From: Bacteroidetes bacterium RIFCSPLOWO2_12_FULL_37_12
GTDB taxonomy: Bacteria > Bacteroidota > Bacteroidia > 2-12-FULL-37-12
Reading direction: 5' to 3'
Assembly: GCA_001769655.1 (NCBI GenBank)
Contig: MEPC01000041.1
Location: 1-37,885 of the forward strand
Length of the DNA stretch: 37,885 bases
Made by a program: the position numbers and the translations under genes. The notes beneath the pieces are model-generated. The model was not told where the DNA came from and did not search any database. It saw nothing but the letters and a program-made list of their open reading frames with translations. This document shows, one piece after another, positions 1 to 37,885 of the stretch. The first letter of the stretch is position 1. Each line of letters starts with the position of its first letter.

Positions 1-175
1 CGAAAAGCGCTGAAACAGTGGACTAGATTTTTATTCGTCTGTGTGTAAATAAAAGTTTTAATGGATATTTATCTACAAATTATGGGAAGTTTTTTCACAA
101 ACTGACGTTGGCGGTAATTGTATGGCGACCGTGCATTAATTGAAAGTTCACTACATTTGACAAAAAATTCAAACA
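1..175. other. Upstream region of the methylase cassette
   Basis: No gene is visible in the first 175 bases. Positions 105-132 carry the left border motif of the cassette-like unit described separately. A weak inverted similarity exists between about 39-57 and 87-103, just before the border, which could be the degenerate hairpin of a preceding unit, but it is too poor to call. The sequence TTGACA occurs at 157-162, but it is too close to the ATG at 176 for a normal promoter spacing, so I do not call it one. Confidence 0.4.
105..132 (+). repeat. Left border of cassette-like unit 1
   Basis: ACGTTGGCGG lies at 105-114 and GGCGACCGT at 124-132. The same two blocks with the same 17-base offset recur at 35921-35948; 21 of 29 positions agree over the aligned borders. 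The reverse complement of this border (TACCGCCAAC) recurs at 1814-1823 at the far end of the restriction-modification pair, so the unit has inverted ends. In an integron cassette the left end carries the TTRRRY half of R' and should be complementary to R'' at the right end, which is what is seen here, although GTTGGCG is not a good GTTRRRY match. Confidence 0.6.
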
Positions 176-1084
176 ATGAAATTACCACATCCAATACCAT
201 ATCAAGGAAGCAAAAGAAATCTTGCAGACCAGATTTTGCGTTTCTATCCCGACAACTTTGACCGACTGATAGAACCATTTGCGGGTTCTGCTGCCATGAC
301 AATTGCATCGGCTTACTATTTCAAAGCAGACAAATTTGTAATCAACGACATTAACGAACCATTGACAGAATTATGGGACATAATAATTAATTCACCTAAG
401 TCAATTATTAAATCATATCATGACATTTGGCACGGACAGCACGGGAATGAAGAAGAATATTACTATGAAATAAGGGACAAGTTTAACGAGACAAAGAAAC
501 CGGAATACTTACTTTTTCTTTTAGCAAAATGTGTCAAAGCAGCAGTTCGCTACAATGCACAAGGCGGCTTTAATCAAAGTCCAGACAAAAGACGACTTGG
601 AAGAAATCCGCAAATGATGAGAGATGATATTCTTCGGGTTTCTCAACTTTTAAAAGGTAAAATAAAGATTCAATCTGTTGACTACTCCGCAATTCTGGAC
701 AGTGCTACAACTGACGATTTAATTTATATGGACCCGCCTTACCAAGGAACTGGTTTAAATGGTGGATTTAATTATGCAGGTAACATTGAGTATGACAATT
801 TTGTAGTTTCTCTTTTTGACCTTAACAACAGAAACATTCCATACATTTTAAGTTTTGACGGCAGGACAGGGAACAAAACTTTTGGTAGCCCGCTTCCCGA
901 CAATCTTAATTTAACAAAAATTGAAATCAACGCAGGGCGTTCATCTCAAGCAACGCTTCTTAATCGTAAGGAAATTACTTTTGAAGCAATTTATCTTTCA
1001 CCTTCTCTAATTGAGAAAATTGATTTACAAAAAGTAAATCGCACTCAAATTTATCAAACCGAACTTTTTGCAAATCATGGGTAA
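176..1084 (+). CDS. D12-class DNA N6-adenine methyltransferase (type II modification enzyme)
   Basis: This 302-residue protein transfers a methyl group from S-adenosylmethionine to adenine in a short DNA target, protecting it from the nuclease encoded just downstream. The Dam/D12 class motifs are in the usual order: PYQGSKRNLADQI near residues 8-20 (AdoMet binding start), EPFAGSAA at 33-40 (motif I), INDIN at about 57-60 (end of the second strand) and the catalytic DPPY at 185-188. The segment between 118 and 140 (AAVRYNAQGGFNQS followed by basic residues) resembles target-recognition parts of this class. The start is the only ATG near the cassette end, with no clear Shine-Dalgarno site. The stop overlaps the ATG of the nuclease by eight bases, so the two genes are translationally linked. 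The target sequence cannot be read from the protein. Confidence 0.93.
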   Translation: MKLPHPIPYQGSKRNLADQILRFYPDNFDRLIEPFAGSAAMTIASAYYFKADKFVINDINEPLTELWDIIINSPKSIIKSYHDIWHGQHGNEEEYYYEIRDKFNETKKPEYLLFLLAKCVKAAVRYNAQGGFNQSPDKRRLGRNPQMMRDDILRVSQLLKGKIKIQSVDYSAILDSATTDDLIYMDPPYQGTGLNGGFNYAGNIEYDNFVVSLFDLNNRNIPYILSFDGRTGNKTFGSPLPDNLNLTKIEINAGRSSQATLLNRKEITFEAIYLSPSLIEKIDLQKVNRTQIYQTELFANHG

Positions 1085-1829
1085 GAAAAAGATAAAATAT
1101 CCGAAAGAATTTATAGAGCATATAAAATCAATAACAAACAAGAGAGCTAAAATTGTTATTGACCATATTATGAAGCACAGCTTTATAACAACCGAAGACC
1201 TTGAAAAAACCTATGGTTACAGTCATCCACCAAGAGCGGCAAGAGATGTAAGAGAAACAGGAATTCCTCTCGTAACATTTACTGTAAAATCAAAAGGCGG
1301 AAAATCTATTGCGGCATACAAATTTGGTGACATTACAAAACTCCAAGTAAACAGAATTGCAGGTAGAATTTTATTTCCGAAAGATTTCAAAAGACAATTG
1401 TATGAATTGGGCAAAGGCAGATGTTATATTTGTGATGGACAATTTGAAGAACGCTATTTGCAGGTTGACCATCGTGTTCCCTATGAAGTTGGTGGCGATA
1501 CAAACACAGACAGAAAATTAGAAGATTTTATGTTGCTATGCGGTTCATGCAACAGAGCAAAATCATGGAGTTGCGAACATTGCGACAACTGGACAATCGA
1601 AAAGAAGCCCGCTTTGTGTATGCAATGCTACTGGGGCAACCCGACAAATTACAATCACATTACGTTAAAAGAAATCAGACGACTTGACCTTCACTGGACG
1701 GGAGAGGAAGTGAAATACTATGACGCAATTAAAATCATCGCAGACAAAAATAAAATTGAACTGCCCGACTTCATCAAAAAAGTAATTGCCGACAAGACAA
1801 AAAAAATAATAACTACCGCCAACATATAA
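1077..1829 (+). CDS. HNH-type restriction endonuclease, partner of the adenine methylase
   Basis: The protein has about 250 residues from the ATG at 1077. An in-frame TTG at 1068 is possible, but the ATG overlapping the methylase stop is more likely. The N-terminal 100 residues look like a winged-helix type module. The core is a zinc-bound HNH fold: CYIC, then VDHRVP with the catalytic histidine, an N-D-rich loop, and CGSCNRAKSW. A second zinc site follows, made from CEHC and CMQC about 15 residues apart. An HNH nuclease overlapping a D12 methylase is a classical type II restriction-modification arrangement, so double-strand cleavage of unmodified DNA is the inferred role. The last codons (TANI, stop 1827-1829) run into the border repeat and hairpin of the cassette-like unit. 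Confidence 0.87.
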   Translation: MGKKKIKYPKEFIEHIKSITNKRAKIVIDHIMKHSFITTEDLEKTYGYSHPPRAARDVRETGIPLVTFTVKSKGGKSIAAYKFGDITKLQVNRIAGRILFPKDFKRQLYELGKGRCYICDGQFEERYLQVDHRVPYEVGGDTNTDRKLEDFMLLCGSCNRAKSWSCEHCDNWTIEKKPALCMQCYWGNPTNYNHITLKEIRRLDLHWTGEEVKYYDAIKIIADKNKIELPDFIKKVIADKTKKIITTANI

Positions 1830-1883
1830 GGATTAAACGCAGCTTTGCTTTTCGCAAAGGTGAGATTTAATCCTGTGTTGAAC
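1816..1883 (+). repeat. attC-like imperfect hairpin at right end of cassette-like unit 1
   Basis: Nested inverted arms can be read directly: CAACA (1820-1824) with TGTTG (1876-1880); AGGATTAAA (1829-1837) with TTTAATCCT (1866-1874); CTTTGC (1843-1848) with GCAAAG (1854-1859). The arms are separated by unpaired or bulged stretches, as in integron attC sites, where R''/R' and L''/L' pair around a spacer. The R''-like box is CCGCCAAC and the R'-like box is GTTGAAC at 1877-1883, which does fit GTTRRRY. The same structure could also act as a terminator between the nuclease gene and the convergent uvrA gene. Confidence 0.55.
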
Positions 1884-1900
1884 TGAACCTGCTTACCCAC

Positions 1901-4735
1901 TCACCCATAAATCTCCTCCCTCAAAAACTCGCCGGTAAAACTTTTCTTCACCCGCACAATTTCCTCCGGTGTTCCCAGCGCCACTATCTGCCCGCCTTTC
2001 TCACCACCCTCCGGTCCCATATCAATAATATAGTCAGCTACTTTTATGACATCCATGTTATGCTCTATGACTAACACGGAATTTCCCTTTTCCACCAGCC
2101 GGTTCAACACATTCAATAGAATTTTTATATCCTGAAAATGCAAGCCCGTGGTAGGTTCATCCAGAATATAAAATGTATTTCCAGTATCTGTTTTTGCCAA
2201 TTCAGTAGCTAATTTTACCCGTTGCGCCTCGCCACCCGATAGTGTAGTTGCTTGTTGTCCTAACGTAATGTAACCCAACCCTACTTCGTACAACATTTTA
2301 ATTTTACGGTAAATGGAGGGAAGGTTCTCAAAGAATGGCACTGCTTCTTCCACCGTCATTTCCAGTACATCCGCAATAGATTTTCCTTTATAACGGATTT
2401 CAAGCGTCTCGCGGTTGTAGCGTTTTCCCTTACAAGTATCACAAAACACATGGACGTCAGGAAGAAAATTCATCTCAATTAATTTCATACCGCCGCCTTC
2501 ACAGCCATCGCATCTTCCGCCTTTTACATTAAATGAAAAACGTCCCGGCTTATATCCCCGAATTTTTGATTCAGGTAATTGAGAAAATAAATTCCGGATT
2601 TCGATAAACATTCCTGTATAAGTGGCTGGATTGGAACGGGGAGTTCTTCCGATGGGGGATTGATCAACTTCAATGACTTTATCAATATTAGTTAACCCTT
2701 CAGTCATCGAAAAAGAATGTGCTTTTTCACGGGAGCGGAAACAATGATTTTTTAAAACCGGATAAAGGGTCTCAGAAATTAAGGTGGATTTTCCGCTCCC
2801 CGAGACACCCGTGACACAAATAAAACATCCTAATGGAAATTCAACATTCAGGTTTTTCAGATTATTTCCTGTAATGCCATTCAGAATAATTTTTTTTCCG
2901 TTTCCTTTCTTTCTTACCGGTGGCACTGGTATCCTTAGGATACCATTCAAGTACGCCGCTGTTACGGATCCATTTTTAATAAATTTTTCCGGTGGTTCAG
3001 CGGCTACCACAAGTCCTCCATGTTTTCCGGCGCCGGGTCCCATATCCAGAATAAAATCCGCTTCACGCATCATCTGCTTGTCATGCTCTACCACCACTAC
3101 AGAATTACCAATGTCCCTTAAACTTTTCAGTGATTCAATCAACCGTTGATTATCTCTCTGATGAAGTCCAATGCTCGGTTCATCCAATATATACATGACG
3201 CCGGTTAATTGGGAACCAATCTGAGTGGCAAGCCGGATGCGTTGTGATTCTCCTCCGGAAAGAGAATGAGTGGGTCTGCTTAAAGTCAGATAATCAAGAC
3301 CTAAATACAAAAGCAGATTCACCCTTTTTTCTAATTCTTTAATAATTTCTCCGGCAATTAACAACTGCTTTTTATTCAGCATTTGTGGTATTTGTTTAAT
3401 CCAATCGTTGAGCCGGTAAAATTCCATGGAAGAAATATCGTGAATGTTATTTGCGCCGATGCGGAAAAACAAAGATTCTTTTTTCAAACGTTGTCCGTGA
3501 CACTCCTTGCATGGGGTTTCCAGCATGTAACTACTCACCCAATTTTTAAAACTTTCAGTATTTTCTTTGTAATGTCTTGTCATAAACGGAATGATGCCCT
3601 CAAAGGATTTATCTCTTTGAGATTTTCCTGAGATTTCTGTTTCTTCTCCGTAAAGAATAGTTTTTTTAAGTGACACAGGAATACTTTCGAAAGGGATATC
3701 CGGTTTGATCCGGTGTTTTTCATATAACGTTAGTATTTCACGGAATAGAATAGAATTATTTTCGGGTTGTAAGGCGGAAATGCCTCCTTCCATTATATTT
3801 TTGGTTGCATCCGGTATCAGTAAATTTTCTGAAATAACCGATAGAGTGCCCATTCCTGCACAGACCGGACAAGCGCCATACGGAGAATTAAATGAAAAGC
3901 TATTGGGAGCAGGGTCGTTATAGGCAATACCTGAATCCGGACACATCAGATTTTGTGAGTAAAAAGAAATAGTTGTGTCATTAGGATCCAATGCAGAACT
4001 ATTTTTTTTATGACTGCTGTCTTCGCCTATTACCATCAACGTGCCTTTACCCATTTTAAGGGAGGTCTTCACCGAATCGGACAAACGCTCCATAGTTGAA
4101 TTATCCGGTTTCAGTTGGTCAATCACCAATTCAATATCGTGTGTTTTGAAGCGGTCTAACTGCATGGAATGTCGCATCTCCGTTAATTTCCCGTCAATCC
4201 TTATCCGGAGATACCCTTGCTTTTGCATGTTTTCAAAAAGTTCTCTGTAATGCCCTTTCCTTCCTTTAATAAGCGGTGACAGTAAAAAAATATTCTGATT
4301 TTTATAACGATTGCAAATCAGTGACACAATTTGTTCAACCGATTGTTTTTCCATTTTCTTTCCGCTTTCATAAGAGTAAGCAGTAGAAACGTTAGCGAAC
4401 AGCACTCTCAGATAATCGTAAATTTCGGTAATGGTGCCAACCGTAGAGCGGGGATTGTGGGAAGTGGTTTTTTGCTCGATGGCAATAACAGGGCTTAATC
4501 CATCAATTTTATCAACGTCCGGTCTTTCAAGAACTCCAAGAAATTGCCGGGCATACGAAGAAAATGTTTCGAGATAACGTCTTTGACCTTCCGCATAAAT
4601 GGTATCAAAAGCAAGCGACGATTTTCCACTGCCGCTGATTCCGGTGATAACCACTAATTTATTTCTTGGAAAAGACACATCTATGTTACGCAGATTGTGC
4701 ACACGGGCGCCGGTGATTTCTAATGCTTCAGTCAT
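1901..4735 (-). CDS. uvrA: UvrA, excinuclease ABC subunit A
   Basis: UvrA is the damage-recognition ATPase of nucleotide excision repair and loads UvrB onto distorted DNA. It has 944 residues, close to the 940 of E. coli. The two ABC modules are complete: Walker [10 protein letters not shown] at 32-40 and GVSGSGKST at 643-651; signature LSGGE at 492-496 and 832-836; Walker B ILDEP at about 516-520 and 857-861. The DNA-contacting zinc module near the C-terminus is intact (C742, C745, C765, C768). The first zinc module has CPDS at 265-268, so one of the four cysteines present in E. coli is replaced by serine. I recall this as common in Bacteroidota. The gene follows the yhcG-like gene on the same strand after 97 bases. 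Confidence 0.98.
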
Positions 4736-4832
4736 TTTTCTGGTTGTAATTGATTTGGGGAAGGAGATTAATAAAAATACCTGGTAAAATCCTAACTCTT
4801 TTTCTAAATCGTAATGCCATTTTAATTAAGGT

Positions 4833-5960
4833 TTAAGATAAGATAGATGAATTATTTTTTATTTCGTTTTTAATAAAATCTTCCAATTGTTTTTTGCTTG
4901 GTAGTTTGATTAGGTATTTTGATACAAACAATTTATTATCCAATCCACTCGTGGCGTATTCTACCATCGCATTGTTTTTATTGGTGACCAGCAATATACC
5001 TACAGGCAGGTTATCGTCCGGTTGCATAACTTTTGCTTTGTAATAGTTAAGGTAGGTATTCAATTGCCCTGCATCCACATGATTAAACTCGTCAATTTTT
5101 AAATCAATCAGTATATGACATTTGAGGATGCGATGGTAAAAGACAAGGTCTATAAAACCATACTCATCCCCTATTAGAATGCGTTTTTGCCTTGCCTCAA
5201 AACAAAAACCATTTCCCATTTCAAGAATAAATTCCTGCAGGTGGTTTAGTATTTCCTGTTCTAATTCACTTTCTTCAACTAACCCTGGTTTATTGAAATT
5301 GAGAAATTCAAGGAAATAATGTGATTTTACAATATCGGTTTGCGACGCAGGTATTATTTTATTTTGAATTTGCTCAAAGGCATGTTCTGTATTGCCCGAA
5401 AGCCCTAATCGTTCATAGGTGAGTGTATTTATTTGCCGTTTAAGTTCTTTTACTGATGGTTGAGTTTTTAAAATCAAAAGTTCATAAAATTTTCGTTTTA
5501 AAGGTTCATCTATCTTGATAAGCTCTGTGAGATGTGTATAAGAAATGTTATTGATTATTGTGGATATATGTTTTAAATCTTTATCCTCTAATTCTTGGGT
5601 CGTTAACCCAAGAATTTGATTTTGAGCATAAATGTTACTTGATATAAATAATAATTCTTTATGCATATCTCCAGATTTTTGGGTTATCAACCCAAGAATT
5701 TCTGGATAGGTTTGATAGAATTGCCTGCAACGTGAAAGTTCTGGTGCAGTAAGTCCCTTTATAGAGAGTATTCCTGCAAGATTATCCAGTATTTTCTTAC
5801 CATAAGTTGCCCTGTCCTCACCCTTTTGCTCATATTCCACAATATAAAATCCGATTAACCAATTCCGAATAGTCAAGTAACGGTTAACTGACTTGATAGC
5901 CGAATTTTGTAAAGCCGAATGTGTCAGTTGAATAGTACTGACTAAAATATTAAAATTCAT
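4833..5960 (-). CDS. YhcG/DUF1016-family PD-(D/E)XK nuclease-like protein
   Basis: The protein has about 375 residues from the ATG at 5960; a TTG at 5999 would add an unlikely hydrophobic leader. The N-terminal part matches the DUF1016 helical domain (RNWLIGFYIVEYEQKGEDRA region with the following YGKKIL). The C-terminal domain from about residue 250 is nuclease-like: GDEYGFIDLVFYHR, then a strand ending ILIDLKID, giving the D...D-x-K pattern of PD-(D/E)XK enzymes, followed by DAGQLNTYLNYY. Family members occur as orphan genes and in variable regions next to restriction systems; the cellular role is not firmly known. Two palindromic coding repeats lie in the middle of the gene (5590-5616 and 5671-5705) and produce the peptide repeats ILGLTTQ and ILGLITQ. 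Confidence 0.88.
   Translation of the reverse strand: MNFNILVSTIQLTHSALQNSAIKSVNRYLTIRNWLIGFYIVEYEQKGEDRATYGKKILDNLAGILSIKGLTAPELSRCRQFYQTYPEILGLITQKSGDMHKELLFISSNIYAQNQILGLTTQELEDKDLKHISTIINNISYTHLTELIKIDEPLKRKFYELLILKTQPSVKELKRQINTLTYERLGLSGNTEHAFEQIQNKIIPASQTDIVKSHYFLEFLNFNKPGLVEESELEQEILNHLQEFILEMGNGFCFEARQKRILIGDEYGFIDLVFYHRILKCHILIDLKIDEFNHVDAGQLNTYLNYYKAKVMQPDDNLPVGILLVTNKNNAMVEYATSGLDNKLFVSKYLIKLPSKKQLEDFIKNEIKNNSSILS
5590..5705. repeat. Two palindromic units inside the yhcG-like gene
   Basis: Unit one is a perfect 11-base inverted repeat, AATTCTTGGGT at 5590-5600 and ACCCAAGAATT at 5606-5616. Unit two, 5671-5705, pairs CCAGA with TCTGG and TTTTTGGGTT with AACCCAAGAA, allowing one G-U pair and a two-base bulge. 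The core TTGGGTNNTNAACCCAAGAATTT is common to both. They lie in frame and add a repeated ILGLxTQ motif to the protein. Confidence 0.7.
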
Positions 5961-6017
5961 AATTGTAATAAAAAATAATAGACCTCTTACATAAGTCAAA
6001 AAAACAAATAAAATTTA

Positions 6018-6054
6018 AACACTAAGACACAAAGAAACTAAGAAGCACACTAAG
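6018..6054. repeat. Half-copy of an ACTAAG / ACAAAG intergenic repeat
   Basis: Between the yhcG-like gene and the transglycosylase gene the sequence CACTAAGACACAAAGAAACT is followed by AAGAAGCACACTAAG. It resembles one arm of the intergenic hairpins seen elsewhere in this window, but no matching second arm is present, so I treat it as a decayed copy. Confidence 0.35.
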
Positions 6055-6092
6055 AAAAATTTTTATCAACTTACTTTATACCCCTCCCCCCC

Positions 6093-7112
6093 TCACTCAC
6101 TAATCTTAGGCAAACTGTCACCCACCGGCAATGTCTTGGATGTATCAATAGTAATAGTCATCAACGAATCCAGCCACTCATCATAATAAGGACTGAACTG
6201 CGGCTGAGAACCAGGTATGAGAATTTTATATTTCTTATTGGGTTTTGCAGAAAGTTTATTTTTTCTCAACCAGGGATTGTTCAGCTTTAGATATTTATAA
6301 CTGATATAAAATTTTTTTCCAAATTCGGCTAAATCGTTAATAGTAGTATCCACCGTCACAATTTTTGTTTTTATAGGAGGATATAAATCCTTATCTTCAA
6401 CGATAAACCCATATTTCAACGGATTTTCCAGAATTTCTTTTAGTGCAAATATTCTGAATAAATACCTCGATGTTTCACTGTTTAACATGAGGTCATAGAA
6501 TGAATTTGCTTTTTGTGTCTGAATGGCTCTGCGCAAACCGTTCATGCCTATATTATAGGATGCGGCGACTTCCGTCCAGTTTCCGAATAGTTTATAAGCG
6601 GTTGATAAATACCTGACAGCGGCTTCGGTGGAACGAATGGGGTCATATCTTTCGTCCACTTCATCATTAATTTCCAACCCTAATTCTTTTCCTGTTGTTT
6701 CAAGGATTTGCCAGAAACCGGTGGCACCGGCTGGTGACACTGTATTGATTAGTCCGCTCTCAACAGCACAGAGGTATTTGAAGTCATCAGGAATATTGTT
6801 TTTTTTGAGAATTTTTTCAAGTATGGGAAACCAACGCTTGGAGCGTTTCATTATCAGCAGTGTATTGGATTGCCAATAAGTATTTAAAAGTAATTCCCTG
6901 TCGAATCTTTCCACCACCTCATAATCCTCCAGCGGAATTTTTTCTCCTGCAAACTGACTGGTTTTCGGGACTTCAATGGGAAATACCTTGTAATATTCAT
7001 TAAATAATTTTTTCTGTTTGGAATCATCGGAATATGTCCAAAAAATAAATAGCCCGCCCATAACAAAAACAAGAAAAATAAAAACGAAAAAGATTTTTTT
7101 TGAATACTTCAT
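6093..7112 (-). CDS. Membrane-anchored lytic murein transglycosylase, MltD-like
   Basis: This 339-residue enzyme cleaves the MurNAc-GlcNAc bond of peptidoglycan, forming 1,6-anhydro ends. One hydrophobic segment near the N-terminus (residues about 8-26) anchors it or serves as a signal. The SLT domain starts around residue 105 with the catalytic glutamate in LCAVESGL (E118), followed by SPAGATGFWQI, a DERYDP motif and AAVRYL, then the NWTEVAASYNIG strand-helix, all hallmarks of this lysozyme-like fold. The C-terminal 90 residues (VDTTINDLAEFGKKF and after) resemble a divergent LysM-type glycan-binding module. The ATG at 7112 lies six bases after the stop of the LOG gene. A TTG at 7118 is a less likely start. 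Confidence 0.9.
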   Translation of the reverse strand: MKYSKKIFFVFIFLVFVMGGLFIFWTYSDDSKQKKLFNEYYKVFPIEVPKTSQFAGEKIPLEDYEVVERFDRELLLNTYWQSNTLLIMKRSKRWFPILEKILKKNNIPDDFKYLCAVESGLINTVSPAGATGFWQILETTGKELGLEINDEVDERYDPIRSTEAAVRYLSTAYKLFGNWTEVAASYNIGMNGLRRAIQTQKANSFYDLMLNSETSRYLFRIFALKEILENPLKYGFIVEDKDLYPPIKTKIVTVDTTINDLAEFGKKFYISYKYLKLNNPWLRKNKLSAKPNKKYKILIPGSQPQFSPYYDEWLDSLMTITIDTSKTLPVGDSLPKISE

Positions 7113-7118
7113 GTTCAA

Positions 7119-7841
7119 CTAAAAGTTTGGTTTCAACGTCCATTTCTTATAATACTCTTCAATGATTTTTACAGCATCCTCAGCGGTATCTACTACTTTA
7201 ATTAATTTCAAATCACCCGGATTTATATTATTTTCTTTCTCACAAATTGTTTCTTTAATCCAATCAATTAATCCTTTCCAATAGTTACTGCCCACCAATA
7301 CAATTGGAAAACGGGTTATTTTTTTGGTTTGAATCAATGTTAATGCTTCAAATAGTTCGTCAAGGGTTCCAAAACCACCGGGAAGCACAATAAATCCCTG
7401 AGCGTATTTCACAAACATCACTTTTCGTACAAAAAAATAATCAAAGTGAATTAAATATTCGGGGTTAATATAGGGATTGCCTTTTTGCTCGAATGGGAGT
7501 TCAATAGTAAGCCCAACGGACTTGCCATTGATTAAACTTGCTCCTTTGTTGCCTGCCTCCATGATGCCGGGACCGCCTCCCGTAATAACGCCATAGCCTC
7601 GTTGCACTAACTTACTTGCAATTTCTTCTGCAAGTTGGTAATAGGGATGTCCGGGTTTTGTGCGGGCTGAACCAAAAATAGAAACACAGGGTCCTATTTT
7701 CCCCAGTTTTTCAAAGCCCTCCACAAACTCAGCCAGAATTTTAAAAAGCCGCCAGCTATCCTGGGCTTTATTTTCATACCAGCTTTTATCCCTTTTTTCT
7801 TCTTTCTGATTTATGTTTGATGTGAATTCTTCTTGAATCAT
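7119..7841 (-). CDS. LOG family (TIGR00730) nucleotide phosphoribohydrolase
   Basis: LOG-family proteins hydrolyse nucleoside 5'-monophosphates (cytokinin ribotides in plants, AMP or other nucleotides in bacteria) to base and ribose phosphate. The signature Rossmann-fold motifs are present: SIFGSARTKPGHPYY near the start, ITGGGPGIMEAGNKGA, and PGGFGTLDELFEALT, which holds the catalytic region of the family. The N-terminal 45 residues are charged and helical, typical of the longer bacterial members. It starts at the ATG at 7841 (a TTG six bases upstream is possible) and is followed at six bases by the transglycosylase gene, so the two are probably co-transcribed. The physiological substrate in this organism is unknown. 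Confidence 0.92.
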   Translation of the reverse strand: MIQEEFTSNINQKEEKRDKSWYENKAQDSWRLFKILAEFVEGFEKLGKIGPCVSIFGSARTKPGHPYYQLAEEIASKLVQRGYGVITGGGPGIMEAGNKGASLINGKSVGLTIELPFEQKGNPYINPEYLIHFDYFFVRKVMFVKYAQGFIVLPGGFGTLDELFEALTLIQTKKITRFPIVLVGSNYWKGLIDWIKETICEKENNINPGDLKLIKVVDTAEDAVKIIEEYYKKWTLKPNF

Positions 7842-7916
7842 TTGCAAAATGGGTTAATTAAAATTTATAACTGAAAATCGAAAATTAATTTAGTAGGTAA
7901 AGGTAATTAATTAATT

Positions 7917-9383
7917 TCATTTCTCCCACTTCCAGTCACCCGATAAAATCATCTCTTCCTTTAATCCGCCTTTTTCAAAACTTTCTTTCACCTGGGTATC
8001 TGTTAATCTTTTGGCTTTCAAAGAATCTTCCTGGTCGAGCAGATAAAGGGTTAATGAGACAATTTCAGATGTCTTTCGAAGATGGTCTGCGTTAACGAGA
8101 TCAATTAAATCTTTATTAGAGTGATAATACTTAAATACCTCTTTGTCGAGATTACCTGTAAATTGCAGAACAGGAATTCCATAAAGCGCAAACGGAAGAT
8201 GGTCAGAATGAAGGTTAATGTCACTTGTGATTTTGCCTTCAAAGTCGGGACGATGACCGCGGATAAAATCTGAATAGCGCTTGAAAACCTCTTCCATTTC
8301 AAGACGTCCTTCCAGCTCAAATCCTATAGGATTACCGGTCATATCAAGATTATAATAATAGAGGGTGCTATCGGTAGAATTATTTTTATTCAACTCACTG
8401 ACATGAAAAGTGGAGCCAAGCAATCCAAATTCCTCTCCCATCCAGAGGGCAAATTCCAGGGTATGTTCAGGAGTGACACCTGAGTTTTTTATTGCCCGTG
8501 CAATATCCACTACAGTAAAAGCTCCTATCCCGTTATCAATGGCGCCGGTAGCCAGGTCCCAACTGTCGAGATGAGCTCCAATCATGATTTTTTGATGAGG
8601 ATATTTCGAACCCCGTATGGATGCAATTACATTTCTTGCTGTCGCTTTTTCCAATGTATTTTCCATGAAAATATGCGTTTTTAAATTCACATTCTCTTTT
8701 AAATGAAATCTTAGCAAGCGTCCTTTTTCTACCGAAATGCAAACCGCCGGAATATCAATGACTTTTCCTTTCAGTGACACGGTACCGGTAAGCAGTACAT
8801 CCCCTTCCGGTTTATTGATAAAAATAATTCCAGCCGCACCATGATTCAAAGCCAGAGTCGCTTTTTCACTACGATGAAGATTTTTTAATGCAGAATCATT
8901 TTTTCCGAGATACAAATTCATAAGCACTATTTTTCCATTTACATTTACACTGTCAAAATCAGAGGCAAGTCCATTCCCAACATCGGCGATTGGTGCCACT
9001 ACATCAGCAACTATTGGAGTAAAAGCGTGAGCAACGCATGGAATCGTATCAACAAATTTTCCATCGGAATAGGTGAGAAAAACTTTATTCCTGTTCCAGG
9101 CATCTACAGAGAAGGGTTCGTATCTTACCTGAAGTCCATAGTTCAAAAGTTTTTGATAAACAAATTCTTCCGCTTTTTTTCCATTTGGACTTCCTGTAAG
9201 CCGATGCCCGATAGTTCTGCAACATTCCTCAAGGTCTTTATAGCCCGTAAAACCGGTTTGCACCTGCTGATAAATCATGTTCAGGTCTTTCATTATTTTT
9301 TCCTTTTTTCTCTCTTCAGGTGTCTTACAGGAAAACAATAAGGCAGAAAGGAATAGTAATAATTTGAAAAATTCAGAGCGCAT
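7917..9383 (-). CDS. M28-family zinc aminopeptidase lipoprotein with PA domain
   Basis: The 488-residue protein begins with a lipoprotein signal ending LLFSC, so C19 is probably lipidated and the enzyme sits in the periplasm or on the surface. A protease-associated (PA) domain lies at about residues 120-230 inside the peptidase fold. The two-zinc site of family M28 is visible: GAHLDSWD, GAIDNGIGA, the catalytic GEEFGLLGS, NLDMTGN and LHSDHLPF. The arrangement is that of the carboxypeptidase Q / glutamate carboxypeptidase-like branch, which trims peptides from their N-terminus or cleaves dipeptides. It lies 26 bases downstream of the OmpA-family gene on the same strand. The substrate cannot be deduced. 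Confidence 0.92.
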   Translation of the reverse strand: MRSEFFKLLLFLSALLFSCKTPEERKKEKIMKDLNMIYQQVQTGFTGYKDLEECCRTIGHRLTGSPNGKKAEEFVYQKLLNYGLQVRYEPFSVDAWNRNKVFLTYSDGKFVDTIPCVAHAFTPIVADVVAPIADVGNGLASDFDSVNVNGKIVLMNLYLGKNDSALKNLHRSEKATLALNHGAAGIIFINKPEGDVLLTGTVSLKGKVIDIPAVCISVEKGRLLRFHLKENVNLKTHIFMENTLEKATARNVIASIRGSKYPHQKIMIGAHLDSWDLATGAIDNGIGAFTVVDIARAIKNSGVTPEHTLEFALWMGEEFGLLGSTFHVSELNKNNSTDSTLYYYNLDMTGNPIGFELEGRLEMEEVFKRYSDFIRGHRPDFEGKITSDINLHSDHLPFALYGIPVLQFTGNLDKEVFKYYHSNKDLIDLVNADHLRKTSEIVSLTLYLLDQEDSLKAKRLTDTQVKESFEKGGLKEEMILSGDWKWEK

Positions 9384-9409
9384 AGTTGTTGGTTTTATAG
9401 TTTAATTAA

Positions 9410-11206
9410 TTATTTTGGCACTCCCACATAAAATTCGACTCGGCGATTCATATAATGTTCTATTTCGGTTTTTGCTGTGGGAATAAGATTTTTCCTTTCC
9501 CCAAATGAATTTATTTGCAAACGGTTAGGATCTAATCCATAATTTTTAATCAAATGCTCACGAGCCGTTTTCGCCCTGCGTAAGCCCAGCCCTTCATTGT
9601 AAGTATCTGTAAAACGGATATCCGTATGCCCGTTTACTGACAATACAAGTTGCGGATTGTTTCGCAAAACGGTTGCAATATAAAGCAATTCATCAAACAT
9701 TTCCGGTTTTATTTCATCGCGGTTCAAATCGAAATGAATAGTAGGCAACGCCCATAATCCCATGGATTGAACCGATGACGTGGTGGGTTGCTGAACGATT
9801 CCCCACAGTTTTTCTTTTTTCTCATCCGGTTTTTTAGTGGCATCCATGATTTCTTTTAAGCCATTTCCTTCCTGATAAATAATTTTTTTCTCACAACAAT
9901 CTTTTAATTTCTGGTCAATAAAATCAACGATGTAAAGTGGCACTCCCTGTTCATTTACAGGAGTAATGCCTGTAGTAGTATCAACCGCTGTATTAAACTG
10001 CGAATAGGGCTCCGGGTCGAGGTAATCGGGATTCCCGTCTTTGTCAGAGTCCAGTGTCACTCCATCCGGACTTACTTTAGCGCCTTCGGGTGTGTCGGTT
10101 TCTTTATCAAACGGATCAGCTACGCCATCATTGTCAGTATCTACTAAAAGTTCTTTGAGTTTCTTTTTCATTTCCAAAACTTGCTCGTATTCTATTTCCA
10201 GCGGGTTCATCCAGGTTAGTGGGTCAACTCCTTTTCCGAAATTATAAAGCGCAGTTGCCTGTACAGAGGAGAATCCGTCATAATCCGTTGAAAGAACGTT
10301 GACGGTCTCCTGAAATCTTCTTCCATCCCACAAATCATTTTTAAATAGCATTTCATTATGGAATGTATATTCTAATCCCACTTCAAAACGTTTGGTTAAG
10401 CGGTATGAAATACCAAATCCTACGGTAAGAATAGGAACAGGACGCACAGAAGAATTTTTGCTGGAGTCCTTATCCATAATGGTTTCATAAGTGTCATCCT
10501 GATTAACTCCATTAATTCCTCCTGAATAATCGTACACCTGATTGCCGGCATCGAGCATGTTGCTTCTTACGGTGTAGTTCATAAATGCTGGTCCAATAAA
10601 AGCAAGAATACGCAATTTGGGTTCTTCCTGGTAAAAGCTAATATTGTTTAGATTTAAAACTGCCTGCAACGAAAGATAATAATACGTAGTTTGAAAATTC
10701 CAGACAGTGACACCGTTATATCCCATCAAATTATCAATGCTACTTGCCAAGACAGTATTTTGTTCTTTGTTCTGACCACCCAATCGTCCCACTACAAAAA
10801 TGCTTCTTAACGACATGGCATGTCCGACTGCCTTAGAAAGTTCTGCTCCAACATTCCATTGCGTTTTATTTAATACATCACCGTGAAAGAAATTTATTCC
10901 GGTCTTAATTCCGGCGGCCCATTTATCTCTGGGTTTAGAAGGAAAACCGTACGAGAGCTTGGTGTATTGATCCTGTTGCATAATACCTCTACGGGGAATA
11001 TTATTCGGGTCAACAGGATACAGTCCACCTGGTTTAGTGCCATTCACCTGAGCGGGTTTTTTTTGCTGTGGAGTGACACCACGACCTCTGCCAGGAACCT
11101 GAGCATATACTCCGGACACCCATAGCCCTAACGCTAAACACATTCCGAGCAAACGATACCGAATGGACGGAAAGCGGATTTTGCAATATAATCGCTTGAT
11201 TATCAA
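9410..11206 (-). CDS. OmpA-family outer membrane protein with TSP3-like repeats
   Basis: The protein has 598 residues when started at a TTG (11206); an ATG at 11143 would leave a very short signal (MCLALGLWVSGVYAQ), so the longer form with basic residues in front of the hydrophobic stretch is kept. After signal cleavage near AYAQ-type residues, a proline-rich linker leads into a membrane beta-barrel region (about 90-340) with many aromatic strands. Calcium-binding thrombospondin type-3 like repeats follow (DTDNDGVADPFD, DSDKDGNPDYLDP). The C-terminal OmpA domain binds peptidoglycan: IHFDLNRDEIKPE, VNGHTD, NEGLGLRRAKTAREHL and MNRRVEFYV. It probably links the outer membrane to the cell wall and may belong to the surface machinery along with PorP-like proteins. 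Confidence 0.9.
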   Translation of the reverse strand: MIIKRLYCKIRFPSIRYRLLGMCLALGLWVSGVYAQVPGRGRGVTPQQKKPAQVNGTKPGGLYPVDPNNIPRRGIMQQDQYTKLSYGFPSKPRDKWAAGIKTGINFFHGDVLNKTQWNVGAELSKAVGHAMSLRSIFVVGRLGGQNKEQNTVLASSIDNLMGYNGVTVWNFQTTYYYLSLQAVLNLNNISFYQEEPKLRILAFIGPAFMNYTVRSNMLDAGNQVYDYSGGINGVNQDDTYETIMDKDSSKNSSVRPVPILTVGFGISYRLTKRFEVGLEYTFHNEMLFKNDLWDGRRFQETVNVLSTDYDGFSSVQATALYNFGKGVDPLTWMNPLEIEYEQVLEMKKKLKELLVDTDNDGVADPFDKETDTPEGAKVSPDGVTLDSDKDGNPDYLDPEPYSQFNTAVDTTTGITPVNEQGVPLYIVDFIDQKLKDCCEKKIIYQEGNGLKEIMDATKKPDEKKEKLWGIVQQPTTSSVQSMGLWALPTIHFDLNRDEIKPEMFDELLYIATVLRNNPQLVLSVNGHTDIRFTDTYNEGLGLRRAKTAREHLIKNYGLDPNRLQINSFGERKNLIPTAKTEIEHYMNRRVEFYVGVPK

Positions 11207-11335
11207 ATGATTAGAACATTACGAAATGAATATTCGCTCTGTTCATTGTTCTGTTTTTTTTAAAATATTTACTTGCAATAATTTTATATCATATTGTTTA
11301 TCAGTTAATTAAAATATAAAATACTAATAGCACTC

Positions 11336-11375
11336 TATCTCCCAAAAGGGCAAAAAATTCCCATTTCAGGAGATA
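11336..11375. other. Small symmetric hairpin upstream of the OmpA-family gene
   Basis: TATCTCC (11336-11342) pairs with GGAGATA (11369-11375), and GGG (11348-11350) can pair with CCC inside. There is no T-tract on either side, so it is not a standard terminator. It sits between the end of folK and the start of the OmpA-family gene, both on the minus strand. It could be a leader structure or a decayed repeat. Confidence 0.3.
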
Positions 11376-11414
11376 AAATCCCAGTGAAAAGTAATTCTTA
11401 GGTGTATCTAATCC

Positions 11415-11948
11415 TTATTTCTGAACACTTTTTTCCCCACACTGTTTTGTGGAAAGTACAGTAGATGTATCCAAACAGCACCCTAATAGTTCAGCGTTAG
11501 ATAATCTGTACACAGGGTGTATGAAATCTGGGGCAATTTCCACCAAGGGTGTTAAGGTAAATTTACGAAAAGGAATATAGGGATGTGGTATATTAATTAA
11601 CTGATTATTAATTACTTGTGAATCATAATATAAAATATCAATATCCATTTCTCTTGCGTTCCATGAATGTGGAATTCTTTCGCCAAAATTTTTTTCTATC
11701 GTTTTTGTGGCGTCTAATAATCTATACGGTAAAAGGGTAGTTTCCAGTATTAAAACCTGGTTTAAATAGGCGGGTTGATGTATTTTTCCCCAGGGTTCAG
11801 TTTCAGAGACAGAAGAAGACATAATTATTTTACCGGCGGATACCTCCAACTGTTTTTTTGCGGTAAGAATATTTTCATTCCTATTCCCTAAATTTGCTCC
11901 CAAAAGTAAAAAAGCCACTGACATTTTTTTATCATTACTGATGTTCAT
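11415..11948 (-). CDS. folK: FolK, 2-amino-4-hydroxy-6-hydroxymethyldihydropteridine pyrophosphokinase
   Basis: FolK transfers pyrophosphate from ATP to 6-hydroxymethyl-7,8-dihydropterin, the step before dihydropteroate synthase in folate synthesis. It has about 177 residues. Family motifs are clear: LLLGANLGNRNENI at the start, SETEPWG with QPAYLNQVLILET, and the metal-binding signature HSWNAREMDIDILYYD (canonical RxxxRxxDxDIL form, here with SWNAREMDIDIL), then IPHPYIPFRKFTLTPLVEIAP. The ATG at 11948 is favoured over a TTG at 11966; a third possibility is the internal Met before SVAFLLLG. It is divergent from sppA with a 33-base gap. Confidence 0.95.
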   Translation of the reverse strand: MNISNDKKMSVAFLLLGANLGNRNENILTAKKQLEVSAGKIIMSSSVSETEPWGKIHQPAYLNQVLILETTLLPYRLLDATKTIEKNFGERIPHSWNAREMDIDILYYDSQVINNQLINIPHPYIPFRKFTLTPLVEIAPDFIHPVYRLSNAELLGCCLDTSTVLSTKQCGEKSVQK

Positions 11949-11981
11949 TATTTCAATAAAAAACAAATATCCTTATTTCAC

Positions 11982-13742
11982 ATGAAACAATTTTTTAAAT
12001 ACATGCTGGCTACCATGCTCGGCGTTATCGTTGTAATAGTTTTTTTCATTGCAACCATTATTATTATTGCCGTAGTGGCTGAATCACAGAAAAAAATTTC
12101 CATAAAATATAACTCTGTGCTGAAATTAACTTTCGACCAACCCATTGTGGAAAGGGAAAAACCAAACCCTTTGGAGGAATTAAAAATACCGGGATTTGAA
12201 GCTGAGGAAACAGGTATTGTAGAATTACGACAGGTTTTACATTCGGCTATGAAAGATAAGCGAATAAAAGGCATTCTACTAGACGTGAGTGACATAGAAG
12301 CCCGCTTTTCACAATTGGAACCCATTCGGAGAATGCTTGAAAAATTCAAGACATCCGGTAAATTTATTCTTGCCTACGGAAATTATTTTGCTGAGAACAC
12401 GTATTATCTTTCAAGTGTAGCCGATCAGATTATTTTAAATCCAATGGGAACCATTGAATTTAATGGTCTTACCATTGAAATGTTATTTTATAAAGGACTT
12501 TTTGATAAACTTGAAATCAAGCCGCAATTATTTCAATGCGGAGATTATAAAAGTTTCGCTGAGCCGTTTGTGAGAGACAGTATGAGCGAACCAAACCGCG
12601 AACAGTTGAATGCCATCATTCAATCCATCTATCAAACGGTGTTAAATCAAATAAGCGAATCCAGAAAGTTGTCTGTTGAAAATTTACGGGAGATGTCTGA
12701 TTCTTTATTAGTCAGAGATTCAAAGATGGCAAAGAAATATGGATTGGTTGATCACATTGCTTACCGAGATGAAATGGAAAATATTCTCTGTGAAAAGCTC
12801 GGTAGTGAGCCAGGGAAAAAAATAAATTATGTTGGCTACCGTCAGTATAAGAAAATGCTCAATGAAAAACCTGAAAAATATTTTAAAAATAAAGTAGCTG
12901 TTATTTTCGCGCAAGGGGGAATAAATACAGGAAAGGGAGATAATGAAACTATCGGGTCTGAAAGTTTGACCGCACTTCTTCGCAAAGCAAGGGAAGATAA
13001 AAACGTAAAAGCGATTGTGTTACGGGTAAATTCTCCAGGAGGAAGTGCACTGGCTTCCGATGTGATATGGAGAGAAGTCCAACTGACCCGTGAAATAAAA
13101 CCGGTCATTGCCTCCATGTCCGATTTAGCCGCCTCAGGAGGATATTATATTTCCATGGGTTGCGATAAAATTATTGCTGAGCGAAGTACACTCACAGGAT
13201 CCATCGGTGTAATCGGACTGTTGGTTAACGCCAAAGATTTTCTGAATAACAAGTTGGGTGTCACCAGCGACAAAGTAAAAACAGGCGCCTATTCTGATAT
13301 GGGTATGTTTACACGTCCTTTATCATCACAGGAAATTAATTTCATTCAGGAAGAAATGAATGACATTTATGGTACGTTTACTCGAAAAGCCGCACAAGGA
13401 AGAAATATGGTTCTTGATTCAATCAGAAAAATTGCTCAGGGACGTGTATGGACAGGAAGTCAGGCATTGGAAATCGGGTTGGTTGATTCGCTGGGAGGAT
13501 TACCCACTGCCATTCGGGTAGCGGCTAAAATGGCGAAACTCGGAAAAAATTATCGCATTCAATATTTACCTGTATTAAAAGACCCCATTACTAAACTTCT
13601 AACCGGTGACACGGAAGAATCAGCAGTCCGCCTTGTTTATTCACTCTTTGGTGAATGGGGAAAAGCTCTTAAATCATTGAAAGACCTCGAGAAGTTTGAA
13701 GGAATTCAGGCGCGGCTTCCCTGGGATATTTATGTCCGTTAA
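11982..13742 (+). CDS. sppA: SppA, signal peptide peptidase (67-kDa type, S49)
   Basis: SppA degrades signal peptides left in the membrane after secretion. It has 586 residues, the long two-domain form. One transmembrane segment spans about residues 8-33. The Ser-Lys dyad is split between the two halves as in the E. coli enzyme: K190 in GDYKSFAEPF of the N-terminal half and S385 in SDLAASGGYYIS of the C-terminal half. RVNSPGGSALASD (about 348-360) forms the oxyanion strand, and the GSIGVIG loop follows the nucleophile. The gene starts 33 bases from the divergent folK and ends immediately before a CCCTATA-type repeat. Confidence 0.96.
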   Translation: MKQFFKYMLATMLGVIVVIVFFIATIIIIAVVAESQKKISIKYNSVLKLTFDQPIVEREKPNPLEELKIPGFEAEETGIVELRQVLHSAMKDKRIKGILLDVSDIEARFSQLEPIRRMLEKFKTSGKFILAYGNYFAENTYYLSSVADQIILNPMGTIEFNGLTIEMLFYKGLFDKLEIKPQLFQCGDYKSFAEPFVRDSMSEPNREQLNAIIQSIYQTVLNQISESRKLSVENLREMSDSLLVRDSKMAKKYGLVDHIAYRDEMENILCEKLGSEPGKKINYVGYRQYKKMLNEKPEKYFKNKVAVIFAQGGINTGKGDNETIGSESLTALLRKAREDKNVKAIVLRVNSPGGSALASDVIWREVQLTREIKPVIASMSDLAASGGYYISMGCDKIIAERSTLTGSIGVIGLLVNAKDFLNNKLGVTSDKVKTGAYSDMGMFTRPLSSQEINFIQEEMNDIYGTFTRKAAQGRNMVLDSIRKIAQGRVWTGSQALEIGLVDSLGGLPTAIRVAAKMAKLGKNYRIQYLPVLKDPITKLLTGDTEESAVRLVYSLFGEWGKALKSLKDLEKFEGIQARLPWDIYVR

Positions 13743-13750
13743 GAAATAAA

Positions 13751-13865
13751 TAGGTATAAAGGTATAGGGGTATAAGGTATAGGGAAAAAACAAAACTTCA
13801 ATTTTTCCTTATATTTTATACCCCTATACCCCTATACCCCTATACCTCTATTCCCTATACCCCTT
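13751..13865. repeat. GGTATAGGG / CCCTATACC octamer repeat hairpin
   Basis: Between sppA and the MBOAT gene, GGTATA/GGGGTATAAGG units on the left are complementary to ATACCCCT octamers on the right, giving a long imperfect hairpin around a spacer with ACTTCAATTTTTCC. Nineteen bases (13794-13812) are identical in reverse complement to 32314-32332, next to another array of the same type. It could act as a bidirectional transcription stop, but dispersal of the unit suggests a repeat family. Confidence 0.7.
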
Positions 13866-13876
13866 TCTATTAGTTT

Positions 13877-15322
13877 ATGTTATTTAACTCCATTGATTTC
13901 GCGGTTTTCCTTCCTTTAGTTTTTTTGCTTTATTGGTTTCTGGCGAAAGACAATCGAAAATTTCAGAATCTGCTTATCGTTTTGTCCAGTTTTTTCTTTT
14001 ATGGTTTTTGGGACTGGCGATTTCTTAACCTGCTTTTAGCAAGCATTCTTATTGATTATTTTGTTGCTATTTTAATTGAGAAAACAGATGTTCCATCTAA
14101 AAGGAAAGTTCTTTTGTTTACGAGTTTATTTTTTAACCTTGGCTTGCTCGGATTTTTTAAATATTATAATTTTTTTATTGATAATTTTTGTGAGGCATTT
14201 ACTTTTTTTGGAAATCCCATTAACAAATCCTCTCTTCAGATTATTCTCCCTGTGGGAATTAGTTTTTACACTTTTCAAACCCTGAGTTATACTCTCGATG
14301 TTTACAGGAGGAAAATTAATTCCACGAATGATTTTATTGCATTTGCCGCCTACGTTAGTTTTTTTCCACAATTGGTAGCCGGACCTATAGAACGTGCTTC
14401 CAATTTATTACCTCAGTTTTTTAAAAACCGGACTTTTGATTATTCAAAAGCAGTGGATGGATTAAAACAAATGCTGTGGGGTTTTATAAAAAAAATGGTC
14501 ATCGCTGATAATTGTGCAGTTTTTGCAAACGACATTTTTAATCATAGCGCTGATTATTCGGGAAGTACATTATTGCTGGGCGCTGTTTTTTTTGCATTTC
14601 AGATTTATGGTGATTTTTCAGGATATTCTGATATCGCCATTGGATGTGCGCGGTTATTCGGATTTGACCTGATGAAGAATTTTAACTTTCCTTATTTTTC
14701 AAGAGATATTGCAGAGTTCTGGCGCAGATGGCACATTTCACTCACTACCTGGTTCCGGGATTATGTTTACGTTCCGTTAGGTGGAAGCAGGGCAAGTACA
14801 TGGACAAAAATCCGGAATACATTGATTGTTTTTTTATTGAGTGGTTTCTGGCATGGCGCTAATTGGACTTTTATAGTATGGGGGGCGTTGAATGCGTTGT
14901 TTTTTCTGCCTCTTTTATTGTCAAATAAAAACCGGCAGAACCTGGGAACGGTTGCAGAGGGAAAAAAATTTCCTTCTTTCAAAGAGTTTACCGGAATGTT
15001 AACAACTTTCCTGCTTGTATTGGTTGGATGGATTTTTTTCAGAGCAGAAAATATTTCACATGCCATTGAGATTTTTTCAGAAATATTTTCAAGTTCCATT
15101 TTATATATTCCCGAATTACCTCGCAAAGTTTTTTTATTAGCGCCATTGATTAGTATATTGTTAGTTATTGAATGGATTGGAAGAAATAATCCATATCCCA
15201 TTTACGAAACAGCAAAACGGTGGCACTGGTTTTTTCGTTGGACATTTTATGCTGTCTTGATTTTTATTTTAGGAATGTATATGCATACATCTGAGACCCC
15301 TTTTATTTATTTTCAATTTTAA
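13877..15322 (+). CDS. MBOAT-family membrane O-acyltransferase (AlgI-like)
   Basis: This 481-residue polytopic protein moves acyl (usually acetyl) groups across the membrane for O-acylation of an extracellular polymer. The N-terminal hydrophobic block with YGFWDWRFL, the GISFYTFQTLSYTLDVYRR segment, and PQLVAGPIERA are characteristic of the AlgI/DltB branch. The two catalytic-region histidines are present: H286 in FWRRWHISLTTWFRDYVYVP and H326 in LSGFWHGANWTF. The next gene encodes a SGNH-like membrane-tethered protein, the usual partner that completes transfer to the polysaccharide, so they likely form one system. A start at ATG 13877 follows the repeat directly. The acceptor polymer is unknown, as no polysaccharide synthesis genes are adjacent. 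Confidence 0.95.
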   Translation: MLFNSIDFAVFLPLVFLLYWFLAKDNRKFQNLLIVLSSFFFYGFWDWRFLNLLLASILIDYFVAILIEKTDVPSKRKVLLFTSLFFNLGLLGFFKYYNFFIDNFCEAFTFFGNPINKSSLQIILPVGISFYTFQTLSYTLDVYRRKINSTNDFIAFAAYVSFFPQLVAGPIERASNLLPQFFKNRTFDYSKAVDGLKQMLWGFIKKMVIADNCAVFANDIFNHSADYSGSTLLLGAVFFAFQIYGDFSGYSDIAIGCARLFGFDLMKNFNFPYFSRDIAEFWRRWHISLTTWFRDYVYVPLGGSRASTWTKIRNTLIVFLLSGFWHGANWTFIVWGALNALFFLPLLLSNKNRQNLGTVAEGKKFPSFKEFTGMLTTFLLVLVGWIFFRAENISHAIEIFSEIFSSSILYIPELPRKVFLLAPLISILLVIEWIGRNNPYPIYETAKRWHWFFRWTFYAVLIFILGMYMHTSETPFIYFQF

Positions 15323-15353
15323 AAAAGAGGTTTCTGTTCACTCGTATTAATAA

Positions 15354-15432
15354 TCTCCCGCAGATTACGCAGATAAACGCAGATTTATTTTTATAAAAAT
15401 TTTCTCTGCGAAAATCTGCGATATCTGCGGGA
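15354..15432. repeat. CGCAGATT-type intergenic hairpin
   Basis: CCCGCAGATTACGCAGATAA (from 15357) is the inverse of the arm ending ATCTGCGGG at 15423-15431. Both arms hold three CGCAGA motifs and pair over about 28 bases with few mismatches. It lies between the acyltransferase gene and its partner and belongs with the other dispersed hairpins of the window. Confidence 0.75.
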
Positions 15433-15465
15433 AAAATCAACCCACTTAATTGTAACAAAAAGAGC

Positions 15466-16494
15466 ATGAATAAATTTTCGAACAAATTTTTACTGTTTTT
15501 ATGTTTTTCCGGGTTAATTTATTTTTTTCTAATCTGTGTAACCGGTTTATTTCTCCCTGGCTTTTTGCTTAAAAATCTTAATTACAAATTAGGTTCTTAT
15601 GGTCATCTGTATTCCAGAATGAAGGATTTACATACTATACATAAGCCGGATATATTATTTCTCGGGTCATCTCATGCATACAGGGGTTTTGATACCCGAA
15701 TTTTTAAAAAACATGGCTACAGTTCTTTTAATCTTGGGTCAAGTTCACAAACACCTATTCAAACGGAGAGGTTGTTAAAAAAATATTTGAAAAAGATACA
15801 ACCGGAGTTAATTATTTATGAAGTGGAGCCAGATGCATTTGCGAGTGACGGAGTTGAATCCGAGCTTGATTTTATAGCCAATGACACGATTGATACGGGT
15901 ACACTCATTACGATTTGGAAAATAAAACATGTAAAACTTTTGAATACACTGTTATATGGTTTTTTCAGACAGTTTTTCCACCTGAATTCCGGTTATGAAG
16001 AACCTGTCCAAAAAGGAGATGATTTTTATGTGAGCGGAGGTGGGTATGTTGAAAGAAGAGAGGAAAGTAGAAAGATTGAATTTTTAGAAGCGCCTAAAAG
16101 TGAAAAACAATCATTAAACAAGTATCAATTGATAGCGTTTTTTAGAATTTTGGAATTTTTTAAGGAGAATAACGTCCCTTACTTGTTAGTACAAGCGCCC
16201 GTAACAAAAAATTTCAATAGGGCAGTCCTAAAAATTCAGCCAAATGTCTCCCTTTGGAGGGAGATAAAGAGGGAGGAAAATAAAAAAATTGAATTTTTAG
16301 AACTGCCCTATGGTAATAATAAATTTAATGAATTAATGGAGAAAATATTTTTGGAGAATAGCAACTATTTTAATTTTAACAAAATTCTTTCGCTGAATGA
16401 TTCCTTGCATTTTTATGATTCACATCATTTGAATCAAGCCGGTGTTGAGATTTTTAACGGGAGATTGATAGAGTTGATTGAAAATCCGGAATAG
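15466..16494 (+). CDS. SGNH-hydrolase-like membrane protein, partner of the MBOAT acyltransferase
   Basis: The protein has 342 residues with one N-terminal membrane segment (about 8-34), so the rest faces the periplasm. A SGNH/GDSL fold is suggested by LFLGSSHAYRGFD (S68 or S69 as nucleophile, followed by H70) at the first block and by DSHHLNQAG near the end (D318, H321; the DxxH pair). Such proteins sit next to MBOAT genes (AlgI/AlgJ/AlgX, PatA/PatB type) and pass the acyl group to the polymer. Overall identity to AlgJ is not obvious, so the exact family is open. Oddly, the region encoding residues about 205-285 contains a repeated KIEFLE motif, and a 22-base inverted repeat (16217-16238 and 16290-16311) lies in frame. 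Confidence 0.75.
   Translation: MNKFSNKFLLFLCFSGLIYFFLICVTGLFLPGFLLKNLNYKLGSYGHLYSRMKDLHTIHKPDILFLGSSHAYRGFDTRIFKKHGYSSFNLGSSSQTPIQTERLLKKYLKKIQPELIIYEVEPDAFASDGVESELDFIANDTIDTGTLITIWKIKHVKLLNTLLYGFFRQFFHLNSGYEEPVQKGDDFYVSGGGYVERREESRKIEFLEAPKSEKQSLNKYQLIAFFRILEFFKENNVPYLLVQAPVTKNFNRAVLKIQPNVSLWREIKREENKKIEFLELPYGNNKFNELMEKIFLENSNYFNFNKILSLNDSLHFYDSHHLNQAGVEIFNGRLIELIENPE
16217..16311. repeat. In-frame inverted-repeat element in the SGNH-like gene
   Basis: The 22 bases at 16217-16238 are the reverse complement of 16290-16311 with one mismatch. Between them lies a second palindrome, TCTCCC (16247-16252) with GGGAGA (16259-16264). A third, direct partial copy of the arm (TGAATTTTTAGAA) is at 16077-16089. 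The element keeps the reading frame open. Confidence 0.75.
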
Positions 16495-16508
16495 CTAAAA
16501 AAACTGAA

Positions 16509-16601
16509 ACTACTCAGCAAAAAAAATGTTGCCACTGATTACACGGATTTTATTTTTTTTAATCCGTGTAATCAGTGGTAAAAACTGAAGTGCTGAGTAG
16601 T
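16509..16601. repeat. Composite hairpin: outer ACTACTCAGCA arms, inner CCACTGATTACACGGATT arms
   Basis: The outer arms ACTACTCAGCA (16509-16519) and TGCTGAGTAGT (16591-16601) are perfect 11-base complements. The inner arms of 18 bases, 16532-16549 and 16561-16578, are also perfect, around an 11-base T-rich loop. It lies between the convergent ends of the SGNH-like and PorP-like genes and could stop transcription from both sides. Confidence 0.85.
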
Positions 16602-16610
16602 AACAAAAAA

Positions 16611-17513
16611 TTACTTTGAAAATCTGTAACTAATTCCACCCTCGTAGGAAAAAAAATTAGCAAGAGCAAGATCTGATATAGATTTTTCACTATAAAAAAA
16701 CAAAGTCCAATGCTTCAAAAAATCAATCCCAATCATCCAACCAAATGTCGAAGAAGGTGAAATTATCAGCCCCAACTTATAATGTTTAAATAAACTGAAA
16801 TTTAATAAAAGATTATAATTATAAAAAATATCCTGTTTGTTGAATAAAAATCCAGGTTTGAAAACAAAATATTCAGGGAAAAACAGAAAATAATATTCCA
16901 AAGTACCTGAAAAGCTCATCGGGATTGTTGAATTTGAATAAATGAGTGAAGTATTTGGACTTAAAATATGGTTAACTGAAAAAGTAGAAATTAAATTATT
17001 AATTTTAAATACAGCTCCCAGTTTAGTATCCATATATTGAACATCTCCATGATGAAATGTTTCGATAGTTGGTCTGACAACTCCGTTTTGTGGATCGATT
17101 TGATCGGGTAATATTAATCGGGAAAAATCTATGGATTTAGAATTGTAACTTATTTCTGTTCCAATTTTAAACCTCAAATTTTCTCTGTAAATTAAATTAA
17201 AACTATAAATACCTCCAAGATGTTGCGATTCAAACACATAACTTTCATTATCATAAAATGCTAAAATCCCTACAGAATGTAGAGAATCTGAAAAATGCGT
17301 ATCATACGATAAAAAGGAACTAATGGAAGGACGAAGACCTTGATTTATATTTTCAATTCCATAATATTTCGAATTTAAATGAACAACATGTTTCCCTACT
17401 AATCCGGCATAAGCGGGGTTATAATAAAGATATGCTGTCGGAAATTGCCTGAAAATGAGGTCCTGCGCTTGCAAACAGACATTTGACAGAAGAATTATTA
17501 ATATTGTAATCAT
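16611..17513 (-). CDS. PorP/SprF-family type IX secretion system membrane protein
   Basis: This outer membrane protein of 300 residues has a signal peptide ending around CLQAQ and a beta-barrel-like pattern of alternating aromatic strands. The family signature is near the mature N-terminus: DLIFRQFPTAYLYYNPAYAG, followed by basic and aromatic residues and repeated FSYDTHF / GGIYSFNL strands. PorP/SprF proteins work with T9SS translocons, and SprF-like copies are often paired with giant surface adhesins; here no such adhesin is adjacent. The gene stands alone, convergent with the gene before it and divergent from polX, and is bracketed by two hairpins of the same repeat family (16532-16578 and 17551-17624). 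Whether it serves secretion in general or one specific cargo is open. Confidence 0.88.
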   Translation of the reverse strand: MITILIILLSNVCLQAQDLIFRQFPTAYLYYNPAYAGLVGKHVVHLNSKYYGIENINQGLRPSISSFLSYDTHFSDSLHSVGILAFYDNESYVFESQHLGGIYSFNLIYRENLRFKIGTEISYNSKSIDFSRLILPDQIDPQNGVVRPTIETFHHGDVQYMDTKLGAVFKINNLISTFSVNHILSPNTSLIYSNSTIPMSFSGTLEYYFLFFPEYFVFKPGFLFNKQDIFYNYNLLLNFSLFKHYKLGLIISPSSTFGWMIGIDFLKHWTLFFYSEKSISDLALANFFSYEGGISYRFSK

Positions 17514-17550
17514 AAATTCTGGTTAACAGCTCAGGCGATATATTTTTTTG

Positions 17551-17624
17551 CCACTAATTACACAGATAAAAAAAGAAAAGGAAACAAAGAGTATTATGAA
17601 AAAAATAATCCGTGTAATCAGTGG
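17551..17624. repeat. CCACTGATTACACGGATT-family hairpin, second copy
   Basis: CCACTAATTACACAGAT (17551-17567) pairs with ATCCGTGTAATCAGTGG (17608-17624) with two mismatches. The loop of about 40 bases is A-rich and longer than in the copy at 16532-16578. It lies between the divergent PorP-like and polX genes, so it cannot be a simple terminator. Confidence 0.8.
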
Positions 17625-17681
17625 CTAAATTTTTCTTGCTACGAAAAGTAAAAATTTTCTCTAAAATTACAAAAAAATCTC

Positions 17682-19385
17682 ATGAACAATCAAAACCTCA
17701 CCCGTGCTTTAAATCTCTATGCAAGAACATTGGAGTTTACTCACGAAAATGAATTTAAAATCAAGAGCTATCAGAATGCCGCTGAGAAGATTGAAGGGTT
17801 TCCTTATTTGATTTCAGAAGACAATATGAATGACATAGAAGGAATTGGTTCAGCGATTGCACTGAAAATCAAAGAGATTATAACTACCGGAACCTTTTCA
17901 CAATTTGAGAATTTTTTTTCCACCCTACCTGAATCCTGTATGGAATTTTTTGTTGTGCCGGGATTAAGTCCAAAAAAAGCAGGACAAATTTACAGGGAAT
18001 TAAACGTACATTCCATTGATGAAATGTTACAGGCGAGCCGTGAAAATAAATTACTCGCTTTGAAAGGATTTGGGAAAAAGACACAGGAAGAATTAATCGA
18101 ATGTCTTGAATATTATAAAAGTAATAAAGGGAAGTTTCTGTATGGGCATGCAGTTCCAATTAGTCAGACAATTTTTAAAGAAATTCAACAACAATCATCA
18201 ACGCTGAAAATTTCGCTTACGGGTGAAATGAGAAGAGGAAGTAACATTGTTTCTGGAATAGAATTTTTAGCAGGTTTTGAAAATGAAATACCTGATAACC
18301 TGAATTTTAACGGTCTTAGAAAAGACGATTCCAATTCTGCCCCATTAGCATGGAGAGGATTTTATGATTTTATTAATGGCACTCCCAAAAATAATTTTGA
18401 GAAATACCTGAATTTGCTTTTTCCTCCTGTTCCTGTAGAAATCATTTTCTGCCGTAAAGCAGAGTTTTTCAGAAAATTATTTATAACCACCGGTTCCAAA
18501 GAACATTTAAAACCCCTGTTGAAAAATGCCCCTATGATTCCCATGTCCGAAGAGGAAATTTATCGGGCAAATAATTTACCATTTATTATTCCGGAACTCC
18601 GGGAGAATTTATTTGAATGGGAAATGATTAAAGAAAATAAAATTTCAGAGCATCCGGTGACACTCAGTGACATTAAAGGCGTTTTGCATGTGCATAGCCG
18701 GTACAGCGACGGAAAAAATTCCATCAGCGAATTAGCAACGCATTGCATGAAAAAGGGCTTGAGTTATCTGGGAATAACTGACCATTCCAAAGCGGCGTTT
18801 TATGCCAACGGGTTAAACGAGGAAAGGTTAATAATTCAGAAAAACGAAATTGAAAAAATAAACAGGGAGATAGCGCCTTTCCGCATTTTTCATGGTATTG
18901 AATGTGATATTCTAAGTGATGGGAAACTGGATTTTACTGATGAAATACTGAAAGAACTTGATTTTGTAATTATTTCCATACATTCCAACTTAGTAATGAA
19001 TGAAGAAAAAGCGATGAAAAGATTATTGAAAGCGCTTGAGAATCCTTATGTAACCATGTTAGGTCATCCCACCGGGCGCTTGCTGTTGCGCAGAAAAGGG
19101 TATCCAGTGGATCACCAAAAAATGATAGATGCCTGTGCTGACAATAAAGTTATGATAGAAATAAATTCCAATACATACCGGTTAGACCTTGATTGGAAAT
19201 GGTTAAAATATGCATCTGACAAGGGAATAATTTTTTCGATTAACCCCGATGCTCATCGTACCGAGCATATAGATTATATGCAATTTGGAGTAACCATGGC
19301 AAGAAAGGGAGGGATAATGCCGCAACAAATTCTTAATTGTATGGGGGTAGAGAGGGTGGGGGAGATATTTGAGAGGAAGGGGTAA
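17682..19385 (+). CDS. PolX-like protein with PHP domain, polymerase site degenerate
   Basis: The protein has 567 residues, the size of bacterial PolX (repair polymerase fused to a PHP 3'-5' exonuclease). Order: N-terminal helical lyase-like domain with HhH motifs (DIEGIGSAIA at 51-60, LKGFGKKTQEE at about 127-137), a nucleotidyltransferase palm (GEMRRGSNIVSGIEF from 181; TGSKEH at 270-275), then a PHP domain. The PHP metal motifs look intact: HVHSRYSDG (336-344), GITDHS (364-369), GIEC (404-407), SIHS (431-434), GHP (460-462) and NPDAH (520-524). All three catalytic aspartates of the palm are replaced: the usual GDxD is GIE (G192, E194) and the third position is E253. DNA polymerisation may therefore be lost and the PHP phosphoesterase may be the working part. 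Confidence 0.92.
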   Translation: MNNQNLTRALNLYARTLEFTHENEFKIKSYQNAAEKIEGFPYLISEDNMNDIEGIGSAIALKIKEIITTGTFSQFENFFSTLPESCMEFFVVPGLSPKKAGQIYRELNVHSIDEMLQASRENKLLALKGFGKKTQEELIECLEYYKSNKGKFLYGHAVPISQTIFKEIQQQSSTLKISLTGEMRRGSNIVSGIEFLAGFENEIPDNLNFNGLRKDDSNSAPLAWRGFYDFINGTPKNNFEKYLNLLFPPVPVEIIFCRKAEFFRKLFITTGSKEHLKPLLKNAPMIPMSEEEIYRANNLPFIIPELRENLFEWEMIKENKISEHPVTLSDIKGVLHVHSRYSDGKNSISELATHCMKKGLSYLGITDHSKAAFYANGLNEERLIIQKNEIEKINREIAPFRIFHGIECDILSDGKLDFTDEILKELDFVIISIHSNLVMNEEKAMKRLLKALENPYVTMLGHPTGRLLLRRKGYPVDHQKMIDACADNKVMIEINSNTYRLDLDWKWLKYASDKGIIFSINPDAHRTEHIDYMQFGVTMARKGGIMPQQILNCMGVERVGEIFERKG

Positions 19386-19400
19386 AGATTGGTTATAAAA

Positions 19401-19431
19401 AAAAACCCTCCGTTTTCAGCGGAGGGTTTTT
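19401..19431. terminator. Bidirectional rho-independent terminator between polX and groEL
   Basis: CCCTCCG (19406-19412) pairs with CGGAGGG (19420-19426) around the loop TTTTCAG. The stem is extended by A residues on the left and a T-tract on the right, so it works for transcripts from either side. It separates the convergent polX-like and groEL genes. Confidence 0.93.
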
Positions 19432-19454
19432 TATATTACTGTACTAACTCTATT

Positions 19455-21095
<1,641 letters not shown>

Positions 21096-21124
21096 TTAAT
21101 TGTTGAAATGTTAATTATTTATGA

Positions 21125-21400
21125 TTAGATGGTGCAAAAAATATCGGATTCACGCATAATCAGCATATCTTCTCCTTCAATACTGATTTCGGTGCCGGAA
21201 TATTTTCCATACAATACATCGTCATTTGGTTTAAGAGACATCGGTTCATCTTTTTTACCGGTGCCTACGGCTATCACTTTGCCGCGCTGTGGTTTTTCCT
21301 TGGCGGTATCAGGAATAATAAGACCACCTTTGGTTTTTTCTTCTGCAGGTGCGGGTTTCACCAAAACCCTGTCGCCCAATGGTTTAAGTTGTGTTTTCAT
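21125..21400 (-). CDS. groES: GroES, 10-kDa co-chaperonin
   Basis: The lid of the GroEL chamber, 91 residues from ATG 21400 (the preceding TTG at 21412 is not needed). It shows [12 protein letters not shown] at the start, the mobile-loop region [31 protein letters not shown], and [19 protein letters not shown] toward the end, all in family order and at family length. It is first in a two-gene groESL operon, and secG lies 170 bases upstream on the same strand. Confidence 0.99.
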
Positions 21401-21570
21401 AATGAATTTCAATAAATTGTTTTTAGGTTGTTAAATTATATAATAAAAATTTTTTGGGAACCGCTCACTTACAGAATCCATGCCAAGTAAAAAAAATTGT
21501 GTTTTCAGGAAATCATGACAGTAAGATGGATTGTGTAGCATAAAAGGTGGTGACAATGTGACAGGAGAAA

Positions 21571-21951
21571 TTATTTTCCACCTCCTGCGGGCGGAGTGGC
21601 TGGTTGACCTTGGTTAGGGGGGGTTTGTCCTGGCGTAGTGGAAGGCAAATTTGCAGGTTTTGGCAAATCTACCGCCGGTAATTCCTGTGCTTTTTCAACA
21701 ACCGAGCTTGTTTGGGTAGTTTCATTTGAACCTGAAATCAATGCATTAGCTCCAACACTGAAAACCAATAAGGCAATAGCCAATCCCCAGGTTATTTTTT
21801 CAAGCAGGTCAGTAGTTTTTTTAACTCCCATCAATTGGGTTCCTGCACCCATAAATTGACTGGAAAGCCCGCCTTTTGGATTTTGAATGAGCACTATCAA
21901 TACAAGCAGGATACACACGATGATGGTGAGAACGATGAGGATGGTGTACAT
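21571..21951 (-). CDS. secG: SecG, preprotein translocase subunit
   Basis: SecG is the small SecYEG subunit that assists SecA-driven export. It has 126 residues: first transmembrane segment at residues 3-22, the conserved cytoplasmic loop IQNPKGGLSSQFMGAGTQLM, and a second segment at about 54-72. A Pro/Gln/Thr-rich tail of roughly 50 residues (ending ATPPAGGGK) follows, common in Bacteroidota SecG. The order TPR-like gene, secG, groES, groEL on one strand is familiar from this phylum as far as I recall. Confidence 0.95.
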   Translation of the reverse strand: MYTILIVLTIIVCILLVLIVLIQNPKGGLSSQFMGAGTQLMGVKKTTDLLEKITWGLAIALLVFSVGANALISGSNETTQTSSVVEKAQELPAVDLPKPANLPSTTPGQTPPNQGQPATPPAGGGK

Positions 21952-21959
21952 TTTTTTGT

Positions 21960-22125
21960 TAATTATTAATTATTAATTATTAAGTGTTAAGTGTTTTGTG
22001 TTATTTTCTATTTTTCTATTTTCTATTTTCTATTTTCTATTTTCTATCTTCTATTTTCTATTTTCTATCTTCTATCTTCTATTTTCTATCTTCTATCTTC
22101 TATCTTCTATCTTCTATCTTCTATA
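21960..22125. repeat. TTCTATY heptamer tandem array with TTAATTA run
   Basis: Upstream of secG, TAATTAT units (21960-21982) are followed by about sixteen TTCTATT or TTCTATC heptamers from about 22010 to 22124. Only the last base of the unit varies, T or C. The array lies between the TPR-like gene stop and secG. The open frames across it are low-complexity Phe/Ser/Ile/Tyr peptides and are not genes. Confidence 0.85.
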
Positions 22126-22152
22126 CCAACCTGTTCCGAAAGAGTATGTTTT

Positions 22153-22914
22153 CTATTTCAATTCATCCAAAAGCCCCGCAAAGTACGTAAATTTTTCCGG
22201 GAATTTCAACTGGAGCTTTTGATAAATGGAAATTGCCTTCCGGGTATTGCCTTGTCTTTGAAAAATTCCTGCCAGTGTCTCACTGACAAATTCTTCGTCA
22301 CGGAACTCCGAACTTTTCAATGCTCTTTTTTCGGTGTCAGAGAAATCGGTTTGAGAGTTTTTAACAGGAGTTATAGCGGGCTCTTCGTTAATAAATTTAT
22401 CAATCAATTCACGCTGTGACTCAGGTGAAAATGAACTATGTGTTTCTACATGTTGCGAGGATACAAATTCACTTGCTGTTGTTTGTTCCCGGACAATAGG
22501 TTCAACTTGTTGTGGAATACATACGCTTCCATAACGGCTCGAATCAATGGATTCAGCGGTATTAATTATTAATTCAAACAATAGATTTCCGGTAGGAACG
22601 TTTTTTAAAAAGTCAGTTTGCTGAATAGATTTGTTGGAAAATACCGGATTGGTTTGATTTATACTTTCGTTTTCTACAATTTTGTCATCATTTACCCACA
22701 GCCGGTACATCACCGGGTCGTGAACAAAAATTGAATACTTTTCAAAAATTTCATTAGATTTTTCCGGATTAGTTTGGATATCATGTTTACTTTTTAATAA
22801 TTGAGCAGTGGAAAAATATGGAAATCCGGATATTATCTCACTGATTGACGAAATTTGAGTTTCAGAGAGTTTAATATCAGGAGATAATAAATTTTTAAAT
22901 TCTTCGGGAGCCAC
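22153..22914 (-). CDS. Uncharacterised TPR-like protein upstream of secG
   Basis: The protein has 253 residues if started at GTG 22914; no ATG is available in frame upstream. The N-terminal 80 residues (NLLSPDIKLSETQISSI, then GFPYFSTAQLLKSKH) form a helical domain. The middle is Ser/Glu-rich and low in complexity. The C-terminal 45 residues (ETLAGIFQRQGNTRKAISIY, then KLQLKFPEK) look like a single tetratricopeptide repeat with an A-x-I-Y-x-K-L core. I recognise the overall pattern as a conserved Bacteroidota hypothetical found next to secG, but no function is known. It is soluble, with no signal peptide. Confidence 0.78.
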   Translation of the reverse strand: MAPEEFKNLLSPDIKLSETQISSISEIISGFPYFSTAQLLKSKHDIQTNPEKSNEIFEKYSIFVHDPVMYRLWVNDDKIVENESINQTNPVFSNKSIQQTDFLKNVPTGNLLFELIINTAESIDSSRYGSVCIPQQVEPIVREQTTASEFVSSQHVETHSSFSPESQRELIDKFINEEPAITPVKNSQTDFSDTEKRALKSSEFRDEEFVSETLAGIFQRQGNTRKAISIYQKLQLKFPEKFTYFAGLLDELK

Positions 22915-22985
22915 AGAATTTATATTGTTAAATGTTTTATGTTATTCTTTTTTTTGAAATTACAACTTTGGAATTAATAGAATGT

Positions 22986-23125
22986 AACTATTCAGCAAAA
23001 AAAAAATTCTCACGCAAAGCCGCAGAGAACGCAAAGAAAAAAACCATAAATGATTTTTTTTCTCTGCGTACCTTGCGCCTTTGCGTGACATATTATTTAC
23101 GAGAAATCATACCGACTGAATAGTT
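22986..23125. repeat. Composite hairpin: outer AACTATTCAG arms, inner TCACGCAAAG arms
   Basis: The outer arms AACTATTCAG (22986-22995) and CTGAATAGTT (23116-23125) are perfect complements. The inner arms TCACGCAAAG (23010-23019) and CTTTGCGTGA (23079-23088) are also perfect, with further pairing of CGCAGAG with CTCTGCG. The outer flank AACTATTCAGCAAAAAAAA is nearly the same as that at 16508-16526, while the inner core differs. Confidence 0.8.
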
Positions 23126-23151
23126 AAAATAAAATTGAACAAGAAACATAT

Positions 23152-23406
23152 TCATTTCACCTCCTCATAATCCACAAAATCCCCTTCATCTTTAAATTTT
23201 TCAGTCCCGGATTTTTTTTGTGGAATATGTTTGATAGAAATGGTTCCTTCTGACGTTTTGTGTTTTTCCCGAAAGTTTGTATCATGACTCCCCAGGTTTC
23301 TTTTTATCAACCAAGGAACAAATCCAAAAAAAAACAGACGGATTACCGTAGGAGCCAGCAGGCGAATTAGTATAATGACCAGTAATATTGTAACAATAAT
23401 GCGCAT
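23152..23406 (-). CDS. Small membrane protein, DUF4834-like
   Basis: This 84-residue protein has one long hydrophobic stretch covering residues 3-34 (ILLVIILIRLLAPTVIRLFF), possibly two short membrane passes around a proline, followed by a charged tail ending FVDYEEVK. Size, topology and position resemble the Bacteroidota-specific DUF4834 proteins, but I cannot confirm the match. It starts at ATG 23406, only 18 bases after the carB stop on the same strand, so it is probably in the same transcript. Function is unknown. Confidence 0.7.
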   Translation of the reverse strand: MRIIVTILLVIILIRLLAPTVIRLFFFGFVPWLIKRNLGSHDTNFREKHKTSEGTISIKHIPQKKSGTEKFKDEGDFVDYEEVK

Positions 23407-23424
23407 GAAATGGAAAAAATATTT

Positions 23425-26244
23425 TTATCTGCTCAAATAAAGAGACCTCTCATTATATGCCTTCACAAAAAACTCATCCATCAAATCCTCAATGAACAAA
23501 ATGGATTCGCCGGTGGATTTCATTTCTGGTCCCAGTTCTTTATTGACGTTAGGAAATTTCTCAAACGAAAATACAGGAATTTTAATGGCAAATCCGTTCA
23601 GTTTGGGCTCAAAATGAAAATCTTTTAGTTTATTATAACCAAGCATAATCCGGGTCGCATAATTGATATAGGGAATAGTATATGACTTGCAGATAAATGG
23701 AACCGTGCGTGAAGAACGGGGATTTGCCTCAATCACATACACCACATCCTTTTTAATGGCAAATTGTACATTTATCAAACCGCGCACGTTTAATAAAAGC
23801 GCTAATCGCTTGGTATATTCTTCCATTGTTTGGATAATTTCAGGTTTCAAATCAAAGGGTGGCAAAACAGCAGAAGAATCTCCTGAGTGAATTCCGGCGG
23901 GTTCAATGTGTTCCATCATTCCAATGATATGCACATCTTCCCCGTCACAAATTGCATCGGCTTCGGCTTCAACAGCTCTGTCTAAAAAATGGTCTATCAA
24001 TAATTTGGCGCCGGCAAGCTGAATGTCAGACGTTAATTTTACCACTGCCTCTTCCAGTTCTTTGTCATTGATAACTATACTCATGCCCTGTCCTCCTAAT
24101 ACATAAGAAGGACGAACCAACACCGGATAACCGACTTCATTGGCAACTTTTACGGCATCATCCGCATTGAGTGCCACTCCGTAGTGTGGGTAGGGAATAT
24201 TATTTTCTTTCAATAAGTCGGAAAATCTTCCTCTGTCTTCAGCAATATCCATCGAATTAAAACTTGTACCTATAATTTTAATTCCATACCGTTCTAATTT
24301 TTCAGCCAGTTTTAACGCTGTTTGACCTCCGAGTTGCACAATGACTCCTTCGGGTTGTTCGTGTAAAATAATTTCGTAAATGTGTTCCCAGAAGACAGGT
24401 TCAAAATATAATTTATCAGCAATATCAAAATCAGTTGAAACAGTTTCGGGATTGCAGTTTATCATGATTGCTTCGTAACCACATTCTTTCACTGCCAGAA
24501 CGCCATGCACACACCCATAATCAAATTCAATTCCCTGGCCGATTCTGTTGGGTCCAGATCCCAGAATGATTATTTTTTTTCTTTTGGAAGGAATGGATTC
24601 ATTCTCTTCCTCAAAAGTGGAATAATAATAGGGTGTTTTTGCCTCAAACTCTGCCGCGCAGGTATCTACTAATTTATAAACTCTTTTGATTCCCATTTCC
24701 CTTCGTTTTTTAAATACCTGACTTTCGAGACATCCCAATAAATGCGCAATTTGCCTGTCTGCATACCCCTTTTTCTTTGCCTCCATCATCAACTCAACGG
24801 AGATGGTTTCAAGCCGGTACCTTTGAATTTCTTTTTCTAATGTCACTAATTCTTCTATCTGATTCAGAAACCACTTATCAATGCCAGTGGTTTTATGAAT
24901 GGTATTGATGCGGATACCCAGTGACATGGCATCCTTTATATGAAAAATTCTATTCCAGGATGGATGGGTCATGCTGTTCATTATTTTCTCCAGATTGAGC
25001 AGTTCCTTTCCGTCAGCTCCCATCCCGTTACGTTTTATTTCCAGGGACTGACATCCTTTTTGCAATGCCTCCTGAAAGGTTCTGCCAATTGCCATCACTT
25101 CTCCTACCGATTTCATTTGAAGACCAAGCTCACGGTTTGAACCTTGAAATTTATCAAAGTTCCATCGGGGAATTTTCACGACTACATAATCTAATGAGGG
25201 CTCAAAAAATGCGGAAGTTGTTTTTGTAATCTGATTATTCAATTCATCGAGGTTGTAACCAATAGCAAGTTTTGCGCTTATTTTGGCGATCGGATAACCC
25301 GTTGCTTTTGATGCAAGTGCAGAGGAACGTGACACTCTCGGGTTGATTTCTATTGCATAAATATCATTGTTGGCAGGATTAACAGAAAACTGAACATTGC
25401 ATCCTCCGGCAAAATCTCCTATCCCAGCCATCATTTTGAATCCCATGTTTCGCATGTTTTGGTAAACCGTATCGGGGAGCGTCATGGCAGGCGCTATGGT
25501 AATACTATCCCCTGTATGGATTCCCATAGGGTCAAGATTTTCAATGCAACAAATCACAATAGTATTTCCTGCGCCATCCCGTAATAATTCCAGTTCAAAC
25601 TCTTTCCATCCGGTAAGACATTTCTCTACTAAAACCTCATGAATAGGGCTGGCATGAAGTCCTGCTGTCAGTGCATGGTCTAAGTCCTCTTTAAGTGTCA
25701 CTACACTGCCACCTGTCCCACCGAGTGTAAAAGAGGGTCTGATTACAAGAGGGAATCCGATTTTTTGGGCTATTTCTTTTCCTTCCAGAAAGGAAGTGGC
25801 GGTTTGTGATTCAGGAACGGGAATTTTCAAATCAAGCATTAATTGCCGGAATTCTTCGCGGTTTTCTGTTTTATGAATTGTGGAGATGTTTACTCCAATA
25901 ATCTTTACTTTATATTTATCCCATACTCCTGTTTTGGCACATTCTGCAGTTAGATTTAGCGCTGTTTGACCCCCCATGGTCGGAAGTACGGCATCCACTT
26001 TATGTTTTTCAAGGATTTCTATGATGGAAGCTCTGGTGAGCGGCTTCAGATATATATGGTCTGCATTAATTGGGTCGGTCATTATGGTTGCCGGATTGGA
26101 ATTGATTAAGATGACTTCAATTCCTTCTTCGCGCAGGGAGCGTGCGGCTTGACTTCCGGAATAATCAAATTCACATGCCTGACCTATAATAATAGGACCG
26201 CTTCCGATGATGAGGACGGATTTTATGGAGGAGGATTTGGGCAA
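23425..26244 (-). CDS. carB: CarB, carbamoyl-phosphate synthase large subunit (short form)
   Basis: CarB makes carbamoyl phosphate from bicarbonate, ammonia (from CarA) and two ATP for pyrimidine and arginine synthesis. The two homologous ATP-grasp halves are intact: IIGSGPIIIGQACEFDYSGS and INSNPATIMTDP in the first, ILGSGPNRIGQGIEFDYGCV and INCNPETVSTDFD in the second, with RPSFTLGGTGGS / RPSYVLGGQGMS and EINPRVSRSSALASKATGYP / EANPRSSRTVPF. The protein stops after 939 residues at FVKAYNERSLYLSR, so the C-terminal MGS-like allosteric domain of the 1073-residue E. coli enzyme is absent. I recall other Bacteroidota CarB of this length. The start is TTG 26244, since no in-frame ATG or GTG precedes it before the stop and MPK- matches family starts. 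carA is not in the window. Confidence 0.97.
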   Translation of the reverse strand: MPKSSSIKSVLIIGSGPIIIGQACEFDYSGSQAARSLREEGIEVILINSNPATIMTDPINADHIYLKPLTRASIIEILEKHKVDAVLPTMGGQTALNLTAECAKTGVWDKYKVKIIGVNISTIHKTENREEFRQLMLDLKIPVPESQTATSFLEGKEIAQKIGFPLVIRPSFTLGGTGGSVVTLKEDLDHALTAGLHASPIHEVLVEKCLTGWKEFELELLRDGAGNTIVICCIENLDPMGIHTGDSITIAPAMTLPDTVYQNMRNMGFKMMAGIGDFAGGCNVQFSVNPANNDIYAIEINPRVSRSSALASKATGYPIAKISAKLAIGYNLDELNNQITKTTSAFFEPSLDYVVVKIPRWNFDKFQGSNRELGLQMKSVGEVMAIGRTFQEALQKGCQSLEIKRNGMGADGKELLNLEKIMNSMTHPSWNRIFHIKDAMSLGIRINTIHKTTGIDKWFLNQIEELVTLEKEIQRYRLETISVELMMEAKKKGYADRQIAHLLGCLESQVFKKRREMGIKRVYKLVDTCAAEFEAKTPYYYSTFEEENESIPSKRKKIIILGSGPNRIGQGIEFDYGCVHGVLAVKECGYEAIMINCNPETVSTDFDIADKLYFEPVFWEHIYEIILHEQPEGVIVQLGGQTALKLAEKLERYGIKIIGTSFNSMDIAEDRGRFSDLLKENNIPYPHYGVALNADDAVKVANEVGYPVLVRPSYVLGGQGMSIVINDKELEEAVVKLTSDIQLAGAKLLIDHFLDRAVEAEADAICDGEDVHIIGMMEHIEPAGIHSGDSSAVLPPFDLKPEIIQTMEEYTKRLALLLNVRGLINVQFAIKKDVVYVIEANPRSSRTVPFICKSYTIPYINYATRIMLGYNKLKDFHFEPKLNGFAIKIPVFSFEKFPNVNKELGPEMKSTGESILFIEDLMDEFFVKAYNERSLYLSR

Positions 26245-26312
26245 TTGGATTCTTTGGAAAGTATATAAATTATTTGTTATTGATCAGCTATTAAATAAAA
26301 ACATTGCATAAA

Positions 26313-26386
26313 GAACATTTGAATAAGGAACAATAGAACAATAGAACAATAGAACAATAGGACATTAGAACATTAGAATAATGAAC
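26313..26386. repeat. TAGAACAA octamer array left of the S23 gene
   Basis: Units such as TAGAACAA and TAGAACAT repeat about eight times between the carB start and the end of the four-helix-bundle gene. They are the reverse complement of the WTGTTCWA octamers on the other side of that gene (26773-27102). Confidence 0.85.
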
Positions 26387-26757
26387 TAAGAAGTAGTTTT
26401 GGGTTTTGATGCAGTTTCAATACTCTTAACAAAAATTGAAATCAATTCATTACATTCTGATATCAGTTCTTTTACTTGTTGCTCCGACTTGTAAATTTTT
26501 GCTCTATGCATTATCCTTAAACAATTGAACGACTCCCTCAACTCTTTCAGGCATACTTTCATTTTATGAAGAAAATCACTTTTAGATTCAGCGCTTTTTG
26601 CTTCGCCATAGTTTAATGATGGTGAGGTGCCAGACCTCAGCACTTGTCCTCCTAAATGAGATGCTGATTTTGTATTGGGTAAACTTTCAACAAAAAATAT
26701 TATTTCAACAGCAAAATCAATCAACCGTTCTTCAATATCATATTTTTTTTCTTTCAT
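26386..26757 (-). CDS. Four-helix-bundle protein, S23 / 23S rRNA intervening-sequence family
   Basis: A 123-residue all-helical protein with the usual landmarks of the family: an opening helix with IDFAVEIIFFVESLP, then the conserved HLGGQVLRSGTSPSLNYGEA with SAESKSDFLHKM, then helix three with LKELRESFNCLRIM and helix four with ELISECNELISIFVKSIETA. Relatives are encoded inside intervening sequences of some rRNA genes, as stand-alone genes throughout Bacteroidota and candidate phyla, and as the Avd accessory protein of diversity-generating retroelements; basic faces suggest nucleic-acid binding. No reverse transcriptase or rRNA gene is near. The gene is bracketed by inverted arrays of the same octamer, suggesting it moves with them. 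Confidence 0.93.
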   Translation of the reverse strand: MKEKKYDIEERLIDFAVEIIFFVESLPNTKSASHLGGQVLRSGTSPSLNYGEAKSAESKSDFLHKMKVCLKELRESFNCLRIMHRAKIYKSEQQVKELISECNELISIFVKSIETASKPKTTS

Positions 26758-26772
26758 TTTACTTCGATTTTG

Positions 26773-27102
26773 TTATTCAAATGCTCTATTGTTCAAATGT
26801 TCAATTGTTCAAATGTTCAATTGTTCAAATGTTCTATTGTTCTATTGTTCTATTGTTCAAATGTTCAAATGTTCTATTGTTCAAATGTTCTATTGTTCAA
26901 ATATTCAAATGTTCAAATGTTCTATTGTTCAAATGTTCTATTGTTCAAATATTCAAATGTTCAAATGTTCAAATGTTCAAATGTTCTATTGTTCAAATGT
27001 TCAATTGTTCAAATGTTCAAACGTTCTATTGTTCAAATGTTCTATTGTTCAAATGTTCAAATGTTCTATTGTTCAAATGTTCTATTGTTCAAATATTCTA
27101 TC
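26773..27102. repeat. WTGTTCWA octamer array right of the S23 gene
   Basis: About forty octamers follow one another: ATGTTCAA, TTGTTCAA, ATGTTCTA and TTGTTCTA, with rare ATATTCAA. The unit varies almost only at two A/T positions. The array ends exactly at the stop codon of the B12-binding subunit gene (27101-27103). Long open frames here encode Cys/Ser/Asn/Val repeats and are not genes. Confidence 0.9.
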
Positions 27103-27526
27103 AAAAGTTCCTATTCTCCTTCACCCAATCCCTAATAAAATCCGCTACCACTTTTGAATTTGTACCCGGTGGAAATATTTCTCCTACACCCGCTTTTTTT
27201 AATTCAATCATATCTTCTTCGGGAATAATTCCGCCGCCGGTCAGTAATACATCGTCAAGCCCTTTTTCTTTCATTAATTTTAGAATTTTTGGGAAAATAG
27301 TGTTATGCGCACCGGAAAGAATGCTGATTCCGATTGCATCTACGTCTTCCTGCATGGCGGCTGACACAATCATTTCCGGCGTCTGACGCAAACCGGTATA
27401 AATGACTTCCATTCCTTCATCACGCAGGGCTGTAGCTATAAATTTTGCTCCTCTGTCATGACCATCCAAACCGGATTTTGCAATTAATACCCGTATGGGA
27501 CGAGTGATTTTTTTCTCAGGAACCAT
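27101..27526 (-). CDS. Stand-alone cobalamin-binding subunit, methylmalonyl-CoA mutase C-terminal type
   Basis: This 141-residue domain binds adenosylcobalamin base-off: [18 protein letters not shown] contains the DxHxxG motif with the cobalt-ligating histidine. [14 protein letters not shown] (the SxL part) and [12 protein letters not shown] with IFPPGT (the GG loop) complete the pocket. In methylmalonyl-CoA mutase this is the C-terminal domain; here it is a separate small subunit as in some acyl-CoA mutases (isobutyryl-, 2-hydroxyisobutyryl-CoA type), whose large catalytic chain must be encoded elsewhere. The gene lies ten bases after ctlX, suggesting one transcript. The octamer array begins at its stop codon. 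Confidence 0.93.
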
Positions 27527-27536
27527 TTTAATAAAA

Positions 27537-28463
27537 TTATACCAATTCTGCTATCATGCATCTTGCGCCTCCACCTCCATATGTTTCTATGGTATCGAGC
27601 GGTGAATGTAAAATTTTTCCAAACGTTTGCAGTTTATCCTGTTGTTCTTTGGTAAATGATTCCCAAGCATGGGTTGACATTATAATTAACTGTTCTCCGG
27701 CTTGATTGGTTAATTCCAGAATATTTCCGCAAAATGCATACATCTGATCCTTTGATATTTCAATAATCTCTTTATTGGTACTTTTAAACATTTCAGATAA
27801 CTCCTTACGATGTTTTTTCTCAGGGATTGCACTCATGCAAACAATGGTAAATTTTGTGCCCACGCTTAAAACGATATTTGTATGAAAAACAGGTTTTCCT
27901 TTTTTATCAACACTCTTAAACAAGACAGAACGATACCCAAACTCCTTTATCCATTTTTCAAGCAAAAATTCGCTCGTTCTTGTAGAAACAGAAGAATACA
28001 CCACTTTATTTGCCCGATCCAAAACCAAACTGCCGGTTCCTTCCAGAAATTGGTTTCTTATTTCCCAATCGGACCAATCATATATTAATGGGTATTTTTC
28101 TTTTATGAGGGTAACTAATGTAGGATGCTTTTCCTTTCTTCTCAAAGGTGATTTCATGGGATAAATGATGACAACGCCGCCCTGATGAGTTGAAAACCAA
28201 TTATTTGGGAAAATGCTATCGGGTAATGGGGGTTTATTGGGATCCTTGTGTACATGCACGGTTATTCCACTTTGCCTTAGTAACTTAACAAAGTTGTCAA
28301 ACTCAAGCTGTGCTTTTTTGGTTAAAACCGCTTTATTAACTTTCGATTTTTTATGGAATTGAAAAGAATTGTCGGAAAGGGTTTCAGGATTCGGGAAAAA
28401 GGTAGCCGGGCGAATCATAAAAACTTCTGTAATTTGTTGTTTTACAGTATTCTCTGTGTTCAT
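27537..28463 (-). CDS. ctlX: CtlX-like citrulline/arginine hydrolase of the amidinotransferase fold
   Basis: The protein has 308 residues and belongs to the guanidino-group modifying (pentein) superfamily. Members of this branch are named citrulline utilisation hydrolase CtlX. Family features in order: [16 protein letters not shown], the substrate-binding [32 protein letters not shown] with the catalytic-type Glu-Gly, [10 protein letters not shown] with the general-base histidine, and the C-terminal GGGGARCM carrying the nucleophile C302. This supports hydrolysis of the ureido or guanidino group of citrulline or a related compound. It starts at ATG 28463. It is co-directional with the B12-binding subunit ten bases downstream, though no metabolic link is obvious. 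Confidence 0.88.
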
Positions 28464-28838
28464 TCCGGATATTTTTTTATAGTGAACGTTATGGCTGTAA
28501 CCTGATTTTTTTACAAAGGTAATACAAAAATCAGCTTTTTGTTAGAGTCACAGAATATTAGTAAGGATTTTTTTAAATTATATCATTATAAGTAGGTGAT
28601 TTACAGAAATTTAAAAAATTATTAACTATTTTTTCACCCCACTCCATTTTTTTGGAGAGGGGCTGAGGTGAGGCAGGATTTTTTGTAGAAAAGTTACAAA
28701 AATCGAAGCTAACTCAATACCAGAAAGTACTTTTTTATCCTTTATATAATCACACGGCTAAAAAAAATAAAAAAAAATTTGGTTTTTAATAAATTAGTCC
28801 GTACCTTTATGAGCGAATTGAACCAAATCCTTTAAAGC
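28464..28838. other. Intergenic region between divergent ctlX and a T9SS cargo gene
   Basis: No gene is visible in these 375 bases. Around 28637-28672 there is an element CCCCACTCCATTTTTTTGGA followed by GAGGGGCTGAGGTGAGG, which can fold as a short hairpin and looks like a degenerate copy of a CCTCACC...CCTCTCC type repeat I recall from other Bacteroidota. The right end contains a promoter-like pair described separately. The rest is AT-rich without recognisable signals. Confidence 0.5.
28778..28809 (+). promoter_or_regulatory. Bacteroidota-type promoter for the thioredoxin-fold T9SS cargo gene
   Basis: TTTG at 28778-28781 and TACCTTTA at 28802-28809 are 20 bases apart and fit the -33 TTTG / -7 TAnnTTTG consensus of the phylum, with one mismatch at the final base. 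The start codon follows at 28839. The same TACCTT word is found before the genes at 31969 and 32429, without a good -33 box. Confidence 0.5.
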
Positions 28839-29666
28839 ATGCATAAAAACTTTACTCTTTTTCTTTTCCTGTTCCTTTTTAACAATCTACTCGCCGAGAA
28901 TAATTCAATCCCAGGAAGTTTATTTATCACAAATCTGGAAGGTCAACCATTGACTATAGATCAGTTGACTGCCAAAGGAACTTCTCCTGTGTTGTTTATC
29001 AGCTTATATTCACTCGATTGTCAGGTTTGCAAACAAACGGCGCCTTACATTAGTCGTTTTGCTTCCGAAAATCCCAACATAACATTTTGGACAATTATAA
29101 ATACAGGAAACCTTAAGAAAAATACCGGTTCAGAATGGTTCTCAGAGGTTGAAGCCACTACCGGATCCGATATTTCCGGTAACTCTTTAATATCCTATCA
29201 TCAAGACCCTAAATTAACTGTAAGTGGTGTGAATGGCTCTCCCTGGAATAAATATTTGCCTTCTGTAAAAAACAACTCTTTTCCGGTTTACTTAGTGGTA
29301 AGATTGTCTGATAAGGAGATTATTTATAATGGCAGTGAAAAAGATGTGGCATGCGCATTAGCCAGCCAAACGAATATCTCTGAGGAATATCTGTTAACTA
29401 TTCAGGAAGAACTTTTGAGAAACCGTTTTTCAATTTATCCAAATCCAACCGACGGCCGGCTTAATTTTATTCTCGCTCAAAAAGCAACCAAACAGGTCTA
29501 TATTGAAGTTTATAATGTGCTCGGTGGAAAAGTTAAAACTATTTATGCACCTATGGGAGAAAAAGATTTTAAGGTGGACATCTACGACCTTGAATCCGGG
29601 CTTTATGTGGTCAAGTTTATCGAAGGTGACTACCGGAGAAGTATTAAGGTTACATTGCGGAAATAA
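28839..29666 (+). CDS. Secreted thioredoxin-fold protein with T9SS type A sorting domain
   Basis: The protein has 275 residues with a signal peptide (TLFLFLFLFNNLLA). Residues about 30-180 resemble the thioredoxin fold of the TlpA/peroxiredoxin kind: GSLFITNLEGQPLTIDQL, PVLFISLYSLDCQVCKQTAP with a CxxC pair, then NITFWTIINTG, and a cis-proline-like NSFPVYLVV near 150. The last 75 residues form a type IX secretion CTD: FSIYPNPTDGRLNF, VYNVLGGKVKT, DLESGLYVVKF and IKVTLRK. It is therefore probably exported by T9SS and attached to or released at the cell surface. A redox role is inferred only from the CxxC. Confidence 0.88.
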   Translation: MHKNFTLFLFLFLFNNLLAENNSIPGSLFITNLEGQPLTIDQLTAKGTSPVLFISLYSLDCQVCKQTAPYISRFASENPNITFWTIINTGNLKKNTGSEWFSEVEATTGSDISGNSLISYHQDPKLTVSGVNGSPWNKYLPSVKNNSFPVYLVVRLSDKEIIYNGSEKDVACALASQTNISEEYLLTIQEELLRNRFSIYPNPTDGRLNFILAQKATKQVYIEVYNVLGGKVKTIYAPMGEKDFKVDIYDLESGLYVVKFIEGDYRRSIKVTLRK

Positions 29667-29671
29667 ATGGG

Positions 29672-29752
29672 TTTAAGGGTATAAGGAAATGCTCACGCTA
29701 TACCCTTATACCCTTATACCCTTATACCCCTAAACCCCTACCCCTATACCTT
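29672..29752. repeat. TATACCCY octamer repeat between convergent genes
   Basis: TATACCCT/TATACCCC octamers from about 29699 to 29750 are partly complementary to GGGTATAAGG on the left (29678-29687). The spacer (GAAATGCTCACGC) differs from the spacer of the arrays at 13751-13865 and 32287-32360. It separates the convergent thioredoxin-fold and TPR-glycosyltransferase genes. Confidence 0.75.
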
Positions 29753-29753
29753 T

Positions 29754-31898
29754 TCAACGCCCCGGATTTAATTCTTTTGCCAATTTATAGTATTTAGCCG
29801 CCTGCACCGTGTCACCGGCATTCTGATAGCTGATAGACAAATTAAAAGCAATCTCACCGTTTTTGGGCCATTTCCGCAGGGCATCCGAAAATACCTTGAT
29901 TGCCTCATTTAATTTTCCGCTTTTAGCATTGGCGATACCATAATTAATATATGCCTCCGATGACTCCTGGTTTACCTCAATAGCTTTTCCAAGATATACC
30001 AACGCATTGTTCAAATCATTCTGCTCCCCGTAAATCAAACCTAATTTTTGTAATGAACGATAGTCATTGGGCTGAAGCGATAAAACTACCTTCAAACAAT
30101 ATAAAGATGAGTCAATCATCTTTTTTTCTTTATAACTCAATCCCAATAAATACCAACCATCAATGTGATTTGGAGACAAACGGACTAATCTGGCAAGATA
30201 GGAAGAGGCAGGGTCTGGTTTACTATGATTAAATAATATATATCCTGCGTTGTAATGGGCATCTGCATAAAAAGGATTTGCCTTTATGGCATTATCATAA
30301 TATAGTACTGCTTCATCGGCATCCTGATGCAACCCATAATATGCATTTCCCAGCAACATCCATGCGTTAGAATAAGTAGGATGAATTTTTACTGCTTTTT
30401 GCAAATGGACGACTGCCTCATTCAGCATGTTTTTCTTTTTTTCGATATTGGTTTCTTTGTTGGATTGTGTCACTAACTCACCGCCTAACGCATTGAGGGC
30501 TTTCGCACTTTCCGGTGAATAGGTGATATCGTTTGCAAATAATGAAAAATTAGATTTCCACACAGTATTCCGTACAAGAGTTCGTATGCCAAAGGTGAGT
30601 GTGATTATGGAGAGAATGAGTAAAAGCAAGGGACTTTTAGTTAGTTGAAAATGGATAAGGGAGGTGGCAGGACTTGCATTTTTTTTATTAAAACGGGTAA
30701 GAAGAAAATTGCCGGCAATCAGGCAGAATGCGAGCGATGGCTGATATAAAAACCGTTCTCCCATAGGAGCGCCGATGGGAAACAAAATATTACTAACAAT
30801 AGATATAGTGATAAAGTAATATAATATGCAAAATGAAAGCAAGGTTTTCTGCTTAAACTGTTTTAAAGCAATGATGAATAAAAAAAGATGCAACGCTACT
30901 GCCAGTATGGCTTTAGGATGTGAAAAAGCGATCAATGGAATCTGGTTAAATGAATAATCATACGTCAGAGGGTGAGGGAAAAACATCAGAAAAAAATATT
31001 TATCGAGAATATGCGCTATCGTAGCCATCTTCTGACCGAAAGTGGCATAGGCATAAGAGTTATTCAATACTTCGGTTACCGGCTGTGAGCCAGTTCCGCC
31101 GGCATATTGCTGGCGGATGAGAAGATAAATTCCTGCTGTTACTGTAAATCCAAGTGTGTTGAAAAAAATCTTACGATTTGTGAGGGAAGTGAAAAAGTAA
31201 AGTATTAAGGGAATTACTGCTAAAAAAGTAATGGCGGTTTCTTTAGCGCATAAGGATAGAAAAAAGCTTAGCCATGCTCCCGCGAGATAACTGATTTTCT
31301 TTTTTTCAAAGAACATAAATAATCCGATGATCGCCAGACAGGAAAATGCCAGACAAACAATTTCATCTCTTCCCTTGATGTTGGCAACCACTTCTACATG
31401 CAATGGATGAGCGGCATACAGCAAGGCGGGGATAAAAGCAAAAACCGGGTCGTAATTAAAAAATATTTTTCTCAGCATAAAATAGATTAACAAAACACCT
31501 ATCGCATAGAGCAATATATTGATCAGATGGTTAGGTAAAGGATTCTCACCCCATAATTCATACTCAAAAGCAAACATGACAAGGGTAAGCGGACGATACC
31601 TGCCTCCCACCAATGCCCGGTTTTCTTTCCCAAAAAAACCTACGAATGTATCGTGTGTTAATATGTCTTTAATACCGGCGATTCCTTTCTTAACAAATTG
31701 GTTCTCTTTCAATACAATAGAATCATCAACTGTATAATCATTCCCAAGAGTATTCAGGTAAAGCGCTACAGAAAACAGCAATAGTATGACAACATAAACC
31801 CGGTCTGCCCGATGGGTTACTTCTTGCACTTTTGGGAAAGGCGTGTTCTCAGCCCGGTTTTTAGTGTTTGTCTTTTTATTCTTTGATTTTGCAGACAT
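29754..31898 (-). CDS. TMTC-like polytopic glycosyltransferase with C-terminal TPR repeats
   Basis: This 714-residue membrane protein has about ten hydrophobic segments in its first 440 residues. GT-C type features are visible: an acidic pair in the first exterior loop (NDYTVDDSIVL), and the HPLHVEVVANIKGRDEIV segment that resembles the conserved H/E/GR motif of TMTC and related DUF1736 proteins (O-mannosyltransferases). GAPMGERFLYQPSLAFC is also typical. From about residue 450 come tetratricopeptide repeats (YSNAWMLLGNAYYGL, FYADAHYNAGYILFN, HIDGWYLLGLSY, YRSLQKLGLIYGE, SEAYINYGIANAKSG, GEIAFNLSISYQNAG), which probably bind the acceptor protein. Likely role: O-glycosylation of exported proteins. 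This is inferred from the architecture; donor and acceptor are unknown. Confidence 0.85.
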   Translation of the reverse strand: MSAKSKNKKTNTKNRAENTPFPKVQEVTHRADRVYVVILLLFSVALYLNTLGNDYTVDDSIVLKENQFVKKGIAGIKDILTHDTFVGFFGKENRALVGGRYRPLTLVMFAFEYELWGENPLPNHLINILLYAIGVLLIYFMLRKIFFNYDPVFAFIPALLYAAHPLHVEVVANIKGRDEIVCLAFSCLAIIGLFMFFEKKKISYLAGAWLSFFLSLCAKETAITFLAVIPLILYFFTSLTNRKIFFNTLGFTVTAGIYLLIRQQYAGGTGSQPVTEVLNNSYAYATFGQKMATIAHILDKYFFLMFFPHPLTYDYSFNQIPLIAFSHPKAILAVALHLFLFIIALKQFKQKTLLSFCILYYFITISIVSNILFPIGAPMGERFLYQPSLAFCLIAGNFLLTRFNKKNASPATSLIHFQLTKSPLLLLILSIITLTFGIRTLVRNTVWKSNFSLFANDITYSPESAKALNALGGELVTQSNKETNIEKKKNMLNEAVVHLQKAVKIHPTYSNAWMLLGNAYYGLHQDADEAVLYYDNAIKANPFYADAHYNAGYILFNHSKPDPASSYLARLVRLSPNHIDGWYLLGLSYKEKKMIDSSLYCLKVVLSLQPNDYRSLQKLGLIYGEQNDLNNALVYLGKAIEVNQESSEAYINYGIANAKSGKLNEAIKVFSDALRKWPKNGEIAFNLSISYQNAGDTVQAAKYYKLAKELNPGR

Positions 31899-31968
31899 TT
31901 TACAAAAATAAATTAAAGTTTAGAATTTTTAGTACCTTTACCGACTGAAAACCAAAACTCTAACCACC

Positions 31969-32286
31969 ATGAACACAAAAGCTACTAGTATCCTGAAAAT
32001 CATGTTAGGAATTTCCTGCGTGATATTATCTGTAAGTATTCTGATATTTTCCATCTCATCCCTTACGCATGTGCAGGCAGATTCAAAATCGTTTCCTGCC
32101 TATCAGCAGGGTTCCGGTACGGAAGGAGATTATATGTTTCAGACATTTTCGCATGGGGGTTATATCAATGTATTAATCTGGAAATCATCTACCGGACGCT
32201 CTCGCTTTTTCTTTTTTGATGCCAAAGGAAAATCATGGAAGTCATGGCTCGAAAATGAGCAGTTGAATCAGGCGCCTCTGAAGTAA
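31969..32286 (+). CDS. Small single-pass membrane protein of unknown function
   Basis: The protein has 105 residues. A hydrophobic segment at residues 9-33 (IMLGISCVILSVSILIFSIS) anchors or exports it. The rest is a short domain with two aromatic strands (GDYMFQTFSHGGYINVLIW, then RSRFFFFDAKGKSWKSW). No family is recognised. It is preceded by TACCTTTA at 31933-31940, which fits a -7 box, but no -33 TTTG is at the right distance. It is divergent from the TPR-glycosyltransferase gene with 70 bases between starts, and a CCCTATA-type repeat follows its stop. Confidence 0.72.
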   Translation: MNTKATSILKIMLGISCVILSVSILIFSISSLTHVQADSKSFPAYQQGSGTEGDYMFQTFSHGGYINVLIWKSSTGRSRFFFFDAKGKSWKSWLENEQLNQAPLK

Positions 32287-32360
32287 GTAGGTATAGGGTA
32301 TAGGGTATAAGGTATAAGGAAAAATTGAAGTTCAAAGAATCTGCTCCCTATCCCCTTTTT
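32287..32360. repeat. GGTATAGGG octamer repeat, copy sharing a 19-bp spacer with the sppA copy
   Basis: GGTATAGGGTATAGGGTATA is followed by 32314-32332, identical in reverse complement to 13794-13812. A shortened right arm (CTCCCTATCCCC) follows. It lies between two co-directional genes. Confidence 0.75.
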
Positions 32361-32428
32361 TTTCAAAAGAATGCGTATATTCGTACCTTAGTTACTAGAA
32401 TCGAAAGAATGGCTTGTAACTTCTTTTA

Positions 32429-35400
32429 ATGAAAAAATATCTTCTCTTTATTTGCTTCTCACTTCTGTTAATTTCCGCTCAGACATTCGCAACCCACATT
32501 ATCGGAGGGAATATCAATTTAAGAAACGAAGGCAATGGAAATTTCTGGCTTGAGCTTCGTCTTTATTTTGATTGCATCAACGGAAATCCTGGTGCCAAAG
32601 ACCAGCAAGTAAATGTTTCCATTTTTGAGAAAAACTCCAATTCGTTTCGCGAAACGTTTATTTTATCTCTTATCGAAGAAAATAAACTGAATTTTGATGA
32701 TCTGCTATGTAACTCCGGCGAGGCATGTGTCACTGAAATGATTTATGGAGAAAGTATTTATCTGAATCCAAACCAATACAGTAGTGCAGGTGGATATTAT
32801 TTAAGCTGGGAGCGATGCTGTCGTAACCATATAATCAAAAATATTGATAAACCGGGAGAAGTTGGAATGACCTTTTATCTTGAAATCCCTCCTGTTAACT
32901 CAGTTAATTCCAGCCCTGTATTTAAAAGTGGCGCCGGTGAGTATTTATGTACGAACTCTCAGTTTACTTACAATTTCGGTGCAACGGACGCTGATGGGGA
33001 CCAGCTTAGTTATTCACTGATAGCTCCCATAGCCGGAAATAGTTCTCAAAATGACGTTTCTCCACCCGGCTTACCTGCACCTTACGATCCTGTCACCTGG
33101 TCATCGGGGTATGGGCTAAATAATATTATGGACGGTTCTCCAGACCTTCAATTAGATCCCGTTACCGGTCAGATATCTGTGACACCCACAGAAACGGGAA
33201 CGTATGTTTTTGCTATTAAATGTGAAGAATTCAGGAATGGAACACTCATTGGAAATGCCATTTTTGAATACCAGCTTACCGTGGTAAACTGCACAGGTGA
33301 ACCCCCTGTAATAGGAATGGATAATATTTCAACCACGGATACAGTTGTGTTTGCCGCTGGAAAAGAAAATTGCATTAAGGTTTTTGCAAACGATGTGGAT
33401 GTGGATGATAAACTGACGTTAACCGGAACCGGAATTGGATTTAATATGGCAGAAGCAGGAGGCGTATTTAATCCTGTCTCAAAAATCATCACTTCTCCGC
33501 AAGACACATTGAGTAATTTATTTTGTTTTACACCAAACTGCACGCTGATTCCCGGAACTATTTATACTATTGAATTTTCTACGTTTGATAATTCCTGCCC
33601 GGCTCCGCAATATGACAATACCTTGTTGCGTTTTTACATAAAGAAAAAATCGAACAACGCACCCCAGCTCTTTTCACTGGGTCTCACCAACGGTGACACT
33701 ATAGCCATGAGCGCTAAAAATAAAAAGTGCGTGCATTTATTTGGTACCGATCCGGACCCGGCAGATTCTCTTTCTCTTGGATTTATATTTCCGGACAATC
33801 CTCCATTAAAAGATAGTTCAGAATTAATAATAAAAACTTCACAATCAGGATTTATAGAAGCTGATTTTTGTCTTACACCTACGTGTGATGATGCCAACAA
33901 TAGTCCACATCCCATTCAATTTATTTTAACTGATAACACCGGAAGTTGTCCGCTTGGCATAGATACGCTTGCGTTTTTTATTGATGTAAAAACATCAGGA
34001 TTATTAGAGCCAGAAATTTATCTGTTAAACGAAAATCCTTCTTCTGTAAATAATTTATTTACTGTCAACGCAAGAAACCCGGTTTCATTTACAGTAGTTG
34101 GAAAGGATTTAACAAATGACAGTTTGATTTTTTTGGGTGTCACCGCGTTGAATTTTTCGTTTGAGTCAACTCCTGTCATTTTCAACGAGCAAACCGGAGT
34201 GGGTACTCAGGGTCCCGTTGCTTCGGTTTTTTCATGGACACCCCAGTGCGAACATGCAAGGGATTCATTCTATAGAATGAACTTTTATCTTTCCTCTTTA
34301 AATAAAAATGTCTGCATGCAAACCGGAGGAGTGACACTGCCGGTAAATATAAAAGTAAATCCGCTACCTCCTTTTCCAGCAGTTACTCCCAGTTGTCTTG
34401 AAAGGGGAGGGGATAATGTAATCCACGTTTTATGGAGTGATACGCTGGATGAAAATAGTATTGAAAAATATTACATTCACCGGAAGACGAACGGAAATCC
34501 TTTCCAAGTTATAGATTCCGTAGCTGGAAACATGGATTTCTACGATGACAGTCAGGCGTATGGATCTGATACTATAGAATATTGTTATAAGATTTCCACG
34601 TTAAATAAATGTAATGCCAATGGGGTATCGTCAGGTGAACAATGTTCTATTCGTGAGCCGGTGGCGCCAAATCTGAAAAATGCCACAGTGATACCTAACA
34701 GTCACACGCTGATTACCTGGAATCCAACTTCGGATAATTCATTTACGCATGTAGAGATTTTCAGAAAATACCGGAATGAACCGGAGACATCCTATAATCT
34801 TGTGGCATCTGTGCGTAGCCGTGACACAACCAATTGGGAAGATTGGAATGTAAATCCTTTGAATTTTTCCTATTGTTATAAAGTCAGAGCCAATAACACC
34901 TGTGGCACTCCGGGAATTTTAAGCAACAATTCCTGCACCGTTTTATTAAAAGGGAAAAACGGAATTTTTGAAAATAATCTTGAGTGGAATGATTATTACT
35001 ATTGGAAAAATGGTGTGAATAGATATGTTCTTTACCGGAGTCATGATTTTCAGGGACCTTACGAGCCCGTAGAAGAATTTAATCCCGATAAACTTGATTT
35101 CAAAGACGAAAATCTTGAAAGAGAGTACGGGTTGTTTTTTTATAAAGTACTTGCTTATGAAAATGGATCGGACTCTTTGATTTCATCCAGTAACGTGATA
35201 GAGCTTCCACAGCGACCGTTTGTATTTGCACCGAACGCGTTCACTCCTGACGGGGATGGAATAAACGATGTTTTTGAAATAAAAAATTCATTTGTAAAAG
35301 AATATTGGCTTCAGATTTTTGATAGATGGGGATTGCTTATTTATGAAACCCATAATCCCTTTGAGTTCTGGGATGGCACTTACAAAGGCAAGAAAGTGAT

Positions 35401-35488
35401 GATGGATGCGTATGCCTATTTGGTAAGAGCGTCAGGATATACAGGATTAAAGATTTCGCGTAGCGGAACGGTGACGGTGCTGAGGTAA
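32429..35488 (+). CDS. Large surface protein with gliding-motility type (T9SS type B) C-terminal domain
   Basis: The protein has 1019 residues with a signal peptide (LLFICFSLLLISAQTFA) followed by THIIGGNINLRNEGNG, a start shared by many Bacteroidota gliding-associated surface proteins. Several Ig-like or cadherin-like segments contain calcium-type acidic motifs (GATDADGDQLSYSL, ANDVDVDDKLTLTG, GTDPDPADSLSLGF). Fibronectin type III-like repeats with Cys pairs occupy about 650-900 (YYIHRKTNGNPFQVID, HVEIFRKYRN, YVLYRSHDFQGPYEP). The last 85 residues are the sorting domain: FAPNAFTPDGDGINDVFEI, QIFDRWGLLIYET, FWDGTYKGKKV, DAYAYLVRA. It is probably exported by T9SS and retained at the surface, perhaps as an adhesin. 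Confidence 0.93.
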   Translation: MKKYLLFICFSLLLISAQTFATHIIGGNINLRNEGNGNFWLELRLYFDCINGNPGAKDQQVNVSIFEKNSNSFRETFILSLIEENKLNFDDLLCNSGEACVTEMIYGESIYLNPNQYSSAGGYYLSWERCCRNHIIKNIDKPGEVGMTFYLEIPPVNSVNSSPVFKSGAGEYLCTNSQFTYNFGATDADGDQLSYSLIAPIAGNSSQNDVSPPGLPAPYDPVTWSSGYGLNNIMDGSPDLQLDPVTGQISVTPTETGTYVFAIKCEEFRNGTLIGNAIFEYQLTVVNCTGEPPVIGMDNISTTDTVVFAAGKENCIKVFANDVDVDDKLTLTGTGIGFNMAEAGGVFNPVSKIITSPQDTLSNLFCFTPNCTLIPGTIYTIEFSTFDNSCPAPQYDNTLLRFYIKKKSNNAPQLFSLGLTNGDTIAMSAKNKKCVHLFGTDPDPADSLSLGFIFPDNPPLKDSSELIIKTSQSGFIEADFCLTPTCDDANNSPHPIQFILTDNTGSCPLGIDTLAFFIDVKTSGLLEPEIYLLNENPSSVNNLFTVNARNPVSFTVVGKDLTNDSLIFLGVTALNFSFESTPVIFNEQTGVGTQGPVASVFSWTPQCEHARDSFYRMNFYLSSLNKNVCMQTGGVTLPVNIKVNPLPPFPAVTPSCLERGGDNVIHVLWSDTLDENSIEKYYIHRKTNGNPFQVIDSVAGNMDFYDDSQAYGSDTIEYCYKISTLNKCNANGVSSGEQCSIREPVAPNLKNATVIPNSHTLITWNPTSDNSFTHVEIFRKYRNEPETSYNLVASVRSRDTTNWEDWNVNPLNFSYCYKVRANNTCGTPGILSNNSCTVLLKGKNGIFENNLEWNDYYYWKNGVNRYVLYRSHDFQGPYEPVEEFNPDKLDFKDENLEREYGLFFYKVLAYENGSDSLISSSNVIELPQRPFVFAPNAFTPDGDGINDVFEIKNSFVKEYWLQIFDRWGLLIYETHNPFEFWDGTYKGKKVMMDAYAYLVRASGYTGLKISRSGTVTVLR

Positions 35489-35653
35489 TTTTTTGTTTGC
35501 CATGGGTTTTGAATGAAATGATAATTAAAAAACGCTACGATATTTTTGAAGTTGATATTTAAAAGTACGCTACTCATTTGTATCAAAGCAAAAAGTTGTT
35601 ATTTGTTTGGAAATTAACGGTATTACTGTTCTGTGCAAAACGAAAGAATACAA

Positions 35654-35730
35654 TTTAGCCACAGATTACACAGATTAATGTTGTAAAAAAATCGTAAAAC
35701 CATTTTTAATCCGTGTAATCAGTGGCTAAA
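35654..35730. repeat. CCACTGATTACACGGATT-family hairpin, third copy
   Basis: The left arm 35654-35678 (starting TTTAGCCACAGATTACAC) pairs with 35706-35730 (ending ATCAGTGGCTAAA) over 25 bases with two mismatches. The loop is 27 bases. It follows the gliding-type surface protein gene. Confidence 0.85.
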
Positions 35731-35920
35731 TTTTTTTTCTTGTTCAATTAATGGTTTAATTAAATGGGTACTGTATAGTAACAAAAAAACAATGGATTAA
35801 AAAAAACAAAAGGATGATATTAATAAAACGCTATGGTGATAATCAGAAAGTTAGGAAGAGAACAAGGGTTTTGAGAGGAGGGGGAGATAAAGGTGGAATA
35901 TCAGCAATGCGGAAGTACAA

Positions 35921-35948
35921 ACGTTAGCGGATATGCTTTGGCGACTGT
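35921..35948 (+). repeat. Left border of cassette-like unit 2
   Basis: ACGTTAGCGG at 35921-35930 and GGCGACTGT at 35940-35948 repeat the blocks at 105-132 with identical spacing. Positions 35923-35937 are the reverse complement of 37391-37405 with one mismatch in fifteen. Confidence 0.65.
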
Positions 35949-36039
35949 AAAAGAATATAACCCTGCAATCATAAATTGACTTATACGGGGAAGCTGAAAA
36001 CCGATAAAAGAGTAAGCAAAAATTTAATACTTAAATACA

Positions 36040-36234
36040 ATGACTGAACAAATTTTAAAAGACCGTCACGGTAAAATTATTGGTAGAATTAAGGATGACA
36101 TTAGTAGAAGAAATTTAGAAATCCTTAATGTATATGGCAAAAGACTTGGAACATACAATCCAAGAACAAACGAAACACGAGATTTTCGTGGTAAAATAAT
36201 TGGTAAAGGAAATTTACTTACAATGCTTTTATAA
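36040..36234 (+). CDS. Small beta-repeat protein of unknown function
   Basis: This 64-residue protein is made of short repeats with the pattern D/N-x-(R/Y)-G-K-x-(I/L)-G: KDRHGKIIGRI, NVYGKRLGTY and DFRGKIIGKGN. Each repeat probably makes a beta hairpin, giving a small propeller- or flower-like fold; a four-fold beta flower family of small bacterial proteins is the nearest thing I can recall, without certainty. It ends LLTMLL. Similar small proteins occur in gene-poor cassettes and defence neighbourhoods, but no activity is established. It starts at ATG 36040 with an A-rich upstream stretch and lies 120 bases ahead of the nuclease-like gene on the same strand. Confidence 0.72.
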   Translation: MTEQILKDRHGKIIGRIKDDISRRNLEILNVYGKRLGTYNPRTNETRDFRGKIIGKGNLLTMLL

Positions 36235-36354
36235 AAATATTTAAACTTTTTTTACTACTCATCAACAAACCTCTTTGGTTGTTTAGTATCTAATAACCCC
36301 TCACCCTGTTCTTCTGAATAATTTTACAAACATACGAGTAACATACTTTTTACG

Positions 36355-37140
36355 ATGATACACGAAAATTACCAACGCAATCATGTTATAATTAAAGGAA
36401 GAGAGAAAAATTTGGAAAAATTTCTCAATCAATCATATGGAAATTTAAAACAACATAAATTAAAATATGGTGAAAATTCTAACAGCGAAGACGCTTTAAC
36501 TTGGAGTTGTTTTGACTTATTAGATCATTATTCATTTAGAAATAGAAATTCTGTCCTTGATGAAATAATGGAAGATGCATTTGAAAGAAAATGTAATTTC
36601 AAATTCAATAACAAAAATTATTCTAATAATCAAATCGTAATATTTGTCGGAAAAAAATATACAGGGCTTTCAAATTTAGGAAATGACAAAGAAGAAAACA
36701 CAGAAGTTGATGCAAGTATTGAATTGCCTGACAAATTGATATTTTTTGAAGCAAAACTTTATAGCTCCATAAAATTAGCAGATTCAAAATATCCACATGA
36801 CCAGATTGCAAGAAAATTAAGAGTCGGATTAGATTGTAAAGAAGTAATAAATAAAGAATTCTATTTTATTTTTTTAGATATTGCCCCAGCTAACATATTA
36901 TTAAAATTTACAAATGAAAAGAAAAGTAAGGTAAATGCTTTAAATAAACCAACAAAAAAATGGAAAAGTGCTTGGTGGTTTAATTATTACAAATATGGAA
37001 AAAACAATAGTTTAAGTCCACTGCGCAACTGTTTATGTGGAATAAAATACAAATCTGAAAAGTCAGTAGCGGACAATATGGGCTGGCTGACTTGGGGTGA
37101 CCTATTTAAAGACATTCTTCGTGGGATGATTTCAACTTAA
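36355..37140 (+). CDS. PD-(D/E)XK nuclease-like protein in cassette-like unit 2
   Basis: I do not recognise the family of this 261-residue protein. The central part (about 115-150) has the active-site pattern of the PD-(D/E)XK superfamily: an acidic EVDASIEL strand, then LIFFEAKLYSS, giving D-x(n)-E-x-K, followed by a helix HDQIARKLRVG with a conserved-type Gln. After that come hydrophobic strand EFYFIFLDIAP and an aromatic C-terminal section (WWFNYYKYG; GWLTWGDLF). No signal peptide or membrane segment is present. The context, a single-gene cassette-like unit, suggests a mobile defence or restriction function, but this is an inference; a repair or competence role is possible. Codon use is very AT-rich compared with the housekeeping genes, suggesting acquisition. 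Confidence 0.75.
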   Translation: MIHENYQRNHVIIKGREKNLEKFLNQSYGNLKQHKLKYGENSNSEDALTWSCFDLLDHYSFRNRNSVLDEIMEDAFERKCNFKFNNKNYSNNQIVIFVGKKYTGLSNLGNDKEENTEVDASIELPDKLIFFEAKLYSSIKLADSKYPHDQIARKLRVGLDCKEVINKEFYFIFLDIAPANILLKFTNEKKSKVNALNKPTKKWKSAWWFNYYKYGKNNSLSPLRNCLCGIKYKSEKSVADNMGWLTWGDLFKDILRGMIST

Positions 37141-37628
37141 TTTTAATTGACAATAACAAAACAATATTGAAATTGCGACAATTCTAATTGCTTTATTCAT
37201 GTTTTCTGTTTTGGTTTCTGTGTAATTGTATTGGATAATAGTATTTTTCTTACAGCTTTTCATCAGGGTTGTCTTTTCTTTTCTTTCTTAACATTTATTA
37301 CTTCAAGACTGCAGTAATTTTATTCATAATAATTTACGTAATATGCATTCATAACAAATTAAAATGGCAAATTTGACAATGAAAACAAATAGCACATCCG
37401 CTAACAGGGGATTTAATGAAATTTATTTTTTGGGGGCAGACATCGGTAATCAAATTTTTGTGCTTTTATTATAGATTTGTGGTTTACGAAAGTTTTCGCT
37501 TCTAATCCCCCAAAAAAATAAACTTCATAAATCCCCAAAACGTCAATCTGTCTAAAAACTATAGATACCCACATTTATAAGTTTAATACTTCATTCTAAC
37601 TATTGTTAACTACGGATAATCTTTGTAT
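37141..37628. other. Intergenic region with cassette end and transposon start
   Basis: These 488 bases hold no gene. Positions 37391-37542 contain the right border and hairpin of cassette-like unit 2. The last 85 bases (37543-37628) lead into the IS1182-type transposase gene and should contain the left inverted repeat of that element, but I cannot delimit it without its right end. Confidence 0.5.
37398..37542 (+). repeat. attC-like long hairpin at right end of cassette-like unit 2
   Basis: CCGCTAAC (37398-37405) is followed by GGGGATTTA (37407-37415), complementary to TAAATCCCC (37528-37536), and by ATTTATTTTTTGGGGG (37421-37436), complementary to the CCCCC-A-run-TAAA stretch starting at 37507. 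Small bulges interrupt the pairing. The roughly 70-base centre is unpaired or weakly paired. The structure is longer than the 1816-1883 hairpin but has the same order of elements. Confidence 0.65.
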
Positions 37629-37885
37629 ATGAAATTTATACAAGGAAAAAACAGAACCGATAGCGTAATCATAGCTGAAACGCTTGATCATTTTGTCGAA
37701 CAAGATAATGATGTTCGCATGATAGATCTATTTGTAGAAAGCATAAATCTTTCTGATTTTAAGTTTATCATCAAAACAACTCTCGAAGGCCGACCTGCCT
37801 ATCACCCTAAGGAGTTGTTGAAACTTTATGTGTATGGTTATCTTAATCACATTCGTTCTTCACGGCATTTGGAAAAAGAATGTAA
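37629..37885 (+). CDS. IS1182-family transposase, N-terminal part, cut by window end
   Basis: The frame opens at ATG 37629 and continues to the end of the window, giving 85 complete codons. It shows the N-terminal domain of IS1182-type DDE transposases (DUF772): MIDLFVESINLSDF, then the hallmark GRPAYHPKELLKLYVYGYLN and HIRSSRHLEKEC. The start fits family starts (MKFIQGKNRTDSV). The catalytic DDE region lies outside the window, so I cannot tell whether the copy is intact. It begins 87 bases after the end of cassette-like unit 2. Confidence 0.93.
   Translation, partial: MKFIQGKNRTDSVIIAETLDHFVEQDNDVRMIDLFVESINLSDFKFIIKTTLEGRPAYHPKELLKLYVYGYLNHIRSSRHLEKEC

Follow-up and report, generated by a model that had tools for sequence, protein, structure and literature searches.

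Units 1 and 2 and their borders

The window, a stretch of 37,885 nt that makes up a complete contig (MEPC01000041.1), carries two units that start alike and hold unlike genes (Table 1). Unit 1 encodes a D12 DNA methylase and an HNH protein, the latter matching a PADLOC type II restriction enzyme model (2e-56). Unit 2 encodes a 64-aa product without a Pfam match and, as its main cargo, a 261-aa orphan. An earlier note on this DNA had pointed out the unlike cargo, as we also find, and had called that of unit 2 nuclease-like. This label is unsupported: the 261-aa protein gave no significant Pfam or PADLOC match and has no relative among 198 genomes, plasmids or phages, and its AlphaFold2 model had a mean pLDDT of 30. 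The leader of unit 2 contains a match to the Rfam DUF805b RNA; an Rfam scan of 16 other cassette loci gave no further match to the DUF805 RNA.

The left borders lie at 105–132 (ACGTTGGCGGTAATTGTATGGCGACCGT) and 35921–35948 (ACGTTAGCGGATATGCTTTGGCGACTGT), and read GTTGGCGGTAATTGTATGGCGAC from 107 in unit 1 and GTTAGCGGATATGCTTTGGCGAC from 35923 in unit 2. The pattern GTTRGCGG-N8-TGGCGAC has exactly two matches in the window, compared to 0.00 expected from 100 shuffles, and across the 3.94-Mb genome these two are the only matches with 0 mismatches, so that both borders described by the earlier note are present as the sole exact pair. Copies at C39:62833 (one mismatch) and C35:28723 (two mismatches) look like genuine relatives. 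At three mismatches a reversed control was equally frequent; such matches therefore carry no weight, and the closest ones alone are informative.

At the other end of unit 2, the 15-base inverse match proposed in the same note is found: 35923–35937 and 37391–37405 are complementary at 14 of 15 positions (93%, one mismatch). Such a pair would be unremarkable in itself, and carries weight because it lies exactly at the unit border. The R' box that opens the unit is GTTAGCGG, and the R'' box near its end is CCGCTAAC. Beyond R'' is a hairpin with 29-bp arms (L'' and L'), an attC site that was absent from the earlier description. Folded as DNA, the bottom strand of 37391–37541 has a free energy of −25.1 kcal/mol, compared to −13.5 ± 2.9 kcal/mol for shuffled sequences (z = −3.97); the shorter hairpin of unit 1 gave z = −2.5. 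The next GTT would be expected directly after the AAAAC that closes the unit, and an IS1182-type element sits exactly at this crossover, the R' partner of the site having been lost to it. Starts equivalent to that of unit 2 come after attI and attC sites in other genomes; the left flank of unit 2 itself has no clear attC and no clear attI.

Table 1. Positions of features. Numbers without prefix refer to the window; prefix C denotes contigs of the source genome and prefix L other loci.
Feature	Position	Strand	Remarks
IS1182-type end, GTTTTTTCACAAACTGAC	89–106	+	Same IS type as at 37542; abuts unit 1 start
Unit 1 cassette	107–1876	+	R' GTTGGCGG at 107; GTTGAAC after 1876
D12 DNA methylase, unit 1	176–1084	+	
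HNH protein, unit 1	1068–1829	+	
R'' box of unit 1, CCGCCAAC	1816–1823	+	Short attC hairpin to 1876
Unit 2 cassette	35923–37541	+	Order R', genes, R'', hairpin
Unit 2 start, crossover G^TT and extended R' box GTTAGCGGATATGCT	35923–35937	+	
Second block, TTGGCGACTGT	35938–35948	+	Leader subfamily motif; consensus elsewhere CTATGRCGACNGTGC
Rfam DUF805b RNA match, unit 2 leader	35984–36018	+	39.6 bits; gathering score 35.6
64-aa ORF	36040–36234	+	No Pfam match
261-aa orphan ORF, unit 2 main cargo	36355–37140	+	
R'' box of unit 2 attC, AGCACATCCGCTAAC	37391–37405	+	Complementary to unit 2's own start
L'' arm, unit 2 attC hairpin	37407–37436	+	Pairs with L'
L' arm, unit 2 attC hairpin	37507–37536	+	Followed by AAAAC to 37541
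IS1182-type element	37542–37885	+	Left end GTCAATCTGTCTAAAAAC, transposase start (DUF772); cut by contig end
Further IS1182-type ends	C35:28709, C24:36584, C24:39460, C24:40066, C38:16372, C29:121727; L137:99–114		
65-bp hairpin sites	1821–1889; C3:78701, C24:467429, C23:868, C6:28700, C19:23151		
attC-like site	C35:26538–26664		
Recombinase remnant 1	C24:24197–25001		Frameshifted
Recombinase remnant 2	C24:461503–462084		N-terminal half missing
Remnant 2 with own attI	C24:461503–462190		attI-like site intact
First cassette behind own attI	C24:462190–467434		L075
172-bp gene-less cassette, NZ_CP041688.1	L288:10125–10296, 12220–12391, 14601–14772, 17670–17841		Four copies

The left flank of unit 1 was at first read as a promoter repeat, a reading that we replaced: the flank is an IS end abutting an attC. 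Since this IS end, followed by GTTGGCGG, mirrors the arrangement at unit 2, the IS lies at the junction between units, and a unit consists of R', genes, R'' and hairpin, in that order. In the sampled stretches of this genome and in another genome (L137), ends of this IS were seen at nine places, and at eight of them they directly adjoin a cassette start or an attC arm. The element is thus found repeatedly at exact attC crossovers, on either side, and judging from these positions it may be an attC-specific insertion sequence. To our knowledge, no attC-specific targeting has been described for its family.

The hairpin that closes unit 1 is of a 65-bp type (AAC, then ATATAAGGATTAAACGC...TGT, followed by GTTGAAC), which also closes several other cassettes of the source genome and which we read as the putative home attC type of this lineage. 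In several cassettes it is followed by 13 shared bases, GTTGAACTGAACC.

The earlier note had considered the border to consist of two blocks. The GTTR start box stands. The TGGCGAC-type block does not stand as a universal feature, not being general among starts gathered without reference to it; starts picked by position alone, behind attI or a structural attC, share the GTTR and have A at position 11. The CTATGRCGACNGTGC block belongs to one common subfamily of cassette leaders. It is seen at a constant offset in cassettes with unlike genes (35938–35948 and 122–132 in the window; L126–L148). Read in frame it would begin M(T/A)TV, and it is sometimes fused to the main ORF (L131, L133).

attC sites, recombinase and attI-like site in Bacteroidia

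The border is spread over many families of the class. Its exact 28-nt form was found on 23 contigs of GTDB genomes, of which 21 are named as Bacteroidota or subgroups, with one Chlorobiaceae and one Nitrospinota MAG. The related units carry unlike genes, and the main ORF nearly always reads away from the start box. Their cargo includes restriction-modification (unit 1, L111), AbiJ_NTD3-caspase, GmrSD-HNH, TmtA with a DRT-type reverse transcriptase, a zeta-toxin-like protein, a chloride channel and a glyoxalase, among others. At L138:1131–6752, the genes behind a cassette start encode a TmtA-like protein and a DRT-type reverse transcriptase (RT_UG19 model), a load that is likely to serve phage defence. 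At L133:6123–6208, the end of a group II intron (RF00029) lies ≈10 bp before a cassette start.

Between successive units, the distance from R'' to the next R' is mostly 116–121 nt and encloses a hairpin of fixed form, folded by pairing of the R and of the L boxes: an R stem of ≈8 bp, one unpaired base on one side and five on the other, then an L stem of 10–12 bp; further in, mismatches are conserved, and the tip varies. In a set of 22 attC sites from different genomes, 81.7% of cells were paired, compared to 59.0% in shuffled and 32–41% in slid alignments, the percentage being inflated because the rows were chosen partly by pairing. The drop upon sliding and the number of compensatory changes (23 of the 28 pairs had changed on both sides) go well beyond this effect of row selection. 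The RNAalifold consensus agreed, with 15 of 19 pairs changed on both sides. The expected fold was not obtained with RNA parameters for one L205 site, one L126 site or the two longest L185 sites, nor for the bottom strand of L131 folded as DNA, and low-stringency attC scans returned mostly noise where the leader scores low.

Genomes that bear the start motif encode a distinct tyrosine recombinase of 350–420 aa with an N-terminal extension. At E ≤ 1e-60 the family is found in 103 of 198 genomes of the class, though its lower-scoring members may in part be other Xer-like enzymes. R229, K257, H319, R322, H345 and Y354 are invariant across nine aligned recombinases; these columns, which we take to be the tyrosine recombinase catalytic set, are thus complete. 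The additional domain near patch III that is specific to IntI is missing: the distance from KGxKDR to HxLRH is 58–60 residues, compared to 100 in IntI1, and the second half aligns with IntI4 (2A3V) only after skipping 42 residues. The proteins score 195–207 bits with TIGR02249 (cut-off 265) and 212–217 bits with NF040815, just below its cut-off of 220. The extra IntI domain, of ≈40 residues, has been described as defining and necessary for integron activity (PMC9668308).

About 90 bp behind the stop codon of the recombinase gene, and thus 3' rather than 5' of it, there is a conserved attI-like site, a hairpin and GGGTATAAACAA followed by GTTR, after which the cassettes begin. The conservation stops at GTT(R) and gives way to diverse R' boxes, and a number of contigs break off precisely at the ..GTT or ..GTTA of this site. 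The motif was present 60–150 nt past the stop at 20 of 27 loci, compared to 11.4% of control windows, with a p-value of 5e-14 that is optimistic because the pattern was written after the sequences had been read. Arrays of cassette starts running in one direction lie behind the recombinase on contig C8 of genome G046 and on the plasmid NZ_CP041688.1. In viral relatives, similarity to the recombinase lies mainly in the core and catalytic part and does not take in the N-terminal extension, and the cassette start motif was not found in IMG/VR. Co-occurrence of start motif and recombinase over the 198 genomes was set aside as circular, since the recombinase profile had been built from motif-bearing genomes.

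The source genome itself has two remnants of the recombinase gene, one frameshifted and one truncated, the latter with its own attI. The first cassette behind this attI seems to be ≈5.2 kb long, which is unusual for a cassette, and holds some seven ORFs, all on one strand.

Proposed exchange at G^TT and alternative explanations

The complete plasmid NZ_CP041688.1 of Chryseobacterium sp. SNU WT5 provides a view of the junctions. Its recombinase is annotated as "site-specific tyrosine recombinase/integron integrase", and the genes behind it lie on the same strand, with an IS110 element and a group II intron, each within an attC site, as the sole interruptions. The intron and the cassettes are on opposite strands, which has also been reported for group IIC-attC introns (PMC7923331). 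A 172-bp unit that contains no ORF and amounts to a bare attC is present in four copies with 0–1 mismatches, at attI and at three attC junctions. All four copies start exactly at GTT, after unrelated or attC-derived bases; three end exactly before GTT and the fourth before ATT. The four junctions are unrelated and display no target duplication. This is the pattern predicted by exchange at G^TT, and comparison of the copies places the exchange between G and TT. The G that the earlier note had predicted at the junction is found here and at attI, and the target duplications that it had named as contrary evidence were not seen at any of the four junctions.

We assign unit 2, as a gene cassette, to an integron-type system native to Bacteroidia, with a probability of about 0.88 as judged from sequence comparison. 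Comparison shows that a cassette runs from the TT of the GTTR box through at least one gene in the same direction to R'' and the attC hairpin, which stops just before the next G^TT; the cassettes are arranged serially behind an attI-like site 3' of a tyrosine recombinase gene. As in integrons, the recombinase would use attI in double-stranded form and the folded bottom strand of the attC of a circular cassette, exchanging the two at G^TT. Units 1 and 2 would have been deposited by such cassette exchange. Later, an IS1182-type element targeting the crossover would have inserted to the right of unit 2 and to the left of unit 1, and the recombinase genes would have decayed. With both genes broken, mobility in the source genome is doubtful, and the cassettes of the window are probably relics, immobile unless helped in trans. 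A site without unit 2 is predicted to have ..GTACAAAC joined directly to the next GTT, with no duplication. The proposal of the earlier note, one site-specific system with cassettes entering at a G, is thus largely right, supported by the attC covariation, the attI-like site behind a dedicated recombinase and the 172-bp junctions; a system still active in this genome is doubtful, because its recombinase genes are broken. These broken genes, a recombinase that lacks the IntI-specific domain and the indistinct left flank of unit 2 count against the cassette model.

Three other explanations were weighed. The 15-nt inverted ends and the IS1182-type element beside both units would fit non-autonomous elements (MITE-like or composite transposons) that are bounded by short terminal inverted repeats and moved by a transposase acting in trans. 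However, the ends are complementary within a unit and differ between units 1 and 2; they are asymmetric, with a gene start at one and, beyond the other, a hairpin of 50–140 nt that covaries across sites. A transposon or MITE would have target duplications and the same terminal repeats in all copies, neither of which was found: copies in unrelated flanks share only GTT. In addition, the starts come after the attI-like site of the recombinase, and the IS ends abut attC junctions rather than enclosing the units. The transposon explanation is therefore already largely refuted, and we regard it as highly improbable. A conserved regulatory leader, that is, a promoter or leader peptide shared by unrelated genes and conferring no mobility, would account for the second block upstream of unlike genes in many genomes, which could encode M(A/T)TV, but not for the GTTR and the A at position 11 in starts gathered without the block and located behind attI or attC, nor for the covariation of end boxes and hairpins with the starts. 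It is the least probable of the explanations.

The units could also be ordinary integron cassettes, left as a CALIN or single-attC relic in an assembly from which a canonical IntI is missing. The attC anatomy does fit the R''-L''-L'-R' scheme with GTTRRRY, and the assembly is ≈98% complete. Against this, no TIGR02249 match over the cut-off was found in the source genome or in 13 motif-bearing genomes, and the recombinase that adjoins attI and the arrays in many genomes is one without the IntI domain. We consider a missing IntI very unlikely, if slightly less so than a transposon.

Relation to known systems

The cassette system of Bacteroidia appears to work like an integron, yet in one defining respect it falls outside the known family, and we do not class it among the canonical integrons because its recombinase lacks the ≈40-residue domain that defines IntI. 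For the same reason, standard integron finders probably miss it. It is rather probable that it constitutes a separate Bacteroidia integron lineage that recombines folded attC sites without the supposedly essential IntI domain, has its attI behind the gene, is present in a large share of genomes, carries phage-defence and accessory loads, and has escaped notice because the IntI domain is a requirement of the search tools. In a literature search that did not extend to preprints and most subscription journals, we found no published description of the system.

According to the current view, Bacteroidota seldom carry integrons, and the use of single-stranded attC requires the extra IntI domain. For Bacteroidetes proper, the one complete integron reported by IntegronFinder 2 is that of Salinibacter ruber (PMC9024848). 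If the present interpretation is correct, the known cassette pool would be enlarged by a widespread system, one route by which Bacteroidia trade defence genes would be explained, and the evolution of single-strand recombination from Xer-type enzymes would become directly testable.

With integrons, including CALINs and single-attC relics, the system shares the R'', L'', L' and R' boxes, the GTTRRRY-type R', the exchange point G^TT, the single direction of the cassettes, an attI beside the recombinase gene and parasites of attC (group II intron, IS110). It differs in the recombinase, which lacks the IntI-specific domain and has an N-terminal extension of ≈70–110 residues; in the attI behind the 3' end of the gene, as a result of which gene and cassettes share one orientation; in the R pairing, which reaches ≈15 bp in some cassettes; and in being frequent in Bacteroidia, for which surveys report almost no complete integrons (PMC9024848). 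Simple tyrosine recombinases of the XerA/XerC/XerD type (NF040815 and relatives) have the same catalytic domain without insertion, whereas the cassette recombinase is linked to attI and arrays and carries the N-terminal extension; by its context, it is not a gene for chromosome-dimer resolution. The IS1111-attC group and the group IIC-attC introns likewise use attC sites as targets, but the attC-targeting IS of the source genome, unlike the IS1111-attC group, is of the IS1182 type with a DUF772 transposase.
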